Shown here piece by piece: positions 1 through 64,000 of a DNA stretch of 64,000 bases. The notes beneath the pieces were generated by a model. That model did no database searches, was not told where the DNA came from, and saw nothing but the letters and a program-made list of their open reading frames with translations. Position 1 is the first letter of the stretch; every line of letters starts with the position of its first letter. The position numbers and the translations under genes are program-made. Source of the stretch: Candidatus Terraquivivens yellowstonensis (GTDB lineage: Archaea; Thermoproteota; Nitrososphaeria_A; Caldarchaeales; Wolframiiraptoraceae); contig JAKCEW010000002.1 in NCBI GenBank assembly GCA_023539445.1, positions 1-64,000 of the forward strand. The letters are read 5' to 3'.

Positions 1-1199
1 TTGAGCCCGGACTTGTAGGATTCTTCGAAAAGCCCGATTACCTCCTCCCTCTTGTCCTCCACGGCCCCTTTCAGAGAATTTTCTCTACCGTCTCTCATCA
101 CTAAGGATTTGCCAAGCTCCACGGCCAGATCAATAAGCTCAGCGGTCTTGCTACCGGCCTCTTTAACGATTTCGGAGAATTCCCTCCCCTCTGCCCCCTC
201 TTCGCCTAATATCTCCAATTTTTTCATTATTTCGCTTCTTTCATCCCTAACACGCTCTACCTCTTTCTTTAAATGCTCGATGTCCTTCTCGATACTCGCG
301 ATTTCTTCTTTCAGTTTATCCTTCTGCCTTATCCTTTTCTCAACCTCATCCTTTAACTTCATCTGCTCCAATGCCGACTCGTATTCCTTCAAATCTTCCT
401 TTCTCTTCTTAATCCAAACATTAGCGACATTCTTGATGGATCTAATTGTGGATAAAGCTTTGTAGTATGCCTCACTAAAACGTTGCATATTTTCTAGTTC
501 AGCCTTCATTATATCCCGCTCTTCTTTTAGTTCTACAAGGCGTTGCTCCTTCTCTTTCAATTCTTCTTTAAGCTTGCTCAGAGCCTGCTCGTACTCCGAG
601 ATCTCTCTGCTAATTCTACCTACATCATCAACTGAGTATCCCGTCTCTTTCCTTACCTTTTCCTCAAAATCTTTAATCACATCACCCATCCTTTTATAGG
701 CAACTTCCATCATGCTAAGGCCTAAGAGGTCATCGAATAGTGCTTTTATCTCCTTGGGTTGCCATGAAAGTATTCTGTCTATTTCTCCTTGCTGGATGAT
801 AACTGAAGCCCTCAACCTTTCGTATCCCATGCGCAGGATTTCTTCAACCTTTTTGGTTACCGCATCCTCCCTCTTCCTCTCACCGCTCACCAAGGGTTTT
901 CCCTCAACCCTTAAGTAGGCATCCTCCAGCCTACCTTGGCCGTCAAAGCTCCTGCCGACCGTGTACGTCTTACCCTCAAGCACGAACTCAACTTCCACCT
1001 GACCTCTAGGCGCCCCGTCCCTAGCTATGTTTGTATTGGCCCCCCTTCCATGCTTACCGAAGAGCGCGTACGTTATCCCATCTACGACTGAAGTCTTTCC
1101 AGAACCGTTTCTACCCACGAAGACATGAAGGCCCGGTCCCAACTCTAAGTAAGTCTCCTTATGTGATGTAAAGTTCTTGAGAAAGACCTTGGTGATCAC
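1..1199 (-). CDS. rad50: Rad50 double-strand break repair ATPase, N-terminal part (gene runs off the window start)
   Basis: Reverse-strand translation from GTG at 1199 reads VITKVFLKNFTSHKETYLELGPGLHVFVGRNGSGKTSVVDGITYALFGKHGR (Walker A GRNGSGKTS), followed by charged coiled coil; GTGA overlap with the mre11 stop. Confidence 0.93.
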   Translation of the reverse strand, partial: MITKVFLKNFTSHKETYLELGPGLHVFVGRNGSGKTSVVDGITYALFGKHGRGANTNIARDGAPRGQVEVEFVLEGKTYTVGRSFDGQGRLEDAYLRVEGKPLVSGERKREDAVTKKVEEILRMGYERLRASVIIQQGEIDRILSWQPKEIKALFDDLLGLSMMEVAYKRMGDVIKDFEEKVRKETGYSVDDVGRISREISEYEQALSKLKEELKEKEQRLVELKEERDIMKAELENMQRFSEAYYKALSTIRSIKNVANVWIKKRKEDLKEYESALEQMKLKDEVEKRIRQKDKLKEEIASIEKDIEHLKKEVERVRDERSEIMKKLEILGEEGAEGREFSEIVKEAGSKTAELIDLAVELGKSLVMRDGRENSLKGAVEDKREEVIGLFEESYKSGL

Positions 1200-2311
1200 C
1201 TCAACCTCCCCTCCTTGAAGGCCTTCCAGATGATTTCCAGCGCTCCCTTCCTCCAATCCTCATCGTTAAGGGCTTTGAGCAACTCGAAGAGCGCAAACTC
1301 AGCCTTCTCGTTACTCCCCAACGCAACCTCCGTCAACCTCCTAAGCTCGGCATCCATGTCGGGAACTTCGTGCAAAACTTCTCTACCAACTTCTTTTAAG
1401 ATCTGCTTGATATCGACCATGTAGGAAACGCTCAGCGAATCTTCAAACGGCTTAGGATCAAAGGGTCTATCGGTCTCTACTTTTATCAGGAGACATGGTT
1501 TCTTATGGTCTTCATGTTTAAGCGATATTAATTCCCGCACCAAGGTTTCTAGCTCTCCGAATTTCACATATCTTTCCATTCTCGGCCTTACAGACTCCAA
1601 CCTAACTTTGTTTATTTTTGGTTCATCGGAAGAAAGGTCAACCAAGTTAACGAAAGAAGTTTCTGGATCGTCCCAGTCTACCCAATGGGTCATCCCTGGA
1701 TACGAACCCAAACCATTACCATGCCTAAAATCGTAGGACATATGGATGTGTCCCATCGCATAGTAGTCAAAGTCCATCGGAATGTCGTCCTTGGATATTT
1801 CGCCTGCGAATCCATGCAACCCGATAAGTCCTTGATGCAGTACGAGAATCCTCCTCTTTCCATCGATCTGCTTTGCTCTATTAGCGACCTCCTTGATCTT
1901 CCTACACAACTCTTCTCTCTCAACTTTTTTGTACTTGTGAAGACCGGCCATGATGACGTCTCCTATAACCAACGGTTCTCCTGTTCCAACATAGTTAGCA
2001 ATCCCTAAGACATCAAGAATGTAGGGGTGGGGTGTGCTAGGGACGTTGGATATGTCGTGTTCACCAAGAGTAAAGATGAATCTTATACCCTTTTCATTCA
2101 GCCGTTTAACTCCCTCTGCAAGAACCTTCATCGCAGTTCCGTAAGGTTTAGAAGAGTCCAGTATATCGCCCGAGTGTATGACTAGCTTAACATGGTCTTT
2201 TATGAAGATATCGACGGCTTCTTGGAAGGCATCGTAGTAATCTTGCTCCCTCTCCCTATCCTTTCCTGCGTAAGCTCCGAGATGCGTATCTGATACGTGT
2301 CCGATAATCAT
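1196..2311 (-). CDS. mre11: Mre11 DNA repair exonuclease/phosphoesterase
   Basis: MIIGHVSDTHLGAY, HSGDILD, GEHD and GHIH metallophosphoesterase motifs; sits between herA and rad50. Confidence 0.95.
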   Translation of the reverse strand: MIIGHVSDTHLGAYAGKDREREQDYYDAFQEAVDIFIKDHVKLVIHSGDILDSSKPYGTAMKVLAEGVKRLNEKGIRFIFTLGEHDISNVPSTPHPYILDVLGIANYVGTGEPLVIGDVIMAGLHKYKKVEREELCRKIKEVANRAKQIDGKRRILVLHQGLIGLHGFAGEISKDDIPMDFDYYAMGHIHMSYDFRHGNGLGSYPGMTHWVDWDDPETSFVNLVDLSSDEPKINKVRLESVRPRMERYVKFGELETLVRELISLKHEDHKKPCLLIKVETDRPFDPKPFEDSLSVSYMVDIKQILKEVGREVLHEVPDMDAELRRLTEVALGSNEKAEFALFELLKALNDEDWRKGALEIIWKAFKEGRLR

Positions 2312-3798
2312 AGCCTGATAAGTTCCTCCGTTGATATGCCCTTCCGTCTTACGTTAGCTTCCTCGGCCCACAGCTCTATAGCATCCAAGTCCTTGCCCAT
2401 GTGCTTTTCTTCGACATGATCCACCTTGACGAGTGCAGGTACAGTTACCCATTGACCCGCCAATATCATCTCGCCGGTGTTGAGGCTTGGCAAAGTTGCA
2501 CCCAATTCTGTTGAAACTTCATCCGTCACATCCATGACGAAGCTTTGGTCCTTTGGATGGGTTAATCCAGATATGGCGAAGCTACCCATTTGACTCACAA
2601 CGTCTGCATTTAATTTACACGGCCTTTGTGAAACTAAAATCAGAGAGACCCCGAACTTTCTCCCCTCCCTCGCTATTCTAGCTAACACATCGGAACATCT
2701 AGAACTTCTATCCTGCGGTATGAATGTGTGTGCTTCCTCGACCGCTATGATTACTGGTGATTTGAACCTCGAGCTTCTCTTGAATATTGCATTTTTCCTA
2801 TCGTTCAGGATTTCTGTGAGGTAATGCGCCACGATTATCTGGGCCTGTGTTTCTGTTAGTTCTGAAAGATCTAGCACGTTTATTTTGTTAGGCTCAATAA
2901 GATTGAGCGGGCTTTCTGCCTCTGTATCGAATATCTTACCCTTTATCGCAAGCCCCCTATCGATTATCTCCAATAATCTGCTGGCGGTAGCTCTCGTTTG
3001 GAATTCTTCATCTTCATTATTTGCATAACTTTCAAGCTTCCTCTTCAAAGTTCCCCATAAGTCCGGCGACTTTACTACATCCTTACCGTATACTTTTCTC
3101 AGCAAATCCCTCTGTTTTGTAGCATCGCTCCTTATATCAAGCATATCTGCCAATTCTTCGGAATCCAGATATCTTGGGTTAATTCTTGGAGGCACAAACT
3201 TCACCTTTTCAATCTTCAGCTCATGATATTCAGCATGATAATCTAGGATTATCATTGTCCCGTTTTTCTCTGCTATCCTTTTCGCTATCAACGCCAAAAG
3301 ATTCGATTTTCCTTTACCCGTAGCGGCCAGTATCGCGAGATGTCTGGAGGCGACTTTGTTCAAATTTACAGAAACCGTAACGTTCTCTCTCCTTAACAGC
3401 TTTCCGACCGCGACCCACTCTTTCGAACTATTATGGAATATTCTCTTTAACAGTTCATCCTCGGCTAGAAAGACAGGTGTTCCCGGATCGGGTGGTAGTG
3501 TAGGATAAACGCGCCTACCATTCAAAATTTCTTCGATCAGCCCAACGGCCCTTGCGGTACAGTGCCTAACGGTGTCTCTAGGGTTAACTTTGCTCGCTTC
3601 CCTGGCCTCTATCGCCGTTATATAGTCGCCCACTTTTGACAAAAGCTTGCTCTCCAATTTTGAAGATTCCACCAAGTATAGGACTCTTCCATCCACAGTA
3701 TCTGCCCTGACGAACTCTCCGACCCTCACAACATCTTTAGCTAAGAATTGTATACGCTCAGGCCGTGCCTCGCCGACCACTATTCCGATTTCAACCAA
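2308..3798 (-). CDS. herA: HerA DNA translocase/helicase
   Basis: HLAILAATGKGKSNLLALIAKRI Walker A, VIIAVEEAHTFIP Walker B, SLILVSQRP; overlaps nurA and mre11. Confidence 0.95.
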   Translation of the reverse strand: MVEIGIVVGEARPERIQFLAKDVVRVGEFVRADTVDGRVLYLVESSKLESKLLSKVGDYITAIEAREASKVNPRDTVRHCTARAVGLIEEILNGRRVYPTLPPDPGTPVFLAEDELLKRIFHNSSKEWVAVGKLLRRENVTVSVNLNKVASRHLAILAATGKGKSNLLALIAKRIAEKNGTMIILDYHAEYHELKIEKVKFVPPRINPRYLDSEELADMLDIRSDATKQRDLLRKVYGKDVVKSPDLWGTLKRKLESYANNEDEEFQTRATASRLLEIIDRGLAIKGKIFDTEAESPLNLIEPNKINVLDLSELTETQAQIIVAHYLTEILNDRKNAIFKRSSRFKSPVIIAVEEAHTFIPQDRSSRCSDVLARIAREGRKFGVSLILVSQRPCKLNADVVSQMGSFAISGLTHPKDQSFVMDVTDEVSTELGATLPSLNTGEMILAGQWVTVPALVKVDHVEEKHMGKDLDAIELWAEEANVRRKGISTEELIRL

Positions 3799-4690
3799 CT
3801 TCGAGCACCTCCCTAGCTGTAGGAAGAACAGAAAGTCCTGCCACTTCGCTGAGCATGTCTATGAGATCATTGGGTACCGAGGCCATTTCGTGGGCGATCA
3901 TAAGGGCGTATGGGTATCCTTTGACTGCCGTACTATATAACGCATCAATCACGGATTTGACATATTCAGAATCAATGATCGCAGGAACCTCCACATGTAT
4001 CGCGTCGGAATTTTCTGATAACCTCACGTAAAAGACCGATACGTTTACCTCCTCTTTCTCAGTTGTTATGGGTTCCGTATATCCGATACCCCTCGTCGCT
4101 TTGTTAATGTAGTAAACATCACCTAACGCTCCACCCACAAGGCTCCTGTCTTGAGAATATTTCGAGATGAAAAGGATGTTTTCTGAATTTCTCAACGGTC
4201 TGACATAAGCAGTATACTCCCTAAAGAGTTTGACCCTGTTCAAAGTACGCACTTCACTCAGCCTAGCCAAAATGGACCCATCAACCAATACCACATCAGA
4301 AAGATTTGATGCCCTTGACGCCAAGTCATGCTCATAGCATTCAGCAATGCTTTTCATGTAGAGCTCAGGGCTTAAGCCAGAACCCTCCGCCTCCATGGGT
4401 AGTATATCGACCTCAACAACGGGCTCTATAACGGTTTCTGATGATGGTGCGACGGCTATGGCCCTGATGGCATACAAGTAAAAACCGCAATACGTTCTAT
4501 AGTTCCATCCGCTGTCGATTGCCGCAATTTTCTTCTTTACCTCCTTAGGTTGGTAATGCCTCCAGACATCCTTTGCCCTACCCAACCATTCCCTATACCT
4601 CTCACTACTTTCTTCTTCCTGTAATTTTTGTTTGAGCAACTTTGCGCGTTCAAAGAGTTGCTTCAGAGTCATTGGTATAAAGTTGGACAC
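3791..4690 (-). CDS. nurA: NurA 5'-3' nuclease
   Basis: AAIDSGWNYRTYCGFYLYAIRAIAV motif with VLVDGSIL; first gene of the HerA-NurA-Mre11-Rad50 operon. Confidence 0.9.
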   Translation of the reverse strand: MSNFIPMTLKQLFERAKLLKQKLQEEESSERYREWLGRAKDVWRHYQPKEVKKKIAAIDSGWNYRTYCGFYLYAIRAIAVAPSSETVIEPVVEVDILPMEAEGSGLSPELYMKSIAECYEHDLASRASNLSDVVLVDGSILARLSEVRTLNRVKLFREYTAYVRPLRNSENILFISKYSQDRSLVGGALGDVYYINKATRGIGYTEPITTEKEEVNVSVFYVRLSENSDAIHVEVPAIIDSEYVKSVIDALYSTAVKGYPYALMIAHEMASVPNDLIDMLSEVAGLSVLPTAREVLEVG

Positions 4691-4777
4691 GGCTTAAAAT
4701 AAAGCTTGAGTGCGGCCCATCATTCGTCACACACTGTTTAAGAAATTATAAATAATGCAACAAAGCTTAACATATCC

Positions 4778-5494
4778 GTGAACAAACTGGCCCTGATGAA
4801 GAAAAAGATTTTCGCGGTTGAGATATTGAGGGTTCTGAAAAAGAATTACGCCTACAAAGAGCTCTCCAAGCTGATAGACCTGCCGCCGAGTGTTTTGAGC
4901 AGATACATAAACGGCCACGTAATACCGAGCATCGAAAAGGCTGAGATGATAATAGAAGCCTTCAAGGAAAACTACATACGCGACATACTCAGGTCAAAGG
5001 TCGTAGAGAGGAATGGGGCCTATGACCTAACCTCAGTTTGCTACGATGCTGGCCTTCAACAGCTCATCGCGAAATGTGTGGCTGGTGAGTTTGAACTCAT
5101 AAAGGTGGACAAGATTCTGACGGCCGCGGTTGATGGAATACCGATAGCAATCCAGCTCGGGAACGAGCTCGGCGTCAAGTCCATCGTCGTAGCAAAGGGA
5201 ACAAAGGAGGTGGGTGTAGAGGAGTTCCTCGAAGAGAAGGCAGTGTTCTCACCAGCGCTCTTTAAGACCTTCTACATACCCAAGGGCTCTATCAAGAAGG
5301 ATGAGAACGTCCTCGTGGTTGACGACATAATGAGAACCGGCGCGACACTCGAGGCAATGGTGAGACTCGTGGAAAAGTCGAAAGCAAAAACCGTGGGAAT
5401 ATTTACGTTGTTCTCAATCAGGAATTGTGAAGAAGAGCTGAAGAAGAAGTTGGGGCTAAAGTGTAAGGTCATATCGTTCTTAAACCTCTCATAG
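4778..5494 (+). CDS. HTH-phosphoribosyltransferase transcriptional regulator (GfcR/PyrE-like)
   Basis: N-terminal HTH (YKELSKLIDLPPSVLSRYINGHVIPS) plus PRPP-binding loop VLVVDDIMRTGATLEAMV. Confidence 0.85.
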   Translation: MNKLALMKKKIFAVEILRVLKKNYAYKELSKLIDLPPSVLSRYINGHVIPSIEKAEMIIEAFKENYIRDILRSKVVERNGAYDLTSVCYDAGLQQLIAKCVAGEFELIKVDKILTAAVDGIPIAIQLGNELGVKSIVVAKGTKEVGVEEFLEEKAVFSPALFKTFYIPKGSIKKDENVLVVDDIMRTGATLEAMVRLVEKSKAKTVGIFTLFSIRNCEEELKKKLGLKCKVISFLNLS

Positions 5495-5539
5495 TTAGGC
5501 TTAAATCCACGCCTAAAACAGATAATTCCCAAGGCCGCG

Positions 5540-6844
5540 TTGGTAACGCTACACATCGGTATTGACGATACCGATTCTAAGAAGGCAATGTGCACGACAT
5601 ACGTAGCCGCAATAATCTACGAGGACCTGCTGAAAATGGGCTTAACCCCTGTTAAGAGGCCCCAACTTATTCGTCTTAACCCAAACTGTCCCTACAAAAC
5701 GAGGGGCAATGCAGCGGTGGCCTTGAGGTTTGCGGTAAATTCGGGAAAGCTGGACAACGTCAGAAAAACAGTATTGGACAGAGTGTATGAGCTGGCTGAG
5801 CTGGAGTGTGAGGGTACGGAGCCTGGCGTCGCGTTCTACGTTGGCGAGGAGATACCGGACAAGTTAAGGGATTTCTCTATGACAGTCGTTAGGAGGATGG
5901 TTTCTGTTGAGGATGCTTTCTCTGTCGCCTCGGATGTTGGAGCCGAGCTTTATGCGCTGAAGGGAAGAAGAGGAGTAGTCGGTGCACTGGCTGCTATAGG
6001 TATGGATAAGATTCCTAGAAAAACTTACGAACTTATAGCGTATAGGGTTAAACAGAACTGGGGCACATTAAGGAGGGTTGACGAGGACTCCGTCATTAAG
6101 ATGGATTCGATGACAAGTCCGTGGACTTTCGACAACTTTGACTATGAGACGAAAGAATCGAGGATAACACCACACACGCCATGTCCTGTGCTCTTGGGTA
6201 TTAGGTCGCTCGACCCAGACATGGCCTTTTACGCATTCTCAATTCTAAGGATACTGGAACCAGTGGAGAGAGTATTGCTCTTCGAGACGAACCAAGCAAC
6301 CGACCTGCACATACAAGAGGTAAGGATTTCGGATATAGAAGAGAACACCTCGGTATCGGTTGAAGGGATTGTCGCAGACTTGCCTAAAGTCGTGCCGGGT
6401 GGTCATGTATTCTTCACGTTGAGGGATGAGACGGGGGTAATTCAGTGCGCCGCCTTTGAACCCACGAAGTCTTTCAGAAACGTTGTGCGCGCCCTCAGGC
6501 CCGGAGATAGGGTAAGGGTTTACGGCGGCGTAAAATCTAAGCCCGGCATGCCCTTAACGATAAATTTGGAGAAGATACATGTGATAAGCCTCGCAAAATA
6601 TGTCCGTGCCCTACCACCGTCCTGCAACGTTTGCGGAAAGAAAATGAAGTCAATGGGCCAAAACAAAGGCTATAGGTGCCCGAAGTGCGGGAACAAGCTG
6701 CCAGAAGATTCGAGGGTACTCGTTGAGGAGCAAAGGGCTTTAACACCGGGCGTTTATGAGGTCCCACCTTCAGCAAGAAGGCACCTATCAAGACCGTTGT
6801 CCCTCGAAGAATTGGCACACCACCAGGAAGCGTTGAAAGCTTAA
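5540..6844 (+). CDS. tiaS: tRNA(Ile2) 2-agmatinylcytidine synthetase TiaS
   Basis: LHIGIDDTDSKKAMCTTYVA N-terminus, OB-fold and C-terminal zinc ribbon CNVCGKKMKSMGQNKGYRCPKCG. Confidence 0.93.
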   Translation: MVTLHIGIDDTDSKKAMCTTYVAAIIYEDLLKMGLTPVKRPQLIRLNPNCPYKTRGNAAVALRFAVNSGKLDNVRKTVLDRVYELAELECEGTEPGVAFYVGEEIPDKLRDFSMTVVRRMVSVEDAFSVASDVGAELYALKGRRGVVGALAAIGMDKIPRKTYELIAYRVKQNWGTLRRVDEDSVIKMDSMTSPWTFDNFDYETKESRITPHTPCPVLLGIRSLDPDMAFYAFSILRILEPVERVLLFETNQATDLHIQEVRISDIEENTSVSVEGIVADLPKVVPGGHVFFTLRDETGVIQCAAFEPTKSFRNVVRALRPGDRVRVYGGVKSKPGMPLTINLEKIHVISLAKYVRALPPSCNVCGKKMKSMGQNKGYRCPKCGNKLPEDSRVLVEEQRALTPGVYEVPPSARRHLSRPLSLEELAHHQEALKA

Positions 6845-6892
6845 TGTTTATAGTTAACGAAATGTGTTGAGGTTAGGGAGAGTAAAAGGTCG

Positions 6893-7693
6893 TTGATAAA
6901 GAAGGTGACAATAGTCTACACACCGATGAAGGCAAAAGCTGTGGGGATGGCTAGCGAGTTATCTAAGCGCTTAAGCGATTTAGGGGTTGAGAACGAAGTC
7001 TTGGACTCTGAACGAATAATGGAAATAGGAAGTAAGATATTCGCCGACCTTGTCATAACGCTTGGCGGCGATGGCACGATACTGAGGAGTATACATTCCT
7101 TGGCCGATCATAGAACGCCCATACTTGGAGTGAATTTCGGTAGAGGTGGCTACCTCGCCGAGCTCGACCCAGAGGAAGTGCATGGAGTCTTGGATAGTGT
7201 ACTTAAAGAGAACTTTGAAGTTGAAGAAGTGATGAAGCTTTCGGTCTATGCAGAAAATAGAAAGTTAGGGGATGTTGTCAACGAAGTTTACGTCTCAGGC
7301 GAATACATCGGTAAGGTCGTCGAGTTCGAGATTGTACGTGGTAGCTATGCTCTACTCGAAGGTGTGGCTGACGGTGTTATAATCGCGACACCGCTAGGTT
7401 CGACAGCTTACGCCATGTCTGCAGGAGGTCCGGCCGTTGACCATAAGCTCAACGTTGTGGTTGTTGTGCCTGTATGTCCGCTTACGAGAATGAGCCCGCT
7501 TGTGCTACCAGTTGATGGCACCATAACTCTGCGCTTAAAAGCTCCGAGGGTTCACGTGCTAATCGATGGTCAGATTAGGGAGATTCTAGATAAGGAAAGA
7601 CTCATCATAAGCAAGTCCGAACAAACCGTCCGCTTCGTCCGAGTTAAGAGGGAGTGCAGCTTTGCAAGAAGACTCAGGAAACGTCTCCGCTAA
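6893..7693 (+). CDS. nadK: NAD kinase
   Basis: LGGDGTILRSIH, GVNFGRGGYLAEL and TPLGSTAYAMSAGGPAV motifs. Confidence 0.95.
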   Translation: MIKKVTIVYTPMKAKAVGMASELSKRLSDLGVENEVLDSERIMEIGSKIFADLVITLGGDGTILRSIHSLADHRTPILGVNFGRGGYLAELDPEEVHGVLDSVLKENFEVEEVMKLSVYAENRKLGDVVNEVYVSGEYIGKVVEFEIVRGSYALLEGVADGVIIATPLGSTAYAMSAGGPAVDHKLNVVVVVPVCPLTRMSPLVLPVDGTITLRLKAPRVHVLIDGQIREILDKERLIISKSEQTVRFVRVKRECSFARRLRKRLR

Positions 7694-8207
7694 GGAAGAC
7701 AAAAAGCCGACGTTATATGTTCTTGATTCAACGGCTCTTATAGCCGGTCAAACGGATTTTTCGAGGAAGGAATTCGTTACCACACCTTCTGTCCTGTCAG
7801 AGGTCATGCATGATGAGTCTGTAAAAAATATCGTGGAGGTCGCCATCGATTGTGGTCAATTGGAAGTTTCCAGTCCTTCAGAAGATAATATCAAAGAAGT
7901 GGAGAAGATTGCGACCTTGACCGGTGATAAATTTAAACTATCGAGAACGGATATAGAAATCTTGGCACTCGCTCTGGAGAAGAGCAAAGCGGGAATGGAT
8001 GTTACCATAATAAGTGACGATTACAGTATCCAAAACCTTGCTAGACGCATGGGTATAAAAACCGTCGGTGTCATTCATCCCGGAATCAGGAAACAAATAA
8101 CTTGGGTAGCTTACTGTCCCGTGTGCGGTATGGAATATGGTGTCAGCAACTTAAACGTCTGCGCGAAGTGCGGCGTTGAGCTGAAGCGAAGGCCGGCAAA
8201 ACGATAA
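7662..8207 (+). CDS. nob1: Nob1-like PIN-domain endoribonuclease with zinc ribbon (ribosome maturation)
   Basis: LYVLDSTALIAG PIN start, TIISDDYSIQNLARRMGI, zinc ribbon CPVCGMEYGVSNLNVCAKCG; overlaps the end of nadK. Confidence 0.88.
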   Translation: MQEDSGNVSAKEDKKPTLYVLDSTALIAGQTDFSRKEFVTTPSVLSEVMHDESVKNIVEVAIDCGQLEVSSPSEDNIKEVEKIATLTGDKFKLSRTDIEILALALEKSKAGMDVTIISDDYSIQNLARRMGIKTVGVIHPGIRKQITWVAYCPVCGMEYGVSNLNVCAKCGVELKRRPAKR

Positions 8208-8273
8208 CGTCGCTTTACGACCGAAAAAGATTTAAACCATATGTATTACTAAGTTTCACGAAGTGAAAGATTC

Positions 8274-9302
8274 ATGAAAACCGTTGCCTTAATAAAGGGT
8301 GACGGTGTTGGGCCAGAACTCGCTGAAGCATTTCTAAAGGTTTTTAATGCTGTTAAACCTAACGTCAAGATTATTCCGTTGGAAGCAGGTTTCGAATGGT
8401 GGCAGGCACACGGAGGCCCATCCCTAATACCTCCAGAAACTTGGGAAGTTTTGGAGAGGTCTGATGCGTGCTTGAAAGCTCCGACTACGACACCTTGGGA
8501 AAGGGGCATGCCTAGGAGTGTCGCAGTAAGCATCAGGCAGAGGTTCGACCTCTACGCCAATATAAGACCGATTAAGACTTTCAAGGGATTGCAGGGACGA
8601 TTCGGCGACCTCGATTTCATATGCGTCAGGGAGGGCACCGAAGATCTTTACACAGGAATCGATGTTAGACTATCTGACGATTGCGCAATAGCTATCAGGA
8701 AGATTTCTAGGAAGCAGTCCGAGAGGGTAGCTAGGAAAGCGTTCGAGATAGCCAAGTCAAAGGGCTGGAGCAAGGTAATAGTTGTCACGAAGAGGAACAT
8801 AATGAAGGAGGCCGATGGGATGTTCTGGGAATCTGTGGAGAGGGTTGCGAAAGAATATCCCGGCATATCTTATGAAGAGTATTTTGTCGATAATATGGCA
8901 CAACAGCTTGTGAAAAATCCAGAGAGATTCAACAATAACGTGATACTCGGGACCAATATGTTCATGGATATATTGTCTGAGGAAGCCTCCGGTCTTGTTG
9001 CTAGCATAGGTTGCATATATTCTGCAAACTTTGGCGATAATTACGCGATGTTTGAACCGGCGCATGGAAGTGCGCCAAAGTACAAGGGCATGAACAAGGT
9101 AAACCCAACCGCCATGATTCTGTCGGGTGCGTGGATGCTGGAATATCTAGGAGAGGTTGATGCGGCTAAGGCGATATTTGAGGCCACGGAAGCTGTTATA
9201 GCTGAGGGGAAGAAGGTCACGTACGACCTAGGCGGCACAGCCACGACTTTTGAGATGGCAGAGGCCATAGCCGAGAAAGCAAAAGAACTGCTGAGGAAGT
9301 AG
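8274..9302 (+). CDS. Isocitrate/3-isopropylmalate dehydrogenase family (NAD(P)-dependent)
   Basis: KGDGVGPE, VREGTEDLYTGID, YEEYFVDNMAQQLVKNPERF, EPAHGSAPKYKGMNKVNPTA. Confidence 0.92.
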   Translation: MKTVALIKGDGVGPELAEAFLKVFNAVKPNVKIIPLEAGFEWWQAHGGPSLIPPETWEVLERSDACLKAPTTTPWERGMPRSVAVSIRQRFDLYANIRPIKTFKGLQGRFGDLDFICVREGTEDLYTGIDVRLSDDCAIAIRKISRKQSERVARKAFEIAKSKGWSKVIVVTKRNIMKEADGMFWESVERVAKEYPGISYEEYFVDNMAQQLVKNPERFNNNVILGTNMFMDILSEEASGLVASIGCIYSANFGDNYAMFEPAHGSAPKYKGMNKVNPTAMILSGAWMLEYLGEVDAAKAIFEATEAVIAEGKKVTYDLGGTATTFEMAEAIAEKAKELLRK

Positions 9303-9305
9303 ACG

Positions 9306-9893
9306 TCAGCAATACTTCGAAAGAAATGATAACAGTTTACTGAGTTTGTTATTTTTTTCTAACAAAGAGATCCAATCAACGAAATCCCCTCTGCCCCCCT
9401 CAGATAGTAGCTTTACTGTCATTTTTGCTGCTTTGTGTCTCCCCAAATGCGTGACATCCAATTGAGCAACTTTTGAGCGACCGAATTTGTGAACGAATTC
9501 GACATACTGTTCATCCGTAAGCTCAGCCGCGACATTCGCAGCAACCTTTCTGAGAGGATACCCGCGAGAACGCAACACGGCAAGCAGACTTAGTGGGTTC
9601 CTCCTGAGTACCACGACTCTCAACACCTTACAGTCCCTTGGCTTGAATGCTATGTGAGTGGCGACAATCGGTGGCTTTACTTCTTCCTTTATTGCTGAGC
9701 TAAGAGCGGCCGAGAGCGCTCTGAGGTCAATGATGTAAGACCTGCTGCTCCTATCGTATGCCGTATAAAGTCTCTCCGACTTCACGAATTCTGGTATATC
9801 AATGAACCTCGTACGCATCAATTTCGCGGTCAAAGAACCTATCGTCGTCTTGCCTACGCCGGGAACGCCGGCTATTATGTACAGGTCCGTCAA
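9306..9893 (-). CDS. Adenylate kinase-like P-loop NTPase (AK6/Fap7-like)
   Basis: IIAGVPGVGKTTIGSLTAKLM P-loop; VVVLRRNPLSLLAVLRSRGYPLRKVAANVAAEL lid region. Confidence 0.75.
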   Translation of the reverse strand: MTDLYIIAGVPGVGKTTIGSLTAKLMRTRFIDIPEFVKSERLYTAYDRSSRSYIIDLRALSAALSSAIKEEVKPPIVATHIAFKPRDCKVLRVVVLRRNPLSLLAVLRSRGYPLRKVAANVAAELTDEQYVEFVHKFGRSKVAQLDVTHLGRHKAAKMTVKLLSEGGRGDFVDWISLLEKNNKLSKLLSFLSKYC

Positions 9894-9950
9894 CGCATTC
9901 CACGTAATGGCTCAAGCTTAATAAAACATTCGGTTATTATTGGAAATGTA

Positions 9951-10463
9951 ATGCGAAGGCTCAGAATAATTCAATCAAAGTACTTAGGGAGGATCGCGGA
10001 AATCGTAGCGGGACGTCTGAAAGAAGTTTATGGACTCGATGTTGTGGTAGATGAAAAGACATTTAATGTTACTCCGTATAGCTTTAATGCTTTACGAAGA
10101 CAGCACAACGCAGTCTCTATAGCAGAAGTGCTTTCGAAAATGAAGATGAACGATGAACTCCTACTTGCATTGGTTGATGTAGACACGTACGCACCTGGGT
10201 TGAATTATTGCTTCGGCATAGCTTTAAAGGATGTCGCCGTCGTTTCCACATACAGGCTCGACCCAAGGTTCTATGGCTTGCCATACGATGAGTCTCTTTA
10301 CCATGAAAGGATAATTAAGGAAGCATGTCATGAAGTCGGTCACCTTCTTGGGCTCCAGCACTGCGATAACCCAAAGTGTGTGATGCACTTCAGCAACTGG
10401 ATACACGATACGGATGTTAAAGGTTATATGCCGTGTGCGCGTTGCATAAGCAAGCTTAGATAA
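9951..10463 (+). CDS. amzA: Archaemetzincin zinc metalloprotease
   Basis: HEVGHLLGLQHCDNPKCVMHFSN with a C-terminal CARC motif. Confidence 0.93.
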   Translation: MRRLRIIQSKYLGRIAEIVAGRLKEVYGLDVVVDEKTFNVTPYSFNALRRQHNAVSIAEVLSKMKMNDELLLALVDVDTYAPGLNYCFGIALKDVAVVSTYRLDPRFYGLPYDESLYHERIIKEACHEVGHLLGLQHCDNPKCVMHFSNWIHDTDVKGYMPCARCISKLR

Positions 10464-10472
10464 CATATATAC

Positions 10473-11780
10473 ATGCCCGCAAAAATTGTACTTTTCATGA
10501 AAGCTGAGGATCTGACGTGCTTCATACCCGTTGGTGGCATGGCAAAAAGGCTAAGACCATTGACCTATGATGTATCTAAGCCATGCGTAAGATTCATGAA
10601 CAGAGCGCTTATAGAGTTTCCAATACTCGCATTGGCGAGTCAAGGAGTAAGGAATTTTATACTGGGTGAGCAGGGCTACACGAACTACACAGACCTTTTT
10701 GACCAGTTTGGTGACGGTACTGGTTTCTCTGCGAAGTATGGCATAAACCCAAGAATCCACATAATGCACCAGCCGAATGTAGATGACTTGGGGAGTGCCG
10801 ACTCGTACAGGATAAATGTTGAATATTATGATGTCGAAGGGCCAGTGATAGTCGTCCAAGGAGATAACATATTTGATATAAATCTCGAAGACATGATAAG
10901 GTGGCACGAGAAGAAGGGCGCATTGATGACGATTGCCCTCTTCAGGGTGAAAAATGTAGAAGAGTATGGTGTGGCCGCAGTCGATGGTGATATGAGAATA
11001 AAAAAATTTGTAGAGAAACCAACACCCGAGCAGGCTCCGAGCAATTTGATAAATGCTGGAATATACTTGCTAGCGCCTGAAGTTAGGAAGCTGGTCGGAT
11101 GCGATGAAGTAAAGAAAATTTTGGATGAAAGAAAAAGGCTGGACTTCGGCTACGACCTGATACCTTATCTTGTAGATAAGGGCTTTCCAGTATACGGTTA
11201 CGAGATATCTGTTTGGTACGACGTTGGCAACCCAAAGGAATACCTGAGGGCTATGGTTGAGATACTCAACGGCGCGATTGACATCAAAATGCCGGAAAGG
11301 TTGGTCCAGCTAAACAGTAAGGTTTGGGTACAAGAGTATGGTGACGAGTCCAATAAGATCAGGGATGACGTGTTGAGAAAGTACAGGGATGGCAAGATAA
11401 TCGTCGAGGGTGCGGCACTGATAGGCAAGCATGTGAAAATAGGCGAACGTACGGTGATACAAGATTCCTGTATAGACAACTACTGCATAATAGGGGACAA
11501 CGTCAGGATTGAAAGGTCTGCGATAATGGATGCCGTGAAGATCGGCGATAACGCTTGCATAGTTGATAGCATAATTGGTAGGAAGTCTATCATAGACTCT
11601 TCTCGGAACAATCCAACTTACATCGGCGAGTACTCAGTGATCGGCAACGCCGTCAGGATAAGGGAGGGTTGCAAGCTTATCGGGACGAGGGTGAATCCAT
11701 ACTTGACTATACCGCCGGGCATGAAGTACGTTAACAAGTACATCGAGGATTACAAGGACGTTGTACAGATGGCCGAGTAG
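10473..11780 (+). CDS. Sugar-phosphate nucleotidyltransferase with left-handed beta-helix tail
   Basis: IPVGGMAKRLRPLTYDVSKPCVRFMNRALIEF N-terminus, hexapeptide repeats at the C-terminus; probable start is an internal Met (MKAEDLTCF...). Confidence 0.88.
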   Translation: MPAKIVLFMKAEDLTCFIPVGGMAKRLRPLTYDVSKPCVRFMNRALIEFPILALASQGVRNFILGEQGYTNYTDLFDQFGDGTGFSAKYGINPRIHIMHQPNVDDLGSADSYRINVEYYDVEGPVIVVQGDNIFDINLEDMIRWHEKKGALMTIALFRVKNVEEYGVAAVDGDMRIKKFVEKPTPEQAPSNLINAGIYLLAPEVRKLVGCDEVKKILDERKRLDFGYDLIPYLVDKGFPVYGYEISVWYDVGNPKEYLRAMVEILNGAIDIKMPERLVQLNSKVWVQEYGDESNKIRDDVLRKYRDGKIIVEGAALIGKHVKIGERTVIQDSCIDNYCIIGDNVRIERSAIMDAVKIGDNACIVDSIIGRKSIIDSSRNNPTYIGEYSVIGNAVRIREGCKLIGTRVNPYLTIPPGMKYVNKYIEDYKDVVQMAE

Positions 11781-11865
11781 GTTTATATAATTAGTTCAGC
11801 ACGGTGGGAAAAAATTTTTCCCGCGGTGGGAAGCTAAAACAGCGTGGTACTGTCGTCCCATTCCC

Positions 11866-12300
11866 CTATGGTACGCTGGCCAAATCCTCCCCGTCCTTCG
11901 TGCCCTGCTGGGACGATTTTAGCATGGAAAGCATTTGCTGTATCTGGTTGGGTGTTAGTATGCCGGCTTGTAATAGGTTCACTATGGAGTTGGGGGAGGC
12001 ATAACCAGTAAGCTTGCCGATGTTGCCCTTAATCTGCCTCCACTTTAGGCTAGTGTTCCCGCTCTTGGAGGAGTATAGGACACCAAGAACGTCGGCTACC
12101 TTCACAAACTTTACGTTTCTGATCTGGCCGAGGAAGACCTTAGATACCGCCTCCACATGAATCGTCCCTTCTTGGGGGTCCCTTTCCGGGAAAACCGTGG
12201 GGTCCTCTAGATATTCTTTGGGAATGAATGACGCGCAAGAGTTGCTTATCACAAACCTCCTGAACTTCTCGAGTGTCGTCTTCGTTTCGATCTTTGTCAT
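11866..12300 (-). CDS. Hypothetical protein (144 aa)
   Basis: Open frame with credible composition and no overlapping better frame; no family recognised. Confidence 0.6.
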   Translation of the reverse strand: MTKIETKTTLEKFRRFVISNSCASFIPKEYLEDPTVFPERDPQEGTIHVEAVSKVFLGQIRNVKFVKVADVLGVLYSSKSGNTSLKWRQIKGNIGKLTGYASPNSIVNLLQAGILTPNQIQQMLSMLKSSQQGTKDGEDLASVP

Positions 12301-12643
12301 AGTCTTTTTCTACAAATTGTCATAAACAGGCGCATCATTAAACCTTTACGGGAATCTTAGCCGAAAACCTGCCGCCCCTTGGCCGGTAAACTTCAGGATG
12401 GTATGCGGGGTATTAGGATACCAAGGCAACCCGTATATGGCGCCTCTATAGACGGAAAGGCATCCTTACACCCTGTCGTTTTAGAATTTGCCATTATAAA
12501 CGTCTTCGTATCCCGATTCAAAAATAAAAAGACTTTCTTGAAAAACCGAGGCTATATAGAATTTTTTAGCCCAAAATAAGCCATATAAAAGGAAATCTTT
12601 GGAACAAAAACGTTAAAGCGTCCGGGCGGTATTAGAGCCTTGG

Positions 12644-12874
12644 GTGATTATTATGTTGAACCTAACGAGCATAATAATAGAGTCCGCAGTATTCTCGATC
12701 ATCCTGATAACCCTATGGATGAGTGCTGAGAGGTTAGTGCCCAAACTCTCGGCAGCCCTTAAGGAAATCATAAGGAGGCGCCGTAAGGCTAAGTATAACA
12801 ATAACCACAAGAGGAGGCGCAGGTCTTCATCGCTAGTGGTAGGGCCGAGCGTGCCACACTTCTGGAATAGGTAG
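12644..12874 (+). CDS. Small protein: one predicted TM helix plus Arg/Lys-rich tail
   Basis: MIIMLNLTSIIIESAVFSIILITLWMSAERL hydrophobic N-terminus then IIRRRRKAKYNNNHKRRRR; GTG start; only ORF in this intergenic space. Confidence 0.4.
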   Translation: MIIMLNLTSIIIESAVFSIILITLWMSAERLVPKLSAALKEIIRRRRKAKYNNNHKRRRRSSSLVVGPSVPHFWNR

Positions 12875-13108
12875 TTATACCGATTTTATGGTAAAACACG
12901 CAAGTAATGTCTTGCGCAACATAAATTCGCCGGCAAAATAACGCTCTGTTAATCGTAGTTTGGACGTTGCACGGCATCTGTCATATTATGGCCAACGATG
13001 CGGCATTTGGCATCCTTAAAGTTTGGTGCGTCATGGCCTTAAGCCTCTTTACGGTAAACCCAAATATATTGCGGTTAAAATCAAAGGCAAGGGAGGAGAA
13101 CCCTTAAA

Positions 13109-14896
13109 GTGGAAAATACAGACGAGCGCTCCGCGGGAAAGCTTGAGCTGGAGGAGAGGGTAAAATCTGTACCGCACATAAAGGAGGTAATTCTAGAGAA
13201 TTTCATGTCCCATGAATACTCTAGGATACCGCTAAAACCGGGTCTTAACGTCATAATGGGGCCTAACGGTGCTGGAAAATCCTCAATACTTCTCGGGATA
13301 TCCGTCGCCCTCGGCCAGACCTACACGGAGAGGGGTGAACGATTAAGTGACCTCATACGTCGTGGGAAAGATGTGGCTAGGGTCACTGTTGTGTTCAACA
13401 ACAGTGCACATAACGGCAAAAGACCATTCAGAACTATAAACACGGACACAGTATCCATCGCCAGATACCTCAAGAGAAACGGAGACTACTGGCATTACGT
13501 GAACAACAGATTCATGACGAAGGCTGAGGTCGAGCACTTGCTTAAGCAGGTGGGCATAAACCCCAACAACATGCTCATAATAATGCACCAGAATATGATA
13601 GAACAGTTCGTAACAAAAAGCAGCGTTGAAAAGCTCCAGATGGTCGAGGACGCCGTAGGTGCATCGAAGCTTAGGGAGAGGATAATAGATGCCGAGGCCA
13701 AGCTGAACATGTTGCTTACAGAAGAAGCGGGCCTCAAGAAAACTCTGGAGGAAGCAAGGGCGACAGTTGAATATTGGAAGGAAGAGTACGGGAAGCTAGT
13801 AAAGCTCAGAAGGCTTGAGAACCATAGGGTTGAGCTTGAGCGTGAGCTTGCTTGGTCTCAAGTAATAGCTCTAGAGAACGATGTAAAGAGGATTGAGGAT
13901 AAAATATCCTCCCTCATCTTAGAGATTGAGGATCTAAACAAAGAAGCTAAAGAGCACGAGTTAAAAGCTGGAGCTTTACGTGAGGAGATCCGCGGAGCGG
14001 TACACCAATTAAAAGGAGCGGGACCTCAAACATCCGAAGCTTTGGACGATTTGGAAAAAAGGATAGATAGGCTGATAGACGAACTCGTTGACGAAAAGGT
14101 GCAAGAAGGAATTGCAAGGTTCAAGATACGCTTAACAGAATCCGAGATGAGAAAGCTAAAGTCTCAGTTAAGCGAGCTGAAGACGAAGCTTGCCTCTCAG
14201 CTGTCTGAGGCTGAACTGAAAGGGCCTCGTGTCGAGACTAACAGAAAACCAATGGAAATCCAAGAAGATTTGAAGATCTTAGAAGTTCAAATAAACTCTT
14301 TGGGTAGCGTAACGCCCAATGCTGAAGAGATGTACCTCTTAGCGGATGCTAAGTATAGCGAGGTCGAGATGAAGGCCAAGCAGCTCTCTGAGAACATAGA
14401 AAAGGCAAAGGAAGAAGTTGAGCGTAGGAAAGAAGTTTGGAGGGAGTTCCTAAGGAAGCTTATGTCGGAGGTCGAGCCGGCTTACATCCAAATACTAAAA
14501 TCTGTCGATGCGAACGGCAAAATATCTTTACGCAACCTGGAGGATATTGAGAAGGCATCCCTTGACCTTTATGTTGGCTTCAGGGGTGTCGAACCTGTCC
14601 TCCTAGACTCCCACACACAGAGTGGTGGTGAGAGGATAGTAGCGACACTCGCTTTCCTTCTTGCGTTACAGAAGTACGTTAAATCACCATTCAGGGCTGT
14701 TGATGAATTCGACGTTCACTTGGACCCGCTCAATAGGGAGAGAATGGTAAAGATGTTGACGGCAACCGCCAAGGCCGATCCGTACGTCCAGTATATAATA
14801 ATAACGCCGGGTTACATAAACGTGGGCGAGGATGCGAACGTAATCATCGTCCAAAACGTAAGCGGAAAGTCATCCGTAGGTGTGGTAGAAAGGTAA
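13109..14896 (+). CDS. Short SMC-family ATPase, Smc5/Smc6-like, apparently lacking a hinge
   Basis: Walker A IMGPNGAGKSSIL; IIMHQNMIEQFV Q-loop region; signature TQSGGERIVATLAFLLALQ; Walker B/D-loop SPFRAVDEFDVHLDPLNRERM; QYIIITP; about 300 aa of coiled coil between the head halves. Confidence 0.92.
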   Translation: MENTDERSAGKLELEERVKSVPHIKEVILENFMSHEYSRIPLKPGLNVIMGPNGAGKSSILLGISVALGQTYTERGERLSDLIRRGKDVARVTVVFNNSAHNGKRPFRTINTDTVSIARYLKRNGDYWHYVNNRFMTKAEVEHLLKQVGINPNNMLIIMHQNMIEQFVTKSSVEKLQMVEDAVGASKLRERIIDAEAKLNMLLTEEAGLKKTLEEARATVEYWKEEYGKLVKLRRLENHRVELERELAWSQVIALENDVKRIEDKISSLILEIEDLNKEAKEHELKAGALREEIRGAVHQLKGAGPQTSEALDDLEKRIDRLIDELVDEKVQEGIARFKIRLTESEMRKLKSQLSELKTKLASQLSEAELKGPRVETNRKPMEIQEDLKILEVQINSLGSVTPNAEEMYLLADAKYSEVEMKAKQLSENIEKAKEEVERRKEVWREFLRKLMSEVEPAYIQILKSVDANGKISLRNLEDIEKASLDLYVGFRGVEPVLLDSHTQSGGERIVATLAFLLALQKYVKSPFRAVDEFDVHLDPLNRERMVKMLTATAKADPYVQYIIITPGYINVGEDANVIIVQNVSGKSSVGVVER

Positions 14897-14902
14897 TGCG
14901 GT

Positions 14903-15694
14903 ATGTCTCATGAAAGAAGAACTGTAAATAGGGAGGAGCTTGAAAGGATAATAGCGCTCTGCGAATCTATCGAGAAAAGGGGTCTGGACCCGTTCTCGGT
15001 CAATGTGAAGGAACTTCTAATGAAGCTAAGGCGCATATTGGAAGAGCAGAAAGATTTAGAGATAATAATCCTCGATGCTGAGACGCTCTACAAGATAGCG
15101 GTCCTAATATCGCTGCAACAAAAGTGGTTGAAAGAAAGGGCATCATCGCTTTTCATAGATAGTCAGCTCGTATCGCTCAAAATAACCTCTGCCGAACCAA
15201 AGCAGTTGGCTGCGGCGCTCGCTAGGAGCTGGAGACCCATCGTCAGGGCTGAGCAACTTACGCCTTACAGAGTAAGGCAGGGTATGGAATACTTTTTGAT
15301 GTTGCCTCCTAGGGATAGGGCCTACGAGAAGCTTCCGACAGCGCAAGAGGAAGCATTACGCATCCTAAAGGGAGCAGAGTATGCGAAGGATGTAGTGTTG
15401 GAGGATGAAGTGAGAAAGATGCATGAAAGGTGCATTATGGCAGCAGGGAGCGATGGCGAAGTAGATTATTGGTCCATAGTAAGCGCCGACACATTTGAGG
15501 AGACTGTATGGAGGGCCTATGTACTCAGCTTCGTCATCAGCGAGGGATTAGCAGATATAAAGAAAAATCCCCTTACGGGTGAGATAAAGGTAGTGCCTTA
15601 TCCTTCAAAGCGTACGAGAGAGAAGGTAGCCGCATTCGTAATCTCCTTAAAAAGCGGGGAGGTGCCAAAGGCTCTTGGAAGAGAAAAGGAATGA
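14903..15694 (+). CDS. Kleisin-like subunit (ScpA/Nse4-like)
   Basis: N-terminal helices (LDPFSVNVKELLMKLRRIL, LDAETLYKIAVLISLQQKWLKERASSLF) resemble the ScpA N-domain; C-terminal DTFEETVWRAYVLSFVISEGLADIKKNPLTGEIKVVP resembles the Nse4 C-terminal winged helix; 6 bp after the SMC stop. Confidence 0.68.
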   Translation: MSHERRTVNREELERIIALCESIEKRGLDPFSVNVKELLMKLRRILEEQKDLEIIILDAETLYKIAVLISLQQKWLKERASSLFIDSQLVSLKITSAEPKQLAAALARSWRPIVRAEQLTPYRVRQGMEYFLMLPPRDRAYEKLPTAQEEALRILKGAEYAKDVVLEDEVRKMHERCIMAAGSDGEVDYWSIVSADTFEETVWRAYVLSFVISEGLADIKKNPLTGEIKVVPYPSKRTREKVAAFVISLKSGEVPKALGREKE

Positions 15695-16274
15695 GGTCGA
15701 GCGAGCAAGTAAGAAGATAGCAATAGCTGCTAGTATGCTTCTCTTCTCAAGCCATAGGCTTCCAGGCGTCAGGGGCTGGGAGCTACGTAGGAGGTTGGGC
15801 AAAGATTATCTCAAGATAATTGATGCGCTGAATAATAAACTGAACAGCATAGGTCTCAGAGTAAAGATAATGTTCGACCAACCATCGGGCGAACATCCAG
15901 CTCAGGACGACTTTGACAAAGCTAGATTCTTCATAACACTCTCCGAACCGCTCACAGTCGCCGATATAGTGGCCGCAGGTTGGAGCATAGAAGATGTGGC
16001 AATATTGGCTGCTGTGCTCTCTTATATTTTCACGAAGGGTGGTAAGGCTACTGAGAAGGAACTAATGGAGCTTCTAGAGGTAAAGTTCCCAAGATGGAAG
16101 GTGGAGGCAGCCATAGAGCGGTTTATCAGGAAAGGGTACCTTACGAGAATTGAGGATAACATGATAAAGGTTGGATGGAGAACTTTGGCGGAGGTGGATG
16201 AAAAGGAGTTGTTAAAGGCTATAACGGACATCACTCCGTCGCAACCAAAGGAAGATAATAAAGAGAATATCTAG
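15675..16274 (+). CDS. Tandem winged-helix KITE-like protein (Nse3/MAGE-like)
   Basis: WH1 LPGVRGWELRRRLGKDYLKIIDALNNKLNSIGLRVKIM...ARFFITL; WH2 VAILAAVLSYIFTKGGKATEKELMELL...IERFIRKGYLTRIEDNMIKVGWRTLAEVD; overlaps the kleisin-like gene by 20 bp. Confidence 0.68.
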   Translation: MEEKRNEVERASKKIAIAASMLLFSSHRLPGVRGWELRRRLGKDYLKIIDALNNKLNSIGLRVKIMFDQPSGEHPAQDDFDKARFFITLSEPLTVADIVAAGWSIEDVAILAAVLSYIFTKGGKATEKELMELLEVKFPRWKVEAAIERFIRKGYLTRIEDNMIKVGWRTLAEVDEKELLKAITDITPSQPKEDNKENI

Positions 16275-16717
16275 CCGAAGAATCCCTTTTCCTTTAGCTT
16301 GCGAAGCATGGCTCTTAAACTCTCCGTAATTTCCATATTCATAGCTTCGTCTACAGATGCCCAGAGTACGTCTGAGGCATCCGATGCTGCCCTGAGATTG
16401 CCGCCAACCGGTCTAGCTAGATAATCTAAGATTACATAATGGAAGGCTATGTTGCCAGCATCATCTTTCCTGATAACTTCAATAATGTCCAGCAACTCGA
16501 GCACCTCAACCACGAGACCTGTTTCTTCATAAACTTCCCTAACTACTGCATCTTTCAACGACTCTCCGAGCTCGACGGCACCTCCTGGGATTGACCACTT
16601 TCCCTTACCAGGCTCGTTTACTCTCTTAACGAGAAGTATGTTGTGGTCTTGAAGTATTAGCGCACCTACTGCGACAACCGGCATCTTTGGATATTCTTTA
16701 CCCATATAGCGCTTCAC
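16271..16717 (-). CDS. NUDIX hydrolase
   Basis: Nudix box GGAVELGESLKDAVVREVYEETGLVVEVLEL. Confidence 0.93.
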   Translation of the reverse strand: MKRYMGKEYPKMPVVAVGALILQDHNILLVKRVNEPGKGKWSIPGGAVELGESLKDAVVREVYEETGLVVEVLELLDIIEVIRKDDAGNIAFHYVILDYLARPVGGNLRAASDASDVLWASVDEAMNMEITESLRAMLRKLKEKGFFG

Positions 16718-16721
16718 CGCG

Positions 16722-19583
16722 TTATTTGAATGCCGAAATCAGCTTTTTCTTCTCCTCCTCGATTATGTATTGTATCAACCTATTCGTTAAACCTCCCTCT
16801 TTCTCTAAGACCCTAGCAGCGTCATTTACAGTAAAACCTTTCCCCGATAGTGCCACGAGTGCTGCCTTTCCATACTTCTCTACTAAAATCGAACTCTTCT
16901 CTATTTCCTTAAGGAGCTCCTTCTCCCTTCTGCTTATAGGCTTGCCCTTTCTAGATATCAGGCCGTAAATATCCTCCACCTCACCTCTCACGAAGCCAAG
17001 TTTTCTTGAGCCACATGCAGGACAAGATGGTCTTTCATCAACATCCTTGATAACCACTTTGTCAAAGTACTGATAACAGTCAGAACATACAAGAACGCCT
17101 GTCTCGTTCATCAATCTGGCCCTAACTGCCATCAATACCAATCTTTCAATTCTATCTGAAGATACTGTTTCGTAGGCCTCTTGGTAGCGTCTGAGCGTGA
17201 GCAACGCTAGAGGTGAGGGAGTTATGGTATCAGATGGCGAGTATATTGTAAGTTCATAATTTCCCATAGATATTGAGCGGAGAAGCTCATAAGCACCGTA
17301 CTCGTCAAAATCTTGGAACAGACAATAGGACATCGCCTCATCATAAACCACAGTACCTTTCAGCACTTCAGCGATCTTCGAGAGGTTGACGTCAAGTATG
17401 CTCGCTTCTTTGCTGACGACGCCCATTTTTCTTGCCACATGAACTAGCCTCCTCCTGAATAGCGTCGACCCTTCTATAGCTTTTCTTAAGACCTCTCCGA
17501 AGGCCCCTTCGGATAAAATCTTTAAGGCCTCGAGTACGAGCTCTGGATAAACGTGCTTTGACCTTATGACAATTCTGTAAGGGTCTTGCTGAACGGCGAT
17601 TGGCATTCCAATCTTTTCGGATATTAAGAACGAAATAACCTTGGCCAAAGTCCTGTTTATTCTAAGCCCTCCGTGTATGTGTATCACCGTATAGTCCCCT
17701 GCCTTTTCCACAACGATCCTCTTGTTCGTAGGCACGGGTATCCCTGAGTTGATGTGCGCCCTAACCTCAGACATACTCCTTGAGATGACCTCCTCCGAAA
17801 CGCCGTATCTCTTAGCTATATCGGTGCAGATGACATCATGCGGCTCGCCTCCGCGAAGACGTTCCTCGTACTCTGCCCTTAGGCTACCGACCTCTTCTGC
17901 AACCTCGTATGGAACCGGTATCTCGTCGCCTACCCACGAAGGTACGGCACCTTCATATTCATCCAACTTCCTGACGTAAATCTTCTCACCGAGTGTGCTG
18001 AGAATCTCCCATGCCTTACCTAGCAGTATGAACCTCGTCCCAGGTTCACCATACTCAGCGACGAACTCTTCATCCAATATACCTACAGGCTCTCCCGTGC
18101 TTTCTTGAATAACTAAGTACTGTCTCTCCTCGGGTATCATGGAAAGGTTTCCGAAATAGTAATCATAAAGTGGCTTAGAATTGATAGGTTTCCAGAAATA
18201 ACCATCGTCGGTAAGCACACAAATATTCAATCCCCTCATATGCTCAAGGACCCTTAGTAGCGTGTGCCTGTCAAGTTCTGAGAAGCTGTATGCCCGCCTG
18301 AACATTCTCAAAGCGTCTTCGATATTAACACGGCCGTACTCTATCAGGAGTCCGGCCAGTTGGTGCATTAAAACATCGAGGGAGTTCATGGGTATTCTGA
18401 CATCTTCCAGCCTCTCCTCCAACGCTCTCTTGGCTATGACTATGGACTCGAGAGCATCATCCGAATCCATAACCAGTATGACGCCTTTCGCTATCTTCCC
18501 TATGCTGTGACCGCTCCTGCCGACCCTTTGTATGAGCCTCGTCACTTCTCTGGGCGAGTTGTACTGTATGCAGAGGTCTATCCTGCCCACGTCTATGCCG
18601 AGTTCCAAAGATGATGTGCAGACTATGCCAAGTAGCGTACCGGCCTTTAAGCCCTGTTCGGTTGATATCCTTGCGGACTTTGCTAGTGAGCCGTGATGTA
18701 TGCCCACGCTGAAGCTCTCGTCCCATGCCCTAAACCTGTTCGTCAATATTTCTGCCAAAGGTCTTGTATTCGTGAATATCAGCGTCGAACCATGCGATTC
18801 TACGAGTCTCCTTATCGTCCTAAGCCTAGATGCTACATCTGGCATAATGGCGAGTTCCTCGGCCAGTACGACGTCTTCATCTTCCGGCACAGGATAGAGG
18901 ACGTCTATTTTCATACCCTTGGCTACGGGAACCCTTACGATCTCGCAATCCCTTCCTGGCCCGACTAAGAATTTTGCTATGGTCTCAGGACTGCCGATTG
19001 TGGCTGATAGGCCAATCCTCTGGAACTCGGAACCAACTATCTCCAACAACCTTTCAAGTGCTATGGAGAGTTGCGCGCCTCTCTTATCTGTGGCAAGTTC
19101 GTGCACTTCGTCAACGATGACCCATTTTATACCTTTTAAATGCTTTCTGAGAACCTTTCCGCATAGGATTGCTTGGAGCGTCTCAGGGGTTGTTATCAGT
19201 ATATCTGGAGGTATGAGGGTTTGTGTCCTTCTCTCCGCAACCGCAGTATCTCCGTGCCTAACGGATACTTTGATATCCAGTCTCTTTGCCCACCAGTCAA
19301 ACCTTTCCAACATGTCCCTATTGAGTGCGCGAAGCGGCGTTATGTAGAGCGCCTTTATTCCTGGAAGTCCAGGATTTTGCAGTAAATTGCTAAGTATAGG
19401 TAGGAGGGCTGCCTCTGTCTTTCCAGTACCAGTCGGTGCCATTAGCAACAGGTTTTTACCCTCCAGTATCTTCGGTATGCTTTCAATCTGGGGTGGAGTT
19501 AACTCTCCGAACCTTTCGACGAAAGCTGTCCTGACAGGTTTCGCCAATAGTTCCAACACGTCCTCGCTTGTTAGGTCACCCAC
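16722..19583 (-). CDS. lhr: Lhr-type large superfamily 2 helicase
   Basis: LLMAPTGTGKTEAALLPIL, IVDEVHEL, GLSATIG, STLIFTNTRPLAE, QRVGRSGHS; about 950 aa with C-terminal zinc motif CSDCYQYFDKVVIKDVDERPSCPACG. Confidence 0.92.
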   Translation of the reverse strand: MGDLTSEDVLELLAKPVRTAFVERFGELTPPQIESIPKILEGKNLLLMAPTGTGKTEAALLPILSNLLQNPGLPGIKALYITPLRALNRDMLERFDWWAKRLDIKVSVRHGDTAVAERRTQTLIPPDILITTPETLQAILCGKVLRKHLKGIKWVIVDEVHELATDKRGAQLSIALERLLEIVGSEFQRIGLSATIGSPETIAKFLVGPGRDCEIVRVPVAKGMKIDVLYPVPEDEDVVLAEELAIMPDVASRLRTIRRLVESHGSTLIFTNTRPLAEILTNRFRAWDESFSVGIHHGSLAKSARISTEQGLKAGTLLGIVCTSSLELGIDVGRIDLCIQYNSPREVTRLIQRVGRSGHSIGKIAKGVILVMDSDDALESIVIAKRALEERLEDVRIPMNSLDVLMHQLAGLLIEYGRVNIEDALRMFRRAYSFSELDRHTLLRVLEHMRGLNICVLTDDGYFWKPINSKPLYDYYFGNLSMIPEERQYLVIQESTGEPVGILDEEFVAEYGEPGTRFILLGKAWEILSTLGEKIYVRKLDEYEGAVPSWVGDEIPVPYEVAEEVGSLRAEYEERLRGGEPHDVICTDIAKRYGVSEEVISRSMSEVRAHINSGIPVPTNKRIVVEKAGDYTVIHIHGGLRINRTLAKVISFLISEKIGMPIAVQQDPYRIVIRSKHVYPELVLEALKILSEGAFGEVLRKAIEGSTLFRRRLVHVARKMGVVSKEASILDVNLSKIAEVLKGTVVYDEAMSYCLFQDFDEYGAYELLRSISMGNYELTIYSPSDTITPSPLALLTLRRYQEAYETVSSDRIERLVLMAVRARLMNETGVLVCSDCYQYFDKVVIKDVDERPSCPACGSRKLGFVRGEVEDIYGLISRKGKPISRREKELLKEIEKSSILVEKYGKAALVALSGKGFTVNDAARVLEKEGGLTNRLIQYIIEEEKKKLISAFK

Positions 19584-19668
19584 CTATCCTATCCCTCTCC
19601 TATCACATTTTCTATCGGCGATAAATTTAAATCCATTCGTGTAAAATTGACACATTAGTTGGTGTAAC

Positions 19669-19923
19669 ATGAATAAAGACCGAGCGATCGGTGTTTGCGT
19701 ATTTGTGGTAAGCATCGCGGTCTTAGTGTTGTACTTTTGGCTCGTCTTCCTATCGCCACCAACGTGGCAGCTCTTAACGATACAAATAACGGCATTTCTT
19801 GGTGTGGGTGCGATCCTTGTAATACTGGCATGGATAGGTTATACGCTTGCAACTGCACCAGCCCCTGAGCCTCTGTCAGAGTTGACGGCAGAAATGAAGC
19901 CAGAAGAGGAGAAAAAGGAATAG
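19669..19923 (+). CDS. Small membrane protein, two predicted TM helices
   Basis: AVLVLYFWLVFLSPPTWQLLTIQITAFLGVGAILVILAWIGYTLATAPAPEPL; related to the protein at 54709-54930. Confidence 0.8.
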   Translation: MNKDRAIGVCVFVVSIAVLVLYFWLVFLSPPTWQLLTIQITAFLGVGAILVILAWIGYTLATAPAPEPLSELTAEMKPEEEKKE

Positions 19924-19950
19924 CTCTTCTGACTACATGCTGCGTTTTTA

Positions 19951-20865
19951 TTAAACATCATCATACTCGCTTGTTTTTACATTTTCCCCTACGTCTACCG
20001 GAAAAGATTCATACAAAACCTTTCGCATAGCTTCCAAGGGTTCGTACGTTAATCCAGAGAATTCTGCAGCATTACAGACACGAGTGCCGAAACTCTCCGC
20101 ATACGTTATAAGCTCATTTATCCTGTCCTTCCAGCTTAGGTCCCTAAGGAGATGATGGTCGAGCACTAGAAAGGCTGGATGACAAGAAGCTACAACCTTT
20201 ATGAGATTGTTTATCGATTTTTCTAGGTCCTCTTCAGTAAACCTGCTGCCGAGCATGTAGGTCATGGGCCCATCGCATATGATGATGTCGGGTTTGTTCT
20301 GGATGATAAATTTAAGTTGTCGCTCATCTACTAAGCCCTCAACATCAGATGTGTGGACTAAGCACTCATCACCTGTGCGTATGCACACCTCTACGACGTA
20401 TCCAAGCTTTGGAGAATTTCCATGCTGTACTGCCTCTGAAAACTTTATTAATGTATTTCCGATCTTGACTTCTCCCCCATCAACAACTGATATTTTACAA
20501 TCAACCTTTCGCAATTGTTCTAGAAAAATACGGGCTCTTGACCTTTGACTGAAGTTTATGTTATTCTCTGGGTCTTTCATCATGACAGTTTTTCCTCTGA
20601 GCCATGACACGCCTTCATAGGGTCTAGGTATATGATCATAGTGGTAGTGTGTGACTATAATCAAGTCAGCCTTCGATGTTAAGTTAACAATTTCAGCTTT
20701 ATGCTCCTCTAATTTTTTGACCTCCTTCGGGTGCGGTCTGAGACCGTACCTCCAAGGACCGAGCGCCGCTCCTGGGTCTATCACTATGGTTAAGTCTCCG
20801 GTATCAACAAGCGTACACATGCTTCTTGTTCCAAGACTGTCAGCGGCTAACGGTTTTATCAGCAT
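19951..20865 (-). CDS. Metallo-beta-lactamase-fold hydrolase (UPF0282-like)
   Basis: VTHYHYDHIPRPYEG metal-binding motif, VIDPGAALGPWRYGLRPHPKE, LVLDHHLLRD. Confidence 0.85.
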   Translation of the reverse strand: MLIKPLAADSLGTRSMCTLVDTGDLTIVIDPGAALGPWRYGLRPHPKEVKKLEEHKAEIVNLTSKADLIIVTHYHYDHIPRPYEGVSWLRGKTVMMKDPENNINFSQRSRARIFLEQLRKVDCKISVVDGGEVKIGNTLIKFSEAVQHGNSPKLGYVVEVCIRTGDECLVHTSDVEGLVDERQLKFIIQNKPDIIICDGPMTYMLGSRFTEEDLEKSINNLIKVVASCHPAFLVLDHHLLRDLSWKDRINELITYAESFGTRVCNAAEFSGLTYEPLEAMRKVLYESFPVDVGENVKTSEYDDV

Positions 20866-20898
20866 GGAAAGCCCGCCATGAGCGATGTTACGATAATC

Positions 20899-21501
20899 TC
20901 AGCCTTTTTTAACCCTTTTTCCACACAAAGGACAGAAGATAGCATCTGAGGGTATTTCGCTCCCACAGTGCGGGCATGTTATCATCTTCGTGACCTCCTC
21001 GGCCGTTTTCTTAAGAGCTTCCTGAGTTATCTCTTCCGTTGTCTGTGGGAGAGGTGTCGTGGTTTCTGGCTTTTCTTCTACAACGATCACCTCTTTTACC
21101 AGTTCCTCGATAGGAGGTGTCACCCTCTTCGGCTGTGTGGAAACTTCTATGAGTTTCGTGATGCCAGCTGTGATGCCGACCGCTATGGCAATCAGTAGTA
21201 GTCTACCGAGTATTTCCGAAACTCCGAGAATCGCAAGTGGATTCCAAAGTTGGAGCTGAATGTTGGAAATGTATGGGATTAAGAATACAAAGAGTACGGC
21301 TACGACTCCACCGATACACATGCTAACCACACTAATAACCAAAGATCTAGCTATCAGGCTGACTAATATTGCTGAAACTGCAACACTAGACACTGCGATC
21401 AATTCACACGTCTTACCGCATAAACTCTCAACAAGTGATAATACCACTATGACTGCAAACGAGGTGAACGTTGCAGCCATTAACTTAATGTATGATGCCA
21501 T
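20899..21501 (-). CDS. Membrane protein with C-terminal zinc ribbon
   Basis: Several hydrophobic helices, Thr/Glu-rich linker, terminal CPHCGSEIPSDAIFCPLCGKRVKKG. Confidence 0.75.
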   Translation of the reverse strand: MASYIKLMAATFTSFAVIVVLSLVESLCGKTCELIAVSSVAVSAILVSLIARSLVISVVSMCIGGVVAVLFVFLIPYISNIQLQLWNPLAILGVSEILGRLLLIAIAVGITAGITKLIEVSTQPKRVTPPIEELVKEVIVVEEKPETTTPLPQTTEEITQEALKKTAEEVTKMITCPHCGSEIPSDAIFCPLCGKRVKKG

Positions 21502-21642
21502 TTTTTCCCATCTCTGCGTTTTTAATCCTTAATGGGTGTTTAATCCGTATTTAAATAAAAACTAGGTCTTAAAAAGTATTATCATGAACTTTTGATGACA
21601 TTTTTTGCGTATTTCCTCAAAAATATGTGAGTATTTTCGATC

Positions 21643-23031
21643 CTAAAGTTCACCATGCTTTCCTAGAATGATGAGGTCACCGACGTTCGTACCCGTAGGA
21701 CCGGTAAAAATTAGACAGGATGTCTCCTTCAAGAACGTGTAGGAGTCGTTGTTTTCCAGGAATACCCTTGCATCATATCCGACCTCTCTTCCCTTCTCAA
21801 GTGTCCGGTAATCTGTTATAGCACCTGCGGCATCGGTCGGCCCATCAAGCCCATCAGTCCCTATTGATAGGCACACACAACCTCTCAAACCATTCAGCTC
21901 GATGGCCGCTGAGAGTGCTAACTCTTGGTTCCTACCACCAACTCCCTTGCCCCTCACGGTTACTGTAGTCTCACCACCCAACACCACCGCAATTGGTCTT
22001 TTTGTCTTTCCACACTTAATATCGAGTATGAATCTGGCTAGTGTCTGGCCGACGTACCGGGCCTCCCCTTCAAGTCTATGTGTCAGATAAATTGTGTTAT
22101 AACCCAACTTCCTAAGCTTAGAAAAGGCAGCGTTACAAGCATCGGAGCATCCGCCTATGATTATGTTATGCACCCTTTGAAATGCTGCATCATCCGGCTT
22201 CGGTGTTTCGGGCACCTCACCATTCATACCACGTTCCAGTCTGGTCTTTACGCTTTGCGGTGAAGAATCCCAAATACCGTACTTTTTCAAAATCGACACA
22301 GCATCAGTATATGTACTTGGATCCGGCGATGTAGGCCCTGAAGCGATAACCTCCAACTTGTCCCCGACAACATCGGAGAGTATGAGCGATATAGTTCTCG
22401 CCTTCGAAAGATGACGTGCAAGCCATCCGCCCTTTATCATGGAAAGATGCTTCCTGACAGTATTCATCTCGTCGATTGTAGCACCAGATTTTAGAAGCAT
22501 CCTCGTGATTTCTATCTTGTCTTCTAAAGTTACGGGCTCTGCTGGTAGTGGCATGAGGGCCGAGCCACCGCCTGAAATGAGCACTAACACTAAACTTTTT
22601 GGTCCAGTGCTCTGCGCAATCTCAACAAGCTCCTTCGCAGCCTCGTATCCTTCTTTATCTGGAACAGGATGTCCACCGCCCCTAACCTTTACTTTAGAGG
22701 ATGTATAAAGCTCTGCAACATTATGCGGCACTATTATGAGCCCCCTTGTTATCTTATCGCCTAAGAGTTGCTCGATATAGCGACACATAGTGTGGACGGC
22801 CTTACCAGCCCCCAAGATAACAACCTCATCAAAATCCGTAAGTTTGACGCTTATATTACCAATCCTCAGTGTCTTACCTTTTAACTTGAGCTTCTTGCGT
22901 AAGAGTTCGTCTGGCTGTACAGCTCTTATCCCCTCCTCTGCAGAGCTAAGCAAATCTTCTCTAAACTTCCTTTCAAGTTCTGAATAACCCTCGAGTAGCT
23001 TATCCATATTCTTTATCAACCTTTCCATCAT
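21643..23031 (-). CDS. Glycerate 2-kinase (MOFRL family)
   Basis: VVILGAGKAVHTMC, LVLISGGGSALMPLPAE, VVLGGETTVTVRGKGVGGRNQELAL, IGTDGLDGPTDAAGAI. Confidence 0.92.
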   Translation of the reverse strand: MMERLIKNMDKLLEGYSELERKFREDLLSSAEEGIRAVQPDELLRKKLKLKGKTLRIGNISVKLTDFDEVVILGAGKAVHTMCRYIEQLLGDKITRGLIIVPHNVAELYTSSKVKVRGGGHPVPDKEGYEAAKELVEIAQSTGPKSLVLVLISGGGSALMPLPAEPVTLEDKIEITRMLLKSGATIDEMNTVRKHLSMIKGGWLARHLSKARTISLILSDVVGDKLEVIASGPTSPDPSTYTDAVSILKKYGIWDSSPQSVKTRLERGMNGEVPETPKPDDAAFQRVHNIIIGGCSDACNAAFSKLRKLGYNTIYLTHRLEGEARYVGQTLARFILDIKCGKTKRPIAVVLGGETTVTVRGKGVGGRNQELALSAAIELNGLRGCVCLSIGTDGLDGPTDAAGAITDYRTLEKGREVGYDARVFLENNDSYTFLKETSCLIFTGPTGTNVGDLIILGKHGEL

Positions 23032-23073
23032 GCCGTAAAGAAAATATTACATGAACATTTATAAGCACAACGG

Positions 23074-24468
23074 ATGGTGAACTCTGTGATGAGGTTAGCG
23101 GCTAAGCTAGTATTGATCTCGGCCTTACTGCTCATTTCAACGATTCAGCCGGCGATGTCTATTAAGGTTTTAGACTACTATAGTTTTCAGCTTAGAGGAG
23201 ATCTGCCTACGCATATAGCCGTCGAAAGTCAAGAAAGGATCTGGTTATCACTACCATCAAGGATGGAGGTCGTCCTTTTCATGCCGAAAACCGGTGAGAT
23301 GATTGCGGTAAGTCTCCCGGGCCTTCCATCCAAGATTTTGTATTACGAAGGAGTAGTAATCGTGGCCCTTAGTAATGCAAAGTCCGTGGCTGTTATAGAC
23401 CCAAATACGTTCGAAGTAAAGACATTCGAGTTCAGGGCGAACGTCGTGGATATGTATCCAACGAAAAATGGTATATGGCTTACGCTTCCTGATATCCCTC
23501 AGGTCGTGTTATTTTCACCGTCCGAGATGAGAGTGTTAAAAGAGTTGAATTTGAACGTTGCCACCGGTGAAGGCATCATTGCAGAATCTGACTCTGGTCT
23601 ATGGGTTATAGAGAAGTCCTACAGAAGCTTGCTACTTGTTGATACGCTGTCTGGCTCTATCAAAACGTATGAAGTCGGAAACCAGACTTATCTTGTAGCG
23701 CCGGCAAAGGACGGTGGTGTTTGGGCAGTGACTGTCGAGGGTTACTTAATTCGCATAACAAGGGACTTAAAGCTGGTCGAGAAAGTAGCTCTGCCAGCTG
23801 GGACAGTTGTCGCTCCACCCCTTCTTTCAACCGATTATGGCTCTGTTGTTTACTTCTGCAGGCCAAGAAATTCAGCGGGAGAGGTTTTTGATGGAAATGT
23901 GGAGGAAATTCGTATGGGCCTCGCCTCACCATGGCATCCGACAAAAGGTCCTAATAATACGTTTTGGTTCATCGATATAACGAAGAATGCCATAGGCGTT
24001 GTAACAATTTCTAAACCACCAACGATAAAGGTTGCAGGAGTCGAGAAACTTACAGATAAAGATTTCAGAGTTTTTGCTGAGGTCGAAGACAGAGAGGGTG
24101 ATTTGATGCACGTTATGGCTGTCGTGGAACAGTATGTGGGCGGAAAACTCATCATGAACTCTACCTTCGAGATGGGCTTAGTCCAAGGTAACAGGTACGC
24201 CGGAGATGAGAGTATAGGAATCGATAATGGGATAGCTATGGTAAAGGTTGTTGCATCTGATGCGGTAGGTAACGTTGTTTACTTTCGTGCCGGAAACATA
24301 ACAATAAAGGATGGTGTTATAACCAATATCGAGCTAAAAAAAGGTGAGGAGCAAGGAACCGGTATACAGATTTACATACTCATCTCGGAATTGCTGCTGC
24401 TTATACCGGTGGTGCTTGCAGTTTTTTACGTTATTAGGAGAAGGAAAAAGCCTCATAAGCGTAAATAG
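23074..24468 (+). CDS. Secreted/membrane-anchored beta-propeller-like protein
   Basis: N-terminal signal-like helix, repeated GGVWAVT/GLWVIE/NTFWFID blades (Vgb/NHL-like), C-terminal TM helix followed by RRRKKPHKRK. Confidence 0.7.
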   Translation: MVNSVMRLAAKLVLISALLLISTIQPAMSIKVLDYYSFQLRGDLPTHIAVESQERIWLSLPSRMEVVLFMPKTGEMIAVSLPGLPSKILYYEGVVIVALSNAKSVAVIDPNTFEVKTFEFRANVVDMYPTKNGIWLTLPDIPQVVLFSPSEMRVLKELNLNVATGEGIIAESDSGLWVIEKSYRSLLLVDTLSGSIKTYEVGNQTYLVAPAKDGGVWAVTVEGYLIRITRDLKLVEKVALPAGTVVAPPLLSTDYGSVVYFCRPRNSAGEVFDGNVEEIRMGLASPWHPTKGPNNTFWFIDITKNAIGVVTISKPPTIKVAGVEKLTDKDFRVFAEVEDREGDLMHVMAVVEQYVGGKLIMNSTFEMGLVQGNRYAGDESIGIDNGIAMVKVVASDAVGNVVYFRAGNITIKDGVITNIELKKGEEQGTGIQIYILISELLLLIPVVLAVFYVIRRRKKPHKRK

Positions 24469-25094
24469 TTTAAGATTTTAAGACTCTCGATACCTTTACG
24501 ACCCGACTCTAACAACTTTTTGAGCGTTTTCAAGTCTTTAGGCAAGTCCACATCCAAACATACTCCTAACGATGCGTATACCGCCACTTTTTTCCCGCAT
24601 GCCTTTGCTGAAGACATGTGTTTGGAGAAGCTCGAGACTCCAAACTGCATCTTGATTATATGTGCGCCCTTCATTGCTAGGGCATTTGTACCCTTCAACC
24701 CAAAGGAAGGAGAAATTACGACTTCGTTGTACTCCAGTAGCCTTCCTATGGTTTTCACATCTTCTGGTAAGAGTAACGGAAGATCGCAGGGGAATATGGC
24801 AAAACCTCCCGCATATTTTGAGCAAAGCGCGCTAATAGTGTTCTCGAGGGATTCGTTGAGTTCATGCCATACATCGGGTATAAAAGACAACCCCCTCTGC
24901 TTAGCCAGCAACTCTACCTCGGGATCGCTTCCGATTACATATACGTTATTTAGACCAGCCCCTAGGCATGCATCAACAACTAACTCGAGCATTTTGATGA
25001 TAAGCTGCTTGCGTTGCTCTTGGTTAAGTAACCTCCTAAGTCTTGATTTCCCATCCGCTAACTTCTTAACCGGAATTATAGCAAATTCAAGCAA
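24453..25094 (-). CDS. cofC: 2-phospho-L-lactate guanylyltransferase CofC
   Basis: FAIIPVKKLADGKSRLRRLLNQEQRKQLIIKMLELV and IFPCDLPLLLPEDV. Confidence 0.92.
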   Translation of the reverse strand: MLEFAIIPVKKLADGKSRLRRLLNQEQRKQLIIKMLELVVDACLGAGLNNVYVIGSDPEVELLAKQRGLSFIPDVWHELNESLENTISALCSKYAGGFAIFPCDLPLLLPEDVKTIGRLLEYNEVVISPSFGLKGTNALAMKGAHIIKMQFGVSSFSKHMSSAKACGKKVAVYASLGVCLDVDLPKDLKTLKKLLESGRKGIESLKILNYLRL

Positions 25095-25222
25095 GACAAG
25101 TCTAAGTTTAATTTTTGAAATTGTTAAATATTAAATTTCCTCACTTTTACGCTAAGTATAAACCAAAAGTAAAAATTTAGGCGGTGTTGATTACCATCAG
25201 AGGGTTTTCGCGGGGATAAAGG

Positions 25223-28200
25223 GTGATACCGGTAATATACGAAGATTTGTGTATTGTTTGCAAAAAGGACGTGTCCTCTGAGGAAATTTCTGAAAGAAAG
25301 TGTAGCGTCAAAAAAGTCCCCTTCAACTCGGCGATGCAGATTGTAGAAGAAGCTGGACTTGAAAACCTATTTAGGAAAACATTAGGAGAACCGAGAGAGT
25401 TGCAGAAGTTTTGGATAAAAAGGTTCATCAGAAATGAGAGCTTCACCATAGTAGCTCCGACCGGTATTGGAAAAACCGCTTTCGGGTTAATTGCCTCACT
25501 CTTTTTAGCATTAAAGAGAAAGAAAAGCTATGTTATAGTACCCACGACGATTTTGGTCGGGCAGTGTGTTAATGAGCTGAGAAATTTTTGCTCAAAGATA
25601 GGCAAAAGTGTTGGCACAAACGAAAAGGGAGATATAACCGTAGTATTCTATCATGAAAAGATTGATAAAAAAGAAAAAGAGAAATTCGAGGAAGCCCTCA
25701 ATAATGGTAACTTTGACATTATGGTAACGACCGCGGCCTTTCTTTCTAAGAGGTTTGAGAAGATCAAAAACATTTTTTTCGACTTCATATTCGTTGATGA
25801 TGTAGATGCCATCCTAAAAGCCTCAAAAAACGTTGAAAGGATCTTATACCTTCTAGGGTTTAGGAAAGTTGATGGGCAGTGGACGGGTGAACCGAAAGGC
25901 ATCCTGATAGTCTCCACAGCGACCACGAGTAAAGGCAAGGCTACAACGCTATTTAGAAAATTGTTAAATTTTGACGTCGGCTCCTCTTTCTTCACAGTTA
26001 GAAATATTGATGATTTTTACCTAAATCTGGAAGAAATAGAAAAGATAAAGGAAATTTTGAGGACGATGGGCAATGGATGCATAATTTATGCCCGAGATGG
26101 TGAGGAGGCTGAAAAATATTACGAAGCATTAAAAAACGAATTCAGAATTGGACTTGTGTTAGCTGGAAGAAAGAGAGATTATGACCTTTTTTACGAGGGC
26201 AAGATTGACCATTTGATTGGAACATCGTATTACTATGGTTTACTCGTTAGGGGATTGGACCTTCCCCAAAAAATAAGATACGTTATTTTCATCGGCGCTC
26301 CTGTTTTAAGATTTAGATACGAAACCCTAACACCAAAGCTGATAAAAACCTTGGCCCTTGGTCTGCAGGAAGATGAATCTATACGAAAAAATCTTCCACT
26401 GATACTTAATTTGGAGAAGCACCCAGAAAAATTGGAAGAGATAAAAAAACTGATAAGCGAGGTTTTGCAAAAAAGAAAAATTGAGGACTTTGTTGTAAGG
26501 GAAAACGAGATAATATTTCCGGACATCAAAACTTACATCCAAGGATCTGGAAGATCATCTAGGCTGACGGTTAATGGTCTAACAAAGGGCGCATCGTTTT
26601 TGCTAGAAAAAGACGAAGAAATACTGAACGCATTCGTTAAAAGAGCAAAATATTACGACATAGTGTTTAAAACATTTGATGAGGCTAACTTCGAATCGCT
26701 AAAGAAGGAAATCGATGAAACCAGAGCGCCTGGATATCATGCAGTCGAGGCAATAAGGCCTGCGTTATTAATTGTCGAAAGTCCTACAAAAGCAAGGATA
26801 ATCTCCCGATTTTTTGGGCGTCCAAGCGTTAAAGTTCTTAACAATTTGGTTGTGTACGAGGTTGCGAGCCAAAATTACGTATTATCTATAACCGCTTGCC
26901 TCGGTCACATCGTTGACTTGGTTACTGACAGAGGCTTTCATGGAGTTCAAGTTAACGGAAACTTCACGCCCATATATACAACAATAAAGCGGTGCAAACG
27001 ATGCAACTACCAGTTCACCAACAAACAGGATAGTTGTCCAGTGTGCGGGCATAGCGAAATAGACGATTCAGCAGGAAGAATAGACTCCCTGAGGAACATT
27101 GCTTACCAAATAGGTTTTGTCATTATCGGTACAGACCCTGATGCCGAAGGTGAAAAGATTGCTTGGGACCTAAAAAACCTCTTGAGCGGATTGGCGGAAG
27201 TAAAGCGTGCTGAGTTTCATGAGGTCACGCCCTCAGCCATCATTAGAGCCATTTCAAACTTAAGGGATGTTAACGAGGATCTTGTGAAAGCTCAGATACT
27301 CCGAAGGGTAGAGGACAGATGGATAGGTTTCGTCCTTTCACAGTTACTCTGGAAACGTTTTGGAGATTATAACTTGTCTGCAGGTAGAGTCCAAACACCC
27401 GTCCTAGGGTGGATAATCCAGCGTGCGGATGAATTCAAGAGGAAAAAGAAGGTTGCTTACGCCCCGCAGTTGGGCTTGACCTTTGAAGAGCTGGAAGGTG
27501 AGCAGAAACAACTACGCGTAGAAATTTCATTAATAGAAGAAAGACAAGAAAAACGCCTACCGCTTCCACCTTATACGACAGACGAAATGTTGAGGGATGC
27601 TAACCGCATCATGCACCTAAGTTCTAATGTAGCAATGAAGTTGGCACAAGATCTTTTCGAGAGTGGTCTTATAACCTATCACAGAACAGACTCGACACAC
27701 GTAAGTGATGTCGGATTAAGGATCGCAAAGGAATTTCTAGGGGAAGAGTTTGCAGGTAGGCATTGGTCAACAGCCGAGGGTGCTCATGAATGCATAAGAC
27801 CCACGAGACCTTGGGATAGATTTACACTTCAGAGAATGATATACGAGGGTGTTGTACCAGTTGAGGGGTTGACTGCTGAGCACTTTGCACTCTATGACAT
27901 GATTTTCAGACGCTACATGTCAAGTCAGTGCCGTGAATTTGAGGTTAAAATTAAGAAATACTTGTTAAAGTTTTTGGATAAGGAGAAAATAATCGAGAGA
28001 ATAGTTGATGCAAAAGGTAGGGCTTTAGAACTCTACAGAAGCGTGGTTATCGATAAGGAACTTCCAGAAGGGGTCTTTGACGTCGAGTTGGAATACCGAA
28101 TAGTACCTTCTGCCTACCCATACACACAGGCCGATGTGATAAAACTCATGAAGGAAAGAGCAATCGGTAGGCCGTCCACATACGCAACGATAATCGATAA

Positions 28201-28420
28201 GCTCTTCCGGAGAAAATACGTTACAGAAAGGAAGCGTCTACTCTTTCCGACGATTGTCGGGCGTAAGGTCTTTGAATTTTTGGAGAAGAATTATAGTAAC
28301 TTCGTCTCCGAAGAAAGGACTAGGCTTTTACTTAAGATGATGGATGACGTTGAAAGAAGAGCGGCCAATTACGAGGATATGATAAGAGACGTTTACGAAG
28401 AAATCAAAAGGATAGGGTAA
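25223..28420 (+). CDS. rgy: Reverse gyrase
   Basis: N-terminal SF2 helicase (TIVAPTGIGKTAFG, FIFVDDVDAIL) fused to type IA topoisomerase (ALLIVESPTKARIISRFFG, GTDPDAEGEKIAWDL, LITYHRTDSTHVS). Confidence 0.97.
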   Translation: MIPVIYEDLCIVCKKDVSSEEISERKCSVKKVPFNSAMQIVEEAGLENLFRKTLGEPRELQKFWIKRFIRNESFTIVAPTGIGKTAFGLIASLFLALKRKKSYVIVPTTILVGQCVNELRNFCSKIGKSVGTNEKGDITVVFYHEKIDKKEKEKFEEALNNGNFDIMVTTAAFLSKRFEKIKNIFFDFIFVDDVDAILKASKNVERILYLLGFRKVDGQWTGEPKGILIVSTATTSKGKATTLFRKLLNFDVGSSFFTVRNIDDFYLNLEEIEKIKEILRTMGNGCIIYARDGEEAEKYYEALKNEFRIGLVLAGRKRDYDLFYEGKIDHLIGTSYYYGLLVRGLDLPQKIRYVIFIGAPVLRFRYETLTPKLIKTLALGLQEDESIRKNLPLILNLEKHPEKLEEIKKLISEVLQKRKIEDFVVRENEIIFPDIKTYIQGSGRSSRLTVNGLTKGASFLLEKDEEILNAFVKRAKYYDIVFKTFDEANFESLKKEIDETRAPGYHAVEAIRPALLIVESPTKARIISRFFGRPSVKVLNNLVVYEVASQNYVLSITACLGHIVDLVTDRGFHGVQVNGNFTPIYTTIKRCKRCNYQFTNKQDSCPVCGHSEIDDSAGRIDSLRNIAYQIGFVIIGTDPDAEGEKIAWDLKNLLSGLAEVKRAEFHEVTPSAIIRAISNLRDVNEDLVKAQILRRVEDRWIGFVLSQLLWKRFGDYNLSAGRVQTPVLGWIIQRADEFKRKKKVAYAPQLGLTFEELEGEQKQLRVEISLIEERQEKRLPLPPYTTDEMLRDANRIMHLSSNVAMKLAQDLFESGLITYHRTDSTHVSDVGLRIAKEFLGEEFAGRHWSTAEGAHECIRPTRPWDRFTLQRMIYEGVVPVEGLTAEHFALYDMIFRRYMSSQCREFEVKIKKYLLKFLDKEKIIERIVDAKGRALELYRSVVIDKELPEGVFDVELEYRIVPSAYPYTQADVIKLMKERAIGRPSTYATIIDKLFRRKYVTERKRLLFPTIVGRKVFEFLEKNYSNFVSEERTRLLLKMMDDVERRAANYEDMIRDVYEEIKRIG

Positions 28421-28482
28421 GTTACCCATACGTTCACACAACACCAAGAATTTTTATAAAGCATAATGAGAACCTGTTAAGC

Positions 28483-29496
28483 ATGAAAGCTGCACTTCTC
28501 TACAAGCCAGCCCCTGCTGAGAAAGACCCGCTTGTTATTGAAGATTTGCCCATACCTGAACCAAAGGATGGGCAGGTTCTGGTTAAAGTGGAAGCGTGTG
28601 GTGTATGCAGATCAAACCTTCACATGATTGAAGGGGATTGGGTCAAGTATGGTTTGCCGTCTAAATCGCCGATAATACCTGGGCACGAAATAGTTGGCAC
28701 TATAAGCGAAATTGGCCGGGGCGTGGAAGGTTTGGATATTGGACAGAGAGTGGGCATTCAGCCGCTATGGACCGCTTGCGGTAGGTGTGAGTATTGCTTA
28801 AAAGGGTTTGAACATCTTTGCCCTAACAAGAAGATAACTGGTGAGACTGTTGATGGAGGGTACGCCGAGTATATCCTTGCCGACTGGCGACACGTCTATC
28901 CCATACCCGACAACTTGGATCCAGTTGAAGCCGCTCCGCTGTTCTGTCCTGGTGTAACCGCTTATGGTGCGGTGCTTAAGGCTGAACTGAAGCCTGGAAA
29001 GAGGGTTGCTGTCTTCGGCATAGGCGGAGTAGGTCACATGGTTGTCCAAATCGCTAAGCTTTACGGTGCTGAAGTAATAGCGGTCAGTAGGAGCGAGGAG
29101 CACCTAAAGGTTGCAGAGGAGCTGGGAGCTGACCTAACAATAAATTCGTCAACCAGCGATCCGGTAGATGAAATAAAGAAACTGGGTGGCGTTGATGCTA
29201 GTATAGTCTTTGCACCTTCGGATATAGCCGCGGAACAAGCGATAAAGGTCACAAAGCCGCTTGGGACGATAGTCATCGGTGTTCACGTCAGGCTTGGTGA
29301 ATTCTTCTTTCACGAAGAGAAAAGAATAGTCGGCTCGGTGATTGGTTCTAGATGGATGATGAATAATGTGATAAACTTAGCGCATGCCGGAAAGATAAGA
29401 GCTGTCTGTGAGAAGTATCCTCTAGAAGAGGTGAACGAAGTCCTCAAGAGGCTGAAAATGGGAAAGGTCAGGGCAAGGGCCGTCTTAGTTCCCTAA
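28483..29496 (+). CDS. Zinc-dependent alcohol dehydrogenase (MDR superfamily)
   Basis: CGVCRSNLHMIEGDW, GHEIVGTISEIG, CGRCEYCLKGFEHLCPNK, VFGIGGVGHMVVQIAK. Confidence 0.93.
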   Translation: MKAALLYKPAPAEKDPLVIEDLPIPEPKDGQVLVKVEACGVCRSNLHMIEGDWVKYGLPSKSPIIPGHEIVGTISEIGRGVEGLDIGQRVGIQPLWTACGRCEYCLKGFEHLCPNKKITGETVDGGYAEYILADWRHVYPIPDNLDPVEAAPLFCPGVTAYGAVLKAELKPGKRVAVFGIGGVGHMVVQIAKLYGAEVIAVSRSEEHLKVAEELGADLTINSSTSDPVDEIKKLGGVDASIVFAPSDIAAEQAIKVTKPLGTIVIGVHVRLGEFFFHEEKRIVGSVIGSRWMMNNVINLAHAGKIRAVCEKYPLEEVNEVLKRLKMGKVRARAVLVP

Positions 29497-30458
29497 GCTT
29501 TCCTATGCATTAAGGCGGCATCCAAGACGAATTTAGCCAGCCTAACCCTATCATCTTTTGTTTTCATTAGCGTGTTGGTCGTAACGGCCTTTATGCCTAA
29601 TCTTTCAACGTCGTGCATGAGCGCGGCATCAACCTCATCCATCACGAATATATCTAGGAAGTCAGCGTAAAGTTTGGCTACACCTAGAGCCGAGACTTCA
29701 ATCCCCAAGTGCCTCATCATCTTATCTGCAGGTCCCTTGACGACAGTGCCGCCGATTATGGGCGAAACCGCAACCTTCTTAGCCTTAGTATTCCTAAGGG
29801 CTTGGCGCACTCCCTTAACAGCAAGTATCGTGCCTATGCTCACCAAAGGGTTGCTCGGACATATGATAACAATTTCAGCCTCCATTATCGATTCTATCAC
29901 GCCCGGTGCTGGCTTCGCGTTCTCCGATCCATCATACACAATTTCACGAATGACATCAACAGAACCTCTTTTCACTAAGTATTCTTGAAAATGCATAGTC
30001 TCATTATCGGTCCTTATCTTCGTCGCGAAGTAGTCATCAGTCATCGGTATGATTCTTTGTTTGAGGCCGAGCCTAGTGCATATGTCTTTCGTTACTTCGG
30101 AGAGTCTGTAGCCAGATTTTAGCATCATCGTCCTATGGATATGGGTTGCTAGGTCTCTATCTCCGAGCTTGAACCATGTGTCGTGGCCGTAAACTTTTAA
30201 CATCTCAAGGCAGTTGAATGTATCGTTCTTGATGCCCCAACCTTTCTCTTCATCGACGAGTCCCGCCAATGTGTAGATGATTATATCGATATCTGGTGAG
30301 ATGTGAAGGCCGTGGAATTCGCAGTCGTCTCCTGTATTCACGATTATCGTCAGTTCTTCAGGTGGAACTATCGAAGATAGACCATCGAGAAGTTTAGCGG
30401 CCCCGACACCACCAGCAAGGGTCGTTATCATATTGGGTTCCCCCAAAAGTTTAGACAT
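29493..30458 (-). CDS. cofD: 2-phospho-L-lactate transferase CofD
   Basis: LAGGVGAAKLLDGLSSIVP, VNTGDDCEFHGLHISPDIDIIIYTLAGLVD, IICPSNPLVSIGTILAV. Confidence 0.95.
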   Translation of the reverse strand: MSKLLGEPNMITTLAGGVGAAKLLDGLSSIVPPEELTIIVNTGDDCEFHGLHISPDIDIIIYTLAGLVDEEKGWGIKNDTFNCLEMLKVYGHDTWFKLGDRDLATHIHRTMMLKSGYRLSEVTKDICTRLGLKQRIIPMTDDYFATKIRTDNETMHFQEYLVKRGSVDVIREIVYDGSENAKPAPGVIESIMEAEIVIICPSNPLVSIGTILAVKGVRQALRNTKAKKVAVSPIIGGTVVKGPADKMMRHLGIEVSALGVAKLYADFLDIFVMDEVDAALMHDVERLGIKAVTTNTLMKTKDDRVRLAKFVLDAALMHRKA

Positions 30459-31054
30459 GCAACTTCGCTTAACGGTTTTCTTGGAGGTTTAGATGAAAAG
30501 CCTCCGCGTGAAACTTCCACGATCGCTTGCGGCTCAAAAGAGTCCGGCATCCTTAAAACCTTCTTCACAACTTCTGGGGCGAATAATGCGCTACTCCTCC
30601 AGCAAGCCGATATGCCCATAGCATGAAGCGCCAAGAGCAGGTTCTCTATGGCAGCGGCGACCGATTGAACTGCCATAGTGTGTTCGCACGCTTGACGTCT
30701 ATCGTCAGGGTACTTATGCATATCCTCCATTGTTAAGCATACGACGATAATGACCGAAGCTTTCATGCTTCTTTCCGTTGAGGTTTTTATGATTTCATCT
30801 ATGGTTCCTTCGTCCAGCCCATCCTTCCTCAAATCCTCGCGCCATAAGGCCGCCATCTCTCCTATCAGCTCCTCTTTTACTTTCGGGTCCTTAACGATGA
30901 CAAACCTCCAAGGTTGAGCATTATGCGCCGAAGGTGCGGAGATCGCAACCTCCAATGCCTTTACAACTTCGTTAAGCGAAACCTCTCCATCGCCTGGGAT
31001 CTTCGCGCTCGCCCTTGAGGATATAAATGAGAGTATTTTTTGGGTTTCTATCAC
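30428..31054 (-). CDS. FMN-dependent nitroreductase family protein
   Basis: VAISAPSAHNAQPWRFVIVKD, AAAIENLLLALHAMGISACW; overlaps the start of cofD. Confidence 0.88.
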   Translation of the reverse strand: MIETQKILSFISSRASAKIPGDGEVSLNEVVKALEVAISAPSAHNAQPWRFVIVKDPKVKEELIGEMAALWREDLRKDGLDEGTIDEIIKTSTERSMKASVIIVVCLTMEDMHKYPDDRRQACEHTMAVQSVAAAIENLLLALHAMGISACWRSSALFAPEVVKKVLRMPDSFEPQAIVEVSRGGFSSKPPRKPLSEVACLNFWGNPI

Positions 31055-31101
31055 AATATTATGTGCGCATAATCACTTATATCAATCTTATCAACCTGTT
31101 T

Positions 31102-32349
31102 ATGCAAGGTCGGAACGATTTGGTTGAGCTTTGGCTAAAGTATGGCAAAACAGAGGTATTCGTCGACGTCCCATCAGATATGCAATATTTCGTAGCCGAG
31201 CCAAGTAAATCGGTCGAGGTCGAGAACGTTGAAGCAGATTTAGAATCGGCTATCGTGGGTTTAGGGCGTGAAGAGCTTGAAAGACTAATCCACTCATCCA
31301 AAAAAATTTCGCTCGTGGTTGATACGCAACTGCCTGCTGAAAGTTTCTTATCTGTATATAAAAAACTGATAGAATACATCGCTCAACATAAAAGCGCCGA
31401 AGCATCTTTCAGCGTATTGCTCTCACCATGGAGATATAGCGGGATAGGGATTGAGAATTTTATGAACATTGATGACATAAAGATTAATTCGATCGTTGTG
31501 GACCGTTATTCAGAAGCTTCTGAATGGACTTTGGACGATGCTACTGGTCTTCAAGTCCACCAAGAATATTTGAGTAGCGACTTAAAAATCGTGCTTCTAC
31601 CCACGGAGTATCATGGTGCTTACGGTCTACTTGATTACAGACACACGATCGTTATGGGGATAGCATATTCAAAATCGAGACCAAAACGAGTAAAGAGTAT
31701 AGAAAATCTGTGGGAGGTTGCTAACAGTATTAAACCTAACCTTACCATCCAAACGGTTCACTCGTATAAAAAAGGACTTGTAAAAGTTTTTGCGGGACAA
31801 CCGGAACAGGTTGCGACCTCCGCATCCAGTTTAGCCCACGACACTTTAACGGTAAGGTTGAAGAATAAAACAGACATCGTCATAGTAAGCCCAGGAGGCA
31901 CGCCCTACGACTTAACATTGATGAATGCGCTCCAAACTTTAGGAAACGTCGAGCATGCGATAAAGAACGATGGTATACTGATACTCGCGAGCGAGTGTAC
32001 AAATGGATTGGGCGGCCCCGATTTTATAGCAGAGTTGGGTAGGTATGCGTTGGAGAAAGACGATTACCGTCCATCGAGTATAATTAATCATGAAGCCGTG
32101 CTTATCAATAAATTTAGACTCTTGTCCAGAAAGTGCAAGATAGCTCTGGTCTCGACATTGCCAAAGACATACGTGGAAAGGTTATTGGGGGCGAAGGCAT
32201 TCGACACTTTATCGGATGCACTATCGTATGCTTTGAGGATAAAGGGAAAAGAATGTAGCATAAGCTTAATCCCGGATGTAGCGAGAATGTCGGTGTCGCT
32301 AGAAGGAGAGGGGAACAAAAGTCAGGATGAGAATCCCAATAACCCCTAG
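31102..32349 (+). CDS. LarA-like (DUF2088) protein, divergent
   Basis: C-terminal VVSPGGTPYDLTLMNALQTLGNVEHAIKNDGILILASECTNGLGGPDF resembles the LarA C-domain; start set to the internal Met (MQGRNDLVELWLKYG), as the longer ORF start overlaps the divergent gene. Confidence 0.72.
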   Translation: MQGRNDLVELWLKYGKTEVFVDVPSDMQYFVAEPSKSVEVENVEADLESAIVGLGREELERLIHSSKKISLVVDTQLPAESFLSVYKKLIEYIAQHKSAEASFSVLLSPWRYSGIGIENFMNIDDIKINSIVVDRYSEASEWTLDDATGLQVHQEYLSSDLKIVLLPTEYHGAYGLLDYRHTIVMGIAYSKSRPKRVKSIENLWEVANSIKPNLTIQTVHSYKKGLVKVFAGQPEQVATSASSLAHDTLTVRLKNKTDIVIVSPGGTPYDLTLMNALQTLGNVEHAIKNDGILILASECTNGLGGPDFIAELGRYALEKDDYRPSSIINHEAVLINKFRLLSRKCKIALVSTLPKTYVERLLGAKAFDTLSDALSYALRIKGKECSISLIPDVARMSVSLEGEGNKSQDENPNNP

Positions 32350-33417
32350 AAGGGCTAGCTTCCTTTTCTTTGAAAGTGGTGAGACTTGATCAAGCGGTAC
32401 TATGTCAGGCGTCCGAGAAGACATTAGTAAAATTAAAATGCCCAGCAAGAAGTATCCCATCATTATTAGGACGATCGCCGAAACGTATGAGGCTATGATG
32501 TATTGTTTTCTCGAGAGTAGCGGCCTAAAAATTCTACCACCATCCAGTTGCCATGCGGGGAACAAGTTTATCGCTGTCACCACCATGCCGAGCCATGCTG
32601 CGAAACCTAGCGTGGAAAAGAAAGGCACCATGTCCGGTTTACCAAATATAGGTCTAATTAAATAGAATGCAAGCGGCGATGGCAGAAACACCCCTCCCTC
32701 TTTCTCTATTATTGTTTGGACAACCTCGTATTCTGATACGCTCAGCCAATTGGCGGTCAGAAAAGCGGCAATCGTTACGAAGATGCTCACGACGAATCCT
32801 GTGATAGGGCCGCTTATGCCGCTATCGAATAGGCTATCCTTATTTATCGCAGGATCTTTTTGAAATATGACGGCGCCAAACGTTGGCATGACGCCCGGTA
32901 CTCCTGGTATAAAGTATGGAGGCGTTGCACCCATGCCGCTAGCCTTGGCCGAAAGGAGGTGACCGAATTCATGCAAACCTATTATAGACATGAGAGCAAC
33001 CGCGAAAAGTAATGTGTTTAGTAAAATGTCCATAGTACTGAACCGACCGAATATTCTCGAAAATACATCAGCATAAGACGCAGAGCGCAGATAACCGTCG
33101 ATAAGTACTGTGCCCATAGTCACAAAGAACAGTATTAAAGGCATCCTGCTCGTTTTCTCGGCGACTCTCCTGTAAGGAAACACCCTTATGAGCACTCTAT
33201 CCTTATCCTGAACTGCCATGGGAACGTATCCGATCTTTCTCAGGTCAAAAACTAACTCTTTGAATGGCTCTTTAATGGTGCGCTCCTTTATAACAAAGGA
33301 TAGAACATTTTCCTCAAAAAACACGTCTTCGACCGTGAACCTTTTCATAACAAATGTCTTTATATTCTCTAAGTCGTCTAGGCCGTATCCGAATTCTGAC
33401 AAATGCACCCGCAACAA
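32299..33417 (-). CDS. Site-2-type M50 intramembrane metalloprotease
   Basis: IIGLHEFGHLLSAKASGM and NLFPAWQLDGGRIFRPLL with multiple TM helices. Confidence 0.92.
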   Translation of the reverse strand: MLRVHLSEFGYGLDDLENIKTFVMKRFTVEDVFFEENVLSFVIKERTIKEPFKELVFDLRKIGYVPMAVQDKDRVLIRVFPYRRVAEKTSRMPLILFFVTMGTVLIDGYLRSASYADVFSRIFGRFSTMDILLNTLLFAVALMSIIGLHEFGHLLSAKASGMGATPPYFIPGVPGVMPTFGAVIFQKDPAINKDSLFDSGISGPITGFVVSIFVTIAAFLTANWLSVSEYEVVQTIIEKEGGVFLPSPLAFYLIRPIFGKPDMVPFFSTLGFAAWLGMVVTAINLFPAWQLDGGRIFRPLLSRKQYIIASYVSAIVLIMMGYFLLGILILLMSSRTPDIVPLDQVSPLSKKRKLALLGVIGILILTFVPLSF

Positions 33418-33490
33418 CTTTTACATCTAAGCCTCAATAAATATCTTTATCTAACCCCCGGATTGTATAATATGTGCTGGTGATGTATAG

Positions 33491-33997
33491 GTGGAAGATC
33501 TTTCGAAATGCGTCGAAATTCCACCAAACATAGTTATAAGAAACGTAAACTCAGACGAGTTGCTTCAAGTAATGCATATTAATAGATTATGCCTCCCGGA
33601 AAATTATACTTTCTCCTTTTTCGAAACGCTTTACAGAGATGCTCCCAAAGCGTTTTTTGTTGCAGAATGTAACGGAAAGATAGTGGGTTATGTTATGTGT
33701 AGAGTAGAAAGGACGTTTTCGAAGATAGATAGACTTAAGTTAAAGAGGGTGGGTCACATAGTCTCTATAGCGGTCCTTCCAGAATATCGACGGATGCATA
33801 TAGGTACCACCTTGATGAAATGCGCGATGGAGGCGCTGAAGAATGAGTATAATTGTTACGAAGTTTACCTAGAGGTAAGGGTTTCCAATGAACCCGCTAT
33901 CGCAATGTACGAGAAGCTTGGCTTCCAAAAAGTTGAGATACAGTCACATTATTACATGGATGGTGAGGATGCGTACGTTATGGCGAAAAAGCTATAG
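33491..33997 (+). CDS. rimI: GNAT N-acetyltransferase, RimI-like
   Basis: CLPENYTFSFFETLYRDAPKAFFVAE, IVSIAVLPEYRRMHIGTTLMKCAMEAL, YLEVRVSNEPAIAMYEKLGFQKV. Confidence 0.9.
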   Translation: MEDLSKCVEIPPNIVIRNVNSDELLQVMHINRLCLPENYTFSFFETLYRDAPKAFFVAECNGKIVGYVMCRVERTFSKIDRLKLKRVGHIVSIAVLPEYRRMHIGTTLMKCAMEALKNEYNCYEVYLEVRVSNEPAIAMYEKLGFQKVEIQSHYYMDGEDAYVMAKKL

Positions 33998-34003
33998 CGT
34001 TGC

Positions 34004-34705
34004 TTAAAGATTAAAGCATAAGCTCTTTACGAGTTTTGCTGCCTCTTCAAGGTCCTTATGCGTGTCTATGCTCATCCATTCGCACTCGTTAAACGGCACG
34101 GCTTTAAGCAATCCTTGGCCCGCTAGCTCAGGAAAAGTGGTCTTCTCCAAATCGCCTTGTTGTGGTAGGTAGTTAAAGATCTTGGAGGTAAATGCATAGA
34201 CGCCGGCGTTTATCCAATAATCGGAAAGCCTAGGCTTTTCCTTAAATTCACTTATTTTAAATGTAACGTTATCAAAACTCACTATTCCGTATGGTGACGG
34301 TAAAGGAATCACAGCTATGGCTCCTACAGTATCATCCCGAAGTACCTTGATAAGTTCTATTGGATTCAGGTTTGTTAAGACATCGCCGTTGATTACGATA
34401 AACGCCTCTTCTTTATTTAGAAGGTGCATCGCATTTTTTAGAGCTCCACCCGTCCCTAAAGGCTCATCCTCCACCACGTAGCCTATCATCACACCGAACT
34501 TTTGGCCGCTGCCAATGTCCTCCATGATCTTTTCCTTTAAGTGGCCCGCGCATATTATTATTTCCGTGATACCGTGAGCCTTCAACCATTCAAACTGCCA
34601 GCAGAGTATCGGTTTTCCTGAAATATTGAGTAAGGGCTTTGGAATGTTCTCGGTTAGGGGTCTGAGTCTTTTACCATAACCTCCCGCGAGTATTATGGCT
34701 TTCAG
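34004..34705 (-). CDS. NDP-sugar nucleotidyltransferase (glucose-1-phosphate type); proposed CTG start
   Basis: Extending the listed ORF upstream gives LKAIILAGGYGKRLRPLTENIPKPLLNISGKPILCWQFEWLKAHGITEI, the canonical N-terminus; in-frame TAG lies just upstream with no ATG/GTG/TTG between. Confidence 0.87.
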   Translation of the reverse strand: MKAIILAGGYGKRLRPLTENIPKPLLNISGKPILCWQFEWLKAHGITEIIICAGHLKEKIMEDIGSGQKFGVMIGYVVEDEPLGTGGALKNAMHLLNKEEAFIVINGDVLTNLNPIELIKVLRDDTVGAIAVIPLPSPYGIVSFDNVTFKISEFKEKPRLSDYWINAGVYAFTSKIFNYLPQQGDLEKTTFPELAGQGLLKAVPFNECEWMSIDTHKDLEEAAKLVKSLCFNL

Positions 34706-34761
34706 TTTTACAGCACCCTAACTTTTCACAAAGCATAAGGATATATAAAATTAGTGAAACG

Positions 34762-36204
34762 TTACCTCTTTAACCTCACCCTTTGTCCTTCTTTTGTATC
34801 TTCGATTATTATCCCAACCTCTTTGAGACTTTCCCTAATACGGTCACTTAAATCGTACATACCCCTTTTCCTCAATTCTTCCCTGATGTTGAGTAGTATC
34901 TGTAAAATCCCTGAAGCGGTTAAATTATTTATCTCCGTCTCTGGTTTAAAGCCCTGCAGTAGGCCTATAGAATTGCAAAGTTCTAGTATCGTGTTATAAT
35001 AAGCATCGATACCTGCAATTGTCGTGGTTTTTGATGAAAGATACGCATTCGCTTTGCGTATAAGTTCGTGGAGTACAGAGAGGGCTTCTGGTGTGTTGAA
35101 ATCCATCTCCATGGCTTCTATGAATCTTCTCTTCATTTCTGTACAAACATTCGATGCCATTTCATCGTGTCCAGCACGAGCGTCCTCCTTTTCGTAATAC
35201 AATTCCCTTAGCGTGGACTTAATCTTATCTATGGCGTCAGCTGCCCTCTTTATGGCCTCCTCGTTATAATCTATGTTGCTTCTGTAGTGTGAAGAGAGTA
35301 CGAAGAACCTTATTGCATCTGCATCGTACTTCTTCAGTACCTCCCTTATCGTCACGAAGTTTCCTAAAGATTTGGACATCTTCTCACCAGCTATCGTCAG
35401 ATAGCCTGTATGAAGCCAATACTTAACGAAAGGTTTCTTACCTGTAAAAGCCTCCGATTGAGCTATCTCGTTTTCATGATGGGGTAGTATGAGTTCTTGT
35501 CCTCCACCATGTATGTCTATTTGTGGTCCCAAGTATTTCATGCTCATTACTGAGCATTCTATGTGCCATCCAGGGAATCCTTCACCCCATATGCTGGGCC
35601 ATTTTAGCAAATAACCCTTTTCAGCTTTCTTCCAAAGTGCAAAATCAGCTGGATTCCTCTTTCTCGGGTCGGGCTCTATCCTATGTTTAATGAGTTCTTC
35701 GTATTTGATTCCTGATAGCTTACCGTAGTCCGGGAATTTGGATACATCAAAGTATACGTTACCATCTACTTCGTATGCGTACCCCTTTTCTATCAGCGAT
35801 TTGGTCATTTCGATCATGTCTAATATGTGCATCGTTGCCCTAGGTTGTATGTTCGGTCTTCTGAGCTTTAATGCGTCCATGTCCTCAAAGAACATCAGCA
35901 TATATTTGTCCACAAGTTCCATCGGTTCAAGCTTCTCTCTATCAGCACCCTCTAGTATCCTATCCCTACCAGACTCTTCTCTTATGTGTCCAACATCCGT
36001 GATATTCCTAACGTAGAATACTCTATACCCTCTGTACTCAAGGAATCTTATTATGGCGTCGAAGGCTATGTAGGTTCTTGCATGACCCAAGTGCGCTACG
36101 TCTTGGACGGTCGGTCCGCATACGTACATCTTTACAAAATTGTCCTCAAAAGGCTCAAAATTTTCCAGCCGCCTAGTAAGGGTGTTATAAACTTTTATTC
36201 CCAT
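34762..36204 (-). CDS. cysS: Cysteinyl-tRNA synthetase
   Basis: MYVCGPTVQDVAHLGHARTYIAFD, FPGWHIECSVMSMKYLG, GEKMSKSLGNFVT. Confidence 0.97.
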   Translation of the reverse strand: MGIKVYNTLTRRLENFEPFEDNFVKMYVCGPTVQDVAHLGHARTYIAFDAIIRFLEYRGYRVFYVRNITDVGHIREESGRDRILEGADREKLEPMELVDKYMLMFFEDMDALKLRRPNIQPRATMHILDMIEMTKSLIEKGYAYEVDGNVYFDVSKFPDYGKLSGIKYEELIKHRIEPDPRKRNPADFALWKKAEKGYLLKWPSIWGEGFPGWHIECSVMSMKYLGPQIDIHGGGQELILPHHENEIAQSEAFTGKKPFVKYWLHTGYLTIAGEKMSKSLGNFVTIREVLKKYDADAIRFFVLSSHYRSNIDYNEEAIKRAADAIDKIKSTLRELYYEKEDARAGHDEMASNVCTEMKRRFIEAMEMDFNTPEALSVLHELIRKANAYLSSKTTTIAGIDAYYNTILELCNSIGLLQGFKPETEINNLTASGILQILLNIREELRKRGMYDLSDRIRESLKEVGIIIEDTKEGQRVRLKR

Positions 36205-36378
36205 TTTCGAGACTTTTGTGATAGCGGTTACTAATATCTTTATAACGATATAAGACCTGTCTCTGACTAGGGTGGTCTATGCGTTATACCGCCGCCACAA
36301 TGAAGCAAAAAGCTTATATATTGGATATGCAGATACAATTATAGATTTCGTAACCTTTATATAAAAATTAGGTGAGGG

Positions 36379-37374
36379 GTGACGTCCAGTAATAGTGGTA
36401 ATGAAGGGGTGAAAAGGCGCATGCCAAAGATGAGAGGCTTGAAGGACGAAATGGTTTGTCCAGAATGCGGAAACGCTGCTTTAATAACTGATGCTAAGAC
36501 TGGCGAAGTAAGCTGCCCAGTCTGCGGTTACGTCATCCTTGAGAGGGACGTTGATTGGGGTCCTGAATGGAGAAACATAGATGAAGAGGATGAGAGCCGC
36601 AGCAGAGTTGGTGCGCCACTTTCCATAATGTATAGGGACCATGGATTATCAACGGTTATCGAAAAAGTGGACGAGGATGCCGCAGGGAGGAAACTCCCCA
36701 AAGAAGTTAAGGAGAAAATGCTAAGACTCAAGAAGCTTGATGCGATATCACAGGTCAACACGTCTGAGACTAGAAACCTTCAACAAGCAGTGAACATTCT
36801 TGAAATATACGTTGACAAGTTACACCTATCGAAGGCAGTTGCGGAAAGGGCTATGCTGATATACAGGAATGCACTGAAGGCTGGTCTTGTTCGTGGAAGG
36901 TCGATAAGGTCTATAATGGCCGCGGCGACTTATGCAGCTTGCAGGATGATGGATACGCCAAGGGACTTAAGGGAATTCGAAAAAGCTTATCCTGTAGTGA
37001 AGAGGAAGACAATAGCCCAAGGCTACCGTCTGCTCTTAAAGCACCTGAACCTTAAAGTACCAGTTGCCGACCCCAAGATCTACCTTTACAAAATAGCGTC
37101 AAAATTAGGCTTAGAAGAAAAGGTCGTACAAGAGGCCATCAAGGTGCTAGCGACAGCCTCATCAAAGGGTGCGACTGTGGGAAAGGACCCAGTAGGCATG
37201 GCAGCAGCTGCGCTCTATATGGCTTGTCAAGAGACGGGTCAGAACGTAACGCAGAAGGACATAGCAAGGGCGGCTGGTGTGACAGAAGTAACTGTCCGCA
37301 ACAGATTCAAAGGTTTAAAGGACATCCTAGAAGGTATAACATCCACACAGACTTCCACTACAAGTACAAGTTAA
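36379..37374 (+). CDS. tfb: Transcription initiation factor IIB (TFB)
   Basis: Zinc ribbon CPECGNAALITDAKTGEVSCPVCGYVI, B-finger, two cyclin-fold repeats. Confidence 0.96.
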   Translation: MTSSNSGNEGVKRRMPKMRGLKDEMVCPECGNAALITDAKTGEVSCPVCGYVILERDVDWGPEWRNIDEEDESRSRVGAPLSIMYRDHGLSTVIEKVDEDAAGRKLPKEVKEKMLRLKKLDAISQVNTSETRNLQQAVNILEIYVDKLHLSKAVAERAMLIYRNALKAGLVRGRSIRSIMAAATYAACRMMDTPRDLREFEKAYPVVKRKTIAQGYRLLLKHLNLKVPVADPKIYLYKIASKLGLEEKVVQEAIKVLATASSKGATVGKDPVGMAAAALYMACQETGQNVTQKDIARAAGVTEVTVRNRFKGLKDILEGITSTQTSTTSTS

Positions 37375-37386
37375 CATATGTAACCC

Positions 37387-37695
37387 TTATATCACGTCAA
37401 TGTTTTCAGGCTGTATGCCCATACTCACCAAAACCTCTTTTACTTTCTCCCTATGATCGCCTTGGAGAATTATGACACCATCCTTAAGGGCGCCACCGCA
37501 TGCGCACACAGACTTTAGTTTTGATGCTATCTCCATCAAGTCTTTCTTGTTACCATCTAAACCTTCTATAATAGTAGATACTTTACCCCACTTCCTCATT
37601 TCTAGCTTCACTCTAACGTGCTGTTGTTCACGGCTTATCGTCTCGCAAGCACAAATCGATTTCGGTAGTCCACAACGCGGGCATATATCCGGCAT
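37387..37695 (-). CDS. Translation initiation factor aIF1 (SUI1 family)
   Basis: MPDICPRCGLPKSICAC N-terminus; SVCACGGALKDGVIILQGDHREKVKEVLVSMG. Confidence 0.95.
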   Translation of the reverse strand: MPDICPRCGLPKSICACETISREQQHVRVKLEMRKWGKVSTIIEGLDGNKKDLMEIASKLKSVCACGGALKDGVIILQGDHREKVKEVLVSMGIQPENIDVI

Positions 37696-37790
37696 TACCC
37701 ACTCTCCTTAGCAAAGTACTAATATGATTTTTGTAAATTTAAACTTAACCTCTATATACCATGGCTCCCCCTCATTTATGAGTAGATGAT

Positions 37791-38546
37791 TTATATATCG
37801 TGCCGTGAACCCTTGACCTCATAATCAGACTTTTTCTTTAGGAATTCGTCCTTGGTCATGTACAATCTAGCAGGTACGCCTTTAACAACAACGCCGGGCG
37901 GGACGTCTTTCGTGACTACAGCACCGGCGGCGACGACCGCCCCCTTTCCGACAGTTATTCCGGCTAGTAATATTGCTCCGCAACCTATCGAAGCACCATC
38001 TTCTATACGTACCCCTAGGAGTCTTTTACTTGGCGGGTACAAATCGTTCGTCACCTTGACGCCCGGTCCCAAAAACACATTGTCGCCGACTTCGGTTAAG
38101 TGAGGCAAATAAACCATCGATTCAACCCTGACATTACTGCCGATCTTTACGGAACCGTCAAGTTGAGTTCCTGTGCCTATAACGCAATTATCGCCTATTT
38201 TTGAGCCAGACCTTATGAGGACGTTGTGGCCTGTCTCCACACAATTTCCCACGTCTACATCTTCGTATATAACAGTACCGCATCTTACGATACAGCCGTC
38301 GCCTATTTTGGAACCATTACTCAAACTATCCAAAACTTCGATTGCCTGCCGGCCCTCAAATCCTGCCTTTATAAGCTTGCCTCTAGAAGGATAGCCTACC
38401 ACAACGTTCGTGTCGATGAACGTGCCGGTACCAATATAGCTGCTACCGAACACATAGCAGCCTTGGCATGGATATCCTTTCACGGTTGCCCTTTTCGAGA
38501 CGAACATGCCTTTTAGAAAGCCCATAAAAATATAACCGTTTCCCAA
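37791..38546 (-). CDS. Hexapeptide-repeat acyltransferase/nucleotidyltransferase-like left-handed beta helix protein
   Basis: Repeated [IV]G..C.I hexapeptides, e.g. IGDGCIVRCGTVIYEDVDVGNCVETGHNVLIRSGSKIGDNCVIGTG. Confidence 0.88.
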   Translation of the reverse strand: MGNGYIFMGFLKGMFVSKRATVKGYPCQGCYVFGSSYIGTGTFIDTNVVVGYPSRGKLIKAGFEGRQAIEVLDSLSNGSKIGDGCIVRCGTVIYEDVDVGNCVETGHNVLIRSGSKIGDNCVIGTGTQLDGSVKIGSNVRVESMVYLPHLTEVGDNVFLGPGVKVTNDLYPPSKRLLGVRIEDGASIGCGAILLAGITVGKGAVVAAGAVVTKDVPPGVVVKGVPARLYMTKDEFLKKKSDYEVKGSRHDI

Positions 38547-38604
38547 ACTCTACATGCATAACTTTAAAGCGCCTTCATATTAAGCAAAATGTGGTCAGTA
38601 AACG

Positions 38605-39612
38605 GTGAGTCTCTTGACCCTTAAACTTTCTGTAGAGTTTGCACCAAAGTGGCCTCCCCCCGTTCTTAGGGACTTAGCTAAATTGATTGATGGACTTGGT
38701 TTCGATACGATCTGGGTCAGCGACCATTATCATAACAGAAACGTATTCATTACCTTAGCCATTATCGCCTCGGCTACTCATCGTACCAAAATAGGTCCCG
38801 GGATCCTAAGCCCGTACATACACCACCCAGCATACATAGCCCAGAGCGTCTTAACCCTGACGGATTTGGCAAAGGGCAGGGTTGTATGTGGTATAGGGGC
38901 AGGCGACTTTCTGAGTCTTATGCAGCTAGGTTTTGAAAGACCTAACCCTGTAGGAGTCGTAAGGGATGCGCTGTTTATCATCAGGAGTCTCTTGAGGGGA
39001 GAATCTATGAATGTTTGCAGCTCTATGTTTAAGTTAATCAACGTGAAGATAAATTTCGGAGTTCAAGATAACGTCCCCATATATGTAGGCGCTCAGGGTG
39101 ATAACATGCTCAGAATGGCAGCACGCTTTGCGGATGGTGTACTCATAAACTTCTCTGATGAGAATATGTTAAAATCTGCACGCGATTTGGTATGTTGCAC
39201 GAGTGCAGAAGCCGGAAGGCGTGTATCAGATATTGACATAGTGGCCCACACACCCGTCTCAATATCCGATGACGTTTTACTTGCGAAAAAGGCAGTGCTG
39301 CCTTATGCTGCATACATACTTGCGGGCTCAAGTGATGCAGTCCTCAAACGGTTGGACGTAAACATAGAAAAAGCATCAAAAGTTAGGTCGGCGATCATGC
39401 GTATGAATCTTCAAGAAGCTAAGTCTTTAGTCGAGGATGAGGTTGATAAGTTTGCAATTTATGGGACGCCTAAACAGGTAAGTGAGAGACTTCTTGCCAT
39501 ACGGTCTCTTGGTTATGAACACATAGTTATCGGTTCACCAATTGGACCCGACCCGCAAAGGGCTATGGTGCTTTTGAGTAAAAATGTGTTGCCGGCGTTA
39601 AGGGGCGAATAG
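38605..39612 (+). CDS. LLM-class F420-dependent oxidoreductase (Mer-like)
   Basis: LAKLIDGLGFDTIWVSDHYHNRNVF, ATHRTKIGPGILSPYIHHPAYIAQSVLTLTDLAKGRVVCGIGAGD. Confidence 0.9.
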   Translation: MSLLTLKLSVEFAPKWPPPVLRDLAKLIDGLGFDTIWVSDHYHNRNVFITLAIIASATHRTKIGPGILSPYIHHPAYIAQSVLTLTDLAKGRVVCGIGAGDFLSLMQLGFERPNPVGVVRDALFIIRSLLRGESMNVCSSMFKLINVKINFGVQDNVPIYVGAQGDNMLRMAARFADGVLINFSDENMLKSARDLVCCTSAEAGRRVSDIDIVAHTPVSISDDVLLAKKAVLPYAAYILAGSSDAVLKRLDVNIEKASKVRSAIMRMNLQEAKSLVEDEVDKFAIYGTPKQVSERLLAIRSLGYEHIVIGSPIGPDPQRAMVLLSKNVLPALRGE

Positions 39613-39638
39613 GATTAAAGTAAGATATTGCCTGTAGG

Positions 39639-41237
39639 GTGATGAGGATGATGGTGAAGGAGGCCGCATTAAAAGAGTTCGCGAAAGCTCTTATGGATAG
39701 GTGTCGCGGAGGCTTTAGCGGAAACATTTCAAGTCTTAAGATATCCGTTGCTAAGGAGATGAACTTTGGTCGCGTACCATCAAACTTAGAGATTTTAGGG
39801 GCGATTACGGATGAAAGCGAGAGAAAGAAACTTGCCCGCATACTAAGGATTAAACCGGTCAGAACGGCCTCTGGCGTATCTATAATTACTGTTGTAACAC
39901 CGCCTAGCAGATGTCCGCATGGCAAGTGCGTTTATTGTCCAGGAGGTGTTGAGCACAATACGCCTCAGAGCTACACTGGTGAGGAAGCCGCCGTCAAGTT
40001 GGCTAGCATGAGCTCCTACGATCCATATTTACAAGCAAAGAAAAAGGTTGAGACTTTACGTTCTATGGGCCATGAAGTTGATAAGGTCGAGATCATAGTA
40101 ATAGGTGGCACCTTTACGGCTTTTCCCATCCCTTTCCAGCGCTATTTTTTGAAACGTTGTTTGGAAGCGGTAGCTGAGCTAGAGGCTATAACACTCGAGG
40201 AGGCTTTAACTAAGGCAGAATTCAGCAATAGAAGGGTATCTGGAATAACTGTGGAGACAAGACCGGATTGTGTCTCATTAGAACAGGCTAACGCCCTTCT
40301 CGAAATGGGAGTAACTAGGGTGGAGTTGGGTGTTCAAGCACCTGATGATGAAATCTACAGAATATGCAAGAGAAATCATACAGTCGCTGACGTCATTAAT
40401 TCCACAAGGATTCTGAAGGATTTAGCGTTCAAAGTTTGTTACCATCTTATGCCCAACTTACCAGGATCGAGTTATGAGAAGGACTTAGAAATGTTCAAGG
40501 AGTTATTCGAGAACCCTGACTTCAGGCCAGACATGCTGAAAATCTATCCCACACTAGTCCTTCCAGGCACTGAGCTTTACAAAATGTGGCAAGAAGGCAT
40601 GTACAGGTCTTATAATGATGAGGAGTTGGTCAACCTTCTTTGTGAATGGTTCAGCATGGTGCCCCCCTATGTTAGGATAATCAGGGTCCAAAGAGAAATC
40701 CCTCTACAATTGGCGGTCTCAGGAAACAGGTTGTACAACTTAAGGGAAATAGTTGAGAGAAGATTAAAAAAGATGGGCAGGCCTTGCAGATGCATAAGAT
40801 GTCGTGAAGCTGGTCATAAGGCCTTAAAGGAAGGTATCTATCCGGACATGGACAATATAGAGTTAAGAACCTTAAAGTATGAAGCGTCAAATGGTTTGGA
40901 GTATTTTCTATCCTATGAAGACGTGAAGAACGACATACTTCTTGGCTTCATTAGGTTGAGGATACCATCAGAAGCGCTGAGATCTGAGCTGGAAGGGGCT
41001 GCTTTGGTGAGAGAGTTACACGTATACGGTCAGATGACACCAGTAGGTGATGAACCGTCAGATAAGAGTTGGCAGCACAGGGGTTTTGGATCAAAATTAC
41101 TCTCCGAGGCGGAAAGAATCTCGGCTGAGGAAGGATGTAGAAAGGTTGTCGTGATAAGCGGCGTAGGTGTTAGGGAATATTACTATAAGCACGGATATGT
41201 GAAAGAAGGACCTTACGTTACGAAAAAACTCTATTGA
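39639..41237 (+). CDS. elp3: Elp3 tRNA carboxymethyluridine synthase (radical SAM + GNAT)
   Basis: CPHGKCVYCPGGV, YDPYLQAKKKVETLRSMGHEVDKVEIIVIGGTF, C-terminal GNAT QHRGFGSKLLSEAERI. Confidence 0.96.
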   Translation: MMRMMVKEAALKEFAKALMDRCRGGFSGNISSLKISVAKEMNFGRVPSNLEILGAITDESERKKLARILRIKPVRTASGVSIITVVTPPSRCPHGKCVYCPGGVEHNTPQSYTGEEAAVKLASMSSYDPYLQAKKKVETLRSMGHEVDKVEIIVIGGTFTAFPIPFQRYFLKRCLEAVAELEAITLEEALTKAEFSNRRVSGITVETRPDCVSLEQANALLEMGVTRVELGVQAPDDEIYRICKRNHTVADVINSTRILKDLAFKVCYHLMPNLPGSSYEKDLEMFKELFENPDFRPDMLKIYPTLVLPGTELYKMWQEGMYRSYNDEELVNLLCEWFSMVPPYVRIIRVQREIPLQLAVSGNRLYNLREIVERRLKKMGRPCRCIRCREAGHKALKEGIYPDMDNIELRTLKYEASNGLEYFLSYEDVKNDILLGFIRLRIPSEALRSELEGAALVRELHVYGQMTPVGDEPSDKSWQHRGFGSKLLSEAERISAEEGCRKVVVISGVGVREYYYKHGYVKEGPYVTKKLY

Positions 41238-41251
41238 AAGTTGAGTGAGCG

Positions 41252-42574
41252 ATGCGCTTTAAAGCTCCCTCCTTATCAATGAGATGCCTTAATAGGATAT
41301 ACGAATTTTTTCAAAAATACTTCATCCTAATATTAACGACCGCTGTTCTAGCTGTCAAGTTGCTTATAGTGAATATTCCAAGCCCTTCTGCGCCGCCTGA
41401 AGCGTGTATGAGTATGAGGGGTGAGGGTTGTGGTTTTATTTTTGATGAAGCCCACTACATTCCAGCAGTAAGAAAGCTCATGAGAGGTGAGGCGGCAAAC
41501 AATGAGCACCCTCCTCTCGCCAAATTCATCATCATGGCAGGTATGTTGCTTCTCGGAGATGGTGTAGGTAATGCTGCTGGGTGGAGAATCTTCATAGCAA
41601 TTTCCGGTGCGATATCTGTAATGATGGTCGGCCTTATAGCCCAAGAAATTTCCAGCAGAAAGTCTGTGGGATATGTTGCGTCCTTATTGTTTGCCACGGA
41701 TGTCATGTCATTTAACTTAAGCTCAATAGCCATGCTCGACGCACCTGCCATGGCTTTTTCCCTAATTGCGGTTTACTTTGCTCTTAGAAAGAGGTACGTT
41801 CTGGCAGGTATTTTCATGGGCTTGTCCTTACTTTGTAAGCTCAGTTTTTTGAGCATTCTTGGCCCAATCTTGGTAATAGTTGTTGCACAAAGTCTAAGGG
41901 GATGGACAAAGAAATTAGACAAGTTTCCGTTTTTGTTCAAGAATCTTTGTAAAGTGTTCCTAATAACGGCTGCCGTTTTTCTCTTGGGATTATGGCTCTA
42001 TGATTATACGTACAACACCTTTCAAACACCTTTTGAACACATAGCATTCATGTTAAATTATCACAGCAAGCTCAAGTATACAAATCCGTCTGAAGTTGAT
42101 ATGCCCCTATCATGGATAAACCTGATAAGTCCTTTTAAACCTGCACCTTATTACATAGAGACGGTAAAGTCAGACTCTGCAGTTTATCACCCTGTTGCTT
42201 ACTGGGGCATCCATAGTCCGGTATGGTGGTCAATATGGTTTCTTATTCCGATCTATGTCTATAAACTAGTGTTCAACATTAGGAAAAACCATGCTATATT
42301 TGGTGAAGTCTTGGTCTTGAGCTGGATAGCATTTACCTATCTACCATACTTTCCAATAGCGCACATCTTGGAGCGTTGGGTCTTTCCGTTTTACTTCTAT
42401 GCGACAGTACCGGCTCTTGCGATCGGTTTGTGTCGGTTTAAGGAATGGGGGGATTGGATGACGACGTTGCTGATTGCAGTAATATCTGCGCAACTCATTT
42501 GGTTTTTCATATGGTTCCCAGTAAAAAACGACGTTTACATAACGATCTTGAGATTACTAAATCTGCCTACATGA
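41252..42574 (+). CDS. GT39/PMT-like membrane glycosyltransferase
   Basis: FDEAHYIPAVRKLMRGEAANNEHPPLAKFIIMAG and multiple TM helices. Confidence 0.85.
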   Translation: MRFKAPSLSMRCLNRIYEFFQKYFILILTTAVLAVKLLIVNIPSPSAPPEACMSMRGEGCGFIFDEAHYIPAVRKLMRGEAANNEHPPLAKFIIMAGMLLLGDGVGNAAGWRIFIAISGAISVMMVGLIAQEISSRKSVGYVASLLFATDVMSFNLSSIAMLDAPAMAFSLIAVYFALRKRYVLAGIFMGLSLLCKLSFLSILGPILVIVVAQSLRGWTKKLDKFPFLFKNLCKVFLITAAVFLLGLWLYDYTYNTFQTPFEHIAFMLNYHSKLKYTNPSEVDMPLSWINLISPFKPAPYYIETVKSDSAVYHPVAYWGIHSPVWWSIWFLIPIYVYKLVFNIRKNHAIFGEVLVLSWIAFTYLPYFPIAHILERWVFPFYFYATVPALAIGLCRFKEWGDWMTTLLIAVISAQLIWFFIWFPVKNDVYITILRLLNLPT

Positions 42575-42588
42575 ACGAGACATTATTT

Positions 42589-43872
42589 TTAGAATAGCGT
42601 AGTCTTACCTTCTAAGACTATTTTCGTTATGTCCCTGATGTTCCTAAGACCTTCCTTTACTATTTCTGTAATTTCATAATGTAGGCTGTTTTCGCTACAT
42701 CCATGCGATGGTATGTACTCTACCGAGACGACCTGTGGTTTGTCTATCGGTTTCCCTATCTGGCTGAGAATCTTCACGTAGACTTCTTCGACACCTTTCG
42801 TCTCTTCGTATATTCTTTCTGCCATCAACTTGGCAGCAACATTGTATATCTTCCCGACATGCGACACAGGGTTCTTTCCAGCCGTCGCCTCTAACGACAT
42901 TTGTCTGTTCGGTGTTATGAGGCCGTTAACCCTATTGCCTCTACCTGTGTTACCGTCATCACCAGCTTCTGCAGAAGTGCCTGTAACCGTTAAGTATACA
43001 ACCTCCTCTCCTGGACGCTTACCAAATATATCGGCCGTGTTCACGTAAACTTCGACATCATGGTCACTAGCATACTTAGAGGCTAGGTCTAGGACCTTCT
43101 CCCTTATCGCCTCCTTCGTCGCTTTGTACTCGTCCACGTTATGTGTAAGACTACTGACGATACCATCAGCAACAGTTAGGCGTATCTTCTTACCCACTCG
43201 CAAGCCCATAACCTTACAGTCTTCTCCACTAGCAGGGATCTCTCTCTTGAAATCTTTTGAATTTATCATCCTCTCGCACTCGTAAACAAGCTTTTCCAGC
43301 TGGGTCATGGGCGCATAGCCAACACCGAATGATGTATCATTCGCCAACGGCATCTCATCAGAGGCCTCCACTATTGCTTTAAGATCAGCCGAACCCTGTC
43401 TAACTTTGAAGTCTATTACCACGTGCTTCTCAGCGTCAAGGAATCTGAAGTTTTTCTTGATAAACTCTTTGACTGCTTCCATCATTATGTCCTCTACAGG
43501 TATCCTCGTCTTACCAGTTGGGCTATTTACCTCTACAGTTGCACGACCGGCCACTAGTATGTAAATCGGCACCTCAACAATACCGCCACCAAACCTTGGA
43601 ACGGCTCTGCCTCCGACCAGCAGACCTTTGTCAACGTTATGATGCAAGATTTTTCCAAAATTTTGCAGATAGTATTTTGAGAGGGCTACACTAGCAGCCT
43701 CGCATGCAGAGTCTATTATGTAATCTGGATGACCTAAGCCTTTCCGCTCAACAAACTCGCAGGCATGCTCACTAACTGGTTTATGTCTTAATGGCTCGAT
43801 GATTATGTCGCCGCTCACGTCAACACCGCCTACGTTAAGCGTAGACGTCCTCGTTATAAATCTACTACTCAC
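42589..43872 (-). CDS. mat: Archaeal-type S-adenosylmethionine synthetase
   Basis: VERKGLGHPDYIIDSACEAASVALSKYY, HHNVDKGLLVGGRAVPRFGGG, GNTGRGNRVNGLITPNRQMSLEATAGKNPVSHVGK. Confidence 0.97.
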   Translation of the reverse strand: MSSRFITRTSTLNVGGVDVSGDIIIEPLRHKPVSEHACEFVERKGLGHPDYIIDSACEAASVALSKYYLQNFGKILHHNVDKGLLVGGRAVPRFGGGIVEVPIYILVAGRATVEVNSPTGKTRIPVEDIMMEAVKEFIKKNFRFLDAEKHVVIDFKVRQGSADLKAIVEASDEMPLANDTSFGVGYAPMTQLEKLVYECERMINSKDFKREIPASGEDCKVMGLRVGKKIRLTVADGIVSSLTHNVDEYKATKEAIREKVLDLASKYASDHDVEVYVNTADIFGKRPGEEVVYLTVTGTSAEAGDDGNTGRGNRVNGLITPNRQMSLEATAGKNPVSHVGKIYNVAAKLMAERIYEETKGVEEVYVKILSQIGKPIDKPQVVSVEYIPSHGCSENSLHYEITEIVKEGLRNIRDITKIVLEGKTTLF

Positions 43873-43874
43873 TA

Positions 43875-44126
43875 TTAATCCTCTAAAATGGGAGTTAATT
43901 GTATGTAAATTATGTTATTTCCACGTATTAGGATTTTTGAATACTTCACCTTCTTGCCGTCTCCCTGATATTCGGCGGCCTTCTCGATCACAAGGTTCAT
44001 ATAACTGTCACACTCCACCATCGTCCCACCATAAACTAAGTCGTTCTTTAGGACAACCTTGATGGGTTTATTAAGGTATTTGGTGATGACCGTCAAAGGT
44101 CTTTCGATCGTTGGCATACAGATCAC
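43875..44126 (-). CDS. Sm-like (LSm) RNA-binding protein
   Basis: RPLTVITKYLNKPIKVVLKNDLVYGGTMVECDSYMNLVIEKA and ILIRGNNIIYIQL Sm motifs. Confidence 0.94.
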   Translation of the reverse strand: MICMPTIERPLTVITKYLNKPIKVVLKNDLVYGGTMVECDSYMNLVIEKAAEYQGDGKKVKYSKILIRGNNIIYIQLTPILED

Positions 44127-44157
44127 GCGCTTTACTTTTACATAATTTTAATCATAC

Positions 44158-44862
44158 TTAAAGCTTTTTCGAAAGTTCCTTCGGAATCTCTAACTCACTG
44201 AAGCATACCCTGCAAACATATATTTTATCAGTCAACTTCTGTGGGTTCTTCAAGGGAGCATCACATACCGGGCAGCTCGGAAGGTTAGGGTCTTCAACAT
44301 AAATATCGGCCCCGCACTCCGTGCATTTTTTCTGGCCTAAGGGATTTATGGCCCCGCAGGATGGGCACACTTCATCCGTGCCTGCTGTAATAACTTTTAT
44401 AGCGGCCTTCTGTTGAACCTCTTGTTGTGGTTTTGGTGGAGGGGTAGGCTGTTCCACAGACGCTTTGTTTATAGCCTCCTCTAGCTCCTTTTCTATAGAT
44501 TCAACGACTTCTTCAATACGCTTCACCGGTGGTTGCCGAGTTACGGCTCCCCTTGTGGGTGTCGGCCTAGCTACGGTTGGGGTTGGCGATACAATCCTAG
44601 GCATGGTTCCCGTCCTAACACGTGGTGCGCTAGGTTCTTGCGCGTGCCTGATAGCTCTTACAAACGTTATTAGCCCTACGAGCGTCACCGCGACTCCCAC
44701 GAACGAAAACACTAGGTATAGTGGTATGCCACTCGCAACTTCGGTTTCTAGTGTTTTCAAAAAACTGAGCTCCTGAGAATACGCGATATAAAGAACCGTT
44801 GGAATGAGTGCTATTGCTATACCAATGGCACACAAAATTATGGATGCTCTATAAAAGCCCAT
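44158..44862 (-). CDS. Membrane protein with two C-terminal zinc ribbons
   Basis: Two TM helices, Pro-rich linker, CPSCGAINPLGQKKCTECGADIYVEDPNLPSCPVCDAPLKNPQKLTDKIYVCRVC. Confidence 0.8.
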   Translation of the reverse strand: MGFYRASIILCAIGIAIALIPTVLYIAYSQELSFLKTLETEVASGIPLYLVFSFVGVAVTLVGLITFVRAIRHAQEPSAPRVRTGTMPRIVSPTPTVARPTPTRGAVTRQPPVKRIEEVVESIEKELEEAINKASVEQPTPPPKPQQEVQQKAAIKVITAGTDEVCPSCGAINPLGQKKCTECGADIYVEDPNLPSCPVCDAPLKNPQKLTDKIYVCRVCFSELEIPKELSKKL

Positions 44863-44887
44863 GCCGCCTTGTCCCTATCGCTCTTTG

Positions 44888-45796
44888 TCACTCGTAATAT
44901 ATATTAATGCTTTTCCCAGTAATTTCCTCAATAATCTTCTCATATTCCGGGGGTATATTCCGAACATCCCATTTTCTAGCAAAAAAACTCAGTATGTTCT
45001 TAACATCCCTTTCTAGATAAAGGGATGCCTGCGGATGGCTCCTTTTCACCCATTGAGGCCAGTCTATCAGCATTATGCTCCCATCAGGTTTGATTAAGAC
45101 GTTATAGGCACTAAGATCTCTATGAACCACGCCAGCCTCGTAAGCGGACTTTATGGCATCTATTATCTTTAGTAAAACTTTTTCGGCATTCTCAAGCTCA
45201 GAAAGTGAAGCAAGCTCGATCCCCTCGAATAGCTCAGTTACTACAACATGCCTTGTCCTATAGACCGGTGCAGGAACTGGTACCTTTCCGACGAGCAGCA
45301 ACAAGGCTTTGAATTCCATTTGCGCAGCCTTAATGGATGCCTCTAAGTAGTTATGAACTCTAACCAAGGATTCTCTAACCCTTTCGTATTTTTTAAAGCT
45401 CGGCCTTCCAATCCTGAAAAACTTTACCGCGAGTCTCCTCCCTTCACGGCTTATTGCGTCATAAACATCCGCTTCCTTTCCCATACCGATGGGCATGCCC
45501 AGCCCGGATATTATTCCCTTTGATGATAGAGTCCTTAGGGCAAGGGCGTCCAAGCCGAGATAATTTAACACGTACGCAATTTTCTTACCCTTTGGGCTCC
45601 AGATAAGCCTTAGACGGTGAAGTTTTTCCAAACTCCGCTCTAACTTTGTTTCGCTGAACTTAATTGACTGTAAGATGACCTGATATGGTACCTCACGAAA
45701 TTTCCCCAAATTCCTTTCCATAATAGAAAGGACACAGTAATCCTCCTCCGTAAGTTCACCAAACCTTCTAACAAGCTCATGCAAGGGTAACGACAT
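44888..45796 (-). CDS. rio2: Rio2-type atypical serine kinase
   Basis: N-terminal winged helix LTEEDYCVLSIMERNLGKFREVP, GMGKEADVYDAISREGRRLAVKFFRIGRPSFK, VVHRDLSAYNVLIKPDGSIMLIDWPQWV. Confidence 0.95.
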   Translation of the reverse strand: MSLPLHELVRRFGELTEEDYCVLSIMERNLGKFREVPYQVILQSIKFSETKLERSLEKLHRLRLIWSPKGKKIAYVLNYLGLDALALRTLSSKGIISGLGMPIGMGKEADVYDAISREGRRLAVKFFRIGRPSFKKYERVRESLVRVHNYLEASIKAAQMEFKALLLLVGKVPVPAPVYRTRHVVVTELFEGIELASLSELENAEKVLLKIIDAIKSAYEAGVVHRDLSAYNVLIKPDGSIMLIDWPQWVKRSHPQASLYLERDVKNILSFFARKWDVRNIPPEYEKIIEEITGKSINIYYE

Positions 45797-45813
45797 GTTC
45801 TCCTGCTACTTTT

Positions 45814-48800
45814 TCATTCTTTACTTAAAGCTATCCTTACCTGTACTTGGCCTATCTTCCAGTCCTTTTTATAAAACTTCTCTTCTGGCTCGGATGTCTG
45901 TTCATAAACCTTCAGCCTCGTTCTTGTTTCCTCCTCGATGTAATCACTCATTCTCTCAACAACTTTAACAAGTTCTTCGGAACTAGATACCAATATACAC
46001 TCAACGACCTTGTCGATATCGAGCCCTATTTCTCTACGCATGACCTGTATCCTCCTTATCAACTCGTTGGCTAATGACACTAATTTTATGGTCTCTGTCT
46101 CAGTCAGATCGACGTAAACTTCAGCAAAGCGTCCGTCCTCATAACTTAAATTCTCTGGTATTTCATCAAGGAAATTTACGTCAGAACCCGTTAGCTCCAC
46201 TATCGTCCCATCTTGGAGTGTCATCTTTACAACACCGTCGTTTGTTATGGTTTCTTCAAGCTTTTCGGCTGGAAATGAACGGATCGTCTTGAGAACGTCG
46301 CCGAGTCTTGGGCCAAACTTAGGGCCAAGGGACGAAAGAACAGGTACGGCCTTTCTACGGAGCCATCTTGGCCTTTCGCCCACATTTAATATGATGAGCT
46401 CCTCGGTGTTAGCTTGAGATTTCAAATAATCTCTAAACTGATTTAGAGCGTGCTTAGCCTTCAAAGTCTTTGGGACTAACGTTATGGATTTAACTGGCCA
46501 CCTGAGCTTTCTTCCTGCTTTCTGCCTCGCTGCTAGTATACTACTCAACACGGACTGGACGATATCCATGTTGTCCTCTAACTCTTGGTTTATGAACTCC
46601 TCGTCAACTCTTGGCCATCTTAACAGATGAACGCTCTCCGGATCATCCTTTTGCTTTATTGCAGCAAAAATGTACTCAGAGAGATACGGTACGAAGGGTG
46701 CCAGCAGGGTCACCAACTTTCTCATCAAATAGAAGAGCACGGAATATGCAGTAAGCTTATCCACAGTCGCCTTTTCCACCCATATCTTGCGCCTTATGCT
46801 TCTGATATAAATATGACTCAGATCTTCTACAATGAAGCTCCTTATGGATTTTGCGGCAGTATATATCTCCAAATCTTCAAGAGAGTTTGTAACGAGCTTT
46901 ACTAGGGAGTTTATTCTCGATAATACCCATTTATCAACAGGATCAGCATACTTTAACATTGCCTCTACTCGGTATTTCTCTGGGTCAAATTTATCGAGGT
47001 CGAAGTAGGTTTTTGCAAAAGCAAAAACGTTCCAAAGTATGTTCAACTCCTCGGCAACTCTATCAACCTCTTCTGGTACGAAATTGATAGTGTCCCAAGG
47101 TTTGGCTTTCGAAACTAAGTATAACCTTAGTGGGTCAACACCAAACCTCTCAAAGGCATCCATGGCCCATACCACGTTGCCTTTAGACTTTGACATTTTC
47201 TTGCCCTCGCTATCAAGAACGTGTCCTTGGTTAAGCACGGAACTGAAGGGCGCTCTTCCGAAATAGAGTACTGATGTGAAGAGAAGCGTATAGAACCATC
47301 CCCTAGTTTGATCTATAGCCTCTGTTATGAAATCGTAAGGGAATAACTTTTCGAACAAATTTTTGTTCCTTAAATAATCAACGCTTGCGAAATGGGCTAC
47401 GCCAGAATCCAGCCAAGTATCCAATACGAATGGCTCCCTCTTCATCTCGCCACCGCAATTTTCGCACCTGAAAACAACTTCATCTATCCAAGGTCTTAAG
47501 AGTCTGATTTTTTCGGGCTTCTTTATGGCACTTTCGAGCTCAGCTTTGTTACCTACAACTTTTTTCGCTCCACAATTTGTGCAAGTCCAAACTGGTAACG
47601 GTGTACCCCATATTTTTGTCCTTGATATGCACCAATCCTCCGCGCCCGCTATCCAGTCTCCAAATCTACCCATTCCAGCCCATTGAGGCTGCCACCTTAC
47701 TTTCTTATTCTCTTCCAACATTTTCTCCTTAATTTTGTCTATCTTAAGAAACCATTGACGGCTTGCCAGATATATGAGTGGGGTCCCGCATCTCCAGCAG
47801 AATGGATACGTATGAACAATTTTTCCTTCTTTCACCAACAAACCTTTTGACTTTAGGTCTTGTAACACCCGTTCACCGGCTTGCTTGAAATACATGCCAG
47901 CATACATACCGCCCTCCTCTGTGAATGTACCGTTAGGTCTTATAGGACAAAATATTGGTATACCCAACGACTTTCCAAGTTCGAAGTCTTCTGGTCCGTG
48001 CGCTGGTGCGACGTGCACGCATCCTGTACCCTCAACCATTGTAACAAAATCTGCGGCCACTATCATGTGAGCTGGGTTGTTGTGCTTCTTATGTGCAGGA
48101 ACTTCTTCAGCAAGTGGATGCCAATAACTTTCACCCACAAGTTCTGATCCTTTCACCCTCCGAATTACTTTGTAACTTTCCACACCCATGTCACTCATCG
48201 CCCTTTCCAATGCTTCTTCACCAATTATCCATATTTCGTCCCCGACTTCGCACTCGACATATTTTGAGTTTGGATTAACCGCGACAGCCTCATTCCCCGG
48301 AAGTGTCCAAGGTGTTGTTGTCCATATCACAACGTACTCGTTTTTACTTCGTTTAAGGGGGAACTTTACATATACGGACGGGTCTTCTACTTCTTCGTAA
48401 CCTTGCGATACTTCATGGGAGGAAAGTGGTGTTTCGCATGAAGGACAGTAGTGAACAACCTTAAAGCTTTCAACAAGGTTGCCATCTTCATATGCTTTCT
48501 TGAGTAAGGTCCAGACGTGCTCCATATAATTCTCTTTTCTCGTTTCGTATGCGTTCTCATAGTCAAGCCACAACGCAAGCCTTTCGGAAGCCCTTCTCCA
48601 ATGGTCTATGTAAAAGTCTACGAGTTTATTGGCCTCCTCGACGAAACGCTCGAGACCAAACATTTCCACATCCTTTTTAGAGGTAAAGCCTAATTTTTTC
48701 TCAACTTCTAGCTCTGTAGGTAATCCTAGGCAGTCCCAGCCGGCCCTCCTCCACACGTTCAGACCTTTCATCGTCTGGTATCTGAGCACTATGTCCTTGT

Positions 48801-48996
48801 ATACCCGGCCTCTGGCATGGCCCACATGCATGAAACCGTTTGCCGTCGGCGGCCCCTCTAAGAAAGAAAATATGGGTGCGTTTTTATTGGCTTCGAAGAC
48901 TTTCTTTTGAATATCTCTCTCACGCCACCAGTTCGCTACTGCTTCCTCAATCTTCTTGGGGTCGTATCTACCTTGGAAAAGCGACAAATAGGTCAC
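45814..48996 (-). CDS. ileS: Isoleucyl-tRNA synthetase
   Basis: GPPTANGFMHVGHARGRVYKD, WDCLGLPTELEVEKKLG, GKKMSKSKGNVV. Confidence 0.97.
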   Translation of the reverse strand: MTYLSLFQGRYDPKKIEEAVANWWRERDIQKKVFEANKNAPIFSFLEGPPTANGFMHVGHARGRVYKDIVLRYQTMKGLNVWRRAGWDCLGLPTELEVEKKLGFTSKKDVEMFGLERFVEEANKLVDFYIDHWRRASERLALWLDYENAYETRKENYMEHVWTLLKKAYEDGNLVESFKVVHYCPSCETPLSSHEVSQGYEEVEDPSVYVKFPLKRSKNEYVVIWTTTPWTLPGNEAVAVNPNSKYVECEVGDEIWIIGEEALERAMSDMGVESYKVIRRVKGSELVGESYWHPLAEEVPAHKKHNNPAHMIVAADFVTMVEGTGCVHVAPAHGPEDFELGKSLGIPIFCPIRPNGTFTEEGGMYAGMYFKQAGERVLQDLKSKGLLVKEGKIVHTYPFCWRCGTPLIYLASRQWFLKIDKIKEKMLEENKKVRWQPQWAGMGRFGDWIAGAEDWCISRTKIWGTPLPVWTCTNCGAKKVVGNKAELESAIKKPEKIRLLRPWIDEVVFRCENCGGEMKREPFVLDTWLDSGVAHFASVDYLRNKNLFEKLFPYDFITEAIDQTRGWFYTLLFTSVLYFGRAPFSSVLNQGHVLDSEGKKMSKSKGNVVWAMDAFERFGVDPLRLYLVSKAKPWDTINFVPEEVDRVAEELNILWNVFAFAKTYFDLDKFDPEKYRVEAMLKYADPVDKWVLSRINSLVKLVTNSLEDLEIYTAAKSIRSFIVEDLSHIYIRSIRRKIWVEKATVDKLTAYSVLFYLMRKLVTLLAPFVPYLSEYIFAAIKQKDDPESVHLLRWPRVDEEFINQELEDNMDIVQSVLSSILAARQKAGRKLRWPVKSITLVPKTLKAKHALNQFRDYLKSQANTEELIILNVGERPRWLRRKAVPVLSSLGPKFGPRLGDVLKTIRSFPAEKLEETITNDGVVKMTLQDGTIVELTGSDVNFLDEIPENLSYEDGRFAEVYVDLTETETIKLVSLANELIRRIQVMRREIGLDIDKVVECILVSSSEELVKVVERMSDYIEEETRTRLKVYEQTSEPEEKFYKKDWKIGQVQVRIALSKE

Positions 48997-49260
48997 ACTC
49001 CACCTTATTATTGCCCACTCCTTCCGGAAGGGCTATCGAATTTGGCGGTACATTTCACCTGCACGGATGAGGGTTAGTTGTATAATATAGCTTTTCTTTT
49101 TTGATTGTACATGTGGAACCGCAATGCTTTTACGATGGTTAAGTAACAATGAAAAAGGTTACGGTATATCTATTAATCGTTAATTCAAGTCATAGAAGTC
49201 AGGAAATGCTCTGATCGCAAAACTTTTTTACACGACACTACGATGCAAGTTGTTGCTTGC

Positions 49261-50136
49261 TTACTTAAGAGCCCTATTACACTTCGGACAAAATACGTCA
49301 TCCGGTGAAATTTCAGCACCGCAGAACTTGCACTTAAGCTCACCATACAACTCTTTAAACCTCTGTTTTTCATACCTTCTCCCAATAATAAGCGCAACTT
49401 CAAACATTACAACGAGTGGTATGAACAGTATGAAGTTGCCTGCTATTCCACCATCTGGTGTAATAAATGCCACAACTATATACATAAATGCATAAATGTA
49501 TCCTCTGTATTTCTTGAACGGAGCTGTTCCAACTATACCGACTCTTATGAGAAGAATGAGTATCACGGGAAAAGTAAAGACCATACCAGTGGCTAAAGCT
49601 GTAAAAAAGACCATCGTGTAGAAGGATATGGCGGTAATTGTCGCCTCTATTTTAAACATGACGGCGAATATCAATAAGAACCTCATCAAAGCTGGCAGGA
49701 CAAAAAATAATGCAAAGGCAACACCAACGAAGAAGAGGGTTATGAACGCCGTTAAGAACGGATAGATGAGTCTCCTTTCATGAGGATAGAATGCAGGGTT
49801 AACAAAAGCGTATATCTCATAACCAACGACGGGCATGCTGAGAAGGAGTCCGATGAGTATTGAAGCCACAATCCAGATCTCAAAAGGTGATGAAAGTTCG
49901 CCGGCTATCAGCTTCACACCTTCAGGAAGTATGTAACTATTAACCAACGTAAGCACTCTTGCCACAATAGGCTCATACATTTCTAGAAACTGTATGGGGT
50001 TTGCGATGAGTGCAACAGGGTCTGCGGGGAATACCATCATGAATATTGTCGCGGCGAATACTGCTATGAGTATACGTTTAAGCCTCATACCCAGCTCTCT
50101 AACATGATCCCAGAAAGGAGCCTCTTTGCTAGACAT
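49261..50136 (-). CDS. tatC: Twin-arginine translocase TatC with C-terminal zinc ribbon
   Basis: WDHVRELGMRLKRILIAVFAATIFM, YEIYAFVNPAFYPHERRLIYPFL, VFTFPVILILLIRVG; tail CKFCGAEISPDDVFCPKCNRALK. Confidence 0.9.
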   Translation of the reverse strand: MSSKEAPFWDHVRELGMRLKRILIAVFAATIFMMVFPADPVALIANPIQFLEMYEPIVARVLTLVNSYILPEGVKLIAGELSSPFEIWIVASILIGLLLSMPVVGYEIYAFVNPAFYPHERRLIYPFLTAFITLFFVGVAFALFFVLPALMRFLLIFAVMFKIEATITAISFYTMVFFTALATGMVFTFPVILILLIRVGIVGTAPFKKYRGYIYAFMYIVVAFITPDGGIAGNFILFIPLVVMFEVALIIGRRYEKQRFKELYGELKCKFCGAEISPDDVFCPKCNRALK

Positions 50137-50207
50137 CAGGTTATGCCTCCGACTTTTTGCTTGTTATTCAGAAATATTGTTAAGATAAATGTTTTATAGA
50201 TTGGTTG

Positions 50208-51344
50208 TCAATAGCCCATTTTACGTAAACGTTCCTCCAGATCTCCAATGGCTTGACGATTTATACCATCAACCTTGAATGACATGACATCTAAGATGGC
50301 ATCATAAACCTTAACAGTTTTTTCCACGCTAAGGTTTCCCATGTTGGCGACCCTTATAAGCGAGCCTTTCATGCTTCCCATACCGCCAGCGGCTACTATG
50401 CCATACTTAACCCTGAGCTCTTTGAGAATTTCAGAATCCGTCACGTTGTTCGGTAACGAAATCGAGATTGTTGTAGGTGATCTATAATCTTTCTCTGCGA
50501 ATAGCCTCACGTTAGCTTTCTCAAGAACTTCGTAGATGTTGTTAGCAAAGTCTATGTGCCTTTTTATCCAATTATCCGCTCCATACTCTAAGACGATATT
50601 AAGCGCCTCATCCATTCCATACATCAGGTTGACTGCCGGTGTGAAAGGTGTCTCACGGTTTTCCTCATAAGATTTTTTATACTTGATGAGGTCAAAGTAG
50701 AAAGGTCTCCTAGAACTTCTAATTTTATTCCAAGCCTCTTCGCTTACGGTTATTATCGAAAGACCCGGTGGGCCTGCATAACACTTTTGGCTACCGATAA
50801 CACAAACATCTATACCCCAAGTATCAATTTTGAGGGGTAGTCCTCCAGCTGCAGAGACCGCATCTACTGCGACGAGAACGTTACGCTCCTTACACGCCCT
50901 AACAATTTCGTGAAGTTCTCTACTTGTTGTACCAGTTGAGGTTTCGTTGTATACCAACAATGCGACGTCGTATGCTCTTTCGTCGAGTGCTCTCTTGATG
51001 ATTTCAGGATTTGGGGCAGTTTGTGGTTTGATGTTTAAATAGGTAATCTCAGCGCCGTAGAACTTTGCAGCTTCAGCGAACCTTTCGGAGAAAACACCGA
51101 ACACCGGCGATAGCACCTTATCGCCTTTGTTTATTATATTTGAGACAGCACACTCTATGCCGCCTGTGGCGGAACATGCAAGAACAAATACGCTACCATC
51201 GGTTTTGAGCAACTTCCTAAACTTCTCGACTAAAGAAGTGTAGAGTTCCCGAAGCTCGGGCCCTCTATGGCTGACTACCTGCTTGGACATCGCCTCAAGG
51301 ACACGCTTGTGAAGTTCCGTAGGACCTGGTGTTACCAGCAACAT
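50208..51344 (-). CDS. Class V aminotransferase (serine-pyruvate/alanine-glyoxylate type)
   Basis: VTPGPTELHKRVLEAMSKQVVSHRGPELRELY, VAVDAVSAAGGLPLKIDTWGIDVCVIGSQKCYAGPPGLSII. Confidence 0.92.
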   Translation of the reverse strand: MLLVTPGPTELHKRVLEAMSKQVVSHRGPELRELYTSLVEKFRKLLKTDGSVFVLACSATGGIECAVSNIINKGDKVLSPVFGVFSERFAEAAKFYGAEITYLNIKPQTAPNPEIIKRALDERAYDVALLVYNETSTGTTSRELHEIVRACKERNVLVAVDAVSAAGGLPLKIDTWGIDVCVIGSQKCYAGPPGLSIITVSEEAWNKIRSSRRPFYFDLIKYKKSYEENRETPFTPAVNLMYGMDEALNIVLEYGADNWIKRHIDFANNIYEVLEKANVRLFAEKDYRSPTTISISLPNNVTDSEILKELRVKYGIVAAGGMGSMKGSLIRVANMGNLSVEKTVKVYDAILDVMSFKVDGINRQAIGDLEERLRKMGY

Positions 51345-51405
51345 TAAAAAATTGCAAAATAGTGGGTATTTTAAATCTTTTACCTAGATTGCCTTATGCT
51401 ATGCG

Positions 51406-51455
51406 TGCACATATTTGTGCATATAAACATTCTAATGGTTCAAGTAAACATTCTA
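51406..51455. promoter_or_regulatory. Candidate operator: inverted repeat plus two direct repeats upstream of trpB2
   Basis: TGCACA-tatt-TGTGCA at 51406-51421; TAAACATTCTA at 51424-51434 and again at 51445-51455 (21 bp period). Confidence 0.5.
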
Positions 51456-51601
51456 TACATTTTAAAGGGCATGCTTTCCGATTGTCGTAGTTTACTTGAA
51501 TTTTTTTGACGTATGTTGAATACACAATTTTGTTCATTGTTGCGAATGCATTCATTTTTGCACATAACGTTTATTAAAGCTCAAAATTCGAAAAAGACAC
51601 C

Positions 51602-52993
51602 ATGCAGCGTAAAGTAGTCCTAAACGATAGTGAAATACCAAAAGAATGGTACAACATACTGCCAGATCTGCCAAAGCCCCTCCCTCCACCAATAGATCCT
51701 GAGACGAGAGCTCCGGTCTCACCGGCAAAGCTTGAGAGAGTCTTTGCGAAGGAGTTGCTCAGGCAAGAGATGAGCATGGAGAGATGGATTCCAATACCTG
51801 AGGAGATAAGGGAGGTCTATGCTCTGTGGAGACCAACACCGTTATATAGGGCGATAGGACTCGAGAGGTATCTGAAGACGCCGGCAAAGATTTACTATAA
51901 GTTCGAGGGCGTTAGTCCGCCTGGTTCCCATAAACCAAACACTGCTGTCGCACAGGCTTACTACAACATGAAAGAGGGACAGGAGAGGCTAACCACGGAG
52001 ACTGGTGCCGGCCAGTGGGGTTCTGCGCTTGCCTTCGGTTGTATGTTGTTCAATCTAAAGTGCACGGTTTACATGGTAAGAGCGAGCTATGATCAAAAGC
52101 CTTATAGGAAGATAATGATGCAGGTTTGGGGTGCAGAGGTTCTACCAAGTCCCAGCGATAGGACAAACTTTGGAAGAAGCATATTGAAGAACGATCCGCA
52201 GAATCCAGGAAGCTTAGGTATAGCGATAAGCGAGGCCATTGAAGATGCTTTGTCACATGAAGGCACGAAGTACACGCTGGGTAGTGTGCTTAACCACGTT
52301 CTAATGCATCAGACGGTCCAAGGTCTCGAGGCGAAGAAGCAATTAGAGGTTTTGGACGAGTATCCTGATGTGGTGGCTGGTTGCGTTGGAGGTGGGAGTA
52401 GCTTCTCAGGTCTCTTTTGGCCATTCTACTACGACAAAGTAACGAAGAAGGCTGAGAAGGACATAGAGTTTATCGCAACAGAGCCCACGGCCTGCCCCAC
52501 CCTAACTAAGGGTATATACACTTACGACCACGGCGACACAGCAAGGTTGACACCGCTTTTAGCAATGTACACAGTAGGTTCGGACTTCATCCCACCGCCT
52601 ATACATGCTGGAGGGTTAAGGTACCATGGCGATGCGCCGACACTCTGCCTACTCGCGAAGGAAGGTTATATTAAGGCTGTAGCCTATGACCAAGTATCCG
52701 TCTTCGAAGCCGCAACGATATTCGCTAGGACAGAGGGAATCGTGCCCGCGCCTGAGCCATCTCACACTATAAGGTATGTGATAGATGAGGCTTTGAGGTG
52801 TAAGAGGACGGGTGAGAAGAAGACGATACTCTTTAACCTTTGTGGTCACGGGCACTTCGATATGCATGCCTATGACGAGTTCTTTGCAGGAAGGCTGCCT
52901 AAATGGGAATATCCCGAGAGCGCCATAAGGGATTCTATAGAAAAGTTAAAGAGGCTCTATCCATGGATTAAAGACCTGCCGTACCTAGGGTGA
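51602..52993 (+). CDS. trpB2: TrpB2-type tryptophan synthase beta-like PLP enzyme
   Basis: [74 protein letters not shown]; insertions typical of TrpB2. Confidence 0.94.
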
Positions 52994-53940
52994 TCCGTTT
53001 GATTGACGACCCTCCGAAAGTCTTAGTTTGCGATAAGGTCCATAATGCTGGAATAAGAATGCTAAAAGACGCAGGCTTTGAGGTTACCTTAGCCGAGGGA
53101 ATCTCCCACGAAGAGTTATTGAATGTTATTTCAGAATACGACATAATTATGGTCAGAAGTAGAACAAAAGTAAGCAGGGACGTCATAAAAGCAGCAAAGA
53201 AGCTGAAGGTAATCGCAAGGGTTGGGGCTGGTACGGATAACATAGATGTTGATGCTGCTCATGGAATGGGAATAAAGGTAATCTGCGCCGGTGATGCGGT
53301 TGCGAATGCAACAGCTGAACTGACCGTGGGTCTTATGTTGGCCCTCTCACGAAACATATGCCTACTAAATGAGGAAATGAAGAAGGGCGTTTGGCCTAAA
53401 GGAAAATGCGAAGGTGTGGAATTAAGGGGCAAGACCGTAGGTATAATCGGTGTGGGAAGAATAGGTAGGAGGGTCGCGGAGTTAACTAAGGCATTCGGTA
53501 TGGAAGTACTAATGAATGATGTAGTTCCAATACCTGAAGACTTTCTGAAGAAAGTTTCGGGAAGGTTTCTTCCACTAGTAGATCTTTTGAAGGAATCGGA
53601 TTACATAACGCTCCATGTTTCCTTGACACCTTCAACTAGGAATTTGTTGAACAAAGACAATATGCGCTTCATAAAACAGGGAGCATTCTTAATTAACACG
53701 TCGAGAGGTGCCGTAATAGATGAGGATGCTCTCTATGAAGCCTTGGTAACCGGTCGGCTCAAGGGCGCTGCTTTGGATGTATACAGCGTGGAGCCGCCTA
53801 TTAACAAGAAGTTACTCGAACTCCCAAATGTTATATGCACACCGCATATAGGTGCCCAGACCCTAGAGGCTCAAGAGAGGGCCTCCATTGAGGTTGCAAC
53901 GAAGATAATAGATCTTTTTTCTTATGCAACCATCCGATAA
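52990..53940 (+). CDS. serA: D-3-phosphoglycerate dehydrogenase-type 2-hydroxyacid dehydrogenase
   Basis: [75 protein letters not shown]; overlaps the trpB2 stop. Confidence 0.9.
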
Positions 53941-53986
53941 CTTAAGCCAGTTAATTTTTATTACGTCCCTCAAGAAAATATGATGT

Positions 53987-54712
53987 TTGACCTTGAGAAG
54001 GGATTATGTAAAAAACCCTCTATGGAAGATTCTTGTGGATACTGTTAGGAGCATGAGCCTCTATCCCGTTCACAAGTCTTACGTTAGAGACAAAATAATC
54101 ATGAACGAACCATCCATAAGTGCAGAAGAGTTGAGCGTGAGACTGAGTATGCCGTTGGGTGAGGCTATGGTTATCTTGGATGAGTTAAGGATGTACGCGG
54201 CAGATTTTGAGGAAGAACTCAAGGCCCCTCTACCGACTGAGCGAAAGTATAACCGTGTATGCTTAGGAGGCACCTTTGATGTAATCCATTATGGACATCT
54301 TGCTTTACTCCTGACGGCTTTCAGGAGTGGTAAGAAAGTGACGATAGGTGTTACTAGCGATGAGCTTGCCAAGAAATTGGGGAAGACTCATGATGTAAGG
54401 CCTTATAATGAACGCATGAATAACCTAAGAAAGATTTTAGAGAAATATGACTGGATTGATGACGCAACAATAGTAAAACTTGACGACCCCTATGGCCCTG
54501 CGGTAACTGACGCTATTATGGAAGCAATCGTGGTCAGCCCATTTACAGCATTCAGAGCTCTAGAAATAAACACAATAAGGACCGAGAGTTTGATGAAGCC
54601 TTTGGATGTGATAGAATGCCCGTTAATCCTAGCAGAAGACGGAAAGCCGATATCGTCATCAAGGATAATTAGGGGCGAGGTAACACCTGAAGGGAGGCTT
54701 GTCCGCTCTTAG
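53987..54712 (+). CDS. Archaeal phosphopantetheine adenylyltransferase-like protein with N-terminal extension
   Basis: VCLGGTFDVIHYGHLALLLTAFRSG and ISSSRIIRGEVTPEG; about 85 aa N-terminal helical/HTH-like extension. Confidence 0.88.
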   Translation: MTLRRDYVKNPLWKILVDTVRSMSLYPVHKSYVRDKIIMNEPSISAEELSVRLSMPLGEAMVILDELRMYAADFEEELKAPLPTERKYNRVCLGGTFDVIHYGHLALLLTAFRSGKKVTIGVTSDELAKKLGKTHDVRPYNERMNNLRKILEKYDWIDDATIVKLDDPYGPAVTDAIMEAIVVSPFTAFRALEINTIRTESLMKPLDVIECPLILAEDGKPISSSRIIRGEVTPEGRLVRS

Positions 54713-54930
54713 CCTCCTTTGAAGGACCTTGGTATGGGTGTAGTGTACATAACGTACCCTATCCATCCTACGACAAAGAAGAAGAATAAGACAATGATTA
54801 GTATTGGTATCTTCACGGCGAGTTCAGGATCAAGACCGTTTATGAAACCGAAAAACCACGTCATGTAGAACGTAGCCAAGATGACAGAGACCAGCATCAG
54901 AAAAAAGCCGAAAGCCTTACCTAACCTCAT
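54709..54930 (-). CDS. Small membrane protein, two predicted TM helices
   Basis: FGFFLMLVSVILATFYMTWFFGFINGLDPELAVKIPILIIVLFFFFVVGWIGYVMYTTPIPRSF; resembles the 19669-19923 product. Confidence 0.8.
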   Translation of the reverse strand: MRLGKAFGFFLMLVSVILATFYMTWFFGFINGLDPELAVKIPILIIVLFFFFVVGWIGYVMYTTPIPRSFKGG

Positions 54931-54992
54931 AGGATTTCAAGCCGAATAACATAGTGTACCTAAAATTAAATGTATCCTTCAACAATAATTGG

Positions 54993-55310
54993 CTATCTTC
55001 TCAGCTTTCTCAGGAGTGTTATATCCAACGTCTTGTACGTTCTGTATACATGGACGCTAAGCAGTAGGGCTAATGCTATGACTGCTGCTCCCACGGCCAT
55101 AGAGATAAGGACGACGCTCTGAGCGAATGGGTCTATCATGCCTCCAGGAAAGTTTGTAGATAGTGCTATAAAGTTTAAGTGGGCAGCGTTTATCATAATC
55201 TCAATACCTATTATCATCTTTATGATGCTTCTCTTTGTTGCTAGGACATAGATGCCGATTATGAAAAGCAGAACGGCAGTAAGAACATAGTATAAGATAA
55301 AAAGCGACAA
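54993..55310 (-). CDS. nuoK: NuoK-like subunit of complex I-type dehydrogenase
   Basis: YVLTAVLLFIIGIYVLATKRSIIKMIIGIEIMINAAHLNFIAL. Confidence 0.93.
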   Translation of the reverse strand: MSLFILYYVLTAVLLFIIGIYVLATKRSIIKMIIGIEIMINAAHLNFIALSTNFPGGMIDPFAQSVVLISMAVGAAVIALALLLSVHVYRTYKTLDITLLRKLRR

Positions 55311-55313
55311 CTT

Positions 55314-55571
55314 TCATTCCCTCCTAAGTAAGACTACAAGGGCCATAACAAAGGCCAATAAAGCTATAACCAATGCGATTACTGCCGGGAATAAATCCTC
55401 CCATATGTAAATACTTATAGCTTTACCGGATTCTAAAGCGCTAGGCATTATGAGCCTGCTTGTTGCATCATTCCAATGCTCGTATGTAGGTGGACTGGTA
55501 GCAAAACTGTACAGGATTGCTATTGCAAGTACGAGCGTTGATATCGAACCTAAAAGCTCCGTACGCTTCAT
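55314..55571 (-). CDS. NuoJ C-terminal-like small membrane subunit
   Basis: 85 aa membrane protein directly between NuoJ-like and NuoK-like ORFs. Confidence 0.7.
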   Translation of the reverse strand: MKRTELLGSISTLVLAIAILYSFATSPPTYEHWNDATSRLIMPSALESGKAISIYIWEDLFPAVIALVIALLAFVMALVVLLRRE

Positions 55572-55867
55572 TTCTCTTTACCCACCGTCAGAGAGACTAC
55601 GATCAGCATAAGGGCTATCAAACCACCCGCATAAACTAGCAGTTGTGCTATGCCAGCATAGTACGCTCCCATCAGTATGAATAATATGGCTATAGTGGCT
55701 GTCATACCAAAAAGCCCAAATATGGACCTATACAGGCTATTTGCTTCAACGGCTAGAATTGAGAACACTACGGAGAGTGAAAGCAGTAACAGCGAAGCGA
55801 CCTCGTATATCATGTGACCACCTCTAAACCACACTAACACATGGGTAATAAAGGTTATTCCACTCAA
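55568..55867 (-). CDS. nuoJ: NuoJ-like subunit (N-terminal part of a split NuoJ)
   Basis: SIFGLFGMTATIAILFILMGAYYAGIAQLLVYAGGLIALMLIVVSLT. Confidence 0.9.
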   Translation of the reverse strand: MSGITFITHVLVWFRGGHMIYEVASLLLLSLSVVFSILAVEANSLYRSIFGLFGMTATIAILFILMGAYYAGIAQLLVYAGGLIALMLIVVSLTVGKEK

Positions 55868-55893
55868 GTCACGCTAAAACTTATCTTTGGGTC

Positions 55894-56958
55894 GTGTTGT
55901 TTTGGAATGGGTTGTCCGAAGTCAGCGTTAGACGAAGAAAGGTAATGCGTTTCATCATGTTGACTTTCGTTCTGACTTACGGCTTAAACTTAGGTATGGC
56001 CCTAGCGTTCGGCTTCAAGCTACCGGCTGAGGCTAGAACTTCCATGATGACTATGATGCTTGTGCCGGCCTTCTCGGCAATCGTCCTTAAGATGTTCTTC
56101 GAAAAAGACAGCAACATATATTTTAGAACTTTCCGAGAAAAAACTAGGCTGTTCTTTTATTTCTTCCTTCTTTACTTTGCTGTCTTTCTAACACTCTCTA
56201 TAGCATCATGGATTTCACCCCAATACGTTGAGTTGGCAGACACGCTGACGTTCGCTATGACAAGCTTAGGTTTACTGTTCCTAGTAGCTCTTAGGTTCAT
56301 GTTGGGTGGTGATGCTTTCCGTAGGGCGGGGCTATCTTTCGGAAGCTCCAAATATTATCTTATATTCGGCTCACTTCTGGTGGCGCTTTACGGTGGTATG
56401 GCATGGCTAAACTGCAACCTTGGCTTGGGCACACCTGTCAGATTAGAGGAGTTGTTTGTTACTTCGGATATTGAAGCATCTGGATTAATGGGCGCCCTTA
56501 TCTTAATGGGAATCCAGCTGATAATCATATCGCCCTTTCTCACGTTACTCGTAACGTTTGGTGAGGAGTATGGCTGGAGAGGTTACCTCCAAACGGAGCT
56601 GACGGGCATCGTAGGTAAGTTAAAGGCCGCCCTTCTCGTCGGTCTGGTATGGGGTGTATGGCATGCACCCGTTATAGCTATGGGTCACAACTATCCAGGT
56701 TATCCTGTGCAAGGTGTGTTCTTGATGATCGCATACACAGTTGCCTTGTCCGTGATCTTCGGTCTAGCTTTTCTCAAATCAGGTAGCGTCTGGCTCGTAT
56801 CCTATATGCATGGTGTGAACAATCAGTCCGCATCGTTCTTCCATGCCTTTTGTTGCACACCTTCAGATCCCGTATTATCCTTCGGCATAGGTCTGTACGG
56901 TATAGCAATATTCGCCGTAGTAGCCTTGCTATTGTTAAAGAGTAAAGCATGGAAGTAA
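55894..56958 (+). CDS. CPBP-family (CAAX/Abi-type) intramembrane metalloprotease
   Basis: FGEEYGWRGYLQTELTG, LVGLVWGVWHAPVI, SGSVWLVSYMHGVNN. Confidence 0.92.
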   Translation: MLFWNGLSEVSVRRRKVMRFIMLTFVLTYGLNLGMALAFGFKLPAEARTSMMTMMLVPAFSAIVLKMFFEKDSNIYFRTFREKTRLFFYFFLLYFAVFLTLSIASWISPQYVELADTLTFAMTSLGLLFLVALRFMLGGDAFRRAGLSFGSSKYYLIFGSLLVALYGGMAWLNCNLGLGTPVRLEELFVTSDIEASGLMGALILMGIQLIIISPFLTLLVTFGEEYGWRGYLQTELTGIVGKLKAALLVGLVWGVWHAPVIAMGHNYPGYPVQGVFLMIAYTVALSVIFGLAFLKSGSVWLVSYMHGVNNQSASFFHAFCCTPSDPVLSFGIGLYGIAIFAVVALLLLKSKAWK

Positions 56959-57021
56959 ACTTGCCCAAAAATAGGACATCGTCGAACATTGCCTGATTCC
57001 AATACTTATGGTACCGGCGCT

Positions 57022-58176
57022 CTATAGAGCGAATATTTCAACCAAATCCTTATCTTGCAATACGTGGTCGATGCCTACTTTTTGACCTTGTACTTTAACT
57101 GAATTGCCCCAAACCTTCGCGTACCTGAAGCCCCTTGCAAGCTCTTTATGGATGAGATATGCAAGTTGACCAACGGTTGTGCCACTCGGCACGACAATCG
57201 GTTTCCTCGCGACAATACCGTCCTTCTGTGTATAAACCCTTATGAGTTCTAAGGTTTTGAATATCAGTTGCTTCAATTCTTCCAACCCCTTCCCTTCTTT
57301 TGCCGAGAACCTTACCAGCGGAATTCCAAGCCGTGCGGTCATTTCCTCGATTTCGCTCGAGTATTCCGAGTTAAGGTCAAGCTTATTAAGTATCACAAGG
57401 CCCTTCTTATAAACAAATTCGTATATGACCTGTTCTTCGACATCTTCTATTGTGGCATCGCCGATTATCTTGACCACGGCATTTCTTATACCGACGCTTT
57501 CAAGTAGCTTCTTAACATCATCTATGTTGCCTTGAAACTTGCCGAATGTAACAAGTCTTATGCCGCCGCTGTCTTTCTTCTCAAGGATGACCCTAGTCCG
57601 TTCCCTCTTCAACACTACGCCAATATCCTCTAACATTTCAACAATCTTTCTGAGCTGCTCATGAGGCCTGTTTGTCGCGTCCAGAACGACCGCTATAAGA
57701 TCAGCATTTCTCGCCATACCAAGACTCTTGTATGCTATGCTGGTCTCTTCCAATGCTTCTGTCAAAATTGCTGGGAGTTCCACCACCTGTATTTCAACAT
57801 CCTCGTACACCATCATGCCCGGTACTGGTCTCTTTGTCGTCATTGGGTATTCGGCTATCTCAGGGTTTGCATTCGTAAGCAATGCGAGTAATGAAGATTT
57901 GCCGCTGTTTGTAGCACCCAATAGTACGACTTGGGCTGCCCCCTCTTTTTCAATACTGAACTCATCCTTCCTACCACCTTTTACTGGTTTACGCTCGAGC
58001 TCGCGCCTGAGTTGGGCAAGCCTCTTTTTCAGTTGTCTGAGCATTTTTTCTGTATGCTTATGGTGGGGTATGCAGGATATTGCTTCCTCTAATGCCTTAA
58101 TTTTTTCCTCGTGCGTCCTAGCCTCTCTGTACTTAGCTAGCTTGGCCTTTGCCTCCGCCGGCAGGTTCGTTGGCAT
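57022..58176 (-). CDS. DRG-family Obg-like GTPase with TGS domain
   Basis: VVLLGATNSGKSSLLALLTNANPEIAEYPMTTKRPVPGMM, LVILNKLDL, C-terminal TGS-like domain. Confidence 0.94.
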   Translation of the reverse strand: MPTNLPAEAKAKLAKYREARTHEEKIKALEEAISCIPHHKHTEKMLRQLKKRLAQLRRELERKPVKGGRKDEFSIEKEGAAQVVLLGATNSGKSSLLALLTNANPEIAEYPMTTKRPVPGMMVYEDVEIQVVELPAILTEALEETSIAYKSLGMARNADLIAVVLDATNRPHEQLRKIVEMLEDIGVVLKRERTRVILEKKDSGGIRLVTFGKFQGNIDDVKKLLESVGIRNAVVKIIGDATIEDVEEQVIYEFVYKKGLVILNKLDLNSEYSSEIEEMTARLGIPLVRFSAKEGKGLEELKQLIFKTLELIRVYTQKDGIVARKPIVVPSGTTVGQLAYLIHKELARGFRYAKVWGNSVKVQGQKVGIDHVLQDKDLVEIFAL

Positions 58177-58246
58177 AGTCAGCCCATTTTAACATTATGT
58201 GGAACTCTCTTATTTGCGTTCTTTTTATCTTAATAAGGGCAGTTTT

Positions 58247-59404
58247 TTACTTCAACCTTCTCGCAAAGGTTACTGCGGTTGCTCCAATAAAGCATATGGG
58301 GGCTAGCGTTGCGAAGGCGATGTTCCATCCCATCGGAATTATAATGCCAAGCACTAATGGGCCTATGAGGTATCCAATGTTGCTCATGAAATTAAGGATT
58401 CCTAGTCCAACGCTAGCCAATTTAGGTCCCAATAATGCGCCCGAGCTGGCAAGGGTAGGTGCTGGCACGAATCCCCATATTGTACCAAGGGCGATCACGT
58501 ATGCGGTCAATATCCAAAAATTGCTTGTGAAAAATATGTAAAGCGGAAATGCAATGCCTGAAAGGATGCAGGACGTAACGATAAGTTTCTTCATAGATTT
58601 TATCTTGTCAACAACAACTCCTGCTATTGGACCGATAGGTATGCACATAACCATCGGAATTGTTGAGACTACTGATGCTAATGTCAGCGAGTAACCAATT
58701 TCGGTAAGGTGTGTGGGTAACCAAGTTGAGAAGCCTATTGCTGCAAAGTTAAAGCAAAGCCATCCAAAGGCCACTAACCATATATCAGTGTGCCTATAAG
58801 CAGCCACTCCGCTTGCTTTCTTTTCTTCTTTGTAGGTTATAGTGGTTGGGGGCGTTTTAATTAATGTCACGAAAAACACGCATGCTATTATCGAGAGCAA
58901 TGTGGTAAACCACCACATACTTTGCCACGATGTTGTTACGAGTGCGGGTGCCACCGCATAAGATAGAAGCATTCCTATTGGGACACATGGTGCAAAGATA
59001 CCCAAAGCCTTTCCCAACTCATTCGGAGGAAACCACATGGTTATTAGCGCTGGTGCGAATATTAGTGCAGAACCGAATGCAAACCCCTCGAGGAACCGTG
59101 ATATAAGTAAGGTTGTATAGTTCGGGGCGAAGCTCCCGATTATCGAGCCCATTGTGAGACATGCAAGCATAAGAGTCCCTATCTTTTTAGGACCAAAACG
59201 TTCAGTTAACGACCCCGTGGGGAGCGATACGATAACTGCAGAGATAGAGAAAGAGGACATAAGAAGACTGGCCATCGCATAATCTAGCCTGAAGGCCTCG
59301 ATCAAAATAGGCATTATTGGCGGAGGTTTAAAGTAATTTATGGCAGCAACCACGCTTACGAACACTGCTACGAAGAGTATGACCCAGCGGTATTTTGTTA
59401 TCAC
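58247..59404 (-). CDS. Major facilitator superfamily transporter
   Basis: Twelve-TM-like profile with GSLTERFGPKKIG between early helices. Confidence 0.9.
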   Translation of the reverse strand: MITKYRWVILFVAVFVSVVAAINYFKPPPIMPILIEAFRLDYAMASLLMSSFSISAVIVSLPTGSLTERFGPKKIGTLMLACLTMGSIIGSFAPNYTTLLISRFLEGFAFGSALIFAPALITMWFPPNELGKALGIFAPCVPIGMLLSYAVAPALVTTSWQSMWWFTTLLSIIACVFFVTLIKTPPTTITYKEEKKASGVAAYRHTDIWLVAFGWLCFNFAAIGFSTWLPTHLTEIGYSLTLASVVSTIPMVMCIPIGPIAGVVVDKIKSMKKLIVTSCILSGIAFPLYIFFTSNFWILTAYVIALGTIWGFVPAPTLASSGALLGPKLASVGLGILNFMSNIGYLIGPLVLGIIIPMGWNIAFATLAPICFIGATAVTFARRLK

Positions 59405-59491
59405 GCTCGCTCCCTTTAATTTTACGCTTGTTTTTACTTTCGACTTAATAAGCCCAATCTTAAAGATTTATCAAGGCTTTTGAGACCTTAG

Positions 59492-61399
59492 GTGGGAAGA
59501 AAGCCGTTGACCGTGAAGACATTGCTTGCGGAATCAGCGAAAATTCTAGAGGAAGCTGGGTTGCCAGACCCAAAGCTCGAGATACCCAAATCCCCGGAGC
59601 ATGGTGAGGTCTCATGTACCTCTGCCTTCGAGCTTGCCAAAAAATTGAACAAGAGTCCGATGGATATTGCTCTAGATGTCGCATCGAGGGCTAAGGAGGT
59701 TATTGAAAGAAAAAGAGGTTTAGTAAAGTCCGTGGAGGTCGTTAGGCCGGGGTTCATCAATTTTTATGCTGATTGGCCCTCCTACGCCGTCAAGATAATT
59801 GAAAATGTTCTAAACTCCGCCGAGGCATATGGCTCATCTGACATGGGAAAGGGGCGGCGTATACTCATAGAACATACGAGCGTGAACCCGAACAAGGCGT
59901 TACATGTAGGCCATGCAAGGAACGTATGTCTAGGTAGTGCGCTGGCCAGATTGTACAAGTTTGCGGGCTTCAACGTTTTGGTGGCTAACTACATTGATGA
60001 CAGCGGAAGCCAGATGGCCGACATCATATTGGGCATCAAGTATCTAGGGTATCCAATGGAGCCGCCGGAAGGTATGAGGTTTGATGAATACTGCGGTGAC
60101 AAAGTGTACGTCGAGGTCAATAAGTTATTAGAGCAGAAGCCTGAGTTATCCGAGAAGAAGCGTCTGTTGATCAAGGAGATAGAGGATAGGTCGAGCGATA
60201 GCTTCGCACTTAGCAGAGAGATAGCCCTCAGAGTCTTAAAGGAACAACTAAAGACATGCTGGAGGTTAGGTGCCTCATATGACATTCTAAACAGAGAAAG
60301 CGATGTGGTTGCCTTCGGATTGTGGGAAGAAGTCTTTTCAAAACTCAAGAAAAATAATGCTTGTTACCTCGCTACATCTGGGCCCAAGGCAGGTTGCTGG
60401 ATGCTAGACCTTTCAGCTCACAAAACGCTTAGTAAAGAGGGCGATGAGGTGTTAGTAAAAAGTGATGGGACTACTACGTATGTGGCAAGGGACATAGCGT
60501 ATGCAGCATGGAAACTCGGAATAGTTGAAAGAGACTTCAAATACAAATTATTCGGCAAGAACAAAGATCAAAGCGATATACTCATAACCGACATAGATGG
60601 TGATATCGATTTTAAAGTTAAGGATGTTGATATAACAATAGCCGTTGTGGACGTAAGGCAAAGGAGGCCGCAAGAAATAGTGAAGTATGCCCTTGGCCTA
60701 ATTGGTGCAGACCCCTCGAAATATGTGCACTTCGCTTACGAGGTTGTTTCTCTAAGCGCAAAAGAGGCGGAGAGGATGGGCTTAAACGTCAGCGGCGCCG
60801 AGTTCGTTCATATGAAAGGTAGGGAAGGTATATACGTAAAGGTCGACTCAGTCATAGATTCCATAAAGAATAAGATAATATCCGAAACATCTCAAAGGCA
60901 TCCAGATTGGCACCCACAAAAGGTCGAAAGCGTTGCGGAAAATGTGGCCATTGGGGCACTCGTATACGCTCTGGTGAAAGGTGATGCGGATAAAATAATA
61001 GTCTTTGATAGAGAGGACGCTCTAAAGATTGAGGGAGATACCGGGCCCTACTTACAGTACTCTTATGCAAGGGCTTGCAGGATACTCGAAAAGTCGCCGA
61101 TAAAACAGGAGGAAGTTAAGCGGAGGGAAACCTTAGAAATGCAAGAGATATCACTCCTCAGGGAGATATCGCTCTTTCCCCTTTTGGTGGAGGAATCCGT
61201 AAAGTTGATGTTGCTCAAAAAGCTTGCCAACTACGCCTATAACTTGGCATCGGCTTTCAATAACTTTTACGAATCCTGTCCCGTGTTAACGGATGATGAG
61301 GAGGTTATGAAATTTAGGCTGGCCCTTACGAGGGCTTATCTGATAACCATGGGCAATTGCTTAAGGATCCTTGGAATACCAATAGTCGAAGAAATGTAA
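59492..61399 (+). CDS. argS: Arginyl-tRNA synthetase
   Basis: IEHTSVNPNKALHVGHARNVCLGSALARLYKFAGFNV, YVARDIAYAAWKLG, C-terminal DALR-type anticodon domain. Confidence 0.96.
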   Translation: MGRKPLTVKTLLAESAKILEEAGLPDPKLEIPKSPEHGEVSCTSAFELAKKLNKSPMDIALDVASRAKEVIERKRGLVKSVEVVRPGFINFYADWPSYAVKIIENVLNSAEAYGSSDMGKGRRILIEHTSVNPNKALHVGHARNVCLGSALARLYKFAGFNVLVANYIDDSGSQMADIILGIKYLGYPMEPPEGMRFDEYCGDKVYVEVNKLLEQKPELSEKKRLLIKEIEDRSSDSFALSREIALRVLKEQLKTCWRLGASYDILNRESDVVAFGLWEEVFSKLKKNNACYLATSGPKAGCWMLDLSAHKTLSKEGDEVLVKSDGTTTYVARDIAYAAWKLGIVERDFKYKLFGKNKDQSDILITDIDGDIDFKVKDVDITIAVVDVRQRRPQEIVKYALGLIGADPSKYVHFAYEVVSLSAKEAERMGLNVSGAEFVHMKGREGIYVKVDSVIDSIKNKIISETSQRHPDWHPQKVESVAENVAIGALVYALVKGDADKIIVFDREDALKIEGDTGPYLQYSYARACRILEKSPIKQEEVKRRETLEMQEISLLREISLFPLLVEESVKLMLLKKLANYAYNLASAFNNFYESCPVLTDDEEVMKFRLALTRAYLITMGNCLRILGIPIVEEM

Positions 61400-61401
61400 G
61401 C

Positions 61402-61439
61402 CTAAATAAAGGCCCTTTTCCTAATGAAAAGGTATTTAG
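61402..61439 (+). other. Two-stem RNA/DNA hairpin between argS and rpoD
   Basis: CTAAATA(61402-61408)...CCTTTTC(61414-61420)-ctaat-GAAAAGG(61426-61432)-TATTTAG(61433-61439); both 7 bp stems perfect. Confidence 0.6.
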
Positions 61440-61477
61440 CTAACAGCTAATAAAAGGTCGGAAGAGACCGATAAGGC

Positions 61478-62140
61478 ATGAGCGGCGGAAATATGGTCGT
61501 TAGGCTGTTAGAGTCGAACGGTAAGTCGATGAAGATTGAGTTTGAGGGTGTGCCCTTAGCGGTAGCTAACGCCATAAGGAGACTCATAATATCTGAGGTA
61601 CCTACAATGGCGGTCGAGGAGGTGCTTATCATAGAGAACAGCTCTGGAATGACAAACGAGGTGCTTGCCCACAGGATATCTTTGATCCCCTTCGTCTCAG
61701 ACATCGACCGTTATGTGCCGCCAGAGGAGTGCACATGTGGTAGCAAACTGGGTTGTGAAAAATGCGTCGTTAGATATGTCCTAAAAGCAGAGGCGGGTGA
61801 CCAGCCCATAACGGTATACTCTAGAGATATGGTACCAGAAGATCCGAACACAACGGTGATTCCCGTTAGCGGGAACATACCAATCGTTAAGCTAGCGCCC
61901 GGTGAGAAGATAGAGCTTGAACTCTACGTGAGGGTTGGAAAAGGGAAGAAGCATGCCAAATGGCAGCCAGGTATAGCCACTTTGTATGAATCTAAAGAAA
62001 GTGCCGATAAAAGAATACTTTTCGTGGAGTCTTTTGGATTCTTAGAACCTAAGAGGATGGTGCTTGAGGCCATCAAGATTCTTAACAAGAAAGTAAGCAA
62101 CTTAATGCACGTGATTAGGGAGTGTGAGCAACATGCTTAG
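61478..62140 (+). CDS. rpoD: DNA-directed RNA polymerase subunit D
   Basis: KIEFEGVPLAVANAIRRLIISEVPTMAVEEVLIIENSSGMTNEVLAHRISLIPF. Confidence 0.96.
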   Translation: MSGGNMVVRLLESNGKSMKIEFEGVPLAVANAIRRLIISEVPTMAVEEVLIIENSSGMTNEVLAHRISLIPFVSDIDRYVPPEECTCGSKLGCEKCVVRYVLKAEAGDQPITVYSRDMVPEDPNTTVIPVSGNIPIVKLAPGEKIELELYVRVGKGKKHAKWQPGIATLYESKESADKRILFVESFGFLEPKRMVLEAIKILNKKVSNLMHVIRECEQHA

Positions 62141-62456
62141 CTTACAGGTATATCGCACTCTCAAAAAGTTAGCAAAAGAATCTAGATTTTGGAGAGCAAT
62201 ACTCAAGGAGGCTAGTAAGCCCAGAAGGGTGGTAAATGTATATAGGTTGAACAGATATACAAAAGGCGGCGAGGTAGTCTTCGTCCCAGGCAAGTTACTG
62301 GGCTTTGGGAACATAGACCACCCTGTTACAGTATCTGCCTTCGCTTTCTCCAAATCTGCGTATGAGAAGGTTATAAGAGCAGGTGGCAACGTCCTCTCCA
62401 TGGAAGATTTTATGAAACTTTATCCAAAAGGAAGGGGTGTGAAGATAATTGGTTAA
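62133..62456 (+). CDS. rpl18e: Ribosomal protein eL18 (L18e)
   Basis: FWRAILKEASKPRRVVNVYRLNRYTKGGEVVFVPGKLLGFGNIDHPVTVSAFAFS. Confidence 0.94.
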   Translation: MLSLQVYRTLKKLAKESRFWRAILKEASKPRRVVNVYRLNRYTKGGEVVFVPGKLLGFGNIDHPVTVSAFAFSKSAYEKVIRAGGNVLSMEDFMKLYPKGRGVKIIG

Positions 62457-62934
62457 TATTCAAACTTATGCACAGGAAGAAGAAATAGTCGTCGATGCCA
62501 CGAACCTAAAGTTAGGCAGAATGGCGTCTTACATAGCAAAGAACCTTATGCAAGGTAAGAGGGTCACCGTTGTAAACGCCGAGAAAGCCATCGTTACTGG
62601 GAATAAGAAAGCTATACTCGAAAGGTATCTTATGCTCTTGGGAAGAAGCCAGAAGAGGTCGATACATAGGCCCAGTGTATGGTATCCGAGGACGCCGAAT
62701 AAATTGGTGTGGTACACTATAGTAAGAATGTTACCAAGGAAGAAGGCCAAGGGCAAGATGGCGATGCATAGACTCAAGGTGTATGTAGGCGTACCTGAAA
62801 AGTATAAGAATGCAACGCTGACGTCTTTTGAAGAAGCCAAGCTAATTAGTACTAGGAATAGGAGTGGTAAGCTTATAAGATACATGACGATTGAACAAAT
62901 ATCTAGAGAATTAAAAGGTGGGAGACAAACGTGA
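62449..62934 (+). CDS. rplM: Ribosomal protein uL13
   Basis: VVDATNLKLGRMASYIAKNLMQGKRVTVVNAEKAIVTGNK; syntenic with eL18 and uS9. Confidence 0.96.
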   Translation: MVNIQTYAQEEEIVVDATNLKLGRMASYIAKNLMQGKRVTVVNAEKAIVTGNKKAILERYLMLLGRSQKRSIHRPSVWYPRTPNKLVWYTIVRMLPRKKAKGKMAMHRLKVYVGVPEKYKNATLTSFEEAKLISTRNRSGKLIRYMTIEQISRELKGGRQT

Positions 62935-63332
62935 GCAAGGTACTCGAACAAATATTTGTGGGAAAGAGGAAGACGGCTGTTGCAAGGCTTAAGGTGAGAC
63001 ATGGAAACGGTGAAGTGCTAATAAATAACATGCCCGTCGAGATGCTTGGGCACGAAATCGCCATCAAAAAAATTTTAACCCCGCTATATTTCGATGAGAA
63101 ATTTTGGAAAACTCACACGTTTGATGTAAATGTTTCAGGTGGTGGAGTTCTCGCTGCTGCTGATGCTATAGCTATTGCGATAGCGAAGGCTGTTGCAGCT
63201 CACAGCTCGAAGGCAAGAGAGGCTATATTGCAGTTTGACCGTGCATTATTGGTCGACGACCCTCGCAGGACTGAGCCCAAAAAACCAAACAGGAGATCAG
63301 CAAGAAGATTCAAGCAAAAGTCATACAGGTAA
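62931..63332 (+). CDS. rpsI: Ribosomal protein uS9
   Basis: VGKRKTAVARLKVRHGNGEVLINN and C-terminal RRSARRFKQKSYR. Confidence 0.96.
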   Translation: MSKVLEQIFVGKRKTAVARLKVRHGNGEVLINNMPVEMLGHEIAIKKILTPLYFDEKFWKTHTFDVNVSGGGVLAAADAIAIAIAKAVAAHSSKAREAILQFDRALLVDDPRRTEPKKPNRRSARRFKQKSYR

Positions 63333-63357
63333 ATTATGGGTGGTGTTATCTGGTTTG

Positions 63358-63579
63358 ATGTTTCCTATTAGATGTTTCACATGTGGTGCACTCATAGCCG
63401 ATAAGTGGGAGGAATACAAAGCTAGGGTGGATGCAGGTGAGAGTCCTGCTAAGGTTCTTGACGAGCTAGGTATAAAGAGATATTGTTGCAGGAGGATGTT
63501 CATATCCGCAGAAGATTATTTCGATGAGATTGTTGAGTTTAGGTCAAGGTTTGGTAAGAGGGGAGACATAAAGACGTGA
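63358..63579 (+). CDS. rpoN: DNA-directed RNA polymerase subunit N (RPB10-like)
   Basis: MFPIRCFTCGALIADKWEEYKARV...IKRYCCRRMFIS zinc bundle; true start is internal to the listed 63193 ORF. Confidence 0.95.
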   Translation: MFPIRCFTCGALIADKWEEYKARVDAGESPAKVLDELGIKRYCCRRMFISAEDYFDEIVEFRSRFGKRGDIKT

Positions 63580-64000
63580 ATACATCTTCAAAAATAGTAG
63601 ATGCTTATGCAAGGATAGTGCTCGATAGTAGGGGCGATGAAACAATAGAGGTCGAAATTAGGACTGCTAAAGGTCTTGGAAGGGCCGCGGCCCCCGCTGG
63701 TAAGAGTAGGGGCATAAAGGAAGCCGTTCCCTATCCTCCGGGCGGTGTCAGAGAATCTCTTGAAATCTTCAAAAGAACTATAAGGCAACGCTTGATAGGT
63801 CTCGATGCGTCTGAACAAGAATCAATAGATTATATGCTTAAAGAAATTGATGGCACTGATAGATTCGAAAAGATTGGAGGAAATCTCGCTTATGCCATAT
63901 CCCTCGCGACGGCGCTAGCAGCATCCGCGGCTTTGGAAAAGCCGCTTTATGAGTTTTTGGATCCTGACGCATCATCCATCCCATTGCCGCTTGGTAATGT
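63576..64000 (+). CDS. eno: Enolase, N-terminal part (runs off the window end)
   Basis: GTG start; VNTSSKIVDAYARIVLDSRGDETIEVEIRTAKGLGRAAAPAGKSRGIKEA...LATALAASAALEKPLYEFL. Confidence 0.93.
   Translation, partial: MNTSSKIVDAYARIVLDSRGDETIEVEIRTAKGLGRAAAPAGKSRGIKEAVPYPPGGVRESLEIFKRTIRQRLIGLDASEQESIDYMLKEIDGTDRFEKIGGNLAYAISLATALAASAALEKPLYEFLDPDASSIPLPLGN

Follow-up and report, generated by a model that had tools for sequence, protein, structure and literature searches.

The window analysed here, a stretch of 64,000 nucleotides from Candidatus Terraquivivens yellowstonensis, encodes a short SMC ATPase of the Smc5/6 type in which, as sequence analysis and structure prediction confirm, neither a hinge domain nor a zinc hook is recognisable. 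The two genes downstream probably encode a kleisin of the Nse4 type and a KITE protein of the MAGE/Nse1 type, an assignment supported by profile searches. Most likely, the complex would serve DNA repair as a clamp on DNA that is gated by ATP, its ATPases pairing through head engagement and kleisin/KITE and not through a hinge. The coordinates of genes, motifs and structural segments are collected in Table 1.

Table 1. Genes and features of the hinge-less SMC locus (positions in the window; residues are those of the respective protein)
Feature	Position	Strand	Basis
Hinge-less Smc5/6-type SMC ATPase, 595 aa	13109..14896	+	Pfam SMC_N 2.3e-39; PDB profile search; tree
Walker A GPNGAGKSS, residues 51-59	13259..13285	+	Alignment of 35 orthologues
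N-terminal arm, predicted single continuous helix, residues 186-303	13664..14017	+	AlphaFold2
N-side joint-like stretch, residues 219-250	13763..13858	+	Conservation 0.60; 5xei match; boundaries are our own reading
Predicted apical turn AGPQT, residues 304-308, where hinge or hook would be expected	14018..14032	+	AlphaFold2; lowest conservation, 0.23
Distal C-terminal arm, predicted helix, residues 309-371	14033..14221	+	AlphaFold2
C-side joint-like stretch, residues 372-418	14222..14362	+	Conservation 0.57; two helix breaks in the model; boundaries are our own reading
ABC signature SGGER, residues 505-509	14621..14635	+	Alignment of 35 orthologues
Walker B and D-loop PFRAVDEFDVHLDP, residues 527-540	14687..14728	+	Alignment of 35 orthologues
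Nse4-like kleisin, 263 aa	14903..15694	+	PDB profile search; Foldseek; Nse4_C
Kleisin C-terminal winged-helix region, residues 163-232	15389..15598	+	Nse4 match region; AlphaFold2
MAGE/Nse1-like KITE, 199 aa, TTG start	15675..16274	+	Pfam MAGE 2e-5; PDB profile search
Lhr-like helicase, 953 aa, convergent neighbour, possible partner	16722..19583	-	NCBIfam PRK13767 6.3e-158, below its cut-off

Both ends of the ATPase are SMC head halves (Pfam SMC_N), separated by a linker of about 279 residues (186-464), and the frame opens with a GTG codon behind a GGGAGGAG site. Across 35 orthologues the Walker A lysine and the SGGE signature are invariant, as are D532, E533, H537, D539 and P540. One could suppose that so short a protein is what a frameshift, a truncation or faulty assembly has left of a longer SMC, and the preliminary description had itself named a frameshift relative to longer orthologues as a finding that would speak against it. 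We regard this explanation as practically eliminated: it is refuted by 54 intact orthologues of about 556-681 aa having the same architecture. Whole-genome searches of two phyla detected the family at one copy per genome: 93 of 200 genomes were positive in the window's phylum, 21 of 28 in that of a Hadarchaeum. In none of these 114 positive genomes does an open frame exceed 762 aa, a length that counts sequence ahead of the start codon. One of the loci, L061, is named Candidatus Hodarchaeaceae, an Asgard lineage at NCBI; its genome surfaced in the search of the Hadarchaeum phylum, the label is probably misleading, and an Asgard homologue is not claimed.

The preliminary description held that the protein has neither hinge nor zinc hook, and that its polypeptide turns near HQLKGAGPQTSEAL (about 14000-14040) between stretches of heptad-like coiled coil. 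All of this was borne out, the coiled coil least clearly in the distal C-terminal arm. The AlphaFold2 model of the monomer (35 sequences; mean pLDDT 84.8; pTM 0.59) consists of a helix, a turn that falls inside HQLKGAGPQTSEAL, and a return arm, with neither a globular insertion nor a compact hinge predicted in the central segment. The pLDDT values are about 87-95 over most of both arms and 57 at the turn, and beyond residue 371 the return arm is predicted as a loop (372-380), a helix (381-397), a second loop (398-404) and a final helix (405-464). Heptad-type periodicity exceeds that of shuffled sequences in the N-terminal arm (p=0.001) and in the proximal C-terminal arm (p=0.0005); for the distal C-terminal arm the excess is borderline (p=0.05). 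The 595 residues include no cysteine and therefore no zinc hook; CxxC is likewise absent from all 35 family members scanned, whereas the Rad50-type proteins of the same genomes, which served as a control, carry CPxC. The Pfam hinge and zinc-hook models gave no match to the window ATPase at E <= 1 and do not occur among the 25 commonest families matched by the 35 members. Both devices are missing across the whole sampled family.

A hinge supplied in trans was also sought, but the SMC_hinge model matched nothing in the genome of the window (E <= 1e-3) and nothing in two relatives (E <= 1). Such a search could overlook a free hinge that is divergent, because the genome's canonical hinge itself scores only 0.016.

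The share of the commonest residue is 0.74 and 0.64 in the two heads, 0.57-0.60 in the joint-like stretches and lowest, 0.23, at the apex, while the length of the distal hairpin ranges from 110 to 206 residues across the family. We read residues 219-250 and 372-418 as the SMC joint from their conservation, motif resemblance and match to 5xei, a Pyrococcus Smc crystal fragment of head, coiled coil and joint. This hinge-free construct is the top Foldseek match of the ATPase model (8e-25), Smc5/6 heads coming next; the TM-scores are modest and the rmsd high, as expected with long flexible arms. Taken together, the 5xei match and the conservation profile make the natural ATPase look like an SMC cut shortly past its joint. 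It might be argued that the apical hairpins or joints of two such ATPases zip together in place of a hinge, giving a closed mini-ring capable of extrusion. The head motifs, the kleisin and the KITE are indeed all present and the joint-like stretches well conserved, but we consider this unlikely: neither hinge nor hook was found, and an apex that varies in length and is less conserved than any other region is unlikely to form a conserved dimer interface.

The Smc5/6-like identity, proposed already in the preliminary description, is upheld by profile ranking and by phylogeny. Profiles of ATPase, kleisin and KITE were searched separately against all PDB sequences. That of the ATPase places yeast Smc5 (1.2e-63) and Smc6 (6.9e-62) on top, with Pyrococcus Smc 5xei (4.7e-49), Smc2 (8.5e-43) and Rad50 (1e-15) lower down. 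In a maximum-likelihood tree of head domains (27 taxa, 350 columns, LG+F+G4, ultrafast bootstrap) the hinge-less proteins form a clade with support of 96 and group with yeast Smc5 and Smc6 at 99, the canonical archaeal Smc clade having 84; the eukaryotic taxa in this tree are yeast Smc5 and Smc6 only, both as partial sequences taken from printed alignments, with Smc1-4 left out.

The same genome also has a canonical Smc of 1154 aa at another locus, with a weak hinge match at residues 525-625 and with ScpB two genes beyond (E 3.3e-38). As a control, this protein was subjected to the same PDB search, which put archaeal and bacterial Smc first and human Smc5 only at 4e-9; Smc6 is absent among the best 60 matches listed. 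The window ATPase was rejected as a canonical Smc-ScpAB protein: native Smc has a hinge, whereas the ATPase has none, and the genome's own Smc and ScpB lie elsewhere. Canonical-type SMCs of only 753-764 aa were seen at three loci (L091, L093 and L098; Methanodesulfokora, Hadesarchaea and a Thermoproteota genome). By eye, at least the one from Methanodesulfokora keeps a hinge-like segment, so hinge loss and arm shortening are two separate events.

The partner genes fit this placement, and the suggestion that the ATPase has its own kleisin and KITE was justified. The kleisin gene starts 6 nt past the ATPase stop codon, and the KITE gene overlaps it by 20 nt, so the three are presumably carried on one transcript. 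The kleisin profile finds human EID3 (9.5e-5) and yeast Nse4 (2.1e-4) first and ScpA at 0.17, while Nse4_C is matched by 17 of 36 members. Its AlphaFold2 model (mean pLDDT 79) retrieves Nse4 first in Foldseek (9.1e-4), then the winged helices of ScpA-C and Scc1 at 2.4-3.2 Angstrom, a fold which, together with the SMC-kleisin-KITE composition, is shared with Smc-ScpA-ScpB. For the KITE, a MAGE protein (0.0079) and human NSE1 (0.027) are the top two PDB matches, and among 38 members the MAGE model matches 17 (best 2e-5) and the Nse1 model 15 (best 1.2e-4). Taken singly, the kleisin and KITE scores are modest; what makes the argument for the Smc5/6 type strong is that each of the three neighbouring genes leads to its own counterpart in Smc5/6. 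The eukaryotic core of Smc5/6, Nse4 and Nse1/Nse3 thus provides the best PDB sequence matches for all three proteins, but the archaeal operon has a single gene each for SMC and KITE, its SMC lacks a hinge and has much shorter arms, and no equivalent of Nse2, Nse5 or Nse6 was noticed in it. Where Smc5/6 is a hinge-mediated heterodimer of subunits of about 1,100 residues, a single 595-residue protein is encoded here, and the complex is therefore a variant, not a standard member.

The gene set is stable. In about 50 archaeal loci the three genes stand side by side, the kleisin lying directly 3' of the ATPase in 52 and the KITE next in about 49, and both ATPase and kleisin are present in 91 of the 94 genomes having either one (200-genome sample). 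Even in families where the ATPase gene is relocated, the set still co-occurs. Wadjet, too, includes SMC, kleisin and KITE genes. This common gene set, with a PADLOC match of Lamassu LmuB along the ATPase (1.3e-24), may suggest a defence against plasmids or phages like that of Wadjet or Lamassu. We give that a slim chance: the Smc5/6 match is far stronger than the one to LmuB, the PADLOC models of partner proteins (JetA, JetB, JetD, LmuA, LmuC) were not matched, the kleisin has no PADLOC match and the KITE one that is weak and unrelated, and the genes occur in single copy and in a context conserved across phyla.

Part of that context is the gene for the Lhr-like helicase, which is convergent and downstream in 27 of the 41 loci with enough sequence, including records of Hadesarchaea, Methanodesulfokora and Geothermarchaeota. 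It still adjoins the KITE gene where the ATPase sits elsewhere (L078 and L080; L079 by position). This conserved gene order suggests a functional link. On the other side, divergent from the ATPase, is a gene for a 144-aa protein without a Pfam family (11866-12300, minus strand); 23 of the closer loci have it at this divergent upstream place, the distant groups never. Elsewhere in the same genome, contig C11 (L076:1741-4488, plus strand) encodes a 915-aa ABCE1/Rli1-like protein with, as judged by eye, an apparent intein-like insertion after the first iron-sulfur cysteine motif.

A 2024 preprint is reportedly concerned with the prokaryotic roots of SMC complexes. For a conserved operon like this one, in which a hinge-less ATPase of the Smc5/6 type is encoded next to kleisin and KITE partners of the Nse4 and MAGE/Nse1 kinds, and for the lack of a hinge in this ATPase family, we found no description, although an earlier one is possible. 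An archaeal clade of SMC5/6-related SMCs has already been published (Yoshinaga and Inagaki 2021, cited in PMC9389158), and the window ATPase, having the same phylogenetic position, is probably one of its members; PMC9389158 mentions neither hinge loss nor a kleisin/KITE operon for this clade. Hinge-less SMC homologues have been reported in marine Actinomycetes (bacterial metagenome sequences; PMC12153180). As described in the available part of that paper, where partner genes are not mentioned, they resemble the window ATPase: head and coiled coil are of the SMC type, while hinge and CxxC are both absent.

The preliminary description had also referred to reports of hinge-less SMC-related proteins in archaea, and on this point it needs a correction. 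The ASRPs (coalescin, Sph) are, like the window ATPase, short archaeal SMC-superfamily ATPases, but they mostly have a zinc hook and have no consensus flanking genes (PMC9389158); a protein that lacks both hinge and hook therefore finds no precedent in them. One may still ask whether the ATPase acts in the manner of Rad50 or the ASRPs, as a tether or as a nucleoid protein, with kleisin and KITE being only regulatory; its size is similar to that of coalescin (about 68 kDa, PMC9764264), and it gives a weak match to the NCBIfam ASRP model (2.5e-20). We find this quite improbable. Membership in the ASRPs is rejected by the score (72.6 bits against a cut-off of 300) and by the missing hook, and Rad50 identity by the lack of a CxxC hook in the 35 family members scanned; moreover, Rad50 ranks far below Smc5/6 in the PDB search (1e-15 versus 1e-63), and a kleisin almost always accompanies the ATPase.

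In the SMC complexes known so far, one SMC is bound at its neck by the N-domain of the kleisin and the other at its cap by the kleisin's winged helix; ATP joins the heads, and the KITEs are attached to the kleisin. The corresponding subunits of Smc5/6 enclose DNA as a clamp (PMC9191643, abstract). Every part needed for such a clamp is encoded in the window. With moderate confidence we favour a three-subunit SMC-kleisin-KITE clamp of the Smc5/6 type, built on a hinge-less SMC and acting at repair or replication intermediates. Its SMC subunit would keep head, neck, proximal coiled coil and joint, followed by no more than a short distal hairpin. We suppose that two identical ATPases pair via ATP sandwiched between their heads, that one Nse4-like kleisin bridges neck and cap and carries a KITE dimer, and that joint-to-joint contact of the arms probably adds to the pairing. 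In the ATP-bound state, heads, KITE and kleisin would close on DNA as a clamp; hydrolysis would open the heads and release it. Since no large closed SMC ring can form without a hinge, the complex is not expected to extrude loops processively by means of long arms.

The least certain step of this scheme is its place in the cell. Its kinship with Smc5/6, the presence of a canonical Smc and ScpB at another locus and the neighbouring helicase gene suggest that the clamp may keep hold of DNA at intermediates of repair or replication, perhaps together with the Lhr-like helicase, while chromosome organisation would be left to the hinged Smc-ScpB of the same cell.

Current SMC models assign to the hinge a part in dimerisation, in DNA entry or in obstacle bypass, and to the long arms the extrusion step. 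A compact Smc5/6 relative without a hinge in many archaea is thus a natural test of the hinge's purpose, and a natural hinge-less complex of the Smc5/6 type would separate head clamping from the functions that depend on arms and ring. The system is small, comes from thermophiles and has its ATPase motifs, kleisin and KITE intact. A single SMC gene about equally related to Smc5 and Smc6 bears on the origin of Smc5/6 by duplication, as does, for the same history, a single KITE related both to MAGE/Nse3 and to Nse1. A bolder reading, which we find conceivable but would sooner doubt than accept, is that this archaeal one-SMC, one-KITE system is a sister or relic of the stock that gave eukaryotic Smc5/6, and that it works as a pure ATP-driven clamp coupled to Lhr, with no hinge, large ring or extrusion. 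If this is true, a complete SMC-kleisin-KITE machine would be able to act without a hinge, without a large ring and without loop extrusion.
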